The notes under the pieces: generated by a model
Databases searched by the model: none
Seen by the model: the letters and a program-made list of their open reading frames with translations, nothing else
Told to the model about the DNA's origin: nothing
Position numbers and translations under genes: made by a program
From: Flexilinea flocculi
Lineage (GTDB): Bacteria; Chloroflexota; Anaerolineae; Anaerolineales; Anaerolineaceae
DNA length: 64,000 nucleotides
Assembly: GCF_001192795.1 (NCBI RefSeq)
Contig: NZ_DF968181.1
Location: forward strand, 1,726,974 to 1,790,973
Reading direction: 5' to 3'
In this document: positions 1 through 64,000 of the stretch, in pieces
Layout: each line of letters opens with the position of its first letter
How positions within the stretch are numbered: position 1 is the first letter of the stretch

Positions 1-2
1 GC

Positions 3-335
3 TATCAGATTATTAAAAGTCTGATGGGAACAAACGATCCGCCAGACTGCGCGTTCTGCGGTAATGATTTAATCGCATTGGGTGTTTTTCAATACCTTGT
101 AGAAACCGGCATTTCGGTTCCCGAAAAATTCGGACTTGTCGGATTTGACGATGTCTATTTTGCTTCTCTACCTCAGATACAAATGACAACAGTTGCACAG
201 CCAAGAAGTCAAATGGGATCAATGGCAGTGAATACTCTGATTAAGAGGATTGAAAATGGATCGTCCAGTTTTGTTGAGCATATTTTACTTGAGCCGAAAT
301 TGATCATCCGGAAAAGCACAAGAAATTATTCATAA
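3..335 (+). CDS. LacI/GalR-family regulator, C-terminal part (5' end outside window)
   Basis: The reading frame is open from the window edge to the stop at 333-335, so only about the last 110 residues are present. They match the C-terminal sugar-binding half of LacI/GalR repressors: a FCGNDLIALGVFQYL-like segment (usually N/D-D-x-A-xG), then VPEKFGLVGFDDVYFASL, a TTVAQP segment and a final IKRIENG plus LIIRKST tail. The HTH domain lies outside the window. The next gene, 62 bp downstream on the same strand, is a LarA-type racemase and then a ROK kinase, so the regulator probably controls a sugar or sugar-acid pathway. The ligand cannot be read from this fragment. Confidence 0.85.
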   Translation, partial: YQIIKSLMGTNDPPDCAFCGNDLIALGVFQYLVETGISVPEKFGLVGFDDVYFASLPQIQMTTVAQPRSQMGSMAVNTLIKRIENGSSSFVEHILLEPKLIIRKSTRNYS

Positions 336-355
336 TCGAAACAGAGATTTCTTCC

Positions 356-376
356 TTCGAATTACTGATTCATAAT
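356..376 (+). promoter_or_regulatory. Repeat end plus possible -10 box upstream of larA
   Basis: The word TTCGAATTACTG (356-367) is one end of the dispersed repeat family described in the findings. It is followed by CATAAT (371-376), which could act as a -10 box about 20 bp before the larA start codon. No convincing -35 box is visible, so promoter activity is inferred. Confidence 0.3.
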
Positions 377-397
377 GATACAAACGAGGTATAAAAA

Positions 398-1648
398 ATG
401 AAAGTGCCTTTTGGTTTTGGTTCTGCGGAAATTCTAATCGATATTCCAGATCGAAATTTGGCGGGAATTCTACATGCAAATGAAATTGAAAGGGAAACAG
501 ATGAGAGTAATATCATCGTCAATGCATTAAGTCATCCAATTGATTCCCCAAGGCTCCGAGAACTTGTTAAACCCGGAGAAAAAATCGCCATCATTACCAG
601 TGATATTACCCGACCAATGCCCTCTAAAAAGGTGCTTCCATTTATTCTTTCTGAGTTGAAATCCGCCTCAATTCGTGACGAAGATATTTTGATTGTATTT
701 GCGCTTGGTTCTCATCGTCCTCATACTGATGATGAAAAGATAAGAATAGTCGGAGAGCAAATTTTCAATCAATATCGATGTATTGATTCAATCGGGGAAT
801 TTGTTCATTTAGGGGAAACCAAAGCGGGGACACCAGTAGACATTTTCAAACCAGTTGCAGAAGCTGATCGCAGAATTTGTATCGGGAACATAGAATACCA
901 TTATTTTGCCGGATACAGTGGTGGAGCCAAAGCTATAATGCCTGGGGTTTCTACACGGAATGCAATTCAAGCAAACCATAGCAGGATGACTGATCCGAAC
1001 GCTTGTGCAGGTCAGATTGATTCAAATCCTGTTCGTAATGACATCGATTCAGTTGTTGATTTCATCTCAATCGATTTTATTGTCAATGTCATTTTAGACG
1101 AACACAAGCACATATGCCACTGTGTTGCCGGTCATTATCGAAATGCTCACCGAAGAGGTTGTGATCTTTTAGATAAACTTTATCGAATCGAAATCTCCCA
1201 TAAAGCAGATATCGTTATCGTCTCTTCAGGAGGTTATCCAAAAGATATCAATTTATACCAGGCGCAGAAAGCTTTAGATAATGCTGGACATGCTGTTAAG
1301 GATGGTGGCACAATCCTCTGGATTGCATCTGCAGCTGAAGGTTTAGGCGAAAAACATTTTGAAGACTGGATGATCCATCATTCCAATCCTTCTGAGATGA
1401 TTGATCATATTCAACGAGAATTTGTATTAGGAGGACATAAAGCAGCAGCCATTGCGATGGTATTAGAACGGGCAGACATCATCTTGATAACCGACCTGGA
1501 ACCGAGCATTGTGGAAAGAGTTCATCTTCATGCAGCATCAGATGCTCAAAAAGCCCTGGATAATCTGCTGATAAAATATGGAAGTAATGCTTCAGTCCTT
1601 GCAATGCCTTTTGGCGGAGCTACACTTCCAGTAGTTTTACCGAAGTAA
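398..1648 (+). CDS. LarA-family nickel-pincer racemase/epimerase
   Basis: 416 aa, the usual length for the lactate racemase LarA family (DUF2088 plus C-terminal domain). LarA enzymes use the nickel-pincer nucleotide to racemise or epimerise 2-hydroxyacids. The residues that bind and anchor the cofactor in Lactiplantibacillus LarA are conserved: Asp69 and Arg72 (SDITRPMPS), His106 (GSHRPH), His168 and Lys178 (EYHYFAGYSGGAKAIMPG) and His194 (QANHS). The start has a GAGG ribosome site about 9 nt upstream. The gene lies between a LacI-type regulator and a ROK kinase, and no larB/C/E cofactor genes are visible, so the cofactor would be made elsewhere. With this context a sugar-acid or other hydroxyacid substrate is as likely as lactate; the family assignment is firm, the substrate is not. 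Confidence 0.85.
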   Translation: MKVPFGFGSAEILIDIPDRNLAGILHANEIERETDESNIIVNALSHPIDSPRLRELVKPGEKIAIITSDITRPMPSKKVLPFILSELKSASIRDEDILIVFALGSHRPHTDDEKIRIVGEQIFNQYRCIDSIGEFVHLGETKAGTPVDIFKPVAEADRRICIGNIEYHYFAGYSGGAKAIMPGVSTRNAIQANHSRMTDPNACAGQIDSNPVRNDIDSVVDFISIDFIVNVILDEHKHICHCVAGHYRNAHRRGCDLLDKLYRIEISHKADIVIVSSGGYPKDINLYQAQKALDNAGHAVKDGGTILWIASAAEGLGEKHFEDWMIHHSNPSEMIDHIQREFVLGGHKAAAIAMVLERADIILITDLEPSIVERVHLHAASDAQKALDNLLIKYGSNASVLAMPFGGATLPVVLPK

Positions 1649-1800
1649 TTTGAAATATAGACTTGCTCTTCGAATAAATATTACGTATTCAATCAAAGGA
1701 CTTAAGATCGTCGATTTAATATAAATCACTGATATCGATGATTCAGTTACAAAGCAGCATTAATAATCTGAAAAAAGCCTTTTAGAAATAGAGAGAAAAA

Positions 1801-2691
1801 ATGGAATATTATGGTGCTATAGAAGCTGGCGGGACAAAATTTGTTTGCTCTGTTGCAGCTGATCCTGATCATTATTTTTCGGAAATCCGTTTCCCAACGA
1901 CTACTCCCCAAGAGACGCTTGCAAAAGCAGTTTTATTTTTCAAAGAACAACAACAAAAATACAACCTATCCGCGATTGGAGTGAGCTGCTTTGGACCGAT
2001 TGATTTAGATAAAAGATCACCAACCTACGGTTATATTACTACGACTCCAAAAGCGGGTTGGGAATTTACAGAAGTAACTGGCTTATTAGAACGGGAATTA
2101 GGTTTGCCGGTAGGTTTTGATACAGACGTCAATGGTGCGGCATTAGCCGAATATAAATGGGGCAATCCAACGAAAGTTGACAGTCTTGTCTATTATACAA
2201 TTGGAACAGGCGTGGGAGCCGGAGTAGTCATTCATGGCCAGCCAGTTCATGGTCTTGTTCATCCTGAGGGAGGCCATATTTTAGTACGACAGGATAAAGA
2301 AATAGATCCATATTCCGGATTTTGTTCATATCATGGCAATTGTTTAGAGGGTCTTTGTTGTGGTCCATCGATAAAAGAACGTTTTGGAGTACCAGCTCAG
2401 GATTTACCATCAGACCATCCTTTTTGGGAAATTCTTGCCGGTTACATCGCACAGGCTTGCGTTACGCAAATTTGCCAGATTTCACCAGAAAAAATTGTTC
2501 TTGGCGGAGGAGTGATGGAACAAAAGCAACTCTTTCCAATGATTCACAAGAAAGTTTTGTTGATGTTAAATAACTATGTAAAACATCCAATGATTCTGGA
2601 GCATATCGACCAATATATCACACCGCCGGTACTTGGTAATCGTTCGGGAGCTTGCGGAGCTATTGCCCTTGCTCAATTACTTCAAGCATAA
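1801..2691 (+). CDS. ROK-family sugar kinase (fructokinase-like)
   Basis: 296 aa, complete ROK kinase. The N-terminal phosphate-binding loop reads GAIEAGGTKFVC, followed by FGPID (about 65), DTDVNGAALAEYKWG (about 103-117) with the catalytic Asp region, and the second phosphate loop GTGVGAG (about 137). The zinc site typical of ROK proteins is present as HPEGGH followed by a C-x2-H-x2-C type cluster (FCSYHGNC). The closest match by eye is the ScrK/GmuE fructokinase group, which phosphorylates free fructose or related hexoses with ATP. It starts 152 bp after larA behind an AGAGAG ribosome site and ends just before a terminator. Substrate is inferred. Confidence 0.85.
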   Translation: MEYYGAIEAGGTKFVCSVAADPDHYFSEIRFPTTTPQETLAKAVLFFKEQQQKYNLSAIGVSCFGPIDLDKRSPTYGYITTTPKAGWEFTEVTGLLERELGLPVGFDTDVNGAALAEYKWGNPTKVDSLVYYTIGTGVGAGVVIHGQPVHGLVHPEGGHILVRQDKEIDPYSGFCSYHGNCLEGLCCGPSIKERFGVPAQDLPSDHPFWEILAGYIAQACVTQICQISPEKIVLGGGVMEQKQLFPMIHKKVLLMLNNYVKHPMILEHIDQYITPPVLGNRSGACGAIALAQLLQA

Positions 2692-2713
2692 TTGATATAA
2701 CCATTCAAAAAAA

Positions 2714-2750
2714 AACCTGTGATTACTTACAAATGATCACAGGTTTTTTT
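2714..2750. terminator. Bidirectional intrinsic terminator
   Basis: A 10-bp stem (AACCTGTGAT / ATCACAGGTT, 2714-2723 and 2736-2745) is followed by a T-run to 2750 and preceded by an A-run from 2707. It serves the ROK gene on the plus strand and overlaps the stop codon of the convergent minus-strand gene. Confidence 0.85.
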
Positions 2751-4480
2751 GTCGCCACAAAAATTTTATCTATCGTACTCCTTTTAAAAATTCGTTGGAG
2801 TAGCGATCGCGAAAATCCACCCATAACAATCAGATCCGCATGAATCTGATCGGCTGTCTGAAGTATTGCGACTTCCGGTTCATTATCGATAACAAAATAA
2901 TCAGCTTCCACATTCTGTCGAATATAATATTTTTTTACTTCTTCATATGCAGAATTCCGTCTGGTTTCATCCTTTCCTGAGATTACTACAGATATTTTAC
3001 AGTTGGTACTTTTTGAAAGAATATCTGCAAAACACATCGCTTCTCTTGCTTTGGGACTTTGGGAAAACGCTAAAACAACTTGTTTTATTTCTGCCTCGAT
3101 AATTTCCGGAATTACACATATTGGGCCGGGAATACGCATAATTATGGCATTCCATCCATCCTCTGTGAGAGTGATTTTCTTTAATTGCGGGCGATATTTT
3201 AATTTGAACAAAGACAGATCGCTCCAGAAAGCCCTTTCCGACAGTATTTTTGTCAAATTTCCATATAATGGAAAGAATTTTCCTTGTACTCCTTCCGTTT
3301 CAAGCATATCTTCGATTTCTGCCTGGTATTTTTTCATCCATTCTGAATGAAGCATCGTCTGGCGTTTGACCACATGGACAATACCCACCCAGGCTCCATA
3401 TTTTTTTGAAAATTGAATCGCACTTCGCAAATATTCTTTGTCTGCTTCCAGATCTGCTACTGCAATCATCATCCTGTGAATAAAAGGTGATGTATCATAT
3501 TGTAAAAATTCTTTTCTCCAGTCACCTGTTCGCACACCCCAATCCGACATATTCGGTGTTAACCAAATGTAGATTTTTTTCCAAATTTTTTTCCATACAC
3601 TGGTCTTCCGAATATCATATTTTTCCTGTATATTCCAAGCCACTGCAGCAGTTCGAAGCTCATCGCCAAATTCTTTGGTCAGTTCTGCTTTATTATTTTC
3701 AATCCATAAATATAGTTCTGTTTCGGTCTTATCAGGAAAACCGCGCAACATATTTCTATCACGAACAATTTTTATCACTGGTAAATAGACATTTTCATAC
3801 CAATGCAGAACTGCCTCATCCGAATCGATATCGCGCTGAAAATCTAAACCCATAAAATAACGATGGACAGTAATATGTTCTAATAACTCGATGTACTCTC
3901 CGGGATTTTTTAGTTCGAAATTGACGGCAGGAAGCAATTTATCGATTTTTGTCTTTTTGAGAAAAGAATCTCGTTCAACTTTAACAATAATTTCATCAGC
4001 AGAATCAGATGGTAAAAGAGGCACATCCCGATTGATGATTCGTACATTGGCACTAATGAATTCAGCGCCATAACTTTTCATGACCGATACTCGATGATGT
4101 CCGTCAAGTACAAAATAGACATTCCCGATCTGATATACTTCGATCGGGGGTACACCTTCCGAACTCTCATTTGCTAACTTGACTTTTACCCAGCGCTCTC
4201 GATCATGTATAAGTTTCGGTAAAAAGGTGCGGGTAAAGTCAGTATTTCTGGATACTGACCCAACGATGGATTGGATAGGTATTTCTTTATGAACGATTGG
4301 CAAATTACAGGTATCGCTTAACCGGCTTCTCACTTCGTTATAATCAATAAGATGATAATCTTTCTTTGTCAGAATTCCAACTGCATATTGCCAATCAGCA
4401 GCACGTTTTGCACGATCAAAATCATTCTGCGCTTTACTGATCAGCATACTATCTCTTGGATCAGGAAACGGATCAATCAT
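2723..4480 (-). CDS. ParB-like domain fused to tandem universal stress (UspA) domains
   Basis: 585 aa. The N-terminal third looks like a ParB/sulfiredoxin-type domain: VYFVLDGHHRVSVMKSYG at about 121-138 is the GxHR-type signature. The middle (about 170-340) is unassigned and helical by composition. From about 350 to the end there are two Usp-like domains; the second ends with an ATP-binding-type glycine motif (MGGFSRSLLQRIFKRST) and a PVIICK beta strand, while the first appears degenerate. Its start overlaps the stop of the upstream DUF3842 gene by 4 bp (ATGA), so the two are co-translated. The biochemical role is unknown; no DNA segregation partners are nearby, so a stress or ligand-sensing role is more likely than partitioning. 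Confidence 0.7.
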   Translation of the reverse strand: MIDPFPDPRDSMLISKAQNDFDRAKRAADWQYAVGILTKKDYHLIDYNEVRSRLSDTCNLPIVHKEIPIQSIVGSVSRNTDFTRTFLPKLIHDRERWVKVKLANESSEGVPPIEVYQIGNVYFVLDGHHRVSVMKSYGAEFISANVRIINRDVPLLPSDSADEIIVKVERDSFLKKTKIDKLLPAVNFELKNPGEYIELLEHITVHRYFMGLDFQRDIDSDEAVLHWYENVYLPVIKIVRDRNMLRGFPDKTETELYLWIENNKAELTKEFGDELRTAAVAWNIQEKYDIRKTSVWKKIWKKIYIWLTPNMSDWGVRTGDWRKEFLQYDTSPFIHRMMIAVADLEADKEYLRSAIQFSKKYGAWVGIVHVVKRQTMLHSEWMKKYQAEIEDMLETEGVQGKFFPLYGNLTKILSERAFWSDLSLFKLKYRPQLKKITLTEDGWNAIIMRIPGPICVIPEIIEAEIKQVVLAFSQSPKAREAMCFADILSKSTNCKISVVISGKDETRRNSAYEEVKKYYIRQNVEADYFVIDNEPEVAILQTADQIHADLIVMGGFSRSLLQRIFKRSTIDKIFVATKKPVIICK

Positions 4481-4899
4481 CTATCATTTTCACTTTCGAT
4501 CAACATTTTAATATTTTCCACTGCAAGGTCAATATAGGTGTTATAAGGTAAATCCTGTACTCCTGCTACTGTGATTTTGCATTTACTGACAGGAATTAAA
4601 ATCTTATGGGCTTTACTTTTTCCAATTGCATTGGCCATAGCTGGAGTAATTTCGCCCAGTAATGAATCAGCAGCAATAATGCCCATTGGGCCAATAATAA
4701 TATCCGCATCTTCACACGCAACTATGACTGGATTCTCTCCAGAGGCACAATAATCAGCGCCCGCTTTCCGCATCGCCAAAGTCGCTATACTATTCGTTCC
4801 GATCGCATGGACTTTGATTCCGGGGATATATTTTTTTAATTGAGTTACGATAATTTTCCCTAAACTTCCGCCTTGGCCATCAATGACAACAATTTTCAT
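4477..4899 (-). CDS. DUF3842 family protein
   Basis: 140 aa. Starts with a nucleotide-binding-like strand and glycine loop, MKIVVIDGQGGSLGKIIV, followed by GTNSIATLAMRKAGADYCASGENPVIV split by short loops, and ADIIIGPMGIIAADSLLGEITPAMA split likewise. This matches DUF3842, a small family in anaerobes with no proven function. An AGGA ribosome site precedes the ATG. It overlaps the downstream ParB/Usp gene by 4 bp. Rossmann-like features suggest ligand or nucleotide binding; that is inference. Confidence 0.75.
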   Translation of the reverse strand: MKIVVIDGQGGSLGKIIVTQLKKYIPGIKVHAIGTNSIATLAMRKAGADYCASGENPVIVACEDADIIIGPMGIIAADSLLGEITPAMANAIGKSKAHKILIPVSKCKITVAGVQDLPYNTYIDLAVENIKMLIESENDR

Positions 4900-5119
4900 A
4901 ATTTATTCCTGCTATTTACTATTTTTATCGATATTATGTTTATTTTTTTCATAATTAATCTTATCAGGATTTCTATCTTCTGAATTCATCAATAAACTAC
5001 AATATTAAAAATGGGAATACTTTTTTGATGTGTGATTTTTACAATCCGTAAAAAACAACACAACATCGAATTTTCTCTCTTTTTATAAAGTTGTTTCAAT
5101 TATGAATTATGAATTATCT

Positions 5120-5239
5120 GCAATTGGAAAAATGGATGGACTTTTCAAATAAATAAAGAAAATTTTATATTCATATGGTTTTACGCTTTCGGTAAAACCG
5201 TATGAATATAAATACATTTTTTTACATATAAAATTTCTG
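5120..5239. repeat. Dispersed inverted-end element, long form with perfect hairpin
   Basis: The left end resembles CTGCAATTGGAAAAATGG followed by GGACTTTTCAAATAAA; the right end is a shortened CATATAAAATTTCTG. Inside is a 21-bp stem (5164-5184 with 5192-5212, one G-T pair, loop GCTTTCG). It fills much of the 402-bp gap between the DUF3842 gene and the BspA-like array. The hairpin could also end the BspA transcript coming from the right. The rest of the gap shows nothing gene-like. Confidence 0.65.
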
Positions 5240-5301
5240 ATGACTTACAGCAGCAAAACAGCGATCAGAAATCTGTGGTGATTTTTTTATCAGTTCAGTA
5301 T

Positions 5302-7611
5302 TTATTCATATTTGATTACACGAAATTGAATTTTTTGGTCCCTTGCAAACTTCTCTGCCGCAGATCCAACAAATCCTCGGATAATAACTTGTGACCCACG
5401 AAAAGCATTATTTGCAATATCAGTAACACTGGAAGGGATGGTTATAACGACTTTTTCTGGCATATCACTAAAAGCGAAATCATCAATTTGAATATATCCA
5501 TCTGGAATTGTAATATGATAAATTGCTTTAGCAGAAAAAACCGATTCCCCTATAATACTGATTTTTTTTCCTTCTAAAAGGTCAGGAAGGACAATTTCAT
5601 TCTCGGTTCCAATGTATTCCGTAATAATAAACTGATCTTGAATAATACCTATACGAAATTTATTGTCAATAATACGTGTTTGGTCAGCTATTGGTTCGGG
5701 TTGTGCAGTTACAAATTGGGTTAATTCCGGTGTATCGCTGATTTCGATGACAGATACCAGATGATTTTGCATCGTAAGAGTATTATCAGGTGTCGGTGTA
5801 TAAAAACTGCGTGCAGTAGACTCAAAAAGTGTATCGGTTGATTTTCCAATATTTATCAAGGCTGTTTCTGATGATTTTGCTTCCAATGGTAACTGCGTCT
5901 CATCAGCAGTTGGTAATTTTTCAATATACGGTATTTTCGGCGTTATCTGTTGGAAATCAGCCGTTGGGCTCTCAGAACTGAGATTACCTATATAAATCGG
6001 ATTCTTTGGAGGTTCTTCTGAAAAAATCTTTTCTGTGATTCTTAAATTATTTATTGCTTTTTCTGCAGTAGATCCTGCAGGTGCATTAATTTTAAGTTTT
6101 GGACAATTTTTAAAGGCGTCTTTTGCAATATCTGTCCTAAGCGAGCTGATTGTAATTTCAAGAAGTTTTGGATTATTAGAAAATGCCTCTTTTCCAATTT
6201 TTTCCAAGTTTTCGAAGATTATCACACTTTCCAGATTTGGCATAGAAGAAAAGGCATAATCGTCAATCTCTTTTAACGATACAGAGAAAACAATAGAACG
6301 TACACTTGAATTGTTTTGAAAAGCTCCAGCACCGATTTTCCAAACAGGAAAACCATCGATTTTATCCGGAATTCTGACATCAAACATATTACCAACGTAG
6401 CGAAATATTTCTACCCCTTTTTCGCTCCTTTGAAATGAATAATCATCATAGATTTCGCGTAAATAGACAAAGGGAATATTATTTTTTTTCGCAAAAGCTT
6501 CCGCTGGTGAACCATAACTGACATTCAATTTTATATTTGGACTTTTCTCGAATACATTGGAAGTAATTTCTTCAACACCAGATGGTATCATTACTGTTTG
6601 TAAAGCTGCGCATTCTGAAAAAGCTCCTTCATCGATTTTCTTCACGTTTTGTGGGATCTCGATGGCGTTAAGGGAGAGACATCGTTGAAAGGCATATGAA
6701 CCTATTGAAACTAATTTTTCGGAAAATGTAACAGAAGAAAGATTGACACATCCTGAAAATGAGCTGTTCTGAATAGAGACTACATTTGATGGAATCGTGA
6801 TTTCCTGCAAATTGATACAACTCGCAAATGCATGATCTCCGATGATACGAAGTGTTGCTGGAAGAAGGACTTTTTTTATTTGAACATTCCCCTCAAATGC
6901 ATCCACAATGGATGATATCGGCACCGGAACCTGGACAATTTCTTGATTTCCGTTATATTTCAGTAAAATGTGATCTCCAATGATCACGAATTCATCTTTT
7001 TGTTCATCCAGCCATGGAGTTCCTCGAAAGGCGCTTGCCCCAACCATCTTAACGTTTTTTGAGATCGAAATATCAATTAGCTCGGAATTATTTGCAAAAG
7101 CTTTTTGTCCGATATTGGTCACGGAATCCGGAATCTTTATTGACCTAAGTTTTTCACAATTTTGAAATGCAAATGATCCGATTTCTTGAACGGGTTCTGG
7201 TATAACAATTTCTTCAAGCGATGTACAATAAAAAAAAGCTTCCGCCGGTATTTTCAAAATTCCTTTGGGTAAATGTACTCTCTTCAATGAAGAACATCCC
7301 TTAAAGATCGACGAACCAATAGAAATAACACTGTCAGGAATTATGACCTCAATCAGTTTTACATGATTCATAAACAATTGGTCACCAAGTTTTTTGACAG
7401 GCTTATTATCGATAACATCAGGAATTAAAATTTTTGTTTCTTTTCCTGCATATTGAGTCAGTGTCACAGCTCCATTCTCAATTTGATAACGCCATTTTTC
7501 AAATTTATAAACCTTCGTGTCATCATTGTTTTTTTCAGAGGGGAAAAAGTAATATTTACTGACAACAACGGTTATCAGGATGATTATTAAGACAATTGTT
7601 ATTTTTTTCAT
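5302..7611 (-). CDS. BspA-like leucine-rich-repeat exported protein (paralogue C)
   Basis: 769 aa. N-terminal hydrophobic segment (MKKITIVLIIILITVVVSKY) acts as signal peptide or membrane anchor. Residues about 50-520 are LRR_5/BspA-type repeats of the pattern LxxIxIPxxVxxIGxxAFxxC. An insert, TPWLDEQKDEFVIIGDHILL, interrupts the repeats at about 215 and recurs in both neighbours. A Ser/Thr/Pro-rich linker at about 540-640 is followed by a last short repeat block. No LPXTG or other wall anchor is seen. The start overlaps the upstream paralogue's stop by 4 bp (ATGA). BspA proteins are cell-surface proteins that mediate adhesion in other bacteria; adhesion here is inference. Confidence 0.85.
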   Translation of the reverse strand: MKKITIVLIIILITVVVSKYYFFPSEKNNDDTKVYKFEKWRYQIENGAVTLTQYAGKETKILIPDVIDNKPVKKLGDQLFMNHVKLIEVIIPDSVISIGSSIFKGCSSLKRVHLPKGILKIPAEAFFYCTSLEEIVIPEPVQEIGSFAFQNCEKLRSIKIPDSVTNIGQKAFANNSELIDISISKNVKMVGASAFRGTPWLDEQKDEFVIIGDHILLKYNGNQEIVQVPVPISSIVDAFEGNVQIKKVLLPATLRIIGDHAFASCINLQEITIPSNVVSIQNSSFSGCVNLSSVTFSEKLVSIGSYAFQRCLSLNAIEIPQNVKKIDEGAFSECAALQTVMIPSGVEEITSNVFEKSPNIKLNVSYGSPAEAFAKKNNIPFVYLREIYDDYSFQRSEKGVEIFRYVGNMFDVRIPDKIDGFPVWKIGAGAFQNNSSVRSIVFSVSLKEIDDYAFSSMPNLESVIIFENLEKIGKEAFSNNPKLLEITISSLRTDIAKDAFKNCPKLKINAPAGSTAEKAINNLRITEKIFSEEPPKNPIYIGNLSSESPTADFQQITPKIPYIEKLPTADETQLPLEAKSSETALINIGKSTDTLFESTARSFYTPTPDNTLTMQNHLVSVIEISDTPELTQFVTAQPEPIADQTRIIDNKFRIGIIQDQFIITEYIGTENEIVLPDLLEGKKISIIGESVFSAKAIYHITIPDGYIQIDDFAFSDMPEKVVITIPSSVTDIANNAFRGSQVIIRGFVGSAAEKFARDQKIQFRVIKYE

Positions 7612-9572
7612 AGGATATGTAGGGACTCAATCTCAAAATGAATTCCATTGACAAAAGAATATGTTTCTGCTTCTGATCCTGATTCGCCAGTGATAATCAG
7701 ATTAGGACAATCCTTAAATGCATCAGAGCCAATTTGACGAACAGTAGGTGGAATATAAATTTTTTCGATCATAGTATCCCCGTGAAAAGCATCTGCTCCG
7801 ATGGAAACAACTGATTTTCCGATAATGATATTTTTAAGCCCGGTACAATAGGAAAAAGCCCAATTTCCTATTGTTGTGATCGTATCACTGATAACCAAAG
7901 ATTGCAGCGCTGAAAAATTCTGAAATGCAGCTTCCCCGATAATTGAAACTGGAAATCCATTGATCCGAGAAGGTACAATCAATTCAGTTTTGTCAACCAG
8001 ATTTGAAAAAATAATTGCATACGAATTTGTATTGGAGTAACGTAAAAAATGATAATAGTTCGTCTGAATGGGTTGAAATTGATATTTCAACTGATTCTTT
8101 TGTGCAAACTGTACTGCCGGTATTCTTAATTCATCGAAAGGGGAGAATGACTGAAAATCAAATCCGGCCAGATGTCTTTCTTTTTCGGTTCTATCCAAGT
8201 TGTCAGGGATGATTAAAACCGGATCTGTTTGTTCAAAAGCTGTATCGTCAATGACTACATTTATATTATTGAGTCGAACTTCTTTAAGACTATTACATCC
8301 CTTGAAAACGTTTTTCTGAATTTTTTCTATCCCGATCGGCAATGATATTGCTTGAATCCCGGAATTTTGAAAGGCACCCTCGCCAATTTCAGCTAATGAC
8401 TCAGACATTTGAATAGAGATAAGTTTAGTACAACCTGAAAATGCATCTTTTCCAATTCTATTTACCTTTTCTCCATATTTGACAAATTTCAACGATATGC
8501 AATTCGAAAAGGCGTTTTCGCCAATAGATGTCAGCTTATCAGATAACACGATATTTTCAAGTGATCTGCAATTCATAAACGTCCCCGGCTCAATGGTTGA
8601 AAGATTGTCCAAAGATTCAATACCGCTCAGGTTTTGACATCCTGCAAATGCATAACTGCCTATCGTTCGAATATTTACCGGAAGCGTAATATTTTCAAGT
8701 GATACACAATTCTCAAACGCGTGAGGTCCGATTTCTGTTATCCAATTACCAAATTGCACCGATTTCAACGCGGTGCAACCTCGAAAAGCATTTTCTAAGA
8801 TTCCTTTTGTCCATTCAGCAAGAACGATTTCTTCTATTTCAGAGTGATTCTCAAAGGCGTCCGCAATATAATATGAATTCCATGGTAATTTGACTTTTTT
8901 GTCTTTTCCATTATATTTTATCAAAACGCCATTTCCAACAATAACAAATTCATCTTTTTGTTTTTCAAACCAAGGAGTATCCAGAAAAGCAGCCGGTCCG
9001 ATATGGGTCAACTTTTCTGTCCCTCCGAAATATATGTAAATCAAATTGATACATCCGGCAAATGCATTTCGTCCGATTTCAGTAACACGTTCCGGAATCA
9101 GTATTGAAGTCAGTTTGATACAACCATTGAATAAGTCCTCAGGTATTTTTTCAATCTGTGATGATAACCTGAATTTCAACAATTTTGTGCATCCGGAAAA
9201 AGCAGCTCGGCCAATACGCTGAATCGAATTAGGGAGATTGATGGAGGTAATATCTTCATTTCCACGAAAAGCATTTTCAGATATTTCAACAACCTCGGCA
9301 CCGCCCAGACTCCAAGGGATATCCAGATCACCGCCAACGCCTTCATATCCTGTAATTATTACAGATCCCTGTTTAAGTACATACAAAAAACCTCTTTCGT
9401 TATTCTCCGTGATTTCGTCATTTCCTTGAACAATAAAATCGACATTAAATAAAAATGAAAAAGATAAACAAAAGATTCCAAAAATGCTGCAAAGAACCTT
9501 TCGTCTGGTTGTACTTTTCATAAACATTTTAACAATCCATAATATTACTTTCGAGCTGCAATTCTCTGTCAT
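7608..9572 (-). CDS. BspA-like leucine-rich-repeat exported protein (paralogue B)
   Basis: Up to 654 aa; an alternative ATG at 9521 (MKSTTRRKVLCSIFGIF) would give a cleaner signal peptide and may be the true start, since ribosome sites are weak for both. After the hydrophobic segment come some fifteen BspA-type LRR_5 repeats, interrupted at about 195 by the shared TPWFEKQKDEFVIVGNGVLI insert. A second repeat block begins after a FPVSIIGEAAFQ segment at about 530. It lacks the Ser/Thr-rich linker of paralogue C. It is the middle gene of the tandem array and is probably exported. Function is inferred from the family as surface contact or adhesion. Confidence 0.85.
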   Translation of the reverse strand: MTENCSSKVILWIVKMFMKSTTRRKVLCSIFGIFCLSFSFLFNVDFIVQGNDEITENNERGFLYVLKQGSVIITGYEGVGGDLDIPWSLGGAEVVEISENAFRGNEDITSINLPNSIQRIGRAAFSGCTKLLKFRLSSQIEKIPEDLFNGCIKLTSILIPERVTEIGRNAFAGCINLIYIYFGGTEKLTHIGPAAFLDTPWFEKQKDEFVIVGNGVLIKYNGKDKKVKLPWNSYYIADAFENHSEIEEIVLAEWTKGILENAFRGCTALKSVQFGNWITEIGPHAFENCVSLENITLPVNIRTIGSYAFAGCQNLSGIESLDNLSTIEPGTFMNCRSLENIVLSDKLTSIGENAFSNCISLKFVKYGEKVNRIGKDAFSGCTKLISIQMSESLAEIGEGAFQNSGIQAISLPIGIEKIQKNVFKGCNSLKEVRLNNINVVIDDTAFEQTDPVLIIPDNLDRTEKERHLAGFDFQSFSPFDELRIPAVQFAQKNQLKYQFQPIQTNYYHFLRYSNTNSYAIIFSNLVDKTELIVPSRINGFPVSIIGEAAFQNFSALQSLVISDTITTIGNWAFSYCTGLKNIIIGKSVVSIGADAFHGDTMIEKIYIPPTVRQIGSDAFKDCPNLIITGESGSEAETYSFVNGIHFEIESLHIL

Positions 9573-9640
9573 TTATTTTCCAAGATCGCCTATATTTAAA
9601 TCAATTACCATTTCAATGTTATATAGAGATAATTCCTTTT

Positions 9641-9679
9641 ATTGTGTTCTTTTTGAGCTCTATATAAAAATAACACAAT
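9641..9679. repeat. Hairpin between BspA paralogues A and B
   Basis: ATTGTGTTCTTTTT (9641-9654) pairs with AAAAATAACACAAT (9666-9679) with one mismatch. It resembles the hairpin at 55565-55606 and probably belongs to the same repeat family. It lies in the 149-bp gap between two minus-strand genes and could attenuate readthrough. Confidence 0.5.
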
Positions 9680-9721
9680 ATTCAATATTTTTTTCTTACG
9701 GATCGAATTTTTTTACAGCAT

Positions 9722-11686
9722 CTATTCATCATCACGGTGAACAAGAAATTTAATGTTATATTTTCTTGCATACGCTTCCGCGGCAGTTCCTGTGTGTGCC
9801 TTGAAAATGCTTTCAGTCCCCTCAAAAGCGTTGTCAGAAATTTCGGTCAGACTGTCTGGAAGATATATGGTTAATGGTTGTGCCATATTGGCAAAAGCAT
9901 AATCTCCGATGCTTATATAACCTTCCGGAATAATAATCTCTTCCATTGAAGCATATTGGAAAATATTATTTCCCACATGTGTAATCTTCCTGCCAAGAAT
10001 TTCAGAAAGAAGTGTGATTTTTTTCTCTGAACCGGTATAGCCAACAAGAATATACTTTCCATCTTCCTCAGCCAAACGGAAATCGCCGGATATTGTTAAC
10101 GGATCAATCAAGTTCAAACCTAGTTGTTGTGCTTCTTTTGATGCATATGATCCTGAGACGGACTGAATAACAACATTGGGGCAATCTCGAAAAGCATCTG
10201 TCCCAATTTCGGAAACGCTGGACGGTATAAAAACCTCTGTTAAGTTTGGACAACCTGTAAAGGCATTTGCACCAATCTTGCTTGTGCCATCTGCAATACT
10301 GACTGATTTCAAACTTTCAGAATACGAAAAGGCCCACTCCCCAATTTCACGAATTGTATCTGAAAGTATGACGTCTCTTGCAAAGGAATTTTCTTGAAAA
10401 GCACCAGGTCCAATTTTCCAGACATTCTGTCCATCCAGAATGGATGGCACCTTGACATTATAAACTTGCCCAATATAATCCAGGATTTCAATGCCATTTT
10501 CCCCTTTCAAATAGGAATAGTCTTCATTTTTCTGGGACAAATATTTGAATGGAATTGATTTTTCCTTGGCAAACGTTTCTCCTGTTGTTTCAAAAACCAC
10601 CTTCAAATTCAAATTTGGACAATTATCAAAAGCGGTTTCATGGATTTGTTTTACTGATGCAGGAATTGAGACGGTTTCTAAAGATGAACACCCATCAAAC
10701 ATTCTTTCACCGATTGATTTCAATACTACTGGTAATCTTACCTTTTTTAGCTGCTCACATTTCTCAAATGCATGATCACCAATCCAGGACACATTTTCTG
10801 GTATTTCAATTTCTTGAAGACTCCTGCAATTAGCGAAGGCATAGGACCCTATGCTTGTAATTTTTTGTGGAATTTGAATTTCTCTAAGATTGATACAATC
10901 TTTGAAACTGTTGTCGTTGATATTCAACAGCGTGTCCGGTAAGACCACTTTTTCAATTTGAATATTTCCTGAAAATGCATCAACGATACTAGTTACTGAT
11001 ACAGGAACATCTACAATACTGTTAGAACCGTTGTATTTAATTAAGATTCTGTTTCCAACGATAACAAATTCTTCTGTTTGATTGTCTAACCAAGACGTTC
11101 CCCAAAATGCATTGCCTCCAATTGTCTTAACATTTTTTTGAATATTGATGGAAATCAATGAACGGCAATTCCTAAAAGCATTAGCAGAGATATTTACCAG
11201 GGATTCTGGCAGAACAAGCTCTTTTAATAATGAACATTCCTCAAACGCATTGTTTCCGATTGAAATCAATCCGGCAGGAAATTCAATCGATTCCAGACTT
11301 GTACAATAGCGAAAACCTTCATTTAGGATTTTTTCGAGCGATGCGGATAATCGAATTTGTTTCAACGATGTACAACCTGAAAAGGCAGCTTTTCCAATCG
11401 TCAATATACTATCCGGCATCCATATTTTTGTAAGTTCTGTGTGATCTCGAAAGACTTCGTCACCAATCATGGTTACCGGAATATTATCAATTTCAGCAGG
11501 AATCTCAAGGATTGATTCACTTCCAGTATAGCCTGTAATAGAAATGGTCCCTTCATTGATCGTATATTGCCAATCCCCAGCAACTTGTTTTTGATCATTC
11601 ACATCAATTTGTTTATCGGGTGAATTATTAGCCTGGAAACAAAATATGGTGATAAAAACAAATAAGATGACAGTAATTTTTTTCAT
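9722..11686 (-). CDS. BspA-like leucine-rich-repeat exported protein (paralogue A)
   Basis: 654 aa with a clear signal peptide (MKKITVILFVFITIFCFQA). BspA-type LRR_5 repeats fill the rest, with the TSWLDNQTEEFVIVGNRILI insert at about 205 and a second domain starting near 400 (DYSYLKGENGIEILDYIG). AAAGGG lies 7 nt before the ATG, the best ribosome site of the three paralogues, so it is probably the first gene of the array. The order of repeats, insert and C-terminal block matches paralogue C most closely, which points to tandem duplication. The 190-bp gap upstream (to 11876) is very AT-rich and shows nothing else. Confidence 0.85.
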   Translation of the reverse strand: MKKITVILFVFITIFCFQANNSPDKQIDVNDQKQVAGDWQYTINEGTISITGYTGSESILEIPAEIDNIPVTMIGDEVFRDHTELTKIWMPDSILTIGKAAFSGCTSLKQIRLSASLEKILNEGFRYCTSLESIEFPAGLISIGNNAFEECSLLKELVLPESLVNISANAFRNCRSLISINIQKNVKTIGGNAFWGTSWLDNQTEEFVIVGNRILIKYNGSNSIVDVPVSVTSIVDAFSGNIQIEKVVLPDTLLNINDNSFKDCINLREIQIPQKITSIGSYAFANCRSLQEIEIPENVSWIGDHAFEKCEQLKKVRLPVVLKSIGERMFDGCSSLETVSIPASVKQIHETAFDNCPNLNLKVVFETTGETFAKEKSIPFKYLSQKNEDYSYLKGENGIEILDYIGQVYNVKVPSILDGQNVWKIGPGAFQENSFARDVILSDTIREIGEWAFSYSESLKSVSIADGTSKIGANAFTGCPNLTEVFIPSSVSEIGTDAFRDCPNVVIQSVSGSYASKEAQQLGLNLIDPLTISGDFRLAEEDGKYILVGYTGSEKKITLLSEILGRKITHVGNNIFQYASMEEIIIPEGYISIGDYAFANMAQPLTIYLPDSLTEISDNAFEGTESIFKAHTGTAAEAYARKYNIKFLVHRDDE

Positions 11687-11876
11687 TAGTGCACCCTTTG
11701 TCTACTATATGATATTTATTCTTTATCAACAATAATTAGAGGTATTAATTAATCAATTTTTAAATTTTATTTTACATCAGATCTATAGATTTATTGTGTT
11801 ATTTTTTGTTGATTATTCTACTATCTTTTTATTTCATAATCAATTTATTTTATAATATTTCAGATTCAGCCATCAG

Positions 11877-13403
11877 TTACTGATATCTCGAAATTCTAAA
11901 ATATAACAAAAAAGGTTTGCATTTTTTTTTCTCAGATTTGTTGAATGCAAAAAACCAAATCGCTGATATAAAAACCAGACTGAATAAAATCCCGGATATC
12001 AACAGAGTTCCTAACTGGTATAAATCGATGAAGCTGGTGACAACGAATCCAAATATCGCTGGGAAGATCAAAGCTGGGAAAATTGATAATATCGAAAGCC
12101 AAAAATACTTCATATCCAACCCGATTTTTTTATGATAATAAAGATTCATGAAAATGCCATTGCCGATGATATTAGACAACGATGTCCCAATGCTGCAGCC
12201 AATTCCTCCATATTTTTTACACAAAGGAATACTCACAATTAAATTAAATATTGAAACCAAGAAGCAAACAACTGCCCAAAATTGATGCTTGTTTTTGGCT
12301 TGTTGAATGGGAATTCCTAAATTTTGGATCAAAGGAATTGTCATTGAAATGAGCAGGATTAATCCTATCGGGTAAGCGGAAAGATAGTCATCTCCAGCCC
12401 AAAAGTGAATGAACGGTTTTCCAAAGAAGATATACCCAAGACAGAAAAAAAATAAAATCATAAATTGAATTCTGCCAACAGAAGTAAATAAAATCGTTAA
12501 CCTTTGGTTGTCATTCTTTTCCGCAACCATCCGATTAATTTTCGGTGTAAAAACGGTTTGAAATGTCGACGAGAGTTGTATATAGAAAGTACATAACTGA
12601 GAGGCAATCCCGTATATTGCAACGGAAACTGACCCTTTATAAATACCTAACAGGAATTTACTGAGATTCCCATTTACTTGGTCGATAAAAATATTAACAA
12701 AAATAAAAAATGAAAAAATCCAGATTTCTTTTAGTAAAAACCAGTCAATTTGGCCAAACGAAATCTGGATTTTCAGCTTTTTCAGACAATACCAAACACT
12801 GACACAGGATTCAGCAATGGTTGTGCTCATCGAGATCACAGCCAGAGCAACTGATTGATAACCCATTAAAAGTAACGGAATTGTAAGAAACGGTGAACAA
12901 AACGTTTTTATTAACGATAAAATGCGTTGAAAGACAAAGTGTTCCTGAACGTGGATATACGAAGAAAATAAACTGGCAGGGAAAGTAACTGCCAGACTGA
13001 TCATCAATATGAACATCAGTTTTTTCGTTTTATTAATTTCCTGGAAAGATAAAGATTTATCAAAAATTTCCGGAAGAAAATTCAACAGAATCAATCCTGC
13101 TACAAGAGCAAAAATTGCAATGAAACATAAAATGAGCAAGTATACACCGTTCAATTTAGCAATATGTCTCTGATCATCATCCGCTTGATATCGGGAGTAA
13201 AAATGAACATAAGAGTTGTTTATTCCAAAACTTAACAAACCCAAATAAGAAATTGTAGAAGCGGAGAGATTATATAATCCATACTCACTTTGTCCCAGGA
13301 AGCGAAGCATAACCGGTGTATAGAGTATTCCTGATAAATTATGGATCAGAATCTGCAGATAAGATAAAACCGCTCCTGCTTTTCTCTGGTTATCTCGAAA
13401 CAT
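11877..13403 (-). CDS. Polysaccharide flippase, MATE/MOP superfamily (Wzx-like)
   Basis: About 508 aa from the ATG at 13403; a longer frame to 13463 begins with TTG and is less likely, because AAGGAG lies upstream of the ATG, although about 13 nt away. The protein is strongly hydrophobic with 12 or more predicted membrane segments. It starts with a typical flippase N-terminus (AGAVLSYLQILIHNLSGILY) and a LGQSEYGLYNLSAS motif seen in Wzx/oligosaccharide translocases. It would flip lipid-linked repeat units across the membrane. Neighbours on the same strand are a polymerase/ligase and two glycosyltransferases, consistent with a surface polysaccharide locus. Confidence 0.85.
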   Translation of the reverse strand: MFRDNQRKAGAVLSYLQILIHNLSGILYTPVMLRFLGQSEYGLYNLSASTISYLGLLSFGINNSYVHFYSRYQADDDQRHIAKLNGVYLLILCFIAIFALVAGLILLNFLPEIFDKSLSFQEINKTKKLMFILMISLAVTFPASLFSSYIHVQEHFVFQRILSLIKTFCSPFLTIPLLLMGYQSVALAVISMSTTIAESCVSVWYCLKKLKIQISFGQIDWFLLKEIWIFSFFIFVNIFIDQVNGNLSKFLLGIYKGSVSVAIYGIASQLCTFYIQLSSTFQTVFTPKINRMVAEKNDNQRLTILFTSVGRIQFMILFFFCLGYIFFGKPFIHFWAGDDYLSAYPIGLILLISMTIPLIQNLGIPIQQAKNKHQFWAVVCFLVSIFNLIVSIPLCKKYGGIGCSIGTSLSNIIGNGIFMNLYYHKKIGLDMKYFWLSILSIFPALIFPAIFGFVVTSFIDLYQLGTLLISGILFSLVFISAIWFFAFNKSEKKKCKPFLLYFRISRYQ

Positions 13404-13490
13404 TGTCGATGTTTTTTCTCCTTGGTTCAATAGATAATTGAAATAATACAATGTGCTTTGCAAGATTTAATTCGTTCATTGGTTAGAAAT

Positions 13491-13587
13491 CAGCAAATTC
13501 GAATAATGAATTGAATTTACAAATTACGATGGATGATTGGATTTTCCCTATTTATTCGAATATTAAGGATATATTTCGAATTTCTTC
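13491..13587. repeat. Dispersed inverted-end element (short form)
   Basis: Left end CAGCAAATTCGAATAAT, right end ATATTTCGAATTTCTTC, which is its imperfect reverse complement. 97 bp, located between the flippase and polymerase genes. Confidence 0.55.
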
Positions 13588-13593
13588 ATAACC

Positions 13594-14766
13594 TCATTCT
13601 TGTGATAGCATTCTGTCATTACCTGATAATAAATTAACAATGAGTATTGCATTCCAATATGGCTTAAATGTCATTATAGATGTGCTTAATGAAAGCACAA
13701 TGAAACCAATAAAACAAGAAAACAACATCCAGTCTTTTTTTTGAATCAAATAATTCAAACAACAACAGATTATCAATGAATACAATGTGAATGAGATTAT
13801 TCCTCCTTCTAATATTTGTTGAATAAATACGTTATGTGAGACGACATCCATATACTGATGAGTTAAATAAATCGAGCGAATCGTGCCGCATCCATACCCA
13901 AAAATTTCCCGAAAAACATTTGATTCGATAAAAATTTCCAACGATTTTTTCCAAATTTCAAACCGATGAGTTCCTCCTGTACTCATCACAGTTGATAAAT
14001 AAAACCGGCTTGTGCTGCTTTCCGGTATGATTTCCAACAAACACAAAAAAATGAACATTAATAGTAAAAATATGATAATTTTCTTTCTATTTCCTCGATT
14101 TCTGGTATTGCTGCCGAGAACAACCATCAAAAATACAGACACAATCAACGATAATAGACCACCTCTTGATCCGGTTAATATCGATGCAGAAAAATAAATA
14201 GAAATTTCAAGTAAGGAAAGAAATTTTATTTTCTTGCGATCATCTGAACGAAAAGCCTGTACGGCATGTACAAGACCAAATAAAAAATACCCGTTTATAT
14301 AGTTAGGATCTTCAGTAATTACCCCTGAAAGTAAATATCGATTTTCTTTAAAGGATCCAAAAAAAATCAGGAATATACAAGTAATGCGGGAAGCCCATAC
14401 GAGCGAATTTCGAATAACTTTTAATTCAGAATGATCAAAATTAGCACAACCAGTAACAACAAGTAAAACTAAAAAAAGGATATTTGTCTTTATAACTTGA
14501 ATTGATGAATTAACCTCTATGGTATAACATAAGTCCACGATATACTTTATGATCAAGAAAAATTGCAGGATTACAATCTTGCTTAGAACAATTCGTTGAT
14601 AAATCAGCAAAAAGAAGAAACACGGAAGAACAGCAATAAATTTCAGAACTGATCCCTCTTTCCCTAATGAAACAGCTCCAAAAGGCAGCATGATGAAATA
14701 TAAAGAAATACAACAAGTCATTATGCCGTTAGACTGAAAAGTTTTTCTCCCGATTTGATTCAGCAT
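13594..14766 (-). CDS. O-antigen ligase/polymerase-like membrane protein
   Basis: About 390 aa from the ATG at 14766 (MLNQIGRKTF); a GTG nine codons upstream would overlap the preceding gene. The protein has ten or more hydrophobic segments and a conserved extracytoplasmic loop with SRGGLLSLIVS near the middle and HNVFIQQILEGGI near the end, the pattern of the Wzy_C O-antigen ligase/Wzy family. It would polymerise or transfer polysaccharide repeat units. It starts about 4 nt after the upstream glycosyltransferase stop, so it is co-transcribed. Ligase and polymerase cannot be told apart from sequence. Confidence 0.8.
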   Translation of the reverse strand: MLNQIGRKTFQSNGIMTCCISLYFIMLPFGAVSLGKEGSVLKFIAVLPCFFFLLIYQRIVLSKIVILQFFLIIKYIVDLCYTIEVNSSIQVIKTNILFLVLLVVTGCANFDHSELKVIRNSLVWASRITCIFLIFFGSFKENRYLLSGVITEDPNYINGYFLFGLVHAVQAFRSDDRKKIKFLSLLEISIYFSASILTGSRGGLLSLIVSVFLMVVLGSNTRNRGNRKKIIIFLLLMFIFLCLLEIIPESSTSRFYLSTVMSTGGTHRFEIWKKSLEIFIESNVFREIFGYGCGTIRSIYLTHQYMDVVSHNVFIQQILEGGIISFTLYSLIICCCLNYLIQKKDWMLFSCFIGFIVLSLSTSIMTFKPYWNAILIVNLLSGNDRMLSQE

Positions 14767-14770
14767 CTGA

Positions 14771-15865
14771 TCACTTTTTTCTTTTCGATACACTTAGGTA
14801 AATTGCTTCATATTCATTTGTAATAATCGAAATATCATATTGCTTTGACATTTCATGCGAAAGCTCTCCCATTTTTTCCCGCATTTGCGAATTATTGATT
14901 TGCTCTGCCATTGCATGAATCAAAGCACTCTCATCATTTACAGGTACAATCATTCCATTTTCTTCGACAATATCTCTTATGCCCCCAACATCTGATGCAA
15001 TAATTGGCAAACCAGAAGCCATCGCTTCCAAAACTGAAAGAGGCAATCCCTCATAGATCGATGTCAATACAAAGATATCTGCTAAGGCTAAATAATCTTC
15101 GATTTTTTCTACTTCGCCAGTGAAAACAACAGAATCACGCATTTGTAAACTGTTAACAGTTTTCTCTAATTCTTCTCTTTCAGGACCATCTCCGACTATC
15201 ATCAAAGATATATTCGGATAGAGATTGTGAAGTTTTTTAAAAGCATTCAAAAGAAAAACCTGATTCTTCTGTCTGGTTAATCTTCCAACATTAATAAAAC
15301 GAATCGATTTCTGATCTTGATGATTCAGTTTCTTCGCATGATATTGATTTAGTTGAACAGGATTCCGCACAATCTTTACTTGCAATTCTTTAATATGGAA
15401 ATACTGGGAAATCATCAACTTGTTTTGGGGTGATAATGCTATCGGTATCGCTCTGTTTGTATGAAACAGGAACCAGAGCACAATCCGACGATAGATATTC
15501 CCTTCATACTGTGGACTATTATGGATCGTATGAACCATCTTTACCGGATGAAATAAAACCCATGGCGCTGCATAAATACATGCAGCTAAATGCGAATGGA
15601 TTACATCCGGTTTTAATTGATTCAATGTTCTCCACATTTTCCAGACAACCTTAATAGAAAAACCTAAGCCCTTATTTAAATAAATAATCGGTATACCTTG
15701 AGAATGGATGTTTTTTTCAAAGACTGTATTCTGGTGTTTGCCATAAAGGCATATCACAGTAACAACGAATCGAGACAGATCAATGTTTGAAGCCAACATT
15801 GCTGCCATCTTTTCGGCTCCGCCAGTTTTAAAATATGGCAATATGATTGCGACGTGAGTTTTCAA
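14771..15865 (-). CDS. GT4 family glycosyltransferase
   Basis: 364 aa. GT-B fold glycosyltransferase of family 4: N-terminal IILPYFKTGGAEKMAAML (the GGAE signature), middle NVGRLTRQKNQVFLLNAF, and the C-terminal nucleotide-sugar motif EGLPLSVLEAMASGLPIIASDVGG with the ExxxxxxxE pattern. The start appears to be TTG at 15865, behind AGGGA with 6 nt spacing; no better ATG exists. It follows the next glycosyltransferase after a 15-bp gap. It would add one sugar to the lipid-linked repeat unit; donor and acceptor are unknown. Confidence 0.85.
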   Translation of the reverse strand: MKTHVAIILPYFKTGGAEKMAAMLASNIDLSRFVVTVICLYGKHQNTVFEKNIHSQGIPIIYLNKGLGFSIKVVWKMWRTLNQLKPDVIHSHLAACIYAAPWVLFHPVKMVHTIHNSPQYEGNIYRRIVLWFLFHTNRAIPIALSPQNKLMISQYFHIKELQVKIVRNPVQLNQYHAKKLNHQDQKSIRFINVGRLTRQKNQVFLLNAFKKLHNLYPNISLMIVGDGPEREELEKTVNSLQMRDSVVFTGEVEKIEDYLALADIFVLTSIYEGLPLSVLEAMASGLPIIASDVGGIRDIVEENGMIVPVNDESALIHAMAEQINNSQMREKMGELSHEMSKQYDISIITNEYEAIYLSVSKRKK

Positions 15866-15880
15866 GAAATCCCTGTTTCT

Positions 15881-16951
15881 TTATACAAGTCTCTCTAATA
15901 AAGGTTTCAGCGCTTGCTCTGGTGAATATTTTCGCGCTTCATTTACACAATTTTGCTTCATAATCATTACAGCTCCCGGATCTTCTGCATATTCCTGCAA
16001 TATAGAAATGAGTCGCTCCTGATCATGAACGGGAACAATTCGGCCGGTTTTTCCTTCGGTAATAATTTCTGAATTTCCACCCCAATTGCTCGCAACGACA
16101 GGCAATCCGGCAGAGAAGGCATCAATGATGCATCCGGCAAATCCTTCATTTTCCCAGCAAGTTAAAAAAAGAAGTAAAAAATAATTCTTTAATGTTTCTA
16201 CCGAATGATCGGATGGGATGACACCCTTGTATTGGATGTAATCAGGGGATTGATTAATTATTTCATAAAATCTCTTTTCATATTTTTGATCAACCTTGCC
16301 GATAATATCAAGATGAAACAGAACCTGTTTGCTATTTGTATTGATCTTTACAGTGGCTTCTATTGCATCTTCAATACCTTTTTCTTCCATCACTCTGGAA
16401 TATGTACAAATCGGGAATGGCTTTTGGAATTCAGTCCGGAGCTCACGGATAGATAAAACGGTTATCTTTTTACAATTCGGTAACATGATTACATTTCGAA
16501 CGTTCAACGAATTCAATCGCTGTTTCATTGCTATCGTCTCAACAAAATTCGCATTAAATGAATTCAGAAAATAAACCCATTGTTTTCTCTTTAAAACTTG
16601 CCTGTCTAAAGCTCCTCCTATAACAATTTGGAAAATTTTGATCGGGATCAATTGTTTACAGATAAAAAACAATGGATAAAATATTTTTCGTCCATTTTGT
16701 GAAAGAAGAAAGATAATGGTTGAACAACGAAAAAATGATTGAATCATCTGTAAAAATACAGAAAAAGGCCGATTCTTCCATCCACAGGTATCGACAGTAT
16801 AAATCTTTGAAAACAATTCTGTCTCGATTAAATAATCAGTTATTGTTTTAGTTTTAATGGTTTGTCCGTCAAATGATTCGCTTCCGAATGCAAAATGACC
16901 GAAAACACAAATTGGAGCAATTTTTATATTATTCAAATCATTATTCGTCAT
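15881..16951 (-). CDS. Glycosyltransferase family 4-like, first gene of polysaccharide operon
   Basis: 356 aa. The N-terminal half is divergent (CVFGHFAFGSESFDGQTIKT), but the C-terminal half has YSRVMEEKGIEDAIEA and WENEGFAGCIIDAFSAGLPVVASNWGG, the GT4 donor-binding region. A promoter lies directly upstream with little room for a leader, and no ribosome site is visible. The gene heads the minus-strand group of two glycosyltransferases, a polymerase/ligase and a flippase. No initiating phosphoglycosyl transferase is in the window. Confidence 0.75.
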   Translation of the reverse strand: MTNNDLNNIKIAPICVFGHFAFGSESFDGQTIKTKTITDYLIETELFSKIYTVDTCGWKNRPFSVFLQMIQSFFRCSTIIFLLSQNGRKIFYPLFFICKQLIPIKIFQIVIGGALDRQVLKRKQWVYFLNSFNANFVETIAMKQRLNSLNVRNVIMLPNCKKITVLSIRELRTEFQKPFPICTYSRVMEEKGIEDAIEATVKINTNSKQVLFHLDIIGKVDQKYEKRFYEIINQSPDYIQYKGVIPSDHSVETLKNYFLLLFLTCWENEGFAGCIIDAFSAGLPVVASNWGGNSEIITEGKTGRIVPVHDQERLISILQEYAEDPGAVMIMKQNCVNEARKYSPEQALKPLLERLV

Positions 16952-16966
16952 AGTATTTGAGTTAAT

Positions 16967-16995
16967 TATATACTACATTTATTATTATTTTTCAA
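16967..16995 (-). promoter_or_regulatory. Sigma70-like promoter for polysaccharide operon
   Basis: On the minus strand TTGAAA (16990-16995) is separated by 17 bp from TATATA (16967-16972). The -10 box lies 15 bp from the start codon, so the transcript leader would be only a few nucleotides long. Confidence 0.5.
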
Positions 16996-17143
16996 GTATA
17001 TTTTAGAATTTCTTTTTAATGCAACTCGTAAATTGATTATTATTTCTTTTCTCCAATGGCTTTTCGAAATCTCGAATTACTGTTTTTTGAAATTTCAATT
17101 ATCATATGTAGAAATCTTAGGTTATTTAAGATCGAGGTTAAAC

Positions 17144-18340
17144 ATGAAAAGAGTCTTGATATTAACTGCAGATGCGGGTTTTGGTCACCGAAGCGCTGCA
17201 AACGCAATCGCCGCAACGCTGCAGAAACAAAAGAGTATGGATATCGAAGTAAAAGTACAAAATCTTCTGAATGATCCCAAAACCCCATCGCTTCTCAGAA
17301 ATTCACAGTATGACTATGATAAATTAATCAGAGAATCTCCGAAATTGTACGAATTTGGATACGAAAGCAGCGATAAACCATTTCCCTCACAACTTGCCCA
17401 GATTGGACTATCAGCGCTTTTGTTCAAATCCTTTTCAAACGAGATGGATGAGTATCAACCTGATATTATTGTCAATACCTATCCACTGTATCATCCGCCA
17501 GCACAAACCTGGTATCTTATTAATGAAGCTTCCTGGACTTCAGAAGAAATCTCAAAATTTTTACCACAATCTGCTATCAGCAAATTCTCTTTTCGTGGCA
17601 AACACATTCCGTTCATTACAGTCATTACGGATTTTGCTTCAGTTCATCTGTTATGGATGAGTTTGCTTCCGGATGCTTATTGTGTTGCCACCGAATTAAT
17701 GCGTTACCAGGTTATTCAAAACGGTCTGTCACCAGAAAAAGTTTTTTGCACTGGAATTCCTATTAATCCGGTTTTTTCTGAAGAAACTCGTACAAAAGCC
17801 GCACTGAGGGTGTACTTTGGTCTCGATCCTGAAAAAACCACAGTCCTGGCTATTGGCAGCAAGCGAGTATCCAATTTAATGGAAAACCTGACCGTAATGA
17901 ATCACAGTGGTTTTGATCTCCAGCTGATCATGGCAGCGGGAGGTGATGAAAAACTCTATCAAACCATGCAAAGTACACAATGGAATATCCCTGTAAAAAT
18001 CGTTAATTTCACACAAGAATTGCCAGAAATGATGCTTGCATCTGATTTCGTAGTGACCAAAGCGGGGGGATTGGTTACCAGCGAGGCACTGGCTGCAGGT
18101 TTACCAATGATATTGATTGATGTTCTGCCAGGGCAAGAAGAAGGAAATGCAAGTTTTGTCCAAAATAACGGTGCGGGCATTGTCATATCAGATCCGATTA
18201 AACTGATCGAAACGATTTCTCTTTGGCTCAGAAATAATAAGGCAGGGTTAAAACTTGCTGCCGAAAATGCAAGACGGATCGGTCGACCGGATTCGAGTTC
18301 ACATATTGTAAAAATAATCCAAAGTTTATTAGATGCATAG
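17144..18340 (+). CDS. MGDG synthase-like processive diacylglycerol glycosyltransferase
   Basis: 398 aa from the ATG at 17144, which has GAGG 7 nt upstream; the longer open frame from 17033 lacks a ribosome site. It begins MKRVLILTADAGFGHRSAAN, the signature of monogalactosyldiacylglycerol synthase and UgtP-type enzymes, and has a GT28-type C-terminal half with KAGGLVTSEALAAGLPMILI near 305-325. These enzymes transfer a sugar from UDP-sugar to diacylglycerol at the inner membrane face. It is monocistronic and divergent from the polysaccharide cluster. Given the sphingoid-type enzymes elsewhere in the window, another lipid acceptor is possible, but that is speculation. Confidence 0.8.
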   Translation: MKRVLILTADAGFGHRSAANAIAATLQKQKSMDIEVKVQNLLNDPKTPSLLRNSQYDYDKLIRESPKLYEFGYESSDKPFPSQLAQIGLSALLFKSFSNEMDEYQPDIIVNTYPLYHPPAQTWYLINEASWTSEEISKFLPQSAISKFSFRGKHIPFITVITDFASVHLLWMSLLPDAYCVATELMRYQVIQNGLSPEKVFCTGIPINPVFSEETRTKAALRVYFGLDPEKTTVLAIGSKRVSNLMENLTVMNHSGFDLQLIMAAGGDEKLYQTMQSTQWNIPVKIVNFTQELPEMMLASDFVVTKAGGLVTSEALAAGLPMILIDVLPGQEEGNASFVQNNGAGIVISDPIKLIETISLWLRNNKAGLKLAAENARRIGRPDSSSHIVKIIQSLLDA

Positions 18341-18565
18341 AAGAGTTATGATGGAATATTAAAAATCTTGAGTTTTTGACAAGTATTAATAAAAAATAGA
18401 AACCAAATTATTTCGCTGATATTATGCATTATGCAAGAATAATGTAATAATATAAAATTGGCTCGGATTTCCAATCACTGCAGATTTGCCGTATGGTTCT
18501 TGTATGAGCGTATAATTATTAAAACTCATTTTTTCACAAAAAACATTGACACTATAAGGAGAAAA

Positions 18566-19591
18566 ATGAAAAATAGGAAATTGTTGTTCTTAATCAGTAT
18601 TGTTCTTATTGTCGTAATCAGCGCCAGTGCATTTTCCCCTGTGCATAAAGCAGATGCAAAAAAAAGAGCAGTTTATTTAATTAACGGTTCATTAGGAGAT
18701 AATGCATTCTATGATTCGGGTCAGGCTGGAATGGAATATCTCCGAGACCAATATGGATTGGATATCCGTACCATTGAATGTGGTTTTGATGCAGGCCAAT
18801 ATGAACCATCTCTGGAAGCGGCAGCCGGCTATGCAGATATTATTTTCGTGATCTCATACGGTTTTGAAGATCAACTGAAAGAAATTGCAGATCGATTTCC
18901 AGAAAAAATTTTCGTCAATCTCGACACTATTGTAGAAAACTCACAAAAGACCATAACCAGTGTCGATTTTATTGAAGAAGAGAGCGCATTTCTTGCCGGC
19001 GTCGTTGCAGCAATGGTCACTACAGATACAACCATTCCCAACATCAACGCTGACAAATTAATCGGCGTTGTTGGCGGTGATGTAGATCCTGTTGTGGATG
19101 CATTTCTTTTTGCATACGAAAATGGCGCCCATTACATCGATCCTGAAATAAAGGTGGAACGAAAATATCTCGGTGATTGGGAAGACACTGCAAAAGCGAA
19201 ACAAGCCACACTCCAGTTATACGATCTTGGCGCTGATATTGTGTTTCAAGTCGCTGCTGCTGCAGGTATGGGTGTTCTTCAGGCATCCGGTGATCGAGGA
19301 CTCTATTCCATTGGGGTCGACACAAATCAGAATAATATCATTCCAGGACACGTAGCAGCCTCTGATATAAAAGATGTTGGAATGGCAATTATCAATGTTT
19401 ACAAAACCATCGATGAAAAAACCTATGTTCCAGGTACAATTCTTTCGTATGGACTGGCTACAAAAGCGGTCGATGTTGTTTTTGAGGGAAATAGCGACAT
19501 ACTGCCCAAAGCGATTATCGATAAAGTCGATTCTCTTCGTTCAGACATCATAAGCGGTGCGCTTAAAATCGATATTTATCAGGCAGAATAA
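18566..19591 (+). CDS. BMP-family ABC transporter substrate-binding protein
   Basis: About 341 aa from the ATG at 18566, behind a good AAGGAG. Signal peptide (MKNRKLLFLISIVLIVVISA), then the PnrA/BMP fold: LINGSLGDNAFYDSGQAGM, DIIFVISYGFEDQLKEIA, VDFIEEESAFLAGVVAAM and IGVVGGDVDPVVDAFLFAYE. This family binds purine nucleosides and related ribosides outside the cell and delivers them to an ABC importer. The matching ATPase and two permeases follow after a 169-bp gap holding a hairpin and a repeat, so the binding protein may be made in excess over the membrane parts. The ligand class is known for the family; the exact ligand is inferred. Confidence 0.88.
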   Translation: MKNRKLLFLISIVLIVVISASAFSPVHKADAKKRAVYLINGSLGDNAFYDSGQAGMEYLRDQYGLDIRTIECGFDAGQYEPSLEAAAGYADIIFVISYGFEDQLKEIADRFPEKIFVNLDTIVENSQKTITSVDFIEEESAFLAGVVAAMVTTDTTIPNINADKLIGVVGGDVDPVVDAFLFAYENGAHYIDPEIKVERKYLGDWEDTAKAKQATLQLYDLGADIVFQVAAAAGMGVLQASGDRGLYSIGVDTNQNNIIPGHVAASDIKDVGMAIINVYKTIDEKTYVPGTILSYGLATKAVDVVFEGNSDILPKAIIDKVDSLRSDIISGALKIDIYQAE

Positions 19592-19618
19592 CTGCTTTCT
19601 TCAAAATAAGATTTAATA

Positions 19619-19648
19619 TTTGAGACGCCAGATTTCTGGCGTCTCAAA
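19619..19648 (+). terminator. Strong hairpin after binding-protein gene (no T-run)
   Basis: A 14-bp perfect stem (TTTGAGACGCCAGA / TCTGGCGTCTCAAA) with a nominal 2-nt loop lies 28 bp after the stop. No T-run follows, so it may stabilise the upstream mRNA or end transcription only partly, as often seen between binding-protein and ATPase genes. Confidence 0.55.
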
Positions 19649-19671
19649 TTAACAATTTGAAATTCAAAGGG

Positions 19672-19747
19672 AAGTAATTCGAAATTTGGAAAAAGTTTTG
19701 AATAATAGGGAGAATATTTCAAATTTTCCTCATATTTCCAATTGCGG
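19672..19747. repeat. Dispersed inverted-end element (short form)
   Basis: Left end AAGTAATTCGAAATTTGG; right end CATATTTCCAATTGCGG. About 76 bp with inner TTTTGAATAATAGGG. It ends 13 bp before the ATPase start. Confidence 0.6.
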
Positions 19748-19760
19748 ATAAAAGGGTGAA

Positions 19761-21287
19761 ATGATGACAGATGTGATTACAATGGATCATATCGTTAAGG
19801 TTTTCCCGCCGAATGTTGTTGCATTGGATGATGTCAGTGTAACGTTTCGGGAAGGAGAAATTCATGCTGTTGTTGGTGAAAACGGTGCCGGGAAAACAAC
19901 ATTAATGAAAATCCTTTATGGGATGCAGGAAGCAAATTCCGGCAATATTTTTTTTAAAGGGAATCAGGTTCGGTTTAATAAACCAGGCGAAGCGATTTCC
20001 AGCGGAATCGGTATGGTTCATCAGGAAATCCTCCTGATTCCTGAATACACAATTTGGGAAAATGTAATACTGGGAGTTGAACCGACGGGGTATTTCGGGA
20101 AAATTGACCGCCAGAAATCCAGACAAAAAGTAAAACAGCAAATCGATGAATTCCAATTCCATTTAGATCCGGATGCCCGGGTAGAAGATATTTCTGTTGC
20201 TGCTCGGCAGAAAGTTGAAATATTAAAACTGCTGTATCGAAATGTGTCATTTCTGATTCTCGATGAACCGACTTCTGTTCTCACTCCACAGGAGATACCC
20301 CAGCTTTTTGATGAATTGCGAAGAATGCGTGACAATGGACGGACAATTGTGTATATATCCCATCATCTTGAAGAAGTCCTGGAATTAAGTGACAGAATCA
20401 CCGTTCTGCGCAAAGGTTCCAAAATTGACACAATTGAATCGTCTGGTGCGACAAAAAGATCCCTTTCGCAAATGATGGTAGGCAGAGAAGTCATTTTTGA
20501 ATCCATTCGCAAACAACAGAAAACAGGAGATGTCGTTTTTGATATGAGTGGCGTTGATTATTCATTCCCGAAAAATCGACCGCTTCTGCAAAGCATTCAA
20601 ATGCAAATCAGAGCAGGAGAAATTGTCGGTATCGCAGGTGTCGAAGGAAATGGCCAGCTTGAATTAGTCAATATCATTATGGGATTGATAAAGCCAGATC
20701 ACGGAAAAATTGAAATTCAGGGAGACGATTTTACTCACGCTTCCATTCTTGAACGAAGGAAAAAAATCTCATTTGTTTCTCAAGATCGCGCCAATATGGG
20801 TTCCTGTCTTAATGCCTCGATTTCTGAAAATATTCTGATGACGCATCACCGGTTAAACAGTCGTTTTTCAAAATGGAATGGTATTGTTTTAGAAAAAGCT
20901 CAAATTAATAAATTCAGTGAAGAAGTCAGGAATTCGTTTGATATTCAGATGGACAGCACGGATGCAGAAATGCGATCACTTTCAGGAGGAAACCAGCAAA
21001 AAACAATTTTAGGACGTGAATTGTCATTGGATACGCCATTTCTTCTCCTCGATCAACCAACTCGTGGATTAGACGTAGGTTCCATTGAATATGTCCATGA
21101 GCACATCCTTCAAATGAAAGATGAAGGTCATGCAATCCTCTTGCTTTCAGCAGACCTGGAAGAACTCTTTCGACTCTCCGATCGAATTCTGGTCCTTCAT
21201 CGCGGTCAGATTGTTGCCAATTTGGAGACAGAGCACACTTCGATCGAAGAAGTTGGAATCTTAATGCTGGAAGGAGGCGCTCAATGA
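19761..21287 (+). CDS. Nucleoside ABC transporter ATP-binding protein (two ATPase domains)
   Basis: 508 aa, two fused ABC domains as in NupA/YufO. Domain 1 has Walker A GENGAGKTT (about 36-44) and Walker B FLILDEPTSVL; domain 2 has the degenerate GVEGNGQLE loop and a canonical signature LSGGNQQKTILGRE with LLLDQPTRGLD. The Q in place of E in the domain 2 Walker B region is normal for this family. It energises purine-nucleoside uptake together with the BMP protein and the two permeases downstream. Its stop overlaps the next gene's start (ATGA). Confidence 0.9.
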   Translation: MMTDVITMDHIVKVFPPNVVALDDVSVTFREGEIHAVVGENGAGKTTLMKILYGMQEANSGNIFFKGNQVRFNKPGEAISSGIGMVHQEILLIPEYTIWENVILGVEPTGYFGKIDRQKSRQKVKQQIDEFQFHLDPDARVEDISVAARQKVEILKLLYRNVSFLILDEPTSVLTPQEIPQLFDELRRMRDNGRTIVYISHHLEEVLELSDRITVLRKGSKIDTIESSGATKRSLSQMMVGREVIFESIRKQQKTGDVVFDMSGVDYSFPKNRPLLQSIQMQIRAGEIVGIAGVEGNGQLELVNIIMGLIKPDHGKIEIQGDDFTHASILERRKKISFVSQDRANMGSCLNASISENILMTHHRLNSRFSKWNGIVLEKAQINKFSEEVRNSFDIQMDSTDAEMRSLSGGNQQKTILGRELSLDTPFLLLDQPTRGLDVGSIEYVHEHILQMKDEGHAILLLSADLEELFRLSDRILVLHRGQIVANLETEHTSIEEVGILMLEGGAQ

Positions 21288-22372
21288 AACGGAATCTCTT
21301 TGTAAATCTGGCAGGAGTATTAATTGCAATGCTGCTGGGCGCCATTGTTATGCTCATTCAGGGTTATAACCCGGCAGAAACCTATGGCGCGTTATTCGGT
21401 TATTCATTAGCAAACTTCTATTCGTTTTCTACGACCTTACGCAACGCAGTCCCATTGATTCTTACCGGCCTTTCAGCATCCGTTGCATTTGCATCAGGTC
21501 CAGTCAATCTTGGTCAACCAGGACAATTCCTGATAGGTGCAATATTTTGCGTAATCGGGGGATTATATGTCGATTTGCCACCGTTTTTAATGATCCCTTT
21601 CCTTTTGCTGCTTTCCATGCTCGGAGGTGCTTTTTGGTCAGGAATTGCAGCTCTCTTAAAGAAGTTCTTTCGGATGGATGAGTTCATTACAACGCTGATG
21701 TTGAATATGATTGCAGATTACCTCACGTATTGGGCAATTACTTATCCATTATTCGAACCCCGCGCAAATCATCCTCAAACACCATTGATCACAAAAAATG
21801 GTTTCATGCCGAAATGGGGAAATTTTAACACCAATGTCATTGTGATGCTGCTTGTTTTCTTTGTGATCTGGTTCATTTTTAACCGTACGATTGCAGGATA
21901 TGAATGGAGAATCTCTGGCAAAAACAGTCTTTTTGCTCGTATCGGTGGTGTAAAAATTGAAAAAAATTATCTCTCAGTCATGCTTCTGACAGGGGCTTTG
22001 GCAGGTTTGGCAGGCGGTCTGGTTATTATGTCGGGACCGCACCGTTTTATTAAAGGTTTAGGCGCGAATTATGCTTGGGATGGCATTATGATCGCTATGG
22101 TGGCAAATAATGGAATTACTGCAACATTATTGTATGGTCTGTTCTTTTCAATTTTGCAGACAGGATCATTGGGAATGGAGCTGATTACGGCTGTTCCTAG
22201 TGAACTGATTACTGTTCTTCAAGCAGTTATTGTCCTTGTAGTTGTTGCAGGAAGAGGATATTTTGAATTAATGATCGCGAAAATTGCAACCAGGCGCAAG
22301 CTCAAAGATCGTGATATTCATCCACAGTTTATCGATCAAAACGCGATCAACAGAGAGGATACAAAGCTATGA
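21284..22372 (+). CDS. Nucleoside ABC transporter permease 1
   Basis: 362 aa, BPD_transp_2 family (NupP/YufP-like). It has about ten hydrophobic segments and the conserved [14 protein letters not shown] and [19 protein letters not shown] motifs. It overlaps the ATPase gene upstream and the second permease downstream by 4 bp each, so all are co-translated. It forms one half of the channel for nucleoside import. Confidence 0.88.
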
Positions 22373-23265
22373 ATATCATGATTGGATTAATTAATGGGAT
22401 GATCGCTGCAGCCACACCCATTCTGCTGGCAGCACTTGGTGGTACGCTAACGTATTATGCAGGTATTTTCAATATTGCTATGGAAGGAATGATGTTAAGT
22501 GGCGCTTTTTTTGCTGTTCTTGGATCATATTTTTTTCATAGCTGGATTGTCGGAATCCTCTTTGGCGTTCTTGGTGCGATTCTGATCGCCCTGATTTTCA
22601 TTTTTTTCTCAATTTTTCTAAAAGTAGATGAATTTGTGACCGGTGTCGGATTAAATCTTTTTGCGGTGGGATTAACAACTTATCTACTGCGACAGATATT
22701 TAATGTCAAAGGAGCTTTTACTGATCCGGGAATCGTTCCAATTCCCAAAATTCAAATTCCAATGATCCAAAATATTCCGGTTTTAGGGAAAATTCTTAGT
22801 GGACAGAACCTAATTGTATATATCGCGTTGATTGCTGTAATCTTCATCACCTGGCTTGTGTTTAAAACACGTTTCGGCTTACGCCTGCGGGCAGCCGGGT
22901 ACAACAGCACATGTCTGGATACAAGCGGAGTATCATCCAATTTAATCCGTTTTCATTCCTTAATGCTATGTGGAATACTATGTGGATTTGCGGGTTCTTT
23001 CCTCTCCCTTGGGTATGTAACGCTCTTTACTGAGAATATGTCTGCTGGTCGTGGCTGGATCTCCCTCGCTGCAGTCATACTTGTCTCTGGAAATCCTCTT
23101 GGCATTGCACTCGTCTCACTCTTGTTTGGGTTTGCTGATGGATTAGGATTATTTCTCCAGCAATCACTTCCTTCACAATTCACATCAATGGTACCTTATG
23201 TTGCGACATTGATCGCGTTATTTATTTATTCGATTCGCAAAAAAAAGAAAGAGGCATTGATATGA
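22369..23265 (+). CDS. Nucleoside ABC transporter permease 2
   Basis: 298 aa, BPD_transp_2 family (NupQ/YufQ-like). Motifs include [20 protein letters not shown] and [19 protein letters not shown], with about eight membrane segments. It starts inside the stop of permease 1 and ends inside the start of the ADP-ribosylglycohydrolase-like gene, so translation is coupled through the whole operon. Confidence 0.88.
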
Positions 23266-24659
23266 TGAAAAAAGCCTGGCAATTGGAAAGAGAATTACGA
23301 GATTCAGCAATTCCGATCGATAGAAGAAAGCATGCATCCCATTGGTACGAATCCGATTTTTCTGCGCCATCCGGAGATGATCTCATCCGTTTGTTTTGGA
23401 ATTCGAGTGTTCCGGGTTCACTTGCTCCAGAAATTCCATATCAGGAGATGGTGCAAGCCTGGTCCAATCAGGGGTATGATGTTTCAGAAGCAGAAAAACT
23501 GATCCCAATCGGAATTGCTCTTCGTGCCTCTGATCAAATGGAAGCATTAAGAGTATTAACAGTAAAACTACTCAACCATTTGAGAACTGCGTCGAAAATC
23601 CCGAACCATCCATATAATGGCTATGCGCAATATTCATCCTGGGATGAAATTGTTCATGCACTTCCTTCTGCATCACAGAGCTTTCCTCCTGTACTCTGGT
23701 TAGATTCGTTTAACGAAAAAATTTATTGGGGCTGGTTAGGACAGCTGGCTGGCGGATCCTTTGGAACAGCGATTGAAGGGTACACAGGTACACAAATTGC
23801 AAAAGTATATGGCGAAGTCCGATCTTATATCACACCTCCTGAAACAAAGAACGATGATGTCCTCTACGAACTCGTTTTTCTCGACGTTTTTGAAAGGATG
23901 GGCAGCAATATCACCTCAGAGGAAATCGGGGTGGAATGGATCCGGCAGATTCCTTTCGGGTGGTCTGCGGAATGGGTCGCATTACGCAATTTGAGTATGG
24001 GAATTTTCCCACCTGAATCAGGGAAGTTTCTCAATTTCTATTCTGATTGGATCGGGGCACAAATGAGAGGTATGATTTGCGGCATGCTCGCACCAGCCAA
24101 TCCACTGGAAGCCATCCGGCTTTCATACATCGATGGCGTAGTCTCGCATGCCTCCAATGGTGTTTGTGGGGAAATGTTTGCAGGCGCACTCACTGCGCTT
24201 GCATTCACTGCCTGTGATTCGCGGAAACTCATTCAAGATGCCTTGAATTTTATTCCTTCAGGATCGGAATATGCTGAAAAAGCAGCTTTCGTTATCAAAA
24301 CACTGTCTGAAAATAAAAATCCTGATAAAGCCTGGTCCTTATTAGAAAAACATTTTGAGCGCTATAACTGGATCCATTCCTACCCAAACATGGCAGCTGA
24401 CTTATTTTCTTTATGGTATTGCAACGATGACTTTACAGAAGCTATGGCACTCCTCGCAAAAGCGGGAAATGATGTCGATTGCAATGCCGGTTTGGTTGGG
24501 AATATTCTTGGAGTGATGAAAGGTGTTCCGCCTGTCTGGGCAGATCCTATTGGGGACCTGCTTGAGACCTATATCAAAGGGAAAGAAAGACTTTCGATAA
24601 AAGAACTTGCTGCCCGAACTGCACGTCTTGCAAAAAGCTATCAAATTATTCAACAGTAA
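23262..24659 (+). CDS. ADP-ribosylglycohydrolase-family protein
   Basis: 465 aa, longer than simple ARH hydrolases (about 300 aa) because of a roughly 140-residue N-terminal extension. The ARH-like core starts near [21 protein letters not shown] split as [18 protein letters not shown] (about 155). The two metal-site regions are [12 protein letters not shown] (about 205) and [17 protein letters not shown] (about 405), the latter replacing the usual GDTDTNAA. ARH enzymes cleave N- or O-glycosidic bonds to ribose with Mg2+. Its 4-bp overlap with a nucleoside permease gene suggests it hydrolyses the imported riboside rather than ADP-ribosylated protein; that is inference. No ribokinase or nucleosidase is nearby. 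Confidence 0.75.
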
Positions 24660-24738
24660 ATTTTTTTCATTGTTTTCATGAATTGAAATCATTGTCAATC
24701 GCGAATAGATTCTCGGTTTTGAAAGCTGCACGCAGCAA

Positions 24739-24977
24739 CAACTCGAAATATGGGGTGACTTTTCGAATTACGGATTAAGCAGGCACTGTTAAGTACTTTT
24801 CACAAAATAACGGTCACTTTAGCGAAATTTCGAATCGTTTTTGCAATATAATTGGCATCGATTTAAAATATGGAAAAGATCATTTGTTTTTATAAGGTTT
24901 TTACGCACTTCGCAAAAACCTTATAAAAACTCTTTTTCGCTCTTTTCTCAAAAGATTTTTTCAAATTTTGAATTGCG
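24739..24977. repeat. Dispersed inverted-end element, long form with hairpin
   Basis: Left end CAACTCGAAATATGG followed by GGTGACTTTTCGAATTACGG; right end TTTTGAATTGCG. A 19-bp stem with one mismatch (24887-24905 with 24911-24929) sits in the right half. It occupies most of the 368-bp gap before fmdB; nothing gene-like is visible in the rest. Confidence 0.55.
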
Positions 24978-25027
24978 ATTTATTATATGAGAATTATTCC
25001 CAAAATAAACAAATTGGAGGCTGATCG

Positions 25028-25252
25028 ATGCCAATTTATGAATATATTTGTGAAGAATGTTTAAAAAAGTTTGAATTAGTACGATCAATTAGTCAGGCTG
25101 ACGATGCAGCTGTCTGTGCTTCGTGCAGAAGCGCAAAAACACATCGTATCGTATCAAAATGTTTCAGTAAAGGCGATCATCTATCCGGAAACAATTCTGC
25201 TGGAAGTTGTCAGAGCTGCTCCGGTGGCAGTTGTTCACATTGCGGACATTAA
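25028..25252 (+). CDS. FmdB-family zinc ribbon protein
   Basis: 74 aa. Starts MPIYEYICEECLKKFELVRS, the standard FmdB/CxxC_CXXC_SSSS opening, with a second CxxC (CASC) at about 31-34 forming a zinc ribbon. The C-terminal tail is Cys/Ser/Gly-rich (GSCQSCSGGSCSHCGH), typical of the family. GGAGG lies 8 nt upstream. It is followed 9 bp later by a short-chain dehydrogenase. The family is suspected to regulate or assist anaerobic enzymes but has no agreed function. Confidence 0.85.
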   Translation: MPIYEYICEECLKKFELVRSISQADDAAVCASCRSAKTHRIVSKCFSKGDHLSGNNSAGSCQSCSGGSCSHCGH

Positions 25253-25260
25253 AGGCATAT

Positions 25261-26109
25261 ATGGGAAAACCAGATCAAATGAAATTATCAAACAAACTGG
25301 TATTAATTTCCGGTGGATCCAGCGGGATCGGACTATCACTTGCAAAAAAGATGGCTGAAAAGGGCGCTTCGCTCTTAATTTGTGCACGGCGAGAAAATCA
25401 ACTTGCGACAGCAAAAGAAGAAATCTCAAAATCTTTTATCGACGATCGACAATTTGTTGAGACAGTTTCAGTTGATATGCGGAGTTTTGAAACAGTAAAA
25501 AACACGCTGTCGCCAGTATTTGACCGCTTTGGCGTTCCTGATATCGTTGTTCATTCCGCTGGTGTTGTCTATCCTGCCGTCTTTGAGAAAATTTCAAATG
25601 AACAATTTCACTGGATGATGGATACGAATTATTTTGGCGCTGTCAATCTGTTTCAGACGGTCGTTCCGAAAATGAAAGAAAGAAAATCCGGTCATATCGT
25701 CGCTATGGGATCCGCAGCTTCATTCATCGGTATCTGGGGGTATTCAGCCTATAGTGGTTCAAAATATGCTATTCGAGGATTGTGCGATGTTCTGCGATCC
25801 GAATTAAAACCTTATCACGTTCAAGTCTCCATCGTTTTTCCTCCCGACACTGACACACCGCAGCTTGCTTATGAGAATCAGTTCAAGCCAAAAATTACTC
25901 GAGAAGTAAGTGGAACCATTAAACCATTGTCGCCTGATTTTGTTGCAACAAAAATTTTACAAGGTATCCAACAAAAAAAATACGTCATCATGCCTGATCG
26001 TGACACAAAATTATTGTACACTGCAAGTAATTTACTTGGAACTGGTATTCATCGCGTTTTGGATTACTTCACATTGAAGGCTTTTAATAAATATGGTCCA
26101 GATGCCTGA
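25261..26109 (+). CDS. SDR reductase resembling 3-ketodihydrosphingosine reductase (KDSR)
   Basis: 282 aa from the ATG at 25261; a longer frame from 25207 starts with TTG inside fmdB. Classical short-chain dehydrogenase: cofactor motif SGGSSGIG (about 17-24), HSAGVVYPA, and catalytic YSAYSGSKYAIRGL (Y-x3-K). Beyond the generic fold, the segment ELKPYHVQVSIVFPPDTDTP followed by AYENQFKP closely matches eukaryotic KDSR (MEVKPYN, YPPDTDTP, AEEN-KP). KDSR reduces 3-ketodihydrosphingosine to sphinganine with NADPH. A serine-palmitoyltransferase-like enzyme is encoded at 51520-52698. Family firm; sphingolipid role probable but unproven. The C-terminus has no obvious transmembrane hairpin. Confidence 0.75.
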   Translation: MGKPDQMKLSNKLVLISGGSSGIGLSLAKKMAEKGASLLICARRENQLATAKEEISKSFIDDRQFVETVSVDMRSFETVKNTLSPVFDRFGVPDIVVHSAGVVYPAVFEKISNEQFHWMMDTNYFGAVNLFQTVVPKMKERKSGHIVAMGSAASFIGIWGYSAYSGSKYAIRGLCDVLRSELKPYHVQVSIVFPPDTDTPQLAYENQFKPKITREVSGTIKPLSPDFVATKILQGIQQKKYVIMPDRDTKLLYTASNLLGTGIHRVLDYFTLKAFNKYGPDA

Positions 26110-26166
26110 GACAAATTTTACGTTCCAGCCAAGGAAAGAAAATCGAAATTGCTGGCATGATCCATC

Positions 26167-26192
26167 ATTTTCTGTTCGATAAAACAGAAAAT
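26167..26192. terminator. AT-rich hairpin downstream of KDSR-like gene
   Basis: ATTTTCTGTT and AACAGAAAAT form a 10-bp stem with loop CGATAA. Only a weak T-run follows. It is a possible terminator between the KDSR-like gene and argF. Confidence 0.45.
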
Positions 26193-26293
26193 TTCATACC
26201 AAAAAGATCAATTTGTATCGATTCGGATTATTTAGAGAATCGTTAAAGTTGATTTGTTTTTTATTGTTCATTCATTTAAAGGAGTCAACGATT

Positions 26294-27223
26294 ATGAAAA
26301 TGAACCATTTCTTATCAATTGCGGATTATTCCGAACCGGAATTGATGCATATTTTAGATGTATCAATTCAATTAAAAAAAGAGTTAAAATCTGGCGGGAA
26401 TAAACCGATTTTACGAGGAAAATCAATGGCATTGGTTTTTCAGAAAGCTTCACTTCGAACACGTGTCAGTTTTGAGATGGGGATGCAACAGCTCGGTGGA
26501 TATGCATTTTATCTTTCACCGGATGAAATTGGTTTAGGAAAACGAGAAGCTGTGAAAGATATAGCACAAGTTCTCGCTGGATATGTAGACGCAATCATGG
26601 CTCGTGTATTCAAACATGAGCATATCGTAGAACTGGCAAAATATGCCGGAATTCCAGTGATCAATGGACTTTCAGATTACAATCATCCCTGTCAGGGTAT
26701 GGCAGATGTCATGACAATTCTGGAAGAATTCGGCACACTCAAGGGAATTAATGTGGCGTTTGTCGGAGACGGGAATAACGTAGCAGTCTCACTCATGCAC
26801 GCATGTACAAAAATGGGAGCGAATTTCTCAATTGCCAATCCTGCAGGTTATGACATGCCGGAAAACGCCATTTCAATGGCGAAAGATTTTTCAACTATCA
26901 GCGGGAGTTCCTTGCATTTCAGTAACGATCCTTATGAAGTTGTAAAAAATGCGCAAGTTATTTATACTGATACATGGGTCAGTATGGGGCAGGAAGCAGA
27001 ATCAGAAACACGGTTAAAAATATTTAAACCCTATCAGGTCAATCAAGAATTACTATCTACGGCTCCGAAAGAGGCGATTGTCATGCATTGTCTGCCTTCC
27101 CATCGCGGCCAGGAAATTACTGATGAAGTTCAAGATGGTCCGCAATCCAGAGTTTTTCCGGAAGCACATAACCGTTTGCATGCCCAGAAAGGTATCATGG
27201 CCTGTCTTCTGGCAGATATGTAA
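26294..27223 (+). CDS. argF: Ornithine carbamoyltransferase
   Basis: 309 aa from the ATG at 26294, which has AAAGGAG 9 nt upstream. Carbamoyl-phosphate loop SLRTRVSFE (about 53-61; SLRTR variant of STRTR), HPCQG (about 133), ornithine-binding SMGQE (about 235) and the HCLPSHRGQE motif with Cys and Arg near the active site. The SMG loop identifies ornithine rather than aspartate as acceptor. It makes citrulline from ornithine and carbamoyl phosphate; direction (arginine synthesis or catabolism) is not shown. The gene stands alone. Its last roughly 65 bp are repeated, in decayed form, at 32683-32745. Confidence 0.92.
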   Translation: MKMNHFLSIADYSEPELMHILDVSIQLKKELKSGGNKPILRGKSMALVFQKASLRTRVSFEMGMQQLGGYAFYLSPDEIGLGKREAVKDIAQVLAGYVDAIMARVFKHEHIVELAKYAGIPVINGLSDYNHPCQGMADVMTILEEFGTLKGINVAFVGDGNNVAVSLMHACTKMGANFSIANPAGYDMPENAISMAKDFSTISGSSLHFSNDPYEVVKNAQVIYTDTWVSMGQEAESETRLKIFKPYQVNQELLSTAPKEAIVMHCLPSHRGQEITDEVQDGPQSRVFPEAHNRLHAQKGIMACLLADM

Positions 27224-27360
27224 TTCAAAGAAATCTAACAAGGCTGATGTTTATTGACACCAATACATTAATCAAAGCCATTGCGATCGCCTTGATCAAT
27301 GCTATTCTTGCGTATGCATAACCAATGAAACGTGCTTTCATTAAAACGATCGTCTAAATG

Positions 27361-27399
27361 ATTTGGGCTTTTGACTTAATAACAATCAAAAGCCCAAAT
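27361..27399. terminator. Bidirectional hairpin between argF and sugar operon
   Basis: ATTTGGGCTTTTGA (27361-27374) pairs perfectly with TCAAAAGCCCAAAT (27386-27399), giving a 14-bp stem between two convergent genes. T-runs are short on both sides. Confidence 0.65.
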
Positions 27400-27411
27400 A
27401 TCACGAATTAA

Positions 27412-28386
27412 TTAACTTCCGCCAAATTTTTTGTACATTTCCTCAGCGTTATCTTTGGTGATTTCTATGGTTTCAAGAACTACGGTCCTCTCAGGTTCGA
27501 CACTCTTTTCAAGGATCTTCACTGCCCAGTCGATTGCTTCAGCGCCACCAGTTGGATAAACATAAGTTACATTTATCCGGCCATCCATCACAGATTTAAT
27601 ACCACCATCCAAGGTGGGCAGACCATCGATTCCGATGACAACCTTATCGCTCAAATCAATTTTGGCATTCTCTGCCGAAATGATTGCTGCTTCAGCCATT
27701 GGATCATTATGCGCATAAACTACATTAAATTCGGGATTTGCTGCAAACATTGATTGTGAAACCGGAATAGCTTTCTCCCGTAACCAATCTGCGTTCTGGC
27801 TTGCAATAATTGCCACATCTGTATTTGATGCAATTCCTTCGCGGAAACCATCTCCGCGTTCCTTTGCCGGTGTTGCACCCTCCAAACCACGAATTTCAAG
27901 CACATTACACGGAGTTATTGCTTTATCTTTACACCATTTCGCAACATACTCTCCTGCTTTTTGTCCGATAAGGACATTATCTGCACCAATCCACATCGTG
28001 TATTTCTCGCCATTTACTTTACGATCCAACACAATCACAGGAATACCTTTGTCATATGCTTTAGCAACTACATCCGTCAATGGAGCTGCCTCGTTTGGCG
28101 AAATGATAAGTAAATCGATGCCTTGTTGCAAGAAATTTTCGACATCAGCAACCTGTTTGGCATTGTTTTGAGCAGCATCTGCAAAAACAACTTCCAATTC
28201 GGGGTATGCCGCTGCTGCAGCTGCGATTTGGTCATTCATCGCCTGTCGCCAGGGTTCACCTTTATTAGCCTGGGACATACCAATTAAGAATTTATCTTCG
28301 TTGGCTGGGGCAGCAATCGCCATAACTGTAGTTGTTAACACAGTCAGAATAACAAATATTACCAATACAAATTTTTTGGTATTCAT
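27412..28386 (-). CDS. Ribose/galactose-type sugar ABC transporter substrate-binding protein
   Basis: 324 aa. Signal peptide (MNTKKFVLVIFVILTVLTTT ending near AIAAP). Peripla_BP_4 fold: IGMSQANKGEPWRQAMNDQI, DLLIISPNEAAPLTDVVAKA, IPVIVLDRKVNGEKY and VVYAHNDPMAEAA followed by VVIGIDGLPTLDGG. The D-R and N-D residues are those that contact the pyranose or furanose in RbsB/YtfQ. AGAGGAG precedes the ATG. It is the last gene of the lacI-ATPase-permease series but sits 306 bp after the permease behind its own promoter and operator. The sugar is unknown; the sequence is nearest to the YtfQ/RbsB group. Confidence 0.88.
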   Translation of the reverse strand: MNTKKFVLVIFVILTVLTTTVMAIAAPANEDKFLIGMSQANKGEPWRQAMNDQIAAAAAAYPELEVVFADAAQNNAKQVADVENFLQQGIDLLIISPNEAAPLTDVVAKAYDKGIPVIVLDRKVNGEKYTMWIGADNVLIGQKAGEYVAKWCKDKAITPCNVLEIRGLEGATPAKERGDGFREGIASNTDVAIIASQNADWLREKAIPVSQSMFAANPEFNVVYAHNDPMAEAAIISAENAKIDLSDKVVIGIDGLPTLDGGIKSVMDGRINVTYVYPTGGAEAIDWAVKILEKSVEPERTVVLETIEITKDNAEEMYKKFGGS

Positions 28387-28558
28387 TGAAATATCTCCTC
28401 TTTATGTTTGTAAGACAATAATCGAACAGCGTATACAATATTAAATTAACAATAGATGGAAACTCTGTAATTTCCTTCAAAAATACGGCCTCCTTTCTTG
28501 GTTCTCATAATAAAAAAAAAGCGAATGACAAACAGAGTTATAGTCGAATAAAGGTGAA

Positions 28559-28570
28559 GAAAACGTTTAC
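28559..28570. promoter_or_regulatory. LacI-type operator overlapping the binding-protein promoter
   Basis: GAAAACGTTTAC is a near-palindrome centred on CG, as in LacI/GalR operators. On the minus strand it covers the -35 position of a promoter whose -10 box is TATAAC, about 17 bp further on. A stronger perfect form of the same site precedes the lacI gene. The remainder of this 306-bp gap holds a long leader with an AAAGGAGG sequence about 100 bp before the gene start and no clear ORF. Confidence 0.6.
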
Positions 28571-28692
28571 ATCATTATTGATTTTTTCCCATGATGAAGG
28601 ATTCATCCTATGCTATAAACGATTTCATTCCATGTATTTTTTTGTTTTATATGAATGATATTTAGATACTTTTTCCGATCAATATCGAATTC

Positions 28693-29727
28693 TTATTCTG
28701 ATTTTTGCTTTTGTGAAATAACAGCCAGGATGATTAAGGCACCTTTAAGAATCATTTGATATTCAGACTGAATATTACGCAATCCTAAGATATTATCCAG
28801 GATGCTCAATATAATTGCTCCCATGACAGAACCTAACACTGTTCCTGATCCACCTGCCATACTGGTACCGCCAATAACAACAGCAGCAATAGCATTTGTC
28901 TCATAACCGTTACCATCGATATGACTTCCCTGGTTCACTAAGGCCGCATGAAGCATTGCAGCTAATGAAGCCAAAAAGCTGCATAATGTAAATACTATAA
29001 TCTTTGTTCGGTCGACTGCAACACCGGAAAGTCTGGCTGCTACTTCATTTCCTCCAACAGCGAGTACATGCCTCCCGAATCCTGTTTTTTTTAAGATGAA
29101 AGATGCAATAATCCCGACACCTGCCAGATAAAATACCTGAACTGGAACCTCCAATCCGAATAGATTAACATGACCCGCGAACATATCCTTATAAGCCTGA
29201 GGAGCCCCGGCGCCGCCAAAAGCTAATGGAATTGCATATCCACCTGACCATAATGAAGCAATACCACGAGCAATTGTCATCATTGCTAAGGTTACAATAA
29301 ATGGCTGAATTTTTATCTTGGTCGTTATGACTCCATTAATGAAACCAATGAATGCTCCCGCAGCAAATATAACGAGTAAAGTAGGTACTACCTCCCAGTC
29401 GCTGCGCATCATTAATGACGCAGAACCGACAGCACTTAACGCCAAAACAGCACCAACAGATAAATCAATTCCAGCCAGCATAATCACCAATGTCATCCCG
29501 ACAGCAATTATTCCATTCTCTGATGCAAAACGAACAATATTTAGCAAATTTTCAGGATTCAGAAATACAATATGTCCATTACGGACAGGTGATAAGATTA
29601 TTGATAGTATAAATATTCCAAATAATCCAAAATAGCTTTGGGAGCGCAAAAAAAGTTTTCCAACGATATCTCCAATTTTTTTTCTTTCAGGAGTAACAAT
29701 GAGAGTGTGTAAATTTTTTTCTTGCAT
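28693..29727 (-). CDS. Sugar ABC transporter permease (RbsC-like)
   Basis: 344 aa, BPD_transp_2 family. A roughly 35-residue cytoplasmic N-terminus is followed by about ten membrane segments. Family motifs present: GMTLVIMLAGIDLSVGAVLA, the permease core FIGFINGVITTKIKIQPFIV and AVVIGGTSMAGGSGTVLGS. It starts 11 bp after the ATPase stop. It forms the channel for the sugar bound by the 27412-28386 protein. Confidence 0.9.
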   Translation of the reverse strand: MQEKNLHTLIVTPERKKIGDIVGKLFLRSQSYFGLFGIFILSIILSPVRNGHIVFLNPENLLNIVRFASENGIIAVGMTLVIMLAGIDLSVGAVLALSAVGSASLMMRSDWEVVPTLLVIFAAGAFIGFINGVITTKIKIQPFIVTLAMMTIARGIASLWSGGYAIPLAFGGAGAPQAYKDMFAGHVNLFGLEVPVQVFYLAGVGIIASFILKKTGFGRHVLAVGGNEVAARLSGVAVDRTKIIVFTLCSFLASLAAMLHAALVNQGSHIDGNGYETNAIAAVVIGGTSMAGGSGTVLGSVMGAIILSILDNILGLRNIQSEYQMILKGALIILAVISQKQKSE

Positions 29728-29738
29728 AGATGGTCATC

Positions 29739-31277
29739 CTATGATTGTGGGATCAACGTTTCAGTCACGCTTGTTTGAAATTCAGTAGCAGCTTCCATAA
29801 TCTTTTCCTGTGTGGCTTCAGATCGATGTAAGACAGCTGTTAATCGGCCTTCGCATAAAACGAGAATTCGATCACACATGGCTAATATCTCAGGTAGTTC
29901 TGAGGATGCCATAATAATACTGGCACCGGCATTAACTAATCGACTTAATAAGGCATAAATTTCAGCTTTCGCACCTACATCAATGCCATGTGTTGGTTCA
30001 TCTAACAATAATATATGAGGATTCGTTAATAGACATTTGGCTAAGGAAACTTTTTGCTGATTACCACCAGAGAGTTTACTTACTAAAACATTGGGGGAAG
30101 ATGTTTTAATTTGCAGCTCTTTGATTGATAATTGAACAGCATTATTTTCGTCTTTTTTTCGAATTATTTGATGTGTAAGGAATTTTTTTAAGGCAGAAAT
30201 CGTGATATTGTGAGCCACTGACATTTTTAAAATTAAACTTTGTGTTTTCCGATCTTCCGTCACAAATGCCAGGCCTGCATCAATTGCATCTGATGGTGAG
30301 TGAAAATGGCACTCAAGACCGTTTATTAAAATTTGACCTTTTACTCGTTTTGGATTGTTCACTCCGAAAAGAGTCTCAAGAAGTTCTGTACGACCGGCAC
30401 CTAATAATCCCGCTACTCCGATAATCTCACCCCGTTTTAAGTCAAAAGAAATATTGTATAGAGGATGGCGTCCTTTGCGTGGATCATCAGACAGAAATAA
30501 ATTTTTTACCTCCAAAACGGTATTTCCCGCCTGTGCAGTTGTATTGGGGAACAATTCTTCAAATTCACGGTTAACCATCATTTGTATCAATTCTTTTTGG
30601 TTGACCGATTTGGTCAACTTTGTTCCAATGTATTGACCATCCCGAAAAACGGTTATTCGATCTGAAATTTGAAATATTTCATCTAATTTATGAGAGATAT
30701 AAATCATTGTTGTACCCTCTTGTTTGAGAGATTTGATGACTGCAAAAAGTTTTTCAATTTCATTTTCGCTCAAAGCTGAGGTTGGCTCATCTAAAATCAG
30801 TAGTTTCGCATCAAGGGAGAGCGCTTTCGCTACTTCTACCAATTGTTGTTCACCCATTCTTAAGCCTTTTACTTTTCTGTTTGGATTAATATAAAGATTT
30901 AATCTTTCGAGAAGTTTAATGGCTTCGTTTTCCATTTTTTTATTATCCAATATACCCAATGGAGTATAAGATTCACGACCCAAGAAAATATTCTCTGTAA
31001 TCGTTAATTCCGTTATTAAATTCAACTCCTGGTGAATAATCGCTACTCCATGAATTTGTGCATCGCGCGGATTTTTAAATCTCAGAGGCTGGCCATTCCA
31101 AAGCAGCTCCCCCAAATAATCAGTATAAACACCGCTCAATATATTCATTAAAGTGGATTTTCCAGCTCCGTTCTCTCCAACGACAGCATGGATTTCACCT
31201 TCTTCCACCTGGAAGCTAATATCTTTAAGTGCTTGTACACCACCAAAATTCTTACTTACTGATTTGATTTCTAACAT
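29739..31277 (-). CDS. Sugar ABC transporter ATP-binding protein (RbsA/MglA-like)
   Basis: 512 aa from the ATG at 31277 (MLEIKSVSKNFGG) behind GCGGA; a TTG seven codons upstream is less likely. Two ABC domains: Walker A GENGAGKST, Q-loop and Walker B LLILDEPTSAL in the first; GLLGAGRTE, signature LSGGNQQKVSLAKC and LLLDEPTHGID in the second. This is the standard architecture of ribose/galactose importers. The gene follows lacI after 27 bp, so the repressor and transporter are co-transcribed. Confidence 0.9.
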   Translation of the reverse strand: MLEIKSVSKNFGGVQALKDISFQVEEGEIHAVVGENGAGKSTLMNILSGVYTDYLGELLWNGQPLRFKNPRDAQIHGVAIIHQELNLITELTITENIFLGRESYTPLGILDNKKMENEAIKLLERLNLYINPNRKVKGLRMGEQQLVEVAKALSLDAKLLILDEPTSALSENEIEKLFAVIKSLKQEGTTMIYISHKLDEIFQISDRITVFRDGQYIGTKLTKSVNQKELIQMMVNREFEELFPNTTAQAGNTVLEVKNLFLSDDPRKGRHPLYNISFDLKRGEIIGVAGLLGAGRTELLETLFGVNNPKRVKGQILINGLECHFHSPSDAIDAGLAFVTEDRKTQSLILKMSVAHNITISALKKFLTHQIIRKKDENNAVQLSIKELQIKTSSPNVLVSKLSGGNQQKVSLAKCLLTNPHILLLDEPTHGIDVGAKAEIYALLSRLVNAGASIIMASSELPEILAMCDRILVLCEGRLTAVLHRSEATQEKIMEAATEFQTSVTETLIPQS

Positions 31278-31304
31278 AATTTTCCGCTTTGTAATCAATC
31301 ATTA

Positions 31305-32390
31305 TCATGTTTCGTTTACTGGTTTTATTAACAAATTCATTTTTGATCCGGAAGAAGTACGGACCATTAATTTTGTATCCAGAACAACCTGGCGATATGA
31401 TCTTGTTGGATCTTTTAAACGCTCTAAAAGTAATTGTGCAGCCGTCGTCCCTATATCAAATGCCGGTTGTGCCACAGCAGTTAGGGAGGGTTGTAGCGAT
31501 GTTGCCCAAGGCATGTCGTCAAAACCAACAATTGCTATTTGATCAGGAATTTTTAAATTACGTTCATGAATTGCCTGCAATGCACCTAAAGTCATCAGAT
31601 TATTTGATACCATTACTGCAATTGGAGGGAATTCCAAGTCCAAAAGAGTCTGCATCGCCTTATATCCACCCATCTGTCTAAAATCACTATAAATGATTAA
31701 TTTTTGATCTAAAACCAGATTATGATGCAAAAGTGCTTCTTTAAACCCTTCAAGACGTTCAACCGAAGTGCTTGTCTGTTTAGGGCCGCAGATGATGCCA
31801 ATTCTCTGGTATCCCAATTGTGCTAAATGAGAGGTTGCCTCAAACGCTCCTTTTTTATTTTTGACTGTAACACCATCCATATAATCCATCCCCGGTGAAC
31901 GATCAATCGCTACCAATTGGATGCCTGATTCCACTAAACTCTTACAGAATTCATTATTATTTTTAGTCGGAGTCAAAATGATTCCCGCAACATCTTCAGC
32001 CCTTAAAATGGATAGATGAGTTTTCTCTCTTTTCGGGTCTTCATCCGAATTGCAGAACAAAAGACTATATCCTGCATCATAAAGAATCGTCTCAATTCCA
32101 CGAATTACACTGGTAAAAAACGGATTTTCAATATCCGAGATAATGACTCCAATGGTCTTTGACACTCTTTTACGAAGGTTGCTTGCTGAACGATTAGGGC
32201 AATAACCCAACGTTAGCGCTGCTTTTTTCACTCGGCTGGTTAATTCGGAACTGACATAAACTTTACCGCTCATCACACGTGAAACCGTTGCAATTGAAAC
32301 CCCTGAGAGTTTTGCAACTTGAAAGATATTGTTTTTCCCCTCAGCCTGTTCGTGTTCTTGTTTTTGTTGTTTTTTTTTCTTTTCAATCAA
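31305..32390 (-). CDS. LacI-family transcriptional repressor of the sugar ABC operon
   Basis: 361 aa. The start is TTG at 32390, with GAGGA about 7 nt upstream; no ATG precedes the DNA-binding domain. A Lys/Gln-rich N-terminal extension (about 18 residues) precedes the HTH IFQVAKLSGVSIATVSRVMS and the hinge SASNLRKRVSKTIGVIISD. The sugar-binding domain includes IENPFFTSVIRGIE and a final IVGFDDMPWATSLQPSLT. It is the first gene of the operon and a perfect palindromic operator lies 136 bp upstream, so it is likely autoregulated and relieved by the transported sugar. Confidence 0.9.
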   Translation of the reverse strand: MIEKKKKQQKQEHEQAEGKNNIFQVAKLSGVSIATVSRVMSGKVYVSSELTSRVKKAALTLGYCPNRSASNLRKRVSKTIGVIISDIENPFFTSVIRGIETILYDAGYSLLFCNSDEDPKREKTHLSILRAEDVAGIILTPTKNNNEFCKSLVESGIQLVAIDRSPGMDYMDGVTVKNKKGAFEATSHLAQLGYQRIGIICGPKQTSTSVERLEGFKEALLHHNLVLDQKLIIYSDFRQMGGYKAMQTLLDLEFPPIAVMVSNNLMTLGALQAIHERNLKIPDQIAIVGFDDMPWATSLQPSLTAVAQPAFDIGTTAAQLLLERLKDPTRSYRQVVLDTKLMVRTSSGSKMNLLIKPVNET

Positions 32391-32525
32391 TTTTGTGTCC
32401 TCAATGTATAAGAAGTATTATGAAACCAAGATAGCCCTCATAATTTTTGTTTATCTTAATAGAATTGCAAACTAACTGATTTTTATTATTCGGAATATTA
32501 AATAACCACAAAATAAATACAAATA

Positions 32526-32539
32526 AGAAAACGTTTTCT
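32526..32539. promoter_or_regulatory. Perfect LacI-type operator upstream of lacI
   Basis: AGAAAACGTTTTCT is a perfect 14-bp palindrome with central CG. Shared core with the site at 28559-28570 is GAAAACGTTT. It is the likely autoregulatory operator of the lacI-ATPase-permease operon. Confidence 0.65.
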
Positions 32540-32682
32540 ATACATAACAGATTGTATAAAGCATACGTTTTTTTGTCAATAGGGAAATTGATTGTATTTC
32601 TGAAAAGGTTTTCTTATCTTTTTTTAAAAAATACAACCTGTTTGAATAACGCAGGAAAAACAGTACTTTACAAAAATATACT

Positions 32683-32745
32683 GAAATGCACTACTGACTA
32701 CATGCTCAAAAGGTATTATGGCCAGTCTTTTAGCAGATATGTACT
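32683..32745 (+). pseudogene. Decayed remnant of an ornithine carbamoyltransferase 3' end
   Basis: The DNA from 32701 aligns with the last 45 bp of argF (27179-27223) with one deleted base and about seven substitutions. With the missing base restored it reads HAQKGIMASLLADM, against HAQKGIMACLLADM in argF. Most differences are at third codon positions, so the copy diverged as coding sequence before the frameshift. Weaker similarity extends back to 32683. The stop codon is changed (TAA to TAC). It is in the same orientation as argF, on the far side of the sugar ABC operon, and is followed 12 bp later by an intrinsic terminator. Confidence 0.75.
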
Positions 32746-32756
32746 TGAAAATAAAT

Positions 32757-32807
32757 GTCGGTTTGTTGTTAGTATGCTAAGCACAAAAACAACAAACCGA
32801 CTTTTTT
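32757..32807. terminator. Intrinsic terminator (orphan argF-type on plus; yggT operon on minus)
   Basis: GTCGGTTTGTTGTT (32757-32770) pairs perfectly with AACAACAAACCGAC (32788-32801), followed by six T on the plus strand. On the plus strand the only upstream coding sequence is the argF remnant. On the minus strand it lies 67 bp after yggT and is followed by a broken T-run, so it may work in both directions. Confidence 0.8.
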
Positions 32808-32873
32808 CCCCTTAGATTCAAATCGCTGAAGTTTGCAGGATTTCGTCTATTTCCTCAGTAAATTTCCAAATCT

Positions 32874-33125
32874 CTAAAAAAACCATCTGGCAGCAGATTC
32901 AACAAATTGAAGAATCAGCATTAATATAATCGGACTAAGATCAAACATTCCTGTATTCGGCATGATTCGTCGAATCGGATCAAGAAAAGTATTCATAAAT
33001 CTGTCCAACATGGCTCGATACTTATTATAGGGTGATACGAACCAGGAAACGATGATATAAACCATCAAAAGTGTAGACATGATATTAACAAGTGTTGATA
33101 TAAATAATTCCAAGAATCTGCTCAT
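32874..33125 (-). CDS. yggT: YggT-family membrane protein
   Basis: 83 aa with two hydrophobic segments, the second carrying SPIILMLILQFVESAARWFF. Between them is the family motif RFMNTFLDPIRRIMPNTGMF (LDPIRR-P). The protein is usually encoded next to yggS and sepF in division-associated clusters and sits in the membrane. Here it follows yggS by 28 bp and is the last gene before a terminator. Molecular function is not established. Confidence 0.85.
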   Translation of the reverse strand: MSRFLELFISTLVNIMSTLLMVYIIVSWFVSPYNKYRAMLDRFMNTFLDPIRRIMPNTGMFDLSPIILMLILQFVESAARWFF

Positions 33126-33153
33126 AATATATTATTCCTATGCTTCTCTTACT

Positions 33154-33873
33154 TCACGCTCGCGGTCCGACTAAAATTGTCCCGAGTCTTATAAATGTGG
33201 CACCCTCTTCAATTGCTACGCAATAATCAATGCTTGTTCCCATCGACAATTCTGTCAGGTGGGTACCATAATGGGAATTGAGGTTTTCTAAAACCTGTCT
33301 CAAATTTGCAAAATAATATCTGTTGTCCTCAGCATTCTCTGTAAAAGGAGGAAGCGTCATTAATCCTTGGATATCAAGCTGTGTGCAATTTTGCAGTTGT
33401 TCCAAATCCTGTAAAAAGCTGCTTGAAAAGTCAGTCCCTTTTAAAATCCAGCCCTTTTTATTTACTTCTTCGCCTGTATTTAATTCCAAAAGTACAGGCA
33501 TTTTTTTCCCTTTTTTTTCTAAAATTGAATTTAGTTTTAAACCAATATCCAACCGATCCAATGATTGAAAAGAATCGAAGTATTCCGCAACAAGCCTGGC
33601 TTTTCTGCTTTGACAATGTCCTATCATATGCAGTCTGACGTCTTCCGGAGCGTTCTGGAAAACTTCAATTTTTGTCATGGTTTCATCCGGATAATTCTCA
33701 CCAATATCTTTAATTCCGAGATCAATCAATGATTGAATGACATCTGCCGGTTTTAATTTTGTTACAGCCATCAAGCGGATATCTTGTATATTTCTGCCGG
33801 CTCTATGAGCGGAAAAGCTCATCGCGGCACGAATTTCGTCCAAATTCATCTTTATTGTTTCTTGAGTAATCAT
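33154..33873 (-). CDS. yggS: YggS-family PLP homeostasis protein
   Basis: 239 aa, usual length. PLP-binding lysine in LMAVTKLKPADVIQSLIDLG (about 36), GENYPDE in place of the common GENYVQE, HMIGHCQSRKARLV in place of HFIGxLQxNK, and the C-terminal LSMGTSIDYCVAIEEGATFI with RLGTILVGPR. YggS has no catalytic turnover and keeps free pyridoxal 5'-phosphate and amino acid pools balanced. It lies between pgeF and yggT on the same strand, a common arrangement. Confidence 0.9.
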   Translation of the reverse strand: MITQETIKMNLDEIRAAMSFSAHRAGRNIQDIRLMAVTKLKPADVIQSLIDLGIKDIGENYPDETMTKIEVFQNAPEDVRLHMIGHCQSRKARLVAEYFDSFQSLDRLDIGLKLNSILEKKGKKMPVLLELNTGEEVNKKGWILKGTDFSSSFLQDLEQLQNCTQLDIQGLMTLPPFTENAEDNRYYFANLRQVLENLNSHYGTHLTELSMGTSIDYCVAIEEGATFIRLGTILVGPRA

Positions 33874-33895
33874 TTGTATATTTCCAAAAAAGTTT

Positions 33896-34678
33896 TTACC
33901 CTGTTGTCATCAGCACACCAAATCTGCCTGTTTTTCCTTGATCTCCGCGATGAGAGAACCATTCATCTTTATGACAAACAGTACAGATCTCACTGGTTTC
34001 AATTTTGGTAACGCCTGCATTTTCGAGTGTCAGAAAATTCGCTTTCCATAAATCAATATGAATTCTTCCATCCTTATGACAAATCAGACGATTTGCATCC
34101 TCAGGAAATGATTTGATAAATTTCTCCTCTACATCCTGGTGAACGATAAAATGGTCTGGCCCGATCGAAGGACCGATCCCCGCAATAAGATTTTTGGGTT
34201 CGCAATCGTAGATTTCAGTCATGTTTTTAATCACATTTCGACCAATTTGCAGAACAGTTCCCTGCCATCCGGCATGATAGATTGCAGATACTTTTTTGAT
34301 CGGATCAAAAACAATTACCGGAACACAATCACCAAACCGCATCACTAATGTAACCTCAGGATTATCCGTAATAATTCCATCTGTTCGTATTGTGCGTGTT
34401 TTAACATTTCTGGGAATATCCGTACAAATCGTGGTTGCGCTATGAACCTGCCAGCCATCATAACGCGTTGAAAGATCCAGACCGAAAACAGAAAACATGC
34501 GATTCAGATTCTCCAGGACATTTTCATTGGAATCGCCAACCGTTGTAGCCATGTTGAGGCTGTTAAACGGAGCAGGACTGACACCGCCCAATCGTGTAAA
34601 GAATCCATGTTTGACTCCATAATTATTGAACTGTTCAAATTGATAGAATTTTAGTCCATTTTGTTCTTGTATAATCAC
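33896..34678 (-). CDS. pgeF: Polyphenol oxidase/peptidoglycan-editing factor PgeF (YfiH)
   Basis: 260 aa from the GTG at 34678, which overlaps the upstream DUF2085 stop (GTGA) and has AGGAG 6 nt before it; the longer frame to 34927 runs inside DUF2085 and is spurious. Cu-oxidase_4 family: HGFFTRLGGVSPAPFNSLNM, the metal and active-site segments QVHSATT, GDCVPVIVFDP with HAGWQGT, and the C-terminal TSEICTVCHKDEWFSHRGD. YfiH proteins act on peptidoglycan with wrong amino acids and on purine nucleosides in some bacteria. Operon with DUF2085 and yggS. Confidence 0.88.
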   Translation of the reverse strand: MIIQEQNGLKFYQFEQFNNYGVKHGFFTRLGGVSPAPFNSLNMATTVGDSNENVLENLNRMFSVFGLDLSTRYDGWQVHSATTICTDIPRNVKTRTIRTDGIITDNPEVTLVMRFGDCVPVIVFDPIKKVSAIYHAGWQGTVLQIGRNVIKNMTEIYDCEPKNLIAGIGPSIGPDHFIVHQDVEEKFIKSFPEDANRLICHKDGRIHIDLWKANFLTLENAGVTKIETSEICTVCHKDEWFSHRGDQGKTGRFGVLMTTG

Positions 34679-35310
34679 GATTTCTCCTGATTTAGAAAAA
34701 CATACTCCAGATAAGGGAAAAGAAACCAGGCAGTGAAGAATCCAAAACTGCTGCCTGTCAATACCCGGATAATTGGGGTGCTTTCCCGAATCGGCCCCAA
34801 TGAGGGCAGTATGTGGCTCGCCATTTGCGTTAATCCATCCCATGTCATTGGCAAAAGGCCCAAGATCAACCAGACCAGCCAATGAATTCTCGGGAGACGG
34901 TAGTTTGATATAAAATACAGCAGACAAAAAACAGCAATTGCCAAATAGATTGCCAGATCACGCTGACAGATAGCAACCTTATAACCCATTTGCGAATTTC
35001 CAACAAATTCCCTGATTTCTTTAAAATCCACACTCTCAATTCCAGATGCTTCCTCAAATGAAAGAATGGTTTTATTTTGATTTATTTCTTGAAGTGGATA
35101 ATAATACTGCTCCCCGAATAGGAAAAAAGAACGATATGGAAGCTGATGGCACATGAAACGATATCCGCCGTACAGGATTTTGGCAGGTGTTTCGAAATGA
35201 TAATGCATCAGAACAGGAGCTAAAATTGCCAACCCGGAATAAAGAATAAATACTGTAAAAAAAATCAGAATATAAAATCTGCGGAAAAATTTCGAAAATT
35301 TATCGTCCAT
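34675..35310 (-). CDS. DUF2085 membrane protein
   Basis: 211 aa with about five hydrophobic segments. The DUF2085 signature CHQLPYRSFFLFGEQYY is at about 54-70, and the following helices include VAICQRDLAIYLA and LLPMTWDGLTQM, where the family conserves C-x-R-D and D-G-x-x-Q. It lies in the membrane; function is unknown. It overlaps pgeF by 4 bp and follows the L,D-transpeptidase after 63 bp. No clear ribosome site is seen at its ATG. Confidence 0.8.
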   Translation of the reverse strand: MDDKFSKFFRRFYILIFFTVFILYSGLAILAPVLMHYHFETPAKILYGGYRFMCHQLPYRSFFLFGEQYYYPLQEINQNKTILSFEEASGIESVDFKEIREFVGNSQMGYKVAICQRDLAIYLAIAVFCLLYFISNYRLPRIHWLVWLILGLLPMTWDGLTQMASHILPSLGPIRESTPIIRVLTGSSFGFFTAWFLFPYLEYVFLNQEKS

Positions 35311-35373
35311 GTATAAATAACATACGTCCGGAAATTGTCCTGGTTTTATGATTGGTCTTTCTATAAATTTGGC

Positions 35374-36465
35374 TTAATTTTTTACTTCGATCAAAGTACC
35401 AACTTGTCCTTCAACATGGACGTCACCGGGATCTAATCCGACTTGAGGATTTACCCATCGCCAGATCCATTTGGCATCTTCGGGTTTGCAATTGATGCAT
35501 CCGTGTGACCTCGGAGTTCCAAACCCATTGTGCCAGAATACAGCATGAATCGATGCTCCTCCGGTCGCAAAAATAACTGACCATGGAACACCAGGTGTAT
35601 CCCAACCCGAACCAGTCAAACTTCCCGACATATGAATAGAGATTACTTTTCGCCATGGATAATGATTCCCAGTAGGAGTTGCATAGCTATCAATCACTGC
35701 ACCCTCATTACTATATACTGCTCCGGATGATATTCGACAAAAATAAACCTCTACATCGTTTTCGTAACAGGTCAAAGTCTGATAAGTAAGATTTGCATAA
35801 ATTCGTTTATTTTGGACATCTGGATGAATGGGTTCTACTTCTTCTTTCGTAATCGGTCGAAAAGCGCGCGAATCGACATATGCGATATCGCCATAAGTTC
35901 CATATAATTCATTGGCCCTGTAATATGTCAGCCCATCATTTCCCTGTTTAATTTCATCAATCCAAAAAACCTGACTATAGTAAACTCGAGGATTCAGATC
36001 TTTTACTGCGATATACCAGGGAGATATCGGTTCTTTTCCAAAGATAATATTTGAATAGGGAACTGTCACTTCAGCCCAAAAACCTTTCCCCATACTGGAA
36101 TCCGGCAAAGAGGTTACCGGAGTGAGGTTTGGCTCGTTTTTTACAATCTGTACCCCAGGTGAATAAACAAATCCATAAGGTGTTTCAAACCATGTAGCAG
36201 AATATGAACCGGCAGGAGGTTCCCCGACAACTTGCTGGTAAATCGGAAAAATGAAATCTTCATAAACGCTTTTATTAATTTCTGCGTCAGCGGACGGGCG
36301 AATCCGAAAATTCATGATTCCACCCAGACAATTACGTCCAAGAAATTCAGCCTCAGGAAATGTATCAATTTGTGTGAAGGGATCAAAAAAGGATAATGTC
36401 TTTTTCGGTAAAATTAACAAACCACCTGATATCGCTGCTGCTTTTAAGAAATCCCGCCTGTTCAT
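35374..36465 (-). CDS. Tat-exported L,D-transpeptidase (YkuD domain)
   Basis: 363 aa. The N-terminus MNRRDFLKAAAISGGLLILP is a twin-arginine signal. Residues about 60-220 form a divergent domain of unknown fold with several aromatic segments. The YkuD catalytic domain fills the C-terminus: ISIHMSG, SIHAVFWHNGFGTPRSHGCI and CINCKPEDAKWIW carry the His and the nucleophilic Cys of the H-x-SHGC-x-N motif. Such enzymes form 3-3 peptidoglycan cross-links or attach lipoproteins. Many Anaerolineae appear single-membraned, so wall cross-linking is the likelier role. It is downstream of smpB. Confidence 0.88.
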   Translation of the reverse strand: MNRRDFLKAAAISGGLLILPKKTLSFFDPFTQIDTFPEAEFLGRNCLGGIMNFRIRPSADAEINKSVYEDFIFPIYQQVVGEPPAGSYSATWFETPYGFVYSPGVQIVKNEPNLTPVTSLPDSSMGKGFWAEVTVPYSNIIFGKEPISPWYIAVKDLNPRVYYSQVFWIDEIKQGNDGLTYYRANELYGTYGDIAYVDSRAFRPITKEEVEPIHPDVQNKRIYANLTYQTLTCYENDVEVYFCRISSGAVYSNEGAVIDSYATPTGNHYPWRKVISIHMSGSLTGSGWDTPGVPWSVIFATGGASIHAVFWHNGFGTPRSHGCINCKPEDAKWIWRWVNPQVGLDPGDVHVEGQVGTLIEVKN

Positions 36466-36542
36466 TCTATAAATAACATCCTATTTTTGCGTAATTCTAT
36501 AGATAAGTGATAATTCCAATTTTGTGAAAACCATTAAGAGGA

Positions 36543-36986
36543 CTATTCTCGGCGCTCACGATCTCTTTGAGCATCTTTTTTCGCAATTTCTTGTCTCTTA
36601 TCATACAGTTTTTTGCCTTTTGCTACTCCAATTTCGACTTTCGCCAATCCATGGCTCAAATATACTTTGGTCGGAATGATTGTTACCCCCTTTAATCGTA
36701 CGTCATTCCATAAATCTCTGATTTCTTTTTTATTCAGCAATAGGCGGCGTGGTCTGACTGGATTGTGGTTATATCTGCTCGCAGGATCGTATGGTGAAAT
36801 ATGTGCATTAAGCAGCCAAGCCTCTTTCCCATCTCGTATTTCCACATAAGATTCACTGATGCTGATCTTCCCAGAGCGAACTGACTTTATTTCTGTCCCT
36901 TGCAATGCAATGCCAGCTTCATAGGTTTCTAAAATAAAATATTCAAAACGTGCTTTTCGATTCGCAGCTAAAATTTTCTCACCCAT
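36543..36986 (-). CDS. smpB: SsrA-binding protein SmpB
   Basis: 147 aa. Classical SmpB: NRKARFEYFILETYEAGIAL then GTEIKSVRSGKISISESYVE, AHISPYDPASRYNHNP, RRLLLNKKEI and the basic tail GVAKGKKLYDKRQEIAKKDA. It binds tmRNA and delivers it to stalled ribosomes. The tmRNA gene itself was not found in the window. A -10 box (TAAAAT) lies exactly 7 bp before the ATG and no ribosome site is present, so the mRNA is probably leaderless. Confidence 0.95.
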   Translation of the reverse strand: MGEKILAANRKARFEYFILETYEAGIALQGTEIKSVRSGKISISESYVEIRDGKEAWLLNAHISPYDPASRYNHNPVRPRRLLLNKKEIRDLWNDVRLKGVTIIPTKVYLSHGLAKVEIGVAKGKKLYDKRQEIAKKDAQRDRERRE

Positions 36987-36999
36987 GGTCTCTATTTTA
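36987..36999 (-). promoter_or_regulatory. -10 box of a leaderless smpB promoter
   Basis: On the minus strand TGTTAAAATAGAGACCATG places TAAAAT (36994-36999) 7 bp before the ATG with an extended -10 TG. The layout matches the capA promoter (TATAAT, then AGAAACC, then ATG). Confidence 0.5.
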
Positions 37000-37039
37000 A
37001 CAGGTTATTCATAATCTGAGCACATCATCCGATAAATCT

Positions 37040-37111
37040 CAGTAAAACGAAATTTGGATTCACTTTTTGAATAAGGAAAACAAAGAATTCTTTTCATATT
37101 TCGAATTAGTG
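37040..37111. repeat. Dispersed inverted-end element (short form, best-preserved ends)
   Basis: Left end CAGTAAAACGAAATTTGG; right end CATATTTCGAATTAGTG, 72 bp. Inner motif GGATTCACTTTTTGAATAA matches other copies. It lies in the 331-bp gap between smpB and capA. Confidence 0.65.
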
Positions 37112-37260
37112 GATAAAAGTGTGCTCATCAGTTTTCCAGTATAAAAGGGGAGACGCAGAAATCCAATAATTTGATCTGTTTTCCAATTAATATGAATAAA
37201 TTTTAGGTTAATTCGTGTGTTTACATCCAGCGTAAAATCGAAACAACAACAAATAATCCT

Positions 37261-37300
37261 TCCCATATTTCGCATCGCAGTCCCATATTTCGAATTGCTG
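37261..37300 (+). repeat. Tandem 20-bp repeat ending in the element's right end
   Basis: TCCCATATTTCGCATCGCAG is followed directly by TCCCATATTTCGAATTGCTG. The second unit matches the right end of the dispersed element and leads straight into the capA -10 box. Confidence 0.6.
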
Positions 37301-37304
37301 GTCT

Positions 37305-37310
37305 TATAAT
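37305..37310 (+). promoter_or_regulatory. -10 box of a leaderless capA promoter
   Basis: TATAAT lies 7 bp before the capA ATG, with no ribosome site between. The repeat end CATATTTCGAATTGCTG sits immediately upstream where a -35 region would be. Confidence 0.5.
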
Positions 37311-37317
37311 AGAAACC

Positions 37318-38865
37318 ATGAAAAAGAAAAATATAATGATTCTCATTCTTTTGTTTCTTGTCACATATTCCAGTGTCTATGCGAAGAATACGATCGGACT
37401 GACTACTGATTTGCCTTTTCCAGGATCGAAACCAACACCGATTTCGTCTGTCAACGAAACCAATCCGATACAGTCATCTTCTGAAGAGGAACCTTACCGG
37501 CTTGTGTTTGCGTTGACAGCACCTTTTACATCGACAGTTGATAATATTTCATTCGATCAATTGCAAAATTTTTGGGTTTTTGGCAAATCAAATGAAAAAG
37601 ATTTCCCAACAGAAAAAATCCTTCTTTCGGCTGAAACCGCATCCCGATTAGCGACTGTTTTTGGCTCATCGCCATCCAATTCTATCGTTATCGCTTCACC
37701 AGACAGAATATTAAATGATGTTTATCAGAATAATGATTGGGCAATCCTTCCTTTTGACCAACTGGAATCTCGATATAAAGTAATCCATATTAATCAAGCC
37801 TCTCCACTAAGCAATACATTCGATCACAACAAATGGCCGCTCACAGTCAATATCGGTGGAAATGAAAATATGAGCAAAGAGGATTGGGATTCAATAATTC
37901 CTGCTAATCGAGACCCCAATAAACTGACAACGCTGATGCTGACCGGTGTAACTGCAATGGTTCGGGGGACTGCACAATATATGGATGTTTGGGGTCCTGA
38001 ATATCCCGGGAAAAATATACGAGATGTCCTGCGTTCTGCAGATATTCTGCATGTGAATAATGAAGTGCCTTTTGCCCAGGTCTGCCAGCAAACACCTGAC
38101 CAGTTGAATCATCTGGTTTTCTGCAGTAAAAGTTCCTACATGAATTTGCTTAAAGATATTGGTACAGATGTTGTAGAGTTGAACGGAGATCATTTCCAGG
38201 ATTTTGGTGATGAGGCAGTCATTTATACCTTGGATTTATATCAAAAGAATAAAATTGCATATTACGGCGGCGGATATAATATGGAAGATGCTAAAAAACC
38301 GCTTCGCGTTGATCATAACGGGAATAAATTTGCATTCATCGGTTGCAACGGAAAAGAAATCGGGTATGCTGCTGCATCAGAAACACGGCCAGGAGCAGTC
38401 CATTGCGATATTCCATCGATCATAAAACAAATTCAATCCTTAAAAAAGGATGGAATTATACCAATCGTTACCTTTCAACATATCGAGTATTACCATATAT
38501 CCCCTAATGAAGATATGCTGGCAGATTTTCAAGCTGTCGCAGATGCCGGAGCTGTCATCGTAAGTGGTAGCCAATCGCATATTCCAATGGCTTTTGAAAT
38601 TTCAAAAGACTCTTTTATTCATTACGGTTTAGGAAATTTGTTCTTCGATCAGGCGTTTTTTCTGCCAGAGACGAGTGAAGCGACACTGGATATTCATACA
38701 TTTTATGCCGGAAAACATATTGGTACAGAGGTTTTAACGATAAAATTTACAAATCTTGCGATCAATCGGTTTATGACCATGGAAGAACGAATTCCTGTTC
38801 TCAACCGCATCTTTGCTGAAACGAAAATTGATTTCGATTTAAATCAAAGGGAAGCCAACAAATGA
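37318..38865 (+). CDS. Exported CapA-family protein (metallophosphatase-like)
   Basis: 515 aa. Signal peptide MKKKNIMILILLFLVTYSSV. Residues about 55-190 resemble a periplasmic-binding-type domain (DQLQNFWVFGK, WAILPFDQLESRYKVI). From about 200 comes the PGA_cap/CapA domain: TGVTAMVRG, DVLRSADILHVNNEVPF, VELNGDHFQDFGDEAV, VTFQHIEYYHISP, SGSQSHIPMAFEI and HYGLGNLFFDQ. CapA-type proteins take part in poly-gamma-glutamate or other surface polymer handling. The N-terminal extension is unusual. Its stop overlaps the elp3 start by 4 bp, an odd pairing of an exported protein with a tRNA-modification enzyme. Confidence 0.85.
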   Translation: MKKKNIMILILLFLVTYSSVYAKNTIGLTTDLPFPGSKPTPISSVNETNPIQSSSEEEPYRLVFALTAPFTSTVDNISFDQLQNFWVFGKSNEKDFPTEKILLSAETASRLATVFGSSPSNSIVIASPDRILNDVYQNNDWAILPFDQLESRYKVIHINQASPLSNTFDHNKWPLTVNIGGNENMSKEDWDSIIPANRDPNKLTTLMLTGVTAMVRGTAQYMDVWGPEYPGKNIRDVLRSADILHVNNEVPFAQVCQQTPDQLNHLVFCSKSSYMNLLKDIGTDVVELNGDHFQDFGDEAVIYTLDLYQKNKIAYYGGGYNMEDAKKPLRVDHNGNKFAFIGCNGKEIGYAAASETRPGAVHCDIPSIIKQIQSLKKDGIIPIVTFQHIEYYHISPNEDMLADFQAVADAGAVIVSGSQSHIPMAFEISKDSFIHYGLGNLFFDQAFFLPETSEATLDIHTFYAGKHIGTEVLTIKFTNLAINRFMTMEERIPVLNRIFAETKIDFDLNQREANK

Positions 38866-40526
38866 CAGAGTTTATCGATCAGACCCATGTTAAAGATGTT
38901 AATGAATGGGAAGCATCTATAAAAATTTCTCCGGAAGTCTTGGCTACTGCGAAAAAAATTCTTTTAAAAGTGATGAAAGGTGCAGATGTTTATGAAACAA
39001 TTCGAAAATATCCAGTTCCAAATCACGGTAATATTTCGAAGCATGCCCTCGTCACTGCTTATAAAGATATGATCAGTAAAGGTGAAATAGCTGAGGATTC
39101 AAAGCTTCTTTCGCGAATTCGCATGAAACCGATGCGCACCTTAAGTGGTGTCACAACTGTTACAGTCCTTACCGGACCATATCCATGTCCGGGTAATTGC
39201 ATTTTTTGTCCGACAGATATCCGCATGCCGAAAAGCTATCTTCCGGATGAGCCAGGAGCTGCCCGTGCATTTCAAAATCATTTTGATCCATATGAACAGG
39301 TCTTGTCCAGAATAAAAACCTATGAAGCAGTTGGCCATCCGACCGATAAAATTGAACTGTTAATTTTGGGTGGATCCTGGACAAATTATCCTCAATCCTA
39401 TCAAACATGGTTTGTTCAAAGATGCCTTGACGCAATGAATGGTTGTGATTCAGAAAATATCCAGTCCGCTCAGATGATCAATGAGACAGCAGCTCATCGA
39501 AATGTTGGATTAGTCATTGAAACCCGACCGGATCTGATCAATCCGGAAATATTAAAGTTTTTAAGAATTTTGGGTGTCACAAAAATTCAGATTGGAATCC
39601 AAAGCCTCAATGATGATATCCTGTTGTCAAATCGACGTGGTCACACTGTAGCGGAAGCGCTCTCCGCAACTGCGTTATGCAGAGCTGCAGGGTATAAGAT
39701 CGTTCTGCATTGGATGCCAAATTTATTACATGCCACACCGGAAAGTGATCGTGAAGATTTTCGAAAATTTTGGATCCAGGCAGAAAATGGTTTGGGATTC
39801 TGCCCTGATGAACTTAAAATTTATCCGACACAGCTTTTAATAAATACAGATCTATATAAAGAATGGGAAAAAGGGTTGTATCAGCCTTATGACACAGAAA
39901 CCCTGATTCAATTGATTGCAGATATAAAAGCTACAGTGCAGCCCTATTGCCGTATTAATCGTGTCATTCGTGATATTCCATCGCACCATATTGTTGAGGG
40001 CAACACCAGATCAAGCCTGCGTATGGATGTTCAAAAACGGATGAATCTGCTCGGTACAAAATGCAAATGTATCCGTTGTCGAGAAATTAAAGGGCAAGCA
40101 ATCAAACCGGAAAAACTGCAACTGATCGATTTCCAATATGCTCCTGCATATTCCCATGAGCATTTTCTGCAATTTGTTACTGACCAGGATAAAATTGCCG
40201 GTTACCTGCGTCTGTCACTCCCTGCCAAGAATGCTCCGCAAACAGGAATCGCAGAGTTGGAAAATGCAGCGCTCATCAGAGAAATTCATATTTATGGACA
40301 AAGTCTGGCAGTTGGATCAGAACAAACTGGAGCAGCGCAGCATATGGGATTGGGAACTCGATTAATTGAATCAGCATGTGAAATCGCCAGACAAGAGGGT
40401 TTCCAAAAAATTGCTGTTATCTCAGCAATTGGTACAAGAAGGTATTATCAATCAAGAGGTTTTTCCCGCGGGGACTATTATATGATTCGACTTTTAAACA
40501 AATCATATGATGAACAGAAAGGATAA
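38862..40526 (+). CDS. Elp3 tRNA U34 modification enzyme (radical SAM/GNAT)
   Basis: 554 aa, full length for bacterial Elp3. The radical SAM cluster is CPGNCIFC (Cys109, 113, 116), followed by MPKSYLPDEPGAARAFQNHF. The C-terminal GNAT domain has AVGSEQTGAAQHMGLGTRLI and RRYYQSRGF. A second Cys pair (GTKCKCIRCREI) lies between the domains. Elp3 starts formation of the cm5U34 group on tRNA using acetyl-CoA. The enzyme from the chloroflexotan Dehalococcoides is a characterised relative, in line with the suggested host group. Coupled to capA by ATGA overlap. Confidence 0.92.
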   Translation: MTEFIDQTHVKDVNEWEASIKISPEVLATAKKILLKVMKGADVYETIRKYPVPNHGNISKHALVTAYKDMISKGEIAEDSKLLSRIRMKPMRTLSGVTTVTVLTGPYPCPGNCIFCPTDIRMPKSYLPDEPGAARAFQNHFDPYEQVLSRIKTYEAVGHPTDKIELLILGGSWTNYPQSYQTWFVQRCLDAMNGCDSENIQSAQMINETAAHRNVGLVIETRPDLINPEILKFLRILGVTKIQIGIQSLNDDILLSNRRGHTVAEALSATALCRAAGYKIVLHWMPNLLHATPESDREDFRKFWIQAENGLGFCPDELKIYPTQLLINTDLYKEWEKGLYQPYDTETLIQLIADIKATVQPYCRINRVIRDIPSHHIVEGNTRSSLRMDVQKRMNLLGTKCKCIRCREIKGQAIKPEKLQLIDFQYAPAYSHEHFLQFVTDQDKIAGYLRLSLPAKNAPQTGIAELENAALIREIHIYGQSLAVGSEQTGAAQHMGLGTRLIESACEIARQEGFQKIAVISAIGTRRYYQSRGFSRGDYYMIRLLNKSYDEQKG

Positions 40527-40529
40527 GAA

Positions 40530-41243
40530 ATGAAAAATATTCTTCGAATTTTCCTTGTCGTTTGTGCCTTTTCATTTATTAATTTTCCGGTACTTGCAGA
40601 GGATATTCGTGTACAATGCAGTAATACCGCAATTACTTTGACCATGTCTGTGCCTTCGACCAACGTTAAATGCCTGACGGTGATGAATAGTGAAGCAGCT
40701 GGTACTGACAAACCATTAACGGATGCGAAAATTGCCAGTGCATCCGTTGTAATCAATGACTATATGCGGGCAGGTAATTTCAATCCGGAAGTTACCGTAT
40801 TTTCCATGAATGCGCTCTCTTCAGTCAATAGTGAAATCTATACTGTAGCGACTAATCTGGCTGCTCTACTGAACCAGGCAAGCCTGAGCGAAGGCAATCT
40901 TACCATAACTCCTCCGGTTCCTTTCCTGCCTTATCAACTGAAAACGCAATTGTTTGCAAGCCTTCCAACAATAATACATTTTGATAATGGTATTGGAATC
41001 AGAACAGTCACTGCTTATGGCGACGCCGGTAGTTCTGTATCAAATGATAATCTTGTCTATTCCATGCAGGGAATCACACAGGATGTATCAAAATATATCA
41101 GTGCAGTTATACCAATTTCCAATATGCAGATAACGGGTCCGGTTGATCTGACAACGTTTGACTGGAGCAGTCTTCCTGCAGAAAGCTGGAATCCATCCTT
41201 ATCAGTGCTTGATTCTTATATGCAAACGATCATAACAAACTAA
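40530..41243 (+). CDS. Exported protein of unknown function
   Basis: 237 aa. Signal peptide MKNILRIFLVVCAFSFINFP ending near VLAED. The mature part is Ser/Thr/Asn-rich with no motif I recognise and one pair of Cys (CSNT, CLTV) that could form a disulfide. AAAGGA lies before the ATG, 3 nt after elp3. A following AAxAGT-like pattern is absent, so it is not an obvious lipoprotein. A perfect 18-bp palindrome separates it from the next gene. Function unknown. Confidence 0.7.
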   Translation: MKNILRIFLVVCAFSFINFPVLAEDIRVQCSNTAITLTMSVPSTNVKCLTVMNSEAAGTDKPLTDAKIASASVVINDYMRAGNFNPEVTVFSMNALSSVNSEIYTVATNLAALLNQASLSEGNLTITPPVPFLPYQLKTQLFASLPTIIHFDNGIGIRTVTAYGDAGSSVSNDNLVYSMQGITQDVSKYISAVIPISNMQITGPVDLTTFDWSSLPAESWNPSLSVLDSYMQTIITN

Positions 41244-41259
41244 TTCTGTATACAGAATT
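41242..41259. promoter_or_regulatory. Perfect 18-bp palindrome, possible operator
   Basis: AATTCTGTATACAGAATT begins within the stop codon of the exported protein gene and ends 3 bp before the GTG start of the hydrolase gene. Its lack of a loop favours a protein-binding site over a terminator. No regulator gene is adjacent. Confidence 0.4.
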
Positions 41260-41262
41260 CTT

Positions 41263-42951
41263 GTGAAAAGGATCCATTTTTCTCCGGTTGCACAGCTTTT
41301 TCTCTGTTTTTCATTCATTCTGATTGCCTTTGCTCTTTCACGATGGATCGAAACAGACGGTGGAAAAATATTAATTCATAAAATAGATATTGAAATTACG
41401 GAAACATCATGTGCAGCAGGGAAAATCTATCGTCCACTCAATGCACAATCTCTGAATCAACGTCCAGCTGTTGTTTTGGTACCTGGTCTCCAAAATGATA
41501 AAGATGGCATGTCATCCATCGCAATTGAGTTGGCTAAACGCGGATATGTTGCTTTATCCATTGATAATTTTGGACAAGGAAGTACGCCTTCTCGAAGTTT
41601 GCTACCGGGTGAAAGCGTCATTGATAGCGCGTATTCACTACTTAAATCCCAATCATTTGTTGACAAGGAACGAATAGGTATTGTTGGTTTTTCGGTTGGT
41701 ACAATCGATACATTGCTGGCTTCAGAACTACGAAATTTTGCTTCAATTCTTCTATTAGCGCCATATGAAGATCTAGCTCGGATAAAAATGAGCGACAGTA
41801 TCATCCGAAAAATCCATATCATCAGCCCATTTTTCAATGAATTCACGCAATTTCGAGCTTCAGAATCGTTAATAGAAAAAAATAAATCAAATCAGGTAGA
41901 TCAGATTCAGACGAACATTTTCCATTTCATCATGCCAATTCATCCAAGGATCATTGCTAAGGTTTTAGACCAAATCCATGCGGATCTACAGATTCCGAAT
42001 GACGCACCGCTTTGGTTCAACACGAATCTGCAATCTGCGTGGATCCGTGATTTATGCCAAGCGATCTGTTTTGTCTTTTGGCTAATCGTCATCCTTCCTG
42101 TTTCTGAATTACTGGCTCGCATCTCTAAAAACCATCTTGCTATTACCCCCCAGAAGATTTCTTCTAATGCTGTCAGATGTCTGCCATTTCTGTGGATCGT
42201 CTCCGGAATTATCCTGTACATCATCGCGTTGATCATTGCGTATTTTCTTTATCACAATAGTAATCTTTTTTATCGATTTTTCTCAATCAGCGTTAACTTA
42301 ATCTGGATAAGCAGCATGGTTATTTTTTGGATAATTCCTGTGACAATTTGGCAAAAGGAAAAAGATAAAGAAGCTTTTTCTCATATTAATGTAGGTAATT
42401 TCCTCATATCTTTATTGATCGCTTTGACAGTCCTTTTATGGATGTATGGAACAATGCGGCTTTTTTCAAGGGTATTCATGATTGACCTTCATTTTATTTT
42501 CCCCTTTTTCCGATCCCTCGATAAAAAATGGCTGCTCTTTCTAAGTGTTTTTTTCATTTCGTCGCTATTTTTTGGTTTGTATTCTAATATTTTTGCGTCC
42601 GCTTATAGAAACAAACACTCATACATCCGTTTTCTTTTAATCGGCATTGGAAGTCAGCTAATCTTTCTGGCGATCGAATACATCCCGGTTGTATTCTTCC
42701 AGACTTCTGGTTGGGAATGGCTTTTTTCATCATTACGAGGTCCTACCAATTTTATGGCTGGATTACAGGAATTTAATGGATTTGTCTGGGGATTCGGTTC
42801 ATTAATGGCACTTTTCAATGTAGTAATCTCAGGCGCACTTTTCTTACTTCAAACAAAACTTGCCCAGCAGAAGTTCAACAATTTATTTGTTTCTTTTGTC
42901 TGCAGTGGTTTATATTCCTGGTTATTAATTTCTGGAACAACTCAATTTTAA
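41263..42951 (+). CDS. Alpha/beta hydrolase fused to a multi-pass membrane domain
   Basis: 562 aa from a GTG start with no evident ribosome site. One N-terminal membrane segment is followed by an alpha/beta-hydrolase domain (about 60-240): VVLVPGLQNDKDGMSSIAIE, YVALSIDNFGQG and the nucleophile elbow IGIVGFSVGTIDTL (G-x-S-x-G). The rest (about 270-560) has about eight hydrophobic segments. The substrate is not evident; an esterase acting on the outer face is likely. The membrane half resembles no family I can name. A small membrane protein gene follows after 19 bp. Confidence 0.7.
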   Translation: MKRIHFSPVAQLFLCFSFILIAFALSRWIETDGGKILIHKIDIEITETSCAAGKIYRPLNAQSLNQRPAVVLVPGLQNDKDGMSSIAIELAKRGYVALSIDNFGQGSTPSRSLLPGESVIDSAYSLLKSQSFVDKERIGIVGFSVGTIDTLLASELRNFASILLLAPYEDLARIKMSDSIIRKIHIISPFFNEFTQFRASESLIEKNKSNQVDQIQTNIFHFIMPIHPRIIAKVLDQIHADLQIPNDAPLWFNTNLQSAWIRDLCQAICFVFWLIVILPVSELLARISKNHLAITPQKISSNAVRCLPFLWIVSGIILYIIALIIAYFLYHNSNLFYRFFSISVNLIWISSMVIFWIIPVTIWQKEKDKEAFSHINVGNFLISLLIALTVLLWMYGTMRLFSRVFMIDLHFIFPFFRSLDKKWLLFLSVFFISSLFFGLYSNIFASAYRNKHSYIRFLLIGIGSQLIFLAIEYIPVVFFQTSGWEWLFSSLRGPTNFMAGLQEFNGFVWGFGSLMALFNVVISGALFLLQTKLAQQKFNNLFVSFVCSGLYSWLLISGTTQF

Positions 42952-42970
42952 GAAAGCGGGTATAAAACAA

Positions 42971-43450
42971 ATGAAAAAAACATTGATCATTGAAATATTA
43001 TCATTTACTGTAATTGGATTGATTGGTTTTTTAATTTTTGACCTGATTCAAACAGACAGTTCTGGTTTGTTTTCCGGAGCATTTCGGTTACCTTCGGGTT
43101 TCCCAACCAGGAATGGACTTATGTTAATTTGGTCCTTCCTGTTACTTTTGGCAACAATTTCAACAGTATTCATATTAACAAATAAAATCTCAATCAACAG
43201 GAAGAAAAATGCGCTGATCATTCTATTAATGTTGCTTGGATCGATTTATGGATGGAATTTTTTATTGTTTACCACTCAAGGGAACTTATCCGGAGCATTG
43301 GCGATGAATATCGGCGAAATTGCGCTGGCTGGTCTTACAATGCTGATGTTCTGGTTGATTAATCACCAGGCTGGATATCTGTTGTTTCCAACATTCATTT
43401 GGGCATTATTCAGTCTTTATCTGAGTATTTCTCTGGTGGTGCTGAATTAA
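42971..43450 (+). CDS. Small integral membrane protein, unknown function
   Basis: 159 aa with five hydrophobic segments and short basic loops (NKISINRKKN). No family recognised. It follows the hydrolase/membrane gene by 19 bp and is probably co-transcribed. Its last 41 bp overlap the convergent NYN gene, both frames being intact. Confidence 0.6.
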   Translation: MKKTLIIEILSFTVIGLIGFLIFDLIQTDSSGLFSGAFRLPSGFPTRNGLMLIWSFLLLLATISTVFILTNKISINRKKNALIILLMLLGSIYGWNFLLFTTQGNLSGALAMNIGEIALAGLTMLMFWLINHQAGYLLFPTFIWALFSLYLSISLVVLN

Positions 43451-43910
43451 AAAGGTGGATCCATTCCTGGATTTCATCGTCTGAAAGCTGACGCTCTCTT
43501 TTTATTTCATCACTGTTGTTCGTATTAGCATTGAGTACAGAAAAAAGCTCTTTGACAAATTGATCCGATGTAATCGTTTTGGCTCCTAATGATCTTACCT
43601 GGTTCTGCACATGATGATCGGAGGAAACGACGATGAATTCCTTGACGCGCTTGCCGATTCGGCGAATTCGGTTGATGATTTCTTCATCAGCGGTTGTTTT
43701 CTCAGAAACGAAGACAACGCGAACCATTCCATCCATTCGGTCACCGGAATAACCAATCGGAGCGCCATCAAAATATACTTCCAATTTTCTTCTTGACAGG
43801 CGTGAAAACTCCCGCAGTATGTCAATTAGTTGGTTTTCATCATCGATTTGAAGCAGACTTAACCCTGGAATTTTAGGAATCAGATTGTGTCCGTCAATAA
43901 CTGTTATCAT
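43410..43910 (-). CDS. NYN-domain (YacP-like) ribonuclease
   Basis: 166 aa. NYN/PIN-like nuclease with the acidic metal-binding residues expected: VIDGHNLIPKIPG (Asp6, Asn9), VYFDGAPIGYSGD, TADEEIINRI (about 93-102) and VVSSDHHVQNQVRSLGAKTI (Asp near 118). YacP (Rae1) in Bacillus cleaves mRNA on ribosomes. The C-terminus carries a short Asn/Glu-rich tail. A TAGAAT box lies 7 bp before the ATG, without ribosome site, as for capA and smpB. It overlaps the convergent membrane protein gene. Confidence 0.8.
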   Translation of the reverse strand: MITVIDGHNLIPKIPGLSLLQIDDENQLIDILREFSRLSRRKLEVYFDGAPIGYSGDRMDGMVRVVFVSEKTTADEEIINRIRRIGKRVKEFIVVSSDHHVQNQVRSLGAKTITSDQFVKELFSVLNANTNNSDEIKRERQLSDDEIQEWIHLFNSAPPEKYSDKD

Positions 43911-43917
43911 TAATTAA

Positions 43918-43923
43918 ATTCTA
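43918..43923 (-). promoter_or_regulatory. -10 box of a probable leaderless NYN gene promoter
   Basis: On the minus strand TAGAAT is followed by TTAATTA and the ATG. Spacing of 7 bp equals that at capA and smpB. Confidence 0.4.
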
Positions 43924-43945
43924 TCGTAGTTGTCCAAATCTGTTG

Positions 43946-44063
43946 CCACGATTCGAAAAAATAAGGAGGATTCATTGTTGATTTGTTTTGGACAAAAACA
44001 GCATAACATCAAAATCCTTTTTTATCATTAAAGGCTTTTTCAAATCAAATCTCGAATTGTCGG
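43946..44063. repeat. Dispersed inverted-end element with decayed hairpin
   Basis: Left end CCACGATTCGAAAAAATAAGG, trimmed to CACGATTCGAAAAAATAAGG; right end AAATCTCGAATTGTCGG. The internal hairpin is asymmetric: the right arm AAAACAGCATAACATCAA has lost its full partner on the left. It lies between the NYN and lamin-tail genes. Confidence 0.45.
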
Positions 44064-44086
44064 ATCAATTGGTCTTATTGAGGTAA

Positions 44087-44707
44087 ATGATGAATTCTTT
44101 CGGAAAAATTTTGCTGTTATTACTTATCAACATTCTTGTTTCAGTATCAGCAACGCTGGCAGTGCTATACTATTGGGAAAATATTCATAATGCCGAGAAA
44201 CCCTATACACTTATCACATCCGAAGAAATTGAAAAAACAGAACAAAAAGCTTCATCGCCAGAAATAGATTATGCAATTGTATCGACATCGACATCGCCAT
44301 TGACAACGCTGACAGTTGAAATAACGGATTCGATCGAACAATCAGACATCTCTTCAACAGAAGAATCGATAGATGAGATTGCACCCGTTCGCGGTTCTCT
44401 GGTCTTCATCCCGCAAGCAATTGGAATTGGTGATGTCAATCTTGAAGCGGTACGTATAGAAAGTAACACTGATGATGCTGTTTCGCTTGCAGGCTGGACT
44501 TTGGAAGATTCAGAAGGAAATATCTTTTCTTTCCCGAATATCCAAATGATTCGAAAAGGTTTTTTTCTTGAGGTTTACTCCAGATCAGGGCATGATACAC
44601 CTTACGAACTCTATTGGGGGCGTTCTGTCGCTGTTTGGCAGTCAGGGGAGACCATCGAACTAAAAGATGCCAAAGGACAACTCCAATCAACGTATCGGAT
44701 CCCCTGA
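44087..44707 (+). CDS. Membrane-anchored lamin-tail domain protein
   Basis: 206 aa. N-terminal signal anchor (GKILLLLLINILVSVSATLA), then a Ser/Thr/Glu-rich spacer (about 45-100), then a lamin-tail (LTD) Ig-like fold: GDVNLEAVRIESNTDDAVSL, AGWTLEDSEGNIFSFPN and VAVWQSGETIELKDAKGQ. LTD domains in bacteria are found on exported proteins, often with nucleases or cell-wall binding, but none is present here. GAGG precedes the ATG-ATG start; either may be used. Role unknown, likely cell envelope. Confidence 0.75.
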   Translation: MMNSFGKILLLLLINILVSVSATLAVLYYWENIHNAEKPYTLITSEEIEKTEQKASSPEIDYAIVSTSTSPLTTLTVEITDSIEQSDISSTEESIDEIAPVRGSLVFIPQAIGIGDVNLEAVRIESNTDDAVSLAGWTLEDSEGNIFSFPNIQMIRKGFFLEVYSRSGHDTPYELYWGRSVAVWQSGETIELKDAKGQLQSTYRIP

Positions 44708-44744
44708 GTTGAGTATAATTAAGCCGACTTATTTAGATCGAATT

Positions 44745-44885
44745 ATGAGCTGGTTCAGTGAATCAATTCAGGCATATCATAGAATCAATCTGGATTGGCG
44801 CGATCAGATACGCCGCATGACATATGTTTTTTTTGCTTATCAAATTGATATTGAAACAACAGTTCGGATTTTTCAACATTCTTAG
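44745..44885 (+). CDS. Possible small protein ORF
   Basis: 46 codons. Composition is balanced (MSWFSESIQAYHRINLDWRD), which argues for real coding. No ribosome site is seen, and its last 19 bp overlap the proposed left end of a repeat element. It lies in the 257-bp gap before dnaX. I do not recognise it. Confidence 0.25.
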   Translation: MSWFSESIQAYHRINLDWRDQIRRMTYVFFAYQIDIETTVRIFQHS

Positions 44886-44941
44886 GAATAAATAGAGAAA
44901 AAACATTTCAAAAAATCATATTCTCACATTTCGAATTGTTG
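44867..44941. repeat. Dispersed inverted-end element, weak left end
   Basis: Right end CACATTTCGAATTGTTG (44925-44941) is clear; the proposed left end CAACAGTTCGGATTTTTC is weaker. The right end abuts a TATAAG box (44942-44947) and AAGGGG ribosome site in front of dnaX. Confidence 0.4.
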
Positions 44942-44964
44942 TATAAGAAAGGGGAAAAGAGTTA

Positions 44965-46530
44965 ATGACATCACAGGCATTATATAGAAAATGGCGGCCG
45001 CAAACATGGGATGAAGTTGTCAGTCAAGAACATATCGTCCGTATCTTAAAAAATGCAATTCGCTCTGACCGTGTGGGTCATGCTTATCTTTTTTCCGGAC
45101 CGCGCGGTACGGGGAAAACGACAATTGCGAGAATTTTAGCGCGTGCTGTGAATTGTCTGGATTCTGATTTAGGAGCTCGCCCTTGTGATCACTGCAGCAA
45201 TTGCATAGCAATGAACGAAGGTAGATTTCTGGATATCATGGAGATTGATGCTGCCTCCAACACCAGTGTTGATGATGTGCGTGACCTGCGGGATAAGATC
45301 AATTTTTCTCCAACCCAGGGTCGCATGAAAGTCTATATTATTGATGAAGTTCATATGCTTTCAACTGCAGCATTTAACGCGTTATTAAAAACGTTGGAAG
45401 AACCTCCTTCGCACGCGATGTTCATTCTAGCAACAACTGAAATACATAAAATTCCGGCAACCGTTCTTTCTCGTTGTCAACACCATGAATTCCGCAGGAT
45501 CCCAGTGACTGACATTGTTCAATGGCTCCAAAAAATTTGCGCTGAAGAAAAAATTGACGCGCATCCGGACGCATTAACACTGATTGCCCGTCAAGCCACC
45601 GGCGCTATGAGGGATGCGATTTCAATGTTGGATCAGTTGTCTTCCAATGGTGAAAAAATAACGCTGCAAACAGCTCAAAATACTTTAGGAGTCGCTGCTA
45701 ACCAGGCAGTGATCGATCTGATCGGATCGATCACTGAATATAACACAGCGGAAGGATTATCAGCGCTTCATAAAGCACTCGATTCAGGAAGTGATTCACG
45801 CCAATTAGCACGTCAAGTTGTTGATTATTTGCGTCAGCTCCTGATTCTCCGTCTGGGAACAAATGAATCACTGGAAATCAGCTCAGAGAATCGAGCGCTT
45901 ATGCAACAACAATGCCAGAAAATCAGCACGGACAGACTTGTTAATATGATCCGCCTGTTCAATCAGGCGGCAGTGGACAGCCGTGTGGGATGGCATCCTG
46001 GTCTAAATCTGGAATTGGCATTGGCAGAAAGTTGTGTAGAGGAAAAACCAGTACAGGTCGTTGAGAAGTTGATTGAGAAAATTGCTGCAAAAAAACCTGA
46101 AGAATTTATCGCTGTTGACGATGACTTGGAAGAAACAGAAGACCAACCTTTAAAAGTGATTATAAAAAAAGGACAAATTCCTGATCCGACAGTAACAAAA
46201 GAAGAAATTGAAAGAAATTGGTCTAAAGTCCGTGCATTGATTAAACAACATGATGCAATTCTGGATGCAACGCTCAATCATGCGAAATTACTATATGTTC
46301 GTGATGGCGTTCTTTATCTGGGTTTTCCCAGAGAAATGATTAAAAATAAGGTTGAAGAAAACAGAAAAAGTTTGCTTTGGACAAGCGCTGCCATTTCCAA
46401 TATATTAGGCAAATCCGTCGGTGTTTCGCTCACTATCTTACGAAAGCGCTCTGCCGTTGCAGATTCCTCTGCCGGTCCATTGGTTGATGCAGCATTGCAA
46501 ATGGGAGGAAAGTTAGTTATTCAAAAATAA
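44965..46530 (+). CDS. dnaX: DNA polymerase III subunit gamma/tau
   Basis: 521 aa. AAA+ clamp loader: QALYRKWRPQTWDEVVSQEH, Walker A GPRGTGKT (about 46-53), the zinc module CDHCSNC preceded by an earlier Cys, Walker B IIDEVHML, and sensor 1 FILATTEIHKIPATVLSRCQ. Domain III follows to about 360, then a charged linker (KIAAKKPEEF) and a C-terminal tau-like domain. AAGGGG lies before the ATG. Two in-frame A-AAA-AAA slippery heptamers in the linker could give a short gamma form. Upstream of ybaB and recR, the conserved recombination/replication arrangement. Confidence 0.93.
   Translation: MTSQALYRKWRPQTWDEVVSQEHIVRILKNAIRSDRVGHAYLFSGPRGTGKTTIARILARAVNCLDSDLGARPCDHCSNCIAMNEGRFLDIMEIDAASNTSVDDVRDLRDKINFSPTQGRMKVYIIDEVHMLSTAAFNALLKTLEEPPSHAMFILATTEIHKIPATVLSRCQHHEFRRIPVTDIVQWLQKICAEEKIDAHPDALTLIARQATGAMRDAISMLDQLSSNGEKITLQTAQNTLGVAANQAVIDLIGSITEYNTAEGLSALHKALDSGSDSRQLARQVVDYLRQLLILRLGTNESLEISSENRALMQQQCQKISTDRLVNMIRLFNQAAVDSRVGWHPGLNLELALAESCVEEKPVQVVEKLIEKIAAKKPEEFIAVDDDLEETEDQPLKVIIKKGQIPDPTVTKEEIERNWSKVRALIKQHDAILDATLNHAKLLYVRDGVLYLGFPREMIKNKVEENRKSLLWTSAAISNILGKSVGVSLTILRKRSAVADSSAGPLVDAALQMGGKLVIQK
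46089..46095 (+). promoter_or_regulatory. Slippery heptamer 1 in dnaX
   Basis: GCA AAA AAA CCT in the dnaX frame: A-AAA-AAA is in the right phase for -1 slippage. In the -1 frame the next codons are ACC TGA, so a truncated product of about 378 residues would result. Confidence 0.4.
46164..46170 (+). promoter_or_regulatory. Slippery heptamer 2 in dnaX
   Basis: ATA AAA AAA GGA in frame, again A-AAA-AAA followed by G. After -1 slippage the frame reads four codons and stops at TGA (46182-46184), giving a product of about 406 residues. Confidence 0.45.
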
Positions 46531-46591
46531 TACTTTTCCAAATTTTGAAAAACCTTTTTGAAATAACCTCACTTCAGAAGATACTTTTATG

Positions 46592-46654
46592 CAGCAATTT
46601 GAAATAGAGACCCATTATTTGATCAAAGAATCCTCACTTTATTTGGAATTACTG
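46592..46654. repeat. Dispersed inverted-end element (shortest form)
   Basis: CAGCAATTTGAAATAGAG at the left and CTTTATTTGGAATTACTG at the right are imperfect reverse complements; 63 bp. In the 289-bp gap between dnaX and ybaB. Confidence 0.6.
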
Positions 46655-46681
46655 ATTCAGATTTCGAATCGGTGTTTCAGC

Positions 46682-46758
46682 CAGCTCTTCGAAATAAGGA
46701 TTGACTTTTCAAATAAAGAAAAAACAAAAAAGGAATCTTTTCATATTTCAAATTACTG
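46682..46758. repeat. Dispersed inverted-end element (short form)
   Basis: Left end CAGCTCTTCGAAATAAGG followed by ATTGACTTTTCAAATAAAG; right end CATATTTCAAATTACTG. 77 bp, 27 bp after another copy. A further half copy (ATTTCGAATCGGTG, 46661-46674) lies between them. Confidence 0.6.
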
Positions 46759-46819
46759 AATTTTATGATTGATGTGGTATAAATTCTAAAGTTTAGCATA
46801 ATGAATTAGGAGAAAACAA

Positions 46820-47173
46820 ATGGCAAAGGGATATGGAAAAATGGGCGGCGGACGGCCGATGGGAAATCCAGGAGCGATGCGTCAACAATTATTGGATATG
46901 CAGAAAAAAATTGAAGAGGAACAAACGAAATTAGCTGACGCGCTTGTTACCGCAACAGTTGGCGGTGGAGCTGTCAAGATTACAATGACAGGTGATCAAG
47001 TCTGTAAAAGCATATCGATTGATCCGGATTTTTTGAAAGACACTGATGCAGAGATGCTGCAGGATATATTATTAAGCGGAATCAATATGGCACTTGATCA
47101 AAGCAGAAAATTGCAGGAAGAAAAAATGAGCCCGTTCACCGGCGGTTTGTCTGGACTCGGTTTGGGTTTCTGA
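46820..47173 (+). CDS. ybaB: YbaB/EbfC nucleoid-associated protein
   Basis: 117 aa. A Gly/Met-rich N-terminus (KGYGKMGGGRPMGNPGAM) is followed by the YbaB fold: LLDMQKKIEEEQTKLADALV, TATVGGGAVKITMTGDQ and the acidic DPDFLKDTDAEMLQDILLSG. It binds DNA as a dimer and is nearly always encoded next to recR and dnaX. AGGAG lies before the ATG and a CATAAT box further upstream. It is 7 bp from recR. Confidence 0.92.
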   Translation: MAKGYGKMGGGRPMGNPGAMRQQLLDMQKKIEEEQTKLADALVTATVGGGAVKITMTGDQVCKSISIDPDFLKDTDAEMLQDILLSGINMALDQSRKLQEEKMSPFTGGLSGLGLGF

Positions 47174-47180
47174 TGCCGAT

Positions 47181-47786
47181 ATGTCAAATGTTCCAGCGCC
47201 AGTTCAAAATCTAATAGATGCTTTTTCGAGACTGCCCGGCATCGGACCGAGAACAGCGTCAAGGTTGACTTTTTTTCTTTTGAGGAATCAGGATGATATC
47301 GGATTGAAGCTTGCAGAAGCTTTGGTAAATTTAAAATCTGCTACCGGATTATGCAAAGAATGTTTCAATATAACGCTTTCCGGTCAAGACCGGTGTGAAA
47401 TTTGTTCCAATGATCAACGTGATCAGGATGTTATCTGTGTGGTTGAAGCACCAATGGATGTCATTGTTCTTGAACAATCGGGAGGATTCAAAGGGAAATA
47501 TCACGTGCTGCATGGAGTTCTTTCCCCCATTGAAGGAATCAATCCAGAGGACATCCGGTTAGAACCGTTATTTAAACGAATCGCCGAAGGAAAAATAAGA
47601 GAAGTTATCATTGCAACCAATCCATCCATGGAAGGTGATGCTACTGCTCTTTATATACGACAAAAATTAGAGCCTTATCACATTCGAATTACACGTTTAG
47701 CAAGGGGACTTCCGGCTGGTGGTGAATTGGAATATGCCGATCAAAACACACTGCTTCGCGCACTTTCCGGCCGTCAGGAAATTTGA
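47181..47786 (+). CDS. recR: Recombination mediator RecR
   Basis: 201 aa, usual length. HhH motif RLPGIGPRTASRLTFFLL, C4 zinc finger CKECFNITLSGQDRCEIC, Toprim domain VICVVEAPMDVIVLEQSGGF, KGKYHVLHGVLSPIEGINPE and ATNPSMEGDATALYI, and the C-terminal RLARGLPAGGELEYADQNTL. It loads RecA at gaps with RecO and RecF. It is the last gene before a strong terminator. Confidence 0.95.
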   Translation: MSNVPAPVQNLIDAFSRLPGIGPRTASRLTFFLLRNQDDIGLKLAEALVNLKSATGLCKECFNITLSGQDRCEICSNDQRDQDVICVVEAPMDVIVLEQSGGFKGKYHVLHGVLSPIEGINPEDIRLEPLFKRIAEGKIREVIIATNPSMEGDATALYIRQKLEPYHIRITRLARGLPAGGELEYADQNTLLRALSGRQEI

Positions 47787-47824
47787 TTGCTTCTTCATTT
47801 TAGGTTATTTTGTGAAACAAAAAA

Positions 47825-47868
47825 AGCAGGTAATTCTTGTTTGAATCAAGAATTACTTGCTTTTTTTT
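47825..47868. terminator. Strong intrinsic terminator after recR
   Basis: GCAGGTAATTCTTG (47825-47838) pairs with CAAGAATTACTTGC (47846-47859), followed by nine T. A-run on the left side makes it bidirectional; the convergent NBR1-Ig gene ends 14 bp further on. Confidence 0.88.
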
Positions 47869-47881
47869 TAATACGCAGAAA

Positions 47882-48637
47882 TTATTCAGGAACGTAAATA
47901 TAGAATGAAAAAGGACAGAAAATTCCTTCCTCATCTTCCTTTCGTTGTCCGCTGGCAATTTCACTGGATCTGCTCTTAACCAGAGCATAGGTTGCAAAAT
48001 ATTTGTTATCATCATGCAGCTTTTCTTGAGGTGCTTCCATTCGGATTTTCCAATGGACAGAATCTCCAGGATGGATAATCCAGGCTTGATCGTAATCTTT
48101 ATCCAGGTCGTACAAATATAAATTGTCAATCTCCAAACGCATACCGGTATATTGCATGACATCCATATCGGTATCCCAGTCTTTTGTTCCAGTATTCGTA
48201 ATGGTCACATCAAAATCGAAATCTTCGCCAAAGCCCATCTTTTGATAGTATTTTGGTGAGTTGACAACGACATTGCAAGCATATTCAGAAGGTGAAACTT
48301 TTGTATCAGTGGGAATCATGCGAATTGCGGGATCCGGTGTTGAAGTTGACCACCAAAAGTATTTTGCTGAACTGGATTGAGAGGTAGTTGGTAATACGGT
48401 TGGCGTATTGGATGGAACAGGTGTATTTTTTTTGAGTGTCTGAAGTTCTGATTCTGCCTGCAGCGTTTTTACAACAAAATTTTCGACTACAAGTGATTCG
48501 GATTTTGTTTTTTGTTCTGCTGACTGAAATGAATTCGATGCTGAAATCGGTTGCGTTGCGTGTGAAAAAGATACAACAAGACTGCTGATGAATACTATTG
48601 CGATGCTAAACGACAATACCTTTTTAATTCTGATCAT
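47882..48637 (-). CDS. Exported NBR1-type Ig-like domain protein
   Basis: 251 aa. Signal peptide (VLSFSIAIVFISSLVVSFSH), a low-complexity region rich in Thr/Pro/Ser (about 60-105, STPDP and TVLPTT), then the Nbr1-FW (Ig-like) domain: FDVTITNTGTKDWDTD, YDQAWIIHPGDSVHWKIRM and a YALVKSRSSEIASGQ strand. Such domains are frequent on exported proteins of Anaerolineae. AAAGGA lies before the ATG. No catalytic domain is present, so a binding or structural envelope role is inferred. Confidence 0.8.
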   Translation of the reverse strand: MIRIKKVLSFSIAIVFISSLVVSFSHATQPISASNSFQSAEQKTKSESLVVENFVVKTLQAESELQTLKKNTPVPSNTPTVLPTTSQSSSAKYFWWSTSTPDPAIRMIPTDTKVSPSEYACNVVVNSPKYYQKMGFGEDFDFDVTITNTGTKDWDTDMDVMQYTGMRLEIDNLYLYDLDKDYDQAWIIHPGDSVHWKIRMEAPQEKLHDDNKYFATYALVKSRSSEIASGQRKEDEEGIFCPFSFYIYVPE

Positions 48638-48704
48638 TTTTATCCTTTCATATCACTTCGTTACCAAAGTAATTTTACTGTATTTTTTTGTCTCAGTTCC
48701 GATA

Positions 48705-48796
48705 CAGCATATCGAAATGGGAGAAGGATTTATTGTGAGTTCACGCTTTGAATAAGAAAACACAACAAAAATTTTTTTCCTGATTTCGATTTGCTG
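48705..48796. repeat. Dispersed inverted-end element (short form)
   Basis: CAGCATATCGAAATGGG at the left and TGATTTCGATTTGCTG at the right are reverse complements with few mismatches; 92 bp. Inner part has GCTTTGAATAAGAAAACACA. In the 328-bp gap between two divergent genes. Confidence 0.65.
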
Positions 48797-48805
48797 AATC
48801 CAATT

Positions 48806-48893
48806 CAGTAATTTGAACTGTGGACTTGCGATTCGAATCTATAATAAAATACATCACAACAATAAAGATTCTTCTGCATATTTCGAATTTTTG
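48806..48893. repeat. Dispersed inverted-end element (short form)
   Basis: Left end CAGTAATTTGAACTGTGG; right end CATATTTCGAATTTTTG; 88 bp, 9 bp after the previous copy. The pair fills most of the gap between the NBR1-Ig and FliB-like genes. Confidence 0.6.
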
Positions 48894-48965
48894 CTTCCAA
48901 TTGAGAAATAGACGTTTCTTGTTTACAATTAGTTTCAAAATAAATTTACTATTTACGAGTGAAAT

Positions 48966-50237
48966 ATGGGGCTATATCAAAGAATTAACGCATATACACC
49001 GGAATGGATGAAAGATTTTTACTGCCTTGGAACCGATTGTCCGAATACCTGCTGCAAGGGATGGAATATTCCGGTTGATCAGGCCCATGCAGAAAAATAT
49101 GAAAATTTGGATGATTCTGAATTATCCCCCATATTGATGAATGTCTTCAAAAAAATTAGAGTCAAGAAAAATGGGAAACAAGAAAATCGCTACTTCCTTA
49201 AGTTGTTAGATCAGGAAGGAGATTTATGTCCGCTTTTAGATAAAACAAGAATGTGCAGGCTGCAAAAAAAATATGGTTCAGAAATTTTATGTACAACCTG
49301 TTATTTTTTTCCAAAGATACTCTGGCAGATTGAAGACCAGTGGTCACTCAGCGCTTCATTGTCCTGTCCGGAAGTATTGCGAAAAGCGATTTTAAGTACC
49401 GATCCAATCCGTTTTTCATGGATAGAAACAGATCAAGACCCGGATTCGGAATGGCTTGATATATCACTGGTCAGCGATAAGCGCATGCAAATGTTGTTAT
49501 TAAACAGACAAAAAATCGTCGATATAATGATTATGCTCCTCCAAAATAAGAACGACCTGATTCCCAACAAATTATTTTGCGTATGTGCTTTTTTAAACAG
49601 GCTTGGAATTCTTCTAAACTCAGAAGAAAATTCAAGTTTCGATCTGATGATTGCTGAAGCAGTTGATTACATTCATAAGAACGGGATTAATCCGGTCAGA
49701 CCAGTCGATTCAGTAGAGGATTTAGCCAGATGGTTACAATTGCTAAGTCTGACCTTCAACTGGGGTTTGGAATCCAGCGCCAGATATCATACAGCTATTC
49801 AAAAAGATTTTCTTCAACTACTTTCCTATGCGAAAAATCCATTAATCATTATGGCGGAAAATTATCTTTTTGCCCGAAATCAGGTTTTCTACCCTTTTCT
49901 TAGAAATAATCCCTATTTGCTCGAAAATTTCCTTGTACATTTCATTTTTTCTGACTTTTTGAAACAATTTTCAATTTATCAAAATGAAACCACGAATGTT
50001 TCAAATATCCTTCAATTTGAAATTCTCCAATTATGCGCAGTTTTTTCTTTAATGCAGTTCCTTTTTGTCAAACAAAGTTTAATTTCAGGAGAAATGGATT
50101 CTTCAATCTTTTTGGAAGTTATCTATCAAGCCGATCAGAGTTATCTTCATTATCCGATGTACATTTCCCAAAGTATGCGCCATTTTCCAAATATGCCACT
50201 GAAAGAAGAGGACATTAGAATGCTTTTGTCGTGTTGA
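48966..50237 (+). CDS. FliB-like lysine N-methylase family protein
   Basis: 423 aa. N-terminal Cys cluster FYCLGTDCPNTCCKGWNIPV (about 19-38) followed by CPLLDKTRMCRLQKKYGSE and LCTTCYFFPK, the arrangement of FliB/YkgJ-type proteins that carry a metal or Fe-S centre. FliB methylates flagellin lysines in Salmonella. The C-terminal two thirds are helical and poorly conserved. No flagellar gene is in the window, so the target is unknown. The 3' end overlaps the convergent HAD gene by 23 bp. Confidence 0.75.
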   Translation: MGLYQRINAYTPEWMKDFYCLGTDCPNTCCKGWNIPVDQAHAEKYENLDDSELSPILMNVFKKIRVKKNGKQENRYFLKLLDQEGDLCPLLDKTRMCRLQKKYGSEILCTTCYFFPKILWQIEDQWSLSASLSCPEVLRKAILSTDPIRFSWIETDQDPDSEWLDISLVSDKRMQMLLLNRQKIVDIMIMLLQNKNDLIPNKLFCVCAFLNRLGILLNSEENSSFDLMIAEAVDYIHKNGINPVRPVDSVEDLARWLQLLSLTFNWGLESSARYHTAIQKDFLQLLSYAKNPLIIMAENYLFARNQVFYPFLRNNPYLLENFLVHFIFSDFLKQFSIYQNETTNVSNILQFEILQLCAVFSLMQFLFVKQSLISGEMDSSIFLEVIYQADQSYLHYPMYISQSMRHFPNMPLKEEDIRMLLSC

Positions 50238-51441
50238 AGAAAACATCCAAAGCTTCATTGACGTTTGGATAGATTTGTGCTCCGAGATTCTGCAGTTGCA
50301 ATTTCTTCTCTTCGGTCGAATAAATACCATAAGCCTCAATCTCAGGGTAATAGCCATAGTCGCTGAAAATTTTTCCTGCACTTATACAAGATTGGATACC
50401 AGAAGCCGAATCTTCGAAAACAGCTATGCGAATTTTTGATCCTTCCTGGATAAATTGCCCCAGTGGATTGGATAATAAATTTCCCTCAACCCATCGATCA
50501 TAGACCATTTTAGCTGTTTCCAGCGCTTCTGTTTGACTTTGTATCATCGTGTTCAGTATGGATGCGATTGAATGAAAGGGATGGGGTTTGAGAAAGGAAT
50601 CTTTTGGCAAATGATATTTATTTTCAATATAACTCAAACTGCCCACGCCGATAACTGGTATCGCATGCTCATCCCATCCAATTAATCGGAATGCGATTTC
50701 TGCTTCCGGCAGAATAAAATGGGAATCTGCCTCTGTTGCACCGATCGCATCCGGAAGCAAGTTTGGGCGGGCAGTCAGTATTGCCGTGTGAAAACCATCC
50801 TTTTTTTGGATCAGCCGATCTCGGTGTTCTTCAGACAGAATCGGAAAATCAACTACTTCGAGATTTGGCGCAATTTGTTCCTGAATATTAAGCTGAAACC
50901 GGTTGTTCATATATTCCGTACCTAACAATTGTGTTTCCAATCTTCGGAATAATGGAGAACGATAGATATCTAACGAGTTTAATAAAATCTCTTCCAAAAT
51001 TGGATCATTCCAAATTCGCGGCAAAACACTATGCTGTTGATTTCGTATACAATTATGATAAATCGCCAAAGCTGGTATTTCTTTGTTTGAAAGTGCTTTT
51101 GAAAAATCAATGATCTTGTTTTTCAAAAAAGATAGGAATTGTTCCTGTTCACCGATTGACGGCAGATTGCCCGACTGATCAATAGAAATAAAATTTGGAT
51201 GTTCACCTCTCACTTCGGCAAACCATTCAAGAAACGCGGCGATAGTCAAAGGTACCATATCCCATTCAGCCTGAATGGAAAAAAATTCAAAGGTTTCAGC
51301 GATACGATCATTCACATGCAAATGAGGTTGTCCCAAAAACGTAAGATAATAATTTACCGTATCGGCATAGGAATGACGGTATCCGCCTGGTTGAATTAAA
51401 ACGCCGTCTATATCCAGCAATACAAAAGTATTTTCTATCAT
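50215..51441 (-). CDS. HAD-superfamily hydrolase-like protein
   Basis: 408 aa, long for a HAD protein. Motif I is FVLLDIDGVLIQPGGYRHSY (Asp8, Asp10); a large inserted cap follows (about 30-210); AILTARPNLLPDAIGA resembles motif II (S/T), and IRIAVFEDSASGIQSCISAG near 350 is motif IV. Substrate is unknown. A terminator separates it from the upstream palmitoyltransferase-like gene, so it is probably expressed on its own. AAAGG lies before the ATG. Confidence 0.7.
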   Translation of the reverse strand: MIENTFVLLDIDGVLIQPGGYRHSYADTVNYYLTFLGQPHLHVNDRIAETFEFFSIQAEWDMVPLTIAAFLEWFAEVRGEHPNFISIDQSGNLPSIGEQEQFLSFLKNKIIDFSKALSNKEIPALAIYHNCIRNQQHSVLPRIWNDPILEEILLNSLDIYRSPLFRRLETQLLGTEYMNNRFQLNIQEQIAPNLEVVDFPILSEEHRDRLIQKKDGFHTAILTARPNLLPDAIGATEADSHFILPEAEIAFRLIGWDEHAIPVIGVGSLSYIENKYHLPKDSFLKPHPFHSIASILNTMIQSQTEALETAKMVYDRWVEGNLLSNPLGQFIQEGSKIRIAVFEDSASGIQSCISAGKIFSDYGYYPEIEAYGIYSTEEKKLQLQNLGAQIYPNVNEALDVFFNTTKAF

Positions 51442-51463
51442 AAAAAACCCATCACCTTTAAAA

Positions 51464-51495
51464 AATGGCGGGACATAATTAAACGCCCCGCCATT
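51464..51495 (-). terminator. Intrinsic terminator of the fni-SPT operon
   Basis: AATGGCGGG (51464-51472) pairs with CCCGCCATT (51487-51495). On the minus strand the stem is followed by a T-run, 25 bp after the stop of the SPT-like gene. Confidence 0.75.
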
Positions 51496-51519
51496 GTAGA
51501 TCCTCTTGTAACAATATTC

Positions 51520-52698
51520 TTAAATCAAACCCACTTTTTTCCCGACTACTTTAAAAGTATCAAGCACCTGATCCAATTGTTCTTCGGTATGTGTAGCCAT
51601 ATAACTTGTCCGCAACAACTGCCTTCCTGGAGGGGTTGCAGGGGAAATAACAGAATTCACAAACACACCATTTTCAAATAAACCTTGTGCCATTTCAAAG
51701 GTTTTATCATTATCTCCGATCAAAATGGGAATAATAGGAGTAACAGAATTACCGATGTTAAAACCAAGATCCCTGAATCCTTTGCGCATTTTCTCGCCAT
51801 TGTGGATCAGTTTTGCATTCCATTCCGGTTCAGCTACCATAATTCTCAGCGCAGCTAATGCGGCAGCTGTGCTGGCAGGCTGAATACTTGCGCTGAAAAT
51901 CATAGATCGGGCATGATGTTTGATGTATTGTACAACATCAGTATCACCGGCGATAAAACCGCCCAATGAGGCAAAACTTTTGCTGAATGTAGACATAATT
52001 AAATCAACTTCATCAGTCAATCCAAATTGAGCCGATGTTCCGTGGCCTCCGCCGGTTACACCGATTCCATGGGCGTCATCGACCATGAGCCGTGCCCCAT
52101 ATCTCTTCGCAATCGGTACCAGAAGATCAAGTGGAGCCAGATCTCCTTCCATACTGAAAAGGCCATCCACAATAATCATTTTTCCTGCATCTTCCGGAAT
52201 AGATTGGAGAACGCGTTCAAGATGGTCCATATCATTATGGGAAAATCGTTCTAATTTTCCATAAGACAATTTGACACCGTCATAAATACTTGCGTGTGAA
52301 TCTTTATCCAGAACTGCGTAATCTCCCCTGCCAATTAATGCGCTGATCGTCCCAAGATTGACCTGCATACCGGTGGAAAATACCAATGCAGCTTTTTTCC
52401 CAACAAAGTCAGCAATTTCATGCTCTAACGTTTCATGTAATTCAATGGAACCATTGAGGTATCGAGAACCAGTACAGCTTGTTCCATATTTTCTGATGGC
52501 TTCAATGGCAGCTTCGCGTACTTTCGGATGTGTAGTTAACCCAAGATAATTATTCGAACCACACATTATCAATTTTTTACCCTTATAACTTGCTACATTG
52601 CCTTCATTTTCAGACAACGGAAGGAAATAAGGATACTGACCATTTCGAATCATTTCCTTGATATAGTCATCAGCGTAACATTTTTCAAAAATATCCAT
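51520..52698 (-). CDS. Alpha-oxoamine synthase, serine palmitoyltransferase-like
   Basis: 392 aa, PLP fold type I. Motifs: GSNNYLGLTTHPKV (about 47), GSRYLNGSIELHETLE, LVFSTGMQVNLGTISAL, DKDSHASIYDG with His135 stacking on PLP, VDDAHGIG (about 206-213), and Lys240 in STFSKSFASLGG. The C-terminal SPATPPGRQLLRTSYMATHT is close to bacterial serine palmitoyltransferases, as is the DxDSHASIYDG block. Relatives with the same fold are KBL (2-amino-3-ketobutyrate ligase) and BioF; neither tdh nor other bio genes are adjacent. With the KDSR-like reductase at 25261-26109, condensing serine and an acyl-CoA to a 3-ketosphingoid base is plausible. Confidence 0.75.
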   Translation of the reverse strand: MDIFEKCYADDYIKEMIRNGQYPYFLPLSENEGNVASYKGKKLIMCGSNNYLGLTTHPKVREAAIEAIRKYGTSCTGSRYLNGSIELHETLEHEIADFVGKKAALVFSTGMQVNLGTISALIGRGDYAVLDKDSHASIYDGVKLSYGKLERFSHNDMDHLERVLQSIPEDAGKMIIVDGLFSMEGDLAPLDLLVPIAKRYGARLMVDDAHGIGVTGGGHGTSAQFGLTDEVDLIMSTFSKSFASLGGFIAGDTDVVQYIKHHARSMIFSASIQPASTAAALAALRIMVAEPEWNAKLIHNGEKMRKGFRDLGFNIGNSVTPIIPILIGDNDKTFEMAQGLFENGVFVNSVISPATPPGRQLLRTSYMATHTEEQLDQVLDTFKVVGKKVGLI

Positions 52699-52824
52699 AA
52701 TAAGCCCCTATGAAAAAGAATGAGAAATAATAACAAAAAAAACGGGATTTAATAACTGTTTTGAATTGAATCTTCCACATTATACGATTAATGTTAATTC
52801 TTCGATCTTTTTTATTCTGATTGA

Positions 52825-53412
52825 TTACAGCAAAACATCCATTTTTAATCGTTCAAAAAATTCATTGCGCAAAGTATTATTTGAATCAAAAACACCAGTA
52901 AATAGACTGGTTACTAATTTTGCCTGTTCTTTTTTTACACCACGCATCCTGGCACATAAATGGCTGGCCTCTACTACCACAGCAATTCCCTTTGGTGCCA
53001 ACACGGATTGAATGGCTTCCATTATCTGGTGAGTCATACGTTCCTGAACCTGAAGACGTCGGGCATACATATCCACGATACGGGGGATTTTTGACAAACC
53101 GATTATCTTTCCATCTGGAATATAGGCAACATGTACTTTTCCAAAAAAAGGCATTAAATGATGCTCGCAAAGACTATAGAATTCGATGTCCCGAATCAGA
53201 ATCATGCCTTCAGCAGCTTCATGGAAAACGGCTCCGTTCACAATTTTAACCAAATCCGCCTGATATCCGCTGCAAATCTCCTGGAACATTTTTTCAACAC
53301 GATCGGGAGTGCCAATTAATCCTTCCCGTGTTGAATCTTCTCCAATCGCTGCTAAGATAATTCCAACAGCGTCACGAATTGTATTATTCTTATCTGTTGT
53401 ATTCTGAATCAT
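52825..53412 (-). CDS. folE: GTP cyclohydrolase I
   Basis: 195 aa from the ATG at 53412, which overlaps the upstream prenyl synthase stop (ATGA); the longer frame to 53496 is inside that gene. Zinc ligands Cys82 and His85 in [20 protein letters not shown] and the third Cys in [11 protein letters not shown] are present, as is the [20 protein letters not shown] helix. It converts GTP to dihydroneopterin triphosphate for folate or queuosine-type deazapurines. Standing in an isoprenoid operon is unusual. Confidence 0.93.
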
Positions 53413-54386
53413 ATTTTTCGATCCAATAAAGAAGTGAAGAGCTCGGAAATTTTTTTCTGGTATTCTTCGTGAATCGTATAACTTTGTAATAAACAAGTTG
53501 CTTTATCAGTAAAATACTGGCAACGCATTTCTGTATATTTATCCGCACCGATTTCTTTCAGCCAGGAATTTACTTTTTGTACTTCGGACTCATCGCCTGA
53601 ATAATTTGTCCAGAATTCCTTGAAATCTGAGTCTTTTTCCAATCCGTAAACGATCGGGAGTGTCATTTTTTTACTGGTGATATCACTTGATACTGATTTC
53701 CCGAACACGTCGGTATCGCCCCAGATACCGAGAAAATCATCCCGTATTTGGAATGCATAGCCGAAGTATTCTCCGACTGTCGTAAAATCTTCAAGGACTC
53801 GATCGTCAGCACCGGCTGCAAGCGCACCAAATGCACAACATCCGCCAAATAATGAAACGGTTTTTCCATGAATCATGGAGAAATACTCATCCTCGCTAAT
53901 CACATCCCGTTTTTCAAAGGATATATCCCGATGCTGACCTAATATAAGATTCTGGATAATACGATTAAAAATCTTTATAGCCTTTGGTTTTTGCTCAGAA
54001 GTCGCTGCATCCAATATCGATTGATACGCAATTGCGAATAACAAATCCCCTGCATTTAAACTAAGTGGCAAGCCCCATTTTTTCCACAAAGTTGGCAAGC
54101 GATGACGGGTATCACTCTGATCTTCAATATCGTCATGGATTAAAGTAAAGTTATGCAAGAGTTCCAGACTGATGCCGAATGGGAGAGAAATTTCCCAATC
54201 CCCGCACAAAGAACCGCTGACCAATCCACAGATGATTGGGCGTAATCTTTTTCCGCCACCGATCAGATTTCCATCAGGATCAAATCCCACCGAATAATAA
54301 ATCATCTCTTTCAATGTTTTATCGTGATGAAGGATTTCTTTTTCAGACAAGAATTTTAATAGCTCAATATTAATTTTTTCAATCAT
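53409..54386 (-). CDS. Polyprenyl synthetase
   Basis: 325 aa. First Asp-rich motif [14 protein letters not shown] (DDIED 85-89), second DDFLGIWGD at about 212, basic GGGKRLRP at 43-50 and [11 protein letters not shown]. It condenses IPP with allylic diphosphates to C15-C20 or longer prenyl diphosphates; chain length cannot be set with confidence, though bulky residues before the first motif (LLHNF) suggest a short chain. Overlaps fni by 8 bp and folE by 4 bp. Confidence 0.9.
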
Positions 54387-55377
54387 AATCTTTTTCTTTT
54401 ACAATTGTTTGACTTAAAAATTTTGCAATGCGCAATTGTTGCACAAGGATCTCTAAAAATGACACAACAGCTTGCGGCCCTTCATTTGCCGGAGCTAATA
54501 AGGGACCGGCAATTCCTATCATTTTGGCACCTAATAGTAACGCTTTCCAGATATCAACACCATGAGTGATACCGCCTGAAGCAATCAGGGAAATATTTGG
54601 GAATCGTGCGTGAATTTGTTCTATACATTGAGCTGTTGGAATACCCCAGCTAAAAAAAGGGGATGCCAATTGCTCAGCAGTTTCAGTGCCGGATATTTCG
54701 GCTTCAACTTTCGCCCAGGATGTACCTCCTGCTCCCGCTACATCGATGATCTGGACACCTGCATCAATTAAATTTTTTGCCACAACGTCAGAAATTCCCC
54801 ATCCAACTTCTTTTACAATGATCGGCACTGGAAAATTCGAGCACAAATAGTCAATTTTTTTTAAAAGTCCAGAAAAATTTGTGTTTTTTGAGGATTGCAA
54901 CACTTCCTGTAGCGGATTCAGATGCAAAATCAGCGCATTTGCTTCAATTAATTCAATCGCCCGCAGACATTGATCTCTGGAGAACCCATAATTAAATTGA
55001 ACAGCCCCAACATTTGCCAAAACTGGAATACTCGGAGCATATTTTCTTGGATTATCATAAATCCCGTGTGAATCTTCTTCAAGCAGTATCCGCATTGATC
55101 CCATCGCAAATGGGATGTTCAGTGTGTTCGCTGCTTCCAGCAGAGATCGATTGATTCGATTTCCGGATTCTGTTCCACCGGTTATCGAGGAAATTAATAT
55201 AGGGGCAGCAATTTTTTGATTGAGAAAAACTGTCTCGGTTTTGATATCTTCGAAATTTGTCTCAGGCAGTGCATTATGAACAAGCCTGTATTTTTCAAAT
55301 CCGTTCGTAGATTCCGATTGAACATTTTTATTCAAACAGACGGCAATATGGTTGTCTTTGCGAGAATTAATCGTCAT
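54379..55377 (-). CDS. fni: Type 2 isopentenyl-diphosphate delta-isomerase
   Basis: 332 aa. FMN-dependent IDI-2: ISSITGGTESGNRINRSLLE, AMGSMRILLEE, HLNPLQEVLQ, EVGWGISDVVAKNLIDAGVQ and VDVAGAGGTSW-type loop (IIDVAGAGGTSWAKVE), GGITHGVDIWKALLLGA. It interconverts IPP and DMAPP. AAAGGCTGAATC leads to the ATG. First gene of the minus-strand group fni, prenyl synthase, folE and SPT-like. Confidence 0.92.
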   Translation of the reverse strand: MTINSRKDNHIAVCLNKNVQSESTNGFEKYRLVHNALPETNFEDIKTETVFLNQKIAAPILISSITGGTESGNRINRSLLEAANTLNIPFAMGSMRILLEEDSHGIYDNPRKYAPSIPVLANVGAVQFNYGFSRDQCLRAIELIEANALILHLNPLQEVLQSSKNTNFSGLLKKIDYLCSNFPVPIIVKEVGWGISDVVAKNLIDAGVQIIDVAGAGGTSWAKVEAEISGTETAEQLASPFFSWGIPTAQCIEQIHARFPNISLIASGGITHGVDIWKALLLGAKMIGIAGPLLAPANEGPQAVVSFLEILVQQLRIAKFLSQTIVKEKDYD

Positions 55378-55564
55378 GATTCAGCCTTTTAATACCTCTC
55401 AGTTTACCATGTTTTGAAATGATTCTCAAAAACAGTAATTCAAAATTTTAGAATTCCGTCTATGAAAAAAGAGAAATACTATTTTCCCTCTCTCTTGAAC
55501 AACAAGTTTCTATTTCAAATTAATGGAATATACACAAATCAAAAGATGGGGAGGACTCTTTTTA

Positions 55565-55606
55565 TATTGTGATGCTTTTAGAGCAAAGCGCAAAAACATC
55601 ACAATA
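55565..55606. repeat. Hairpin of the dispersed element family, upstream of pyk
   Basis: TATTGTGATGCTTTT (55565-55579) pairs with AAAAACATCACAATA (55592-55606), one mismatch; the loop contains GCAAAGCGC as in the remnant near 62997. Flanking sequence has AAGATGGGGAGGACTC and TTCGAATAAATG words of the family but no clean ends. The remainder of this 351-bp gap shows no gene. Confidence 0.5.
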
Positions 55607-55728
55607 AATTTTTCCCTGGTTGGTTCAAATAGTAAATCAATACTTCGAATAAATGAAATATTGCATCAATTCTCCCATATTCACAGTAGAATTAATATTA
55701 AGAAAGCATCCTTTTTATAGAGGCTGAT

Positions 55729-57156
55729 ATGAGAAAAACGAAAATCATTTGCACACTCGGTCCTGCTACAGATGAGGGTGGAATATTGGAAAAACTGATA
55801 ACGACTGGCATGGATACTGCCAGATTTAACTTCTCGCATGGTTCTCATGAGGAACACAAAAGAAGATTTGATGCTTTAGTAAAATTGCGTGAAAAGTATG
55901 GATTGCCAATTTCCACATTGTTGGATACGAAAGGTCCTGAAATCAGAATCGGTACTTTTAAGGAAGGTAAGATCAATCTAATTTCCGGACAAAAATTTAA
56001 GCTGACAACCAAAACCGTGGAAGGATCCAATGAAGAAGTATCGATCTCTTATAAAGATTTGCCTAAGGACATCACTATTGGCGACAAAATTTTAATTGAT
56101 GACGGATTAGTGGAGTTGGAAACAATCGATAAAACCAATACAACCATCACCTGCATCGTAAAAAATGATGGGACAATTTCGGATCACAAGGGAGTCAATG
56201 TGCCTGGGACACATATAACCATCCCATACATCAGCCAGGCAGACAGAGAAGACATCATTTTTGCCATTCAGAACGGCTTTGATTTTATTGCTGCTTCTTT
56301 TGTGAGAAATGCGGAAGATATTCATAAAATTCGATCCATATTAGAAGAATTCCATTGTAATTCGATTGCCATCATCGCAAAAATTGAAAATCGGTTAGGT
56401 GTAAAGAATATCGATGAAATCATTAAAGCTGCGGATGGCGTCATGATTGCCCGTGGAGATATGGGGATTGAGCTACCCATCGAAGATGTCCCAGTTATAC
56501 AGAAAAAAATTATTAAAAAAGTATATAATGCCGGAAAACAGGTCATTACCGCAACCCAGATGTTGGATTCCATGATGAAGAATCCAAGACCTACCCGAGC
56601 TGAAGCTACAGATGTTGCAAACGCAATTTACGATGGAACCAGCGCTGTTATGTTGTCCGGAGAGACCGCTGCGGGCAAATACCCCGTTCAATCCTTAAAT
56701 ACAATGATTCGAATTATCGAACGGACAGAAAACGACATTGATTATCAGTCCCGCTTTCTTAAAACTGAAACCTGGGGATCAACCATTTCTGAAGCCATAT
56801 CCCATGCCACTTGTATGTCCGCAATCGATTTACGAGCAAAAGCCATTATTACAGTCACGAAAACAGGAAGAACAGCACGTCAAATTTCCAGATTTCGCCC
56901 GGCATGTCCCATTCTCAGTTGTACACCCAGCGAAGTAAGTTATCGCCAAATGAACCTCAATTGGGGGATTAAACCGATTTTAATTACAGAAGAATCTGAA
57001 ACAAAATTACTTTTTCAGCATGCTGTTGACGCCTGTAAGAAATCAGGGTATCTTAATGACGGAGATCTTGTCATTCTAACGGCTGGCATACCTATCGGAG
57101 TCAGTGGAAACACGAACCTTCTCAGAGTTCACATCGTCGGTAAAGAAGATTTCTAA
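55729..57156 (+). CDS. pyk: Pyruvate kinase
   Basis: 475 aa, without the extra C-terminal PEP-utiliser-like domain found in some bacteria. MRKTKIICTLGPATDEGGI, TARFNFSHGSHEEH, LDTKGPEIRIG, the catalytic IAKIENRLGVKNIDEII, ARGDMGIELPIEDVPVIQKK and ATQMLDSMMKNPRPTRAEAT followed by MLSGETAAGKYP. It makes pyruvate and ATP from PEP and ADP. AGAGG lies before the ATG. The Lys form of the K-site pattern cannot be judged by eye. Confidence 0.95.
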   Translation: MRKTKIICTLGPATDEGGILEKLITTGMDTARFNFSHGSHEEHKRRFDALVKLREKYGLPISTLLDTKGPEIRIGTFKEGKINLISGQKFKLTTKTVEGSNEEVSISYKDLPKDITIGDKILIDDGLVELETIDKTNTTITCIVKNDGTISDHKGVNVPGTHITIPYISQADREDIIFAIQNGFDFIAASFVRNAEDIHKIRSILEEFHCNSIAIIAKIENRLGVKNIDEIIKAADGVMIARGDMGIELPIEDVPVIQKKIIKKVYNAGKQVITATQMLDSMMKNPRPTRAEATDVANAIYDGTSAVMLSGETAAGKYPVQSLNTMIRIIERTENDIDYQSRFLKTETWGSTISEAISHATCMSAIDLRAKAIITVTKTGRTARQISRFRPACPILSCTPSEVSYRQMNLNWGIKPILITEESETKLLFQHAVDACKKSGYLNDGDLVILTAGIPIGVSGNTNLLRVHIVGKEDF

Positions 57157-57232
57157 TCGAATTCGATATTCCAAATTTATCAACCATCTTTTTCCTGAAC
57201 GTTATCACGATTCGATTCAGAGAGGGAAACTT

Positions 57233-57793
57233 GTGAATAAATGGGTCCAAATAAAACAAAATAAAGTGGTAAAAGCCTTGATATTGGTATCCCTGATTTT
57301 GATAGCGATCATGATTTCAAGTAGAATAGATTATTCCTTAATTCAAAGATTTATCCAGAATCATCGATATTTGGGCATTTTTTTATGCGTATTTCTGTAT
57401 GCGTGTTTAGGCGCAACGCCCGTTCCTTCGGAACCATTCACGATTGTTTTATCCGGACTTTGTGGACCAATTTGGACAATTTTTATGGTCACAATCGGAA
57501 ATACTGCTGCAGCTTTTGTTGAATATTTGATCGGAAGTCAAGTATCAGATATCACTGAGTTTACACAACGAAAGGTAACCTTACCGAAATTTTTAAAAAA
57601 ATTGCCAATCGATTCCCCTGTATTCCAAATCTTCGGCAGAGTAATCCCGGGGGTGGGAGCCAAATTTGTGGGTATCACCAGTGGCATGTATCGAATCAGT
57701 CTGTTTACATTTTTTTGGACTGCCATCCTTTCGAATTTTGCCGGTGCAGCAATTGTCGCATATGGTGGATACGGATTGTTCGAACTTTTATAG
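57233..57793 (+). CDS. VTT/DedA-like membrane protein
   Basis: 187 aa from a GTG at 57233 with GAGGG 6 nt upstream; an alternative GTG at 57104 lies inside pyk and is less likely. Five or so hydrophobic segments. The VTT (SNARE-associated) family region is GATPVPSEPFTIVLSGLCG, GNTAAAFVEYLIGSQVSD and FQIFGRVIPGVGAKFVGITS. Related proteins act as lipid scramblases or transporters. It starts 77 bp after pyk on the same strand. Confidence 0.75.
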   Translation: MNKWVQIKQNKVVKALILVSLILIAIMISSRIDYSLIQRFIQNHRYLGIFLCVFLYACLGATPVPSEPFTIVLSGLCGPIWTIFMVTIGNTAAAFVEYLIGSQVSDITEFTQRKVTLPKFLKKLPIDSPVFQIFGRVIPGVGAKFVGITSGMYRISLFTFFWTAILSNFAGAAIVAYGGYGLFELL

Positions 57794-57849
57794 CGACGGT
57801 TCTTGTCTTTCTACTTTATCATTCTACTAATATCACGGAGAAATAAATC

Positions 57850-58941
57850 ATGAAATTTCATTTGCCGGAATACCACTCCCCGGATTTTTCGCTTGAAAAA
57901 TTCCAAAATTCCCCTGATGTAAAAACCGAATCCGTTTTATGGGATGGAATTGCACCGGATTTCTTTCACGCAACCTCGATTTTTCCTGAATATTTTAAAA
58001 TTAACGAAAGATGGATGCTGGCTGAAGAAAGCAGAATGGATTGCTGTATTAAAATCAACAATGGGAAACTGGAAGTAATTGAACCGCGAAACCTGAAAAA
58101 AGGAGATATGGTTGTTATTGGCAGGACTGAACATGGAGAGGATGGAATTTTTCTTCATGAAGATGGTTTTGAAGAATTAAACACGGGGAAAGAGCGTTTT
58201 TCATTTCGAACAGGACGAAGTCGAGAAACTGCTTTTTCAAAAGATTATGATTCCCTCTACGAATTACTAAATTTTGACAAAGAAAATGGAAATATTTTAT
58301 GGGTGATGGGGCCGGCATGCACTTTTGATGCAGATTCCAGAAAAGCCATGGAAATATTAATCGAAAATGGTTATGTAGATGGGCTTTTAGCTGGAAATGC
58401 ATTGGCTACACACGATTTGGAAGCAGCATTATTTGGAACTGCGCTTGGTCAAAACATCTATACGCAAATTTCGCAGAAAAATGGGCATTATAACCACCTT
58501 GATCTCATTAATAAAGTTCGAAAAAGCGGTTCCATTGCTAATTTTATTCAGACTGAATCGATTCGAAACGGAATCATTTATTCATGCAATCGATATGGAA
58601 TTCCTTTTGTGTTGACTGGTTCCATCCGCGATGATGGTCCGCTTCCGGATGTAATCGGGAACACTTATGATGGACAGGACGCCATGCGGAATTTGATTCG
58701 AAAAGCAACAACCATTATTTGTCTGGCGACACAACTGCATACGATAGCGACCGGAAATATGACCCCATGTTATCGAATCAATCATGGAATTATCAGACCG
58801 TTGTTCATGTATACCATCGATATTTCGGAATTCGCAGTGAACAAACTCAGTGATCGCGGCAGCCTGACAGCAAAATCCATCGTGACCAATGTTCAAGATT
58901 TTCTCGTGATGGTTTCCAAAGGTGTGCTAAAAAACCAATAA
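57850..58941 (+). CDS. TIGR00300-family protein (ornithine cyclodeaminase-type, LOR/SDH-like)
   Basis: 363 aa. The C-terminal Rossmann-type half has NILWVMGPACTFDADSRKAM, GYVDGLLAGNALATHDLEAA, FVLTGSIRDDGPLPDVIGNT and the Asp-Ala-Met-R helix, all diagnostic of TIGR00300, the family shared with the C-terminal part of cyanobacterial ArgZ/AgrE and archaeal ornithine cyclodeaminase. The expected reaction is ornithine to proline plus ammonia with NAD. GGAGA precedes the ATG. An ornithine-producing or using enzyme (argF) is elsewhere in the window, not adjacent. Substrate is inferred from characterised relatives. Confidence 0.75.
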   Translation: MKFHLPEYHSPDFSLEKFQNSPDVKTESVLWDGIAPDFFHATSIFPEYFKINERWMLAEESRMDCCIKINNGKLEVIEPRNLKKGDMVVIGRTEHGEDGIFLHEDGFEELNTGKERFSFRTGRSRETAFSKDYDSLYELLNFDKENGNILWVMGPACTFDADSRKAMEILIENGYVDGLLAGNALATHDLEAALFGTALGQNIYTQISQKNGHYNHLDLINKVRKSGSIANFIQTESIRNGIIYSCNRYGIPFVLTGSIRDDGPLPDVIGNTYDGQDAMRNLIRKATTIICLATQLHTIATGNMTPCYRINHGIIRPLFMYTIDISEFAVNKLSDRGSLTAKSIVTNVQDFLVMVSKGVLKNQ

Positions 58942-59013
58942 AGTTTTTCAATAGAATCACATCTTTTTTTAAACAATCCGTGATAAGAAGAGCTATTCGA
59001 TGAAGCAGTTATT

Positions 59014-60750
59014 TCAGTCCATTTCTTCTGCTTGAAACTGTACGGAACAATAACTTGCGTATAAGCCGCCGGTTTTGCTGAGTTCATCGTGCGTTCCTAC
59101 TTCGACAATTTCACCCTGGTCTAATACAAGAATCTGATCTGCCCGTTTGACTGTGGATAATCGATGCGCGATGACAATGATAGTTCGAGTACCAGCCAAT
59201 TTTTGAATTGAATCTTGAATTTCCTTTTCGGTTTGAACATCAACCGAAGCTGTCGCTTCATCCAGAATCAGGATAGGACTGTTACGCAGCACAGCTCTTG
59301 CAATGGCTATGCGCTGTTTCTGGCCACCGCTCAAGCGAACGCCACGTTCTCCGATCATCGTTTTATATGCTTCAGGCATATCCTGAATAAACTCATGCGC
59401 AGAGGCAATTTTTGCCGCTTCAATAATTTGTTCAATACTTGGATTCGCTGCTCCATAGGCAATATTCTCCTCAATGGTGCCATGAAACAAGAATACATCC
59501 TGCAATACCATTGAAATGTTTTTTCGCAGCGAATCAATCTTATACTTACGAATGTCCTGACCGTCTATCAACACACGACCTTCCTGTGGATCATAGAAAC
59601 GTTCTATTAATGAGATAATCGTCGTTTTTCCAACACCCGTTGGACCAACCAGAGCCAACATTTTTCCTGGTTCAACATGAAAACTGACATTTTTTAATAC
59701 AGGTGAATCGAAAGAATAATGAAAGGATACATTTTCGAAGGTCAGTCCTCCGTCACATTTTTCCATCGGAACAGCATCCGGCAAATCCACAATGTCCGGT
59801 TCGGAATCAAGAATCTCAAAGATACGAATCGCCCCGGAAAAAGCACGTGTGAAATCTTCCAACGTGCGAGACATGGTCGTAACAGGTTCATAAAGAAGGT
59901 TCAGATACAGGATGAAACCCACAATATCTGATATTGGCAGTTCCCCATGCAGCCCCATCCAGCCGCCGTACCCAAGCACGACAACAGTTCCGATCGATGT
60001 AAAAAATTGAATCATCGGACGGAAAAACGTAATATTCTTTAGTGCGTTCACCTCTAAAGCTGCATATTTACGTGTTATTTCATGAACGCGTTTGGATTCT
60101 TCTCTTTGTTTCCCGAAAGCCTGGATTTCTTTGATTCCGGAGAGATTATCTTGCAGGATTGCGTTGATTTCTCCCATTACTTTCCGGCTTTTTACAAAAA
60201 TCGATGATATCCGGCTCGAAAATTTAACCGCAAAGACAATAACAAAAGGAATCGGGATACAGGTTGCCATCGCTAATTTTACATTGATGGAGAATAATAG
60301 GATCACAATGATCAGGATTGTGAAAACACTGCTGAAAATATCAGGGAGAGCATGTGATATCAGTGTTTCGACTTTATCGGCATCATTGATGATGTGAGAC
60401 ATCAAATCACCAGTCTGCTTATTATGGTAAAAATGAAGCGACAGTTTTTGAAGATGATCATACATCTTCCAATAGATCTCTGGCACGAGATTCCAGGACA
60501 CTTTGTGACTTAAATAACTACTGAGAAAACTGAATAAGAAACGCAACAAATATGCCAAAAGAAGTATTCCGGAGAGTAACCAGATAAAATTTTCAGTCAG
60601 CGTATTTTGTTCCAGACGCGAGGTTAATTCTCTTACAAGGGCAGGCGTAGTAAAGTTCAGTATATTTAGCATAATCAGCGAAAATATGGAAATCGTAAGA
60701 TATTTCCAATATCCGCCTGTCATTTTTATTATTCGCAGTAATAGTTTCAT
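59014..60750 (-). CDS. ABC exporter (fused membrane and ATPase domains)
   Basis: 578 aa from the ATG at 60750, which has GGAG 7 nt upstream; the longer frame to 60822 lacks one. Residues about 15-310 form an ABC type I exporter membrane domain with six segments; the ATPase has Walker A GPTGVGKTT, Q-loop MVLQDVFLFHGTIEENIAYG, signature LSGGQKQRIAIARA, Walker B ILILDEATASVD and switch His AHRLSTVKRAD. Such half-transporters work as dimers and export lipids, peptides or drugs; cargo unknown. Divergent from tyrosine phenol-lyase. A hairpin lies in its 5' region. Confidence 0.9.
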   Translation of the reverse strand: MKLLLRIIKMTGGYWKYLTISIFSLIMLNILNFTTPALVRELTSRLEQNTLTENFIWLLSGILLLAYLLRFLFSFLSSYLSHKVSWNLVPEIYWKMYDHLQKLSLHFYHNKQTGDLMSHIINDADKVETLISHALPDIFSSVFTILIIVILLFSINVKLAMATCIPIPFVIVFAVKFSSRISSIFVKSRKVMGEINAILQDNLSGIKEIQAFGKQREESKRVHEITRKYAALEVNALKNITFFRPMIQFFTSIGTVVVLGYGGWMGLHGELPISDIVGFILYLNLLYEPVTTMSRTLEDFTRAFSGAIRIFEILDSEPDIVDLPDAVPMEKCDGGLTFENVSFHYSFDSPVLKNVSFHVEPGKMLALVGPTGVGKTTIISLIERFYDPQEGRVLIDGQDIRKYKIDSLRKNISMVLQDVFLFHGTIEENIAYGAANPSIEQIIEAAKIASAHEFIQDMPEAYKTMIGERGVRLSGGQKQRIAIARAVLRNSPILILDEATASVDVQTEKEIQDSIQKLAGTRTIIVIAHRLSTVKRADQILVLDQGEIVEVGTHDELSKTGGLYASYCSVQFQAEEMD

Positions 60751-60847
60751 TTTCTTACTCCAAGTCCAATATTTTATCAGATTTCCATTCAAAAATCGAT
60801 TCGAAAAATTCAATTTCTGCAATTTATAAATAGAGAAATATATAAAA

Positions 60848-60890
60848 TGATGTACTGTTCTTGCAACCTAAGAGCAAGAACAGCACATCA
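60848..60890 (-). terminator. Long hairpin with T-run upstream of the ABC exporter
   Basis: TGATGTACTGTTCTTGC (60848-60864) pairs with GCAAGAACAGCACATCA (60874-60890), 16 of 17 bp. On the minus strand the stem is followed by TTTTATATATTTC, so it reads as an intrinsic terminator about 100 bp before the exporter start. It may attenuate the exporter or end a minus-strand transcript from the gap. Confidence 0.6.
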
Positions 60891-60959
60891 CGATATTTCC
60901 TCAGTTGATTCATAAGAATTTTATAAATCGCGTTGATTAGTTAAGAGAAAACTCAGCCC

Positions 60960-60988
60960 TTGTCAATCTGACGATTTCTCATTAAAAT
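60960..60988 (+). promoter_or_regulatory. Promoter of the tyrosine phenol-lyase leader
   Basis: TTGTCA (60960-60965), 17 bp spacer, TAAAAT (60983-60988). Transcription would begin about 60995, only some 5 nt before the leader ORF's ATG. Confidence 0.65.
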
Positions 60989-60999
60989 CATTTGCAACT

Positions 61000-61083
61000 A
61001 TGAATTTCCAAATTCTTTCTGCCTACGCTTATTATTATTACGGCAAACGAAATAACGTTGTGCCGGATTTTTCGCGTAAGTAA
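61000..61083 (+). CDS. Tyr-rich leader peptide (27 codons)
   Basis: The ORF reads MNFQILSAYAYYYYGKRN and then NVVPDFSRK before TAA. Five of 27 residues are Tyr, four of them consecutive (codons 11-14). No ribosome site is present, but the promoter places the mRNA start a few bases upstream, which fits leaderless translation as seen at capA and smpB. The stop lies 26 nt before the stem of an intrinsic terminator and 123 nt before the tyrosine phenol-lyase start. This arrangement is that of amino-acid leader peptides such as TrpL, PheL or TnaC. Sequence similarity to TnaC (which needs a Trp-Phe-Asn-Ile-Asp segment) is absent. Confidence 0.55.
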   Translation: MNFQILSAYAYYYYGKRNNVVPDFSRK

Positions 61084-61109
61084 GAATCATCAGTCAAAAA
61101 TAAAAAAAA

Positions 61110-61138
61110 GCGATATCTTCCGGATATCGCTTTTTTTT
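61110..61138 (+). terminator. Leader terminator (attenuator) before tyrosine phenol-lyase
   Basis: GCGATATC (61110-61117) and GATATCGC (61123-61130) with loop TTCCG, extended by the A-run on the left and eight T on the right. No other plus-strand gene is available for it to terminate except the leader ORF, since the gene on the left is divergent. Confidence 0.8.
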
Positions 61139-61206
61139 ATTTTCTTTTCGTCATTCAACCTGAATTTCAACTCAGGAAAAACATAAAAACCAATTTGGAG
61201 GATATG

Positions 61207-62649
61207 ATGGAAGTGAAATTATCAAATGGCAAAGTAATTCCGATGGAAATGCACAAAATTAAAATTGTTCAACAGACATTCTTGCCAGCCATAGAAGAAC
61301 GCATTGAAGCAATACAATCAGCGGGTTTCAATACATTCCTTCTCAAAAGCCACAACCTTTTTCTGGACATGTTGACTGACAGCGGGACCAATGCGATGAG
61401 CGATAACCAGCAGAGCGCCATGCTTTTATCCGATGATGCTTATGCCGGATCAGAGAGTTTTTACAAATTGGAAGAAGCTGTTCAAGATATTTTTGGTTTG
61501 AAATATGTAATTCCAGCACATCAAGGTCGAGCCTGTGAACATTTAATTGCAAAAGTTTTTGTAAAACCCGGAACCTATGTCATTACGAATTACCATTTCA
61601 CTACCACAAAAGCACATATCCGGCTATGCGGCGGGGAAGTCATTGAGTTGATCGGTGATGAAGGACGAATCACCAACAGCCATTGTCCTTTCAAAGGTAA
61701 TATGGATGTTCTGGAACTCCGAAAAACAATCGAAAAATTAGGCAAAGAGCGGATTAATTCGATCAGAATGGAAGCGACAACGAATTTAATAGGCGGTCAA
61801 CCATTTTCTATGCAAAACTTGAAGGAGGTCAGGAAAATCGCTAACGAATATGGCATTATGATGGTAATGGATTGCAGTCTGATCTCAGAAAACGCTTATT
61901 TTATCAAAACCAGAGAACCAGGATTTGAGGATAAAACAATCAAAGAAATTATTCGTGAGATGATTGAACAGGTCGATATGGTCTACATGTCAGCCAGAAA
62001 AAGCGCCATGGCAAGAGGAGGACTGATTGCAACGAATCATCAAAGGATATTTAACGAAATTCTTCCCAATGTACCGGTATATGAAGGATTTATTACATAT
62101 GGCGGAATGTCAACGAAAGAAATTGAATCGATCGCCGTCGGGATGTATGAAATGGTTGACCTCAATATCGCTGGCAGCGGCGCAGAGTTTATCAGATTCT
62201 TTGCGAACCGATTAATTGAGTACGGAGTACCCGTTGTAACACCTCCCGGGGGATTAGGCTGTCATATTGACGCTTCAAAATTCTTGCCAAATATCCCCTG
62301 GAATGAGTATCCTGCCGGAGCTTTGGCAGCAGCAGTCTATATCATTTCCGGCTGCCGCGGAATGGAAAGAGGCAGTTTATCAATGGATCGGGAAGCTGAT
62401 GGGGAAGAAGAACAATCCGACATGGAGCTTCTCCGACTGGCTGTCCCAAGAAGGACTTTTACGATGTCGCAATTAGAATTTTTAGCGGATCGTATTTCCT
62501 GGCTCTACAATCATCGCGACCTCATTCAAGGATTAAAATGGGTTGAAGAACCGCCTGTGTTACGATTCTTTATCGGTCGCCTGGAATCCATTAATCGTTG
62601 GGAGTACGATCTGCTTCAGGCCTTTCAATCGGATTTCGGAGCGTATTAA
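61207..62649 (+). CDS. tpl: Tyrosine phenol-lyase-like beta-eliminating lyase
   Basis: 480 aa from the ATG at 61207 (GGAGG 5 nt upstream; an ATG at 61204 is also possible). PLP-dependent tryptophanase/tyrosine phenol-lyase family: FLLKSHNLFLDMLTDSGTNA, AYAGSESFYKLEEAVQDIFG, PAHQGRACEHL, GGQPFSMQNL, VMDCSLISENAYFIK and Lys265 in MSARKSAMARGG. Two sites that separate the two enzymes favour tyrosine phenol-lyase: FTTTKAH has Thr where tryptophanase has Asp, and GMERGSLS has Arg where tryptophanase has Ile. The SARKSAMARGG loop differs from both reference enzymes (KKDxxV-GG), so substrate scope is uncertain. The reaction would give phenol, pyruvate and ammonia from tyrosine. Preceded by a Tyr-rich leader and terminator. 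Confidence 0.8.
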   Translation: MEVKLSNGKVIPMEMHKIKIVQQTFLPAIEERIEAIQSAGFNTFLLKSHNLFLDMLTDSGTNAMSDNQQSAMLLSDDAYAGSESFYKLEEAVQDIFGLKYVIPAHQGRACEHLIAKVFVKPGTYVITNYHFTTTKAHIRLCGGEVIELIGDEGRITNSHCPFKGNMDVLELRKTIEKLGKERINSIRMEATTNLIGGQPFSMQNLKEVRKIANEYGIMMVMDCSLISENAYFIKTREPGFEDKTIKEIIREMIEQVDMVYMSARKSAMARGGLIATNHQRIFNEILPNVPVYEGFITYGGMSTKEIESIAVGMYEMVDLNIAGSGAEFIRFFANRLIEYGVPVVTPPGGLGCHIDASKFLPNIPWNEYPAGALAAAVYIISGCRGMERGSLSMDREADGEEEQSDMELLRLAVPRRTFTMSQLEFLADRISWLYNHRDLIQGLKWVEEPPVLRFFIGRLESINRWEYDLLQAFQSDFGAY

Positions 62650-62738
62650 CGATTTCGGCTGATGATTCGCACGCTCTGTTTGTTTTCGGCATAGTTTATT
62701 AAGCATCTTCGATGATGATTCATTTCGATCAGGACATA

Positions 62739-63132
62739 CAGTAATTCGAAATAATAAAAATTAGGAGAAACGAATAAATATTGTCAAAAAAAAAGCTTGT
62801 ACCTGAATGAATGATGTTCTATATGAAGTTATTAGAAAACAAGTCAAATGGTTTGGATAAATTCTGTCATTGTGTCATTGCGAGTCCCGCAGGAACGAAT
62901 CAATCTCCTGCCGCATGCAAGAATAGAATGCTTCTCAATGATCGCAATGACAGATCATTACATGAATAATTCATCCAATAAATCTTTTACACAAAGCGCA
63001 AGAATCAACACAACATCATATATATTTTTTGCATCTTTCGAAATACTGCCCCATATTCCTGATGACTGAAATCATAAGAACGACAAGTTTTCTTGATGGT
63101 TTTGAAAAGTATTTTCATATTTCGAATTGCTC
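62739..63132. repeat. Possible long copy of the dispersed element
   Basis: Left end CAGTAATTCGAAATA (62739-62753) and right end CATATTTCGAATTGCTC (63116-63132) face each other across about 394 bp. The interior holds a REP-like palindrome and a decayed hairpin piece (TTTTACACAAAGCGCAAG, near 62988). The two ends may instead be separate insertions. No gene is visible in the 558-bp gap. Confidence 0.35.
62873..62952. repeat. REP-like palindrome with TGTCATTGCGAG ends
   Basis: TGTCATTGCGAG (62873-62884) and TCGCAATGACA (62942-62952) are inverted. The inner CCCGCAGGAACGAATCAATC resembles the widespread CATTGCGAG-AAGCAATC repeats of many bacterial genomes. Its GC content is higher than the flanks. 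It may be a foreign small repeat inserted in the gap. Confidence 0.6.
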
Positions 63133-63207
63133 CTGTTGAACCAAACAAATATTTCTAAAGTAAAATGAATGATGTAGTGATTACTATTTTTTACAAGGAT
63201 CATAACG

Positions 63208-64000
63208 ATGGAAATTAAAACTGTTTCAATTATTGGCCATGGTGTTTTAGGAAACCTTTTCGGAAAAATCATCACCGATCACCTCGGAAAAGAAGCTGTT
63301 CGATTTGTCGCAGACAAAGATCGAATTGAACGCTATCAAAGAGAAGGTGTGTTTTCCAATGGAGAAAAATGCGATTTCCTCTATATGGATTCAGATGCAC
63401 CTTGTGAACCGGCTGATCTTGTGATATTTACAGTTAAATACCTGCAATTGAACAGTGCAATCAAGACAGCCAGGAACCAGATTGGAGATAATACGATCAT
63501 TTTATCTCTGCTAAATGGTATCGTCAGCGAAGAAATCATCGGAAAGACCTATGGAATGGACAAGATCCTCTACAGTGTCGCTCAAGGAATGGATGCTGTG
63601 AAAACAGGGAATCAACTGACGTATCATCTCCCTGGCCGAATTGAATTCGGTGAAGCAGATGGATCATATTCGGACAAAGTTAAAGCTGTGGATGAATTCT
63701 TCACGAAAGCTGGAATCGCTCATGGAATGCCGAAAGACATGATCAAAAAGATGTGGAGCAAATGGATGCTCAATGTCGGCGTCAATCAGGTGGTTACTGC
63801 TTACGAAACAACATATCGGGAAACGCAAAAAGAAGGGGAAGCCAGAGATAAATTCCTCGCTGCTATGAGAGAAGTCAAAGCAATCGCAAATTACAAAGGA
63901 ATCGATCTCACTGAAGCTGATATCCAGTACTGGGTAAATGATGTCCTTGCACCAATGAGTCCGGATGCCATGCCATCCATGCGGCAGGATACATTAGCTC
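63208..64000 (+). CDS. Ketopantoate reductase family protein (3' end outside window)
   Basis: The first 264 residues are present; the frame runs off the window. It starts at ATG 63208 with AAGGA 8 nt upstream. N-terminal Rossmann motif MEIKTVSIIGHGVLGNLFG, then LVIFTVKYLQLNSAI, LSLLNGIVSEEII and the C-terminal domain KKMWSKWMLNVGVNQVVTAY with the Lys and Asn-x-x-x-Asn features of ApbA/PanE. PanE reduces 2-dehydropantoate to pantoate with NADPH. Some relatives in gene clusters use other 2-oxoacids, so the name is at family level. Confidence 0.85.
   Translation, partial: MEIKTVSIIGHGVLGNLFGKIITDHLGKEAVRFVADKDRIERYQREGVFSNGEKCDFLYMDSDAPCEPADLVIFTVKYLQLNSAIKTARNQIGDNTIILSLLNGIVSEEIIGKTYGMDKILYSVAQGMDAVKTGNQLTYHLPGRIEFGEADGSYSDKVKAVDEFFTKAGIAHGMPKDMIKKMWSKWMLNVGVNQVVTAYETTYRETQKEGEARDKFLAAMREVKAIANYKGIDLTEADIQYWVNDVLAPMSPDAMPSMRQDTLA

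Follow-up and report, generated by a model that had tools for sequence, protein, structure and literature searches.

A conserved tyrosine-codon leader in front of a tyrosine phenol-lyase-like gene in Flexilinea flocculi and its Anaerolineaceae relatives

What does a run of tyrosine codons do in front of a gene for a lyase of the tyrosine phenol-lyase (TPL) and tryptophanase family? We address this question for a locus of Flexilinea flocculi, which lies in a stretch of 64,000 nucleotides that we call the window. The comparison with relatives leads us to think it quite probable that positions 61000-61138 are a ribosome-mediated attenuator which reads charged tRNA-Tyr and turns the lyase on at tyrosine shortage, and that the lyase most likely supplies tyrosine.

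The leader and the lyase of the window

The elements of the locus are the following.

60960..60988, forward strand: candidate sigma-70-type promoter TTGTCA-17-TAAAAT, from the sequence pattern (10 of 12 consensus positions)
61000..61083, forward strand: leader peptide ORF MNFQILSAYAYYYYGKRNNVVPDFSRK of 27 codons, ATG at 61000 and TAA at 61081-61083, with the family-wide Tyr run
61024..61041, forward strand: putative control codons, Tyr codons 9 and 11-14, from the sequence and the comparison with relatives
61024..61045, forward strand: RNA region 1, UACGC (61024-61028) and CGGCA (61041-61045), segments that flank the Tyr codons and are predicted to pair with region 2
61061..61078, forward strand: RNA region 2, UGCCG (61061-61065) and GCGUA (61074-61078), with nucleotides conserved across two reading frames
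61110..61123, forward strand: RNA region 3, GCGA (61110-61113) and UCCGG (61119-61123), proposed antiterminator partner, and 5' arm and loop of the terminator
61110..61138, forward strand: intrinsic terminator, stem GCGATATC/GATATCGC at 61110-61130 and eight T at 61131-61138, from sequence, fold and terminator scan
61197..61201, forward strand: Shine-Dalgarno GGAGG of the lyase, from the sequence
61207..62649, forward strand: lyase of the TPL/tryptophanase family, of a distinct subfamily (S216, L217, R256, F288; TPL numbering), from profile scores and alignment

The promoter, the 27-codon ORF with Tyr at codons 9 and 11-14, the eight-T terminator and the lyase are all placed as the first-pass annotation had described them. 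Between 60700 and 61400 there are 4 promoter-like sites where 2.9 are expected, a count that on its own is not significant. The leader ATG begins 11 nt past the -10 box and no Shine-Dalgarno sequence is visible ahead of the leader ORF, so we take the leader mRNA to be nearly leaderless. Judged by eye, relatives have a -10-like box some 7-27 nt ahead of the leader start, except that L012 has no clear one. The terminator scan gives 3 overlapping matches against 0.3 expected, and the RNA fold of 60990-61140 has z = -5.42. The ORF 5' of the leader, ABC transporter-like by eye, points divergently, and the leader therefore belongs to the lyase alone.

Four consecutive Tyr codons (TAY x4) are not rare as such, and the weight of the Tyr run thus rests on its conservation. 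The string has 16 matches in the genome of the window, 7 of them inside one TAT microsatellite, and the reversed control pattern has 56. A wider Tyr regulon in this genome was considered and rejected, as in the 10 contexts inspected the lyase leader alone was convincing. One further TAY x4 match stands before an Asp/Glu-racemase-like gene, where the ATG lies inside a -10-like box.

The enzyme had been named a tyrosine phenol-lyase from a Thr and an Arg at typical sites. Both are there (Thr124 and Arg381), but the name fits the protein only in part. Against TIGR02618, the TPL equivalog, the lyase scores 475.1 bits (cut-off 720.7), and against the tryptophanase models TIGR02617 and NF053783 it scores 374.3 and 424.5 bits (cut-offs 825.8 and 750); the sole family model that it passes is the broad PRK13238. 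The paralogues L014 and L016 are above the TIGR02618 cut-off with 780.4 and 751.5 bits. In an alignment with TPL 1c7g, from which the residue numbering is taken, the lyase retains Y71, R100, T124, N185, D214, K257, Y291, R381, R404, F448 and F449. We take T124, R381, F448 and F449 to be the ring-site residues of TPL, and each family row covering them retains all four; T124, R381, F448 and K257 presumably have the active-site roles known from TPL. Departures from TPL across the whole subfamily are R217L, K256R and M288F, and the set S216, L217, R256 and F288 is present in 25 of 25 Chloroflexota rows and in 11 of 12 further rows. R217 presumably contacts O3' of PLP in TPL, and its loss could favour other beta-chemistry. 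L129, which is 46% identical, has the TPL letters T216, R217 and K256 and so belongs to another subfamily. L035 of the Thermodesulfobacteriota, which has no Tyr leader, shares L217, R256 and F288 with the subfamily but has P124 and V379. Judged by scores and residues together, the lyase is not a standard tyrosine phenol-lyase.

Conservation of the leader and its possible RNA helices

Among 147 Anaerolineaceae genomes we found 24 orthologues of the lyase at E <= 1e-140, the window's own counted. The closest named match is from Flexilinea sp. MO118 (92% identical), and others are from uncultured Anaerolineaceae and Ornatilinea. A sample of the order (400 genomes) gave 1 additional lyase and returned 20 of the 24. 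A sample of the class (396 genomes) gave 12 new lyases, including that of G463 and the above L129 from G606, and none of these new lyases has a Tyr run wherever the upstream DNA is readable. In a sample of the phylum (331 genomes) we found the window's own lyase, that of G463 and five at 42-43% identity.

All 24 family orthologues have a Tyr-codon run on the coding strand within 300 nt upstream. None of the 24 reverse strands has one, nor does any of 13 loci outside the family; the search pattern included an extra alternative for L008 and L042, the two Y-x-Y members. The 13 outside loci include L129, which is not of the subfamily, and L035; L036 (broken frame) and L127 (cut at a contig end) were left out. 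Two lyase fragments stand outside the 24, one at a contig edge in G011 with the leader MQLFSNSYAYYYYGSRFKPAGVFA and a terminator upstream, and a C-terminal piece at a contig end in G009. For 18 loci of paralogues at about 40% identity, the 400 nt upstream contain no 5-45-codon ORF in which Tyr codons are adjacent. Across 21 neighbourhoods (L035 and 20 Chloroflexota regions, with G003, G014, G015, G017, G169 and L036 left out) there is no adjacent gene family that most of them have in common. Each such family is shared by few, except for widespread transporter-type ORFs, with 8 members in one cluster and at varying positions. The conserved unit is therefore the leader plus the lyase.

Two leader architectures can be distinguished in the 24 family loci, and in 8 of the 24 the Tyr run is out of frame with the first AUG. 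Type A (11 loci, with the window) has a YAYYYYG-like run from about codon 10-13, a frame that is unbroken from the start to the run in 11 of 11, a variable distance from the run to the stop, and a terminator 3' of the stop. Type B makes up the other 13. A script finds 10 of the 11 type A terminators, and the eleventh locus, L006, has the hairpin with an N in the T tract. The upstream alignment that the first-pass annotation had proposed as a check thus supports its attenuator reading, and the sequence elements and their conservation can be read directly from the genomes.

Within the genus of the window, an alignment of its leader with five others has an almost invariant Tyr run, in which synonymous TAT/TAC swaps occur and one whole codon is lost in G008. 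The 3' block GCCGGATTTTTCGCGTAAG is invariant in 14 of 19 columns across the 6 genomes, and it is translated as VPDFSRK in the window and as AGFFA in G008. As the block is kept although it is read in different frames, the nucleotides are conserved and not the peptide, and the C-terminal half of the leader peptide is not conserved as a peptide in this genus.

The RNA of the genus can form the classical 1:2, 2:3 and 3:4 helices. A match of CCGGA with TCCGG had been noticed by eye; the match is confirmed, and UCGC/GCGA lengthens it, so that region 2 has an alternative pairing of CCGGA (61063-61067) and UCGC (61072-61075) with region 3. For the 1:2 helix and the terminator, 96.1% of cells are paired in 6 genomes and 22-55% in slid versions (best 55.4%), in a test where the structure is derived from the window row, and hence biased toward the window, and where the shuffle control is uninformative. 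No pair of these two helices is changed on both sides in the 6 genomes, because the sequences are too conserved for such testing. Mutually exclusive folds, which the first-pass annotation had named as a check, are predicted in part. If the ribosome stalls at the first Tyr of the run, the terminator 5' arm and loop can form 7-12 pairs with RNA further upstream in six of the 11 type A loci (the window among L001, L002, L003, L006, L007 and L009), but their energies are mostly no better than those of shuffles, the fraction of shuffles as low being 0.02-0.88 over the 11 loci. L004, L005, L011, L043 and L045 have only 0-5 such pairs; the first two belong to the genus of the window, and L004 attains 8 pairs with a stall at the last Tyr.

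We infer from these elements the following switch. When Tyr-tRNA is ample, the ribosome would pass the Tyr codons to the stop at 61081 and cover region 2, region 3 would enter the terminator, and transcription would stop ahead of the lyase. When Tyr-tRNA is scarce, the ribosome would stall at codons 11-14 and cover region 1 (CGGCA), which would free region 2 for pairing with region 3 (CCGGA:UCCGG and UCGC:GCGA); no terminator would then form and the lyase would be made.

Type B leaders and a T-box on the same subfamily

In the 13 type B loci the ORF ends with YYY (YxY in two) and one more codon, and the stop abuts a GC hairpin. Many pairs of this hairpin are compensated, and position 6 for one is G-C, C-G, G-U or A-U; the pairs were read from single energy folds, which biases them toward the structure. 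Eight type B loci (G024, G101, G014, G132, G103, G090, G156 and G169) begin with ATG-GTG-Ser-TTT-TAT and meet a frame-0 stop 0-5 codons on, while the +1 frame that begins at the U run stays open over 14, 15 or 16 codons up to the YYY/YxY and the stop. The product of the eight chances of an open +1 frame is 0.007 by dinucleotide shuffle, and stops occur in frame 0 in 8 of 8 and in frame +2 in 7 of 8, figures that overstate independence as the loci are related. The distance from the ATG to the run is 55 in six loci and 58 or 61 in the others, which is invariably 1 modulo 3. The lyase tree, in which 14 of 35 inner branches are open, scatters the eight over several places. Six loci have AGC or AGT as the Ser codon, whereas two sister species have TCT (one event), and the ORF is nearly leaderless in six of the eight; the swap of the Ser codon together with the nearly leaderless AUG favours frame-0 translation. 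The 15-base pattern itself occurs 19 times in the 147 genomes, 8 times as these leaders and 11 times without a Tyr leader. The five remaining type B loci have their run in frame with its AUG and no longer have the SFY motif; one of them, G117, which is near G132 in the lyase tree, has an ATG-to-run distance of 54 and not 55. A T tract follows the hairpin in 7 of the 8 frameshift-type loci and in 2 of these 5, which is not significant (Fisher P 0.22).

This leads to the tentative proposal, to which we give somewhat less than an even chance, that a hungry-codon +1 frameshift gates the attenuator of these eight relatives. Starvation at UAU would let Phe-tRNA slip from UUU to UUU within the U4/U5 run; once in the +1 frame, the ribosome would reach the second Tyr run next to the hairpin and block the hairpin, so that there would be two serial checks for tyrosine. 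As an alternative, the +1 frame may be entered by non-AUG initiation at AUU or AUA. The frameshift motif is absent from the leader of the window. A 2016 review, in its available part, knows of no examples of starvation-specific products of hungry-codon frameshifting; it describes a telithromycin-induced frameshift in the ermC leader ORF and calls the pheL frameshift incidental (PMC5009743). A search by title and abstract found no closer precedent for a starvation-induced regulatory frameshift. If the proposal is true, this would be the first use of such a frameshift for regulation as far as we found, and the type B relatives would offer a natural test of starvation frameshifting as a switch.

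Outside the family, the lyase of G463 (family f50) is 52% identical, has all the subfamily residues and is preceded by a T-box. It matches RF00230 over the full length (1-219) with 88.2 bits and E 5.9e-19, below the gathering score of 93, as is likewise the case for other T-boxes in this genome. Its features are GGUGGUACCACG, an AGUA/GAA specifier loop and a terminator with T7. In the covariance-model alignment UAC stands in the codon columns, and in 10 alignments used as calibrators these columns fit the downstream gene in 9 of 9 T-boxes with a recognisable ORF (TrpS, TrpB-like, SerS, ValS and IleS by eye; amino acids Trp, Ser, Val and Ile). The geometry of UAC fits given one extra loop-closing A-U pair, as GAA-UAC-A, which can be compared with the Trp form GAA-UGG-purine; the alternative parse GAA-U-ACA-U (Thr) is as long as the Ser, Val and Ile forms. 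A purine follows the codon, which favours UAC, but this purine is not universal in the calibrators, where one Ile T-box has C. According to the available part of a published study, specifiers sit 1-5 nt ahead of GAG and matched gene function wherever tested (PMC2494555). The UAC of G463 fits this spacing, which alone is not decisive. On balance, the specifier probably reads UAC (Tyr).

The 15 genomes of family f50 hold no further lyase at E <= 1e-120 besides that of G463, and six of these genomes have 7-8 T-boxes each. No T-box was found at E 0.05 in 12 other lyase loci, and RF00230 has no match at the gathering score within the 64-kb window. That one enzyme subfamily has two unrelated devices, both of which would answer a shortage of charged Tyr-tRNA, speaks for tyrosine supply.

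A probable role in tyrosine supply and the known systems

The logic of the leader suggests that the lyase is a tyrosine maker and not a degrader. Of the ideas in the first-pass annotation, use of the enzyme for synthesis fits best, and it is from this logic that we infer the direction of the reaction. The lyase could run the TPL reaction synthetically from phenol, pyruvate and ammonia, or catalyse a beta-replacement on serine. The genome of the window has a match to prephenate dehydrogenase (TyrA-like) and one to chorismate synthase (AroC), 3 kb apart, so the host can probably make tyrosine in the usual way and the lyase would be an auxiliary route. The lyase as a simple replacement for tyrosine biosynthesis was rejected, as each of the 13 carriers among 61 relatives has a PF02153 match. 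aroC was found in 8 of the 13 carriers and in 10 of 24 other Anaerolineaceae genomes in the sample, counts that give no clear link to the lyase.

The other reading that the first-pass annotation had offered, an inverted logic or a nascent-peptide sensor, is not favoured. A TnaC-like nascent chain, in which abundant free tyrosine halts the ribosome close to the stop and thereby switches on a degradative lyase, would be consistent with a degradative role, and in type B leaders a ribosome arrested at the stop would hide the 5' arm of the adjacent hairpin. We consider it distinctly improbable, since in window-type leaders the Tyr run ends 13 codons ahead of the stop, the later residues are not conserved and nearly identical nucleotides are read in two frames. 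Neither a conserved C-terminal peptide nor a fixed sensor-to-stop distance, the marks of a TnaC-type leader, was found in type A, and the T-box of the relative would answer to uncharged tRNA and not to the free amino acid.

It is hardly credible that the ORF and terminator are incidental and that the hairpin is a fixed terminator. TAY x4 is common in the genome and the promoter-like sites are near expectation, but conservation of the run in 24 of 24 orthologues and of the start-to-run frame in 11 of 11 type A loci speaks against coincidence, and with a divergent ORF upstream there is no evident transcript that would need termination. A different question is whether the attenuator senses tyrosine shortage while the enzyme, as part of a starvation response, acts on another substrate, such as a tyrosine analogue or another beta-elimination. 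The subfamily-wide changes R217L, K256R and M288F, which alter the PLP pocket, and scores under both the TPL and the TnaA equivalog cut-offs point in this direction. The ring-site residues T124, R381, F448 and F449 are nevertheless retained in the family rows, and it is L035, without a Tyr leader, that has P124, so we regard another substrate as unlikely. Tyrosine supply remains our preferred reading: a conserved Tyr-codon attenuator of ordinary mechanism on an unusual target, and a strong hint, from comparison of genomes, at a function in supplying tyrosine and at a possible frameshift-gated variant in relatives. If this is right, an enzyme family usually called degradative has a TPL-like subfamily for tyrosine supply, and a lack of Tyr-tRNA acts through two unrelated RNA devices, a codon-run attenuator and a T-box. 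It would also predict that anaerobes have a route from phenol to tyrosine which does not depend on chorismate.

In the open-licence PMC literature we found no case of leader-peptide attenuation of TPL or by Tyr codons, nothing on TPL in Anaerolineaceae, and no leader-peptide attenuation for aromatic amino acids in Chloroflexi, where the nearest match, in its available part, is on histidine. The frameshift inside the leader ORF is a feature that ermC and pheL share only with the type B relatives; according to the available part of PMC5009743 it is drug-induced or incidental there, whereas in type B we propose it to be starvation-induced and conserved.

The enzyme family itself is known under quite different controls. 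Enterobacterial tpl genes are controlled by the DNA-binding TyrR protein, whereas the window has a translated RNA leader for which we propose the opposite logic. TnaC of Escherichia coli likewise is a leader peptide before an enzyme of this family, tnaA, but it senses free tryptophan by nascent-chain arrest and acts through Rho, while the leader of the window has a codon run with an intrinsic terminator, and the C-terminal part of its peptide is not conserved. The Tyr T-box (RF00230) responds to uncharged tRNA-Tyr, as the leader of the window is proposed to do, but it binds the tRNA directly and without a leader peptide. The closest likeness is to the attenuators trpL, pheL and hisL, in which a short ORF with a run of codons for one amino acid is combined with mutually exclusive 1:2, 2:3 and 3:4 helices and an intrinsic terminator before the gene. 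The leader of the window is like these in its codon run, its possible helices and its terminator before the gene; it differs in having Tyr codons, in being nearly leaderless, in preceding a TPL-family lyase instead of a classical biosynthetic operon, and in belonging to the Chloroflexota.

Sequence features around the lyase in the window

An inverted repeat and an apparent second repeat lie on either side of the lyase gene:

60849-60889, near-perfect inverted repeat, GATGT-CTGTTCTTGC / GCAAGAACAG-ACATC, with a 9-nt centre
62870-62960, repeat-like pair downstream of the lyase, CATTGTGTCATTGCGAGTCCCGCAGGAACGA ... GATCGCAATGACAG, found by eye

The first lies between the lyase promoter and the divergent ABC transporter-like ORF, and no T tract was found at this repeat. 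The second resembles an imperfect inverted interspersed repeat. The region at 57850-58941 matches NF052526, a putative nickel-pincer-nucleotide-dependent ornithine cyclodeaminase variant, with 608.4 bits vs a cut-off of 440.

A short ORF elsewhere in the same genome

The short ORF MNLIYCRQYYYYTK is found around position 1500 of locus L064 (G000:C3:1844346), before a gene that by eye resembles an Asp/Glu racemase. Its ATG overlaps a -10-like box, and therefore this ORF is probably not transcribed.

Leaders of related lyases

In eight relatives with the Tyr run at the very end of the leader ORF (L008, L013, L038, L042, L044, L046, L047 and L048), the run upstream of the lyase is in the +1 frame, and is preceded by a conserved start, ATG-GTG-Ser-TTT-TAT. 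This arrangement is a candidate attenuator with a starvation-induced +1 frameshift. Inspected by eye, the leader of a lyase orthologue from another family (L097, genome G343) contains a promoter as well as a hairpin that resembles a terminator and has a T tract; it lacks a Tyr run, so that a different antitermination signal may act there. Outside Anaerolineaceae, the lyase of the same subfamily in G463 is preceded by a T-box (L128:3046-3339, minus strand), whose probable specifier is UAC, i.e. Tyr.
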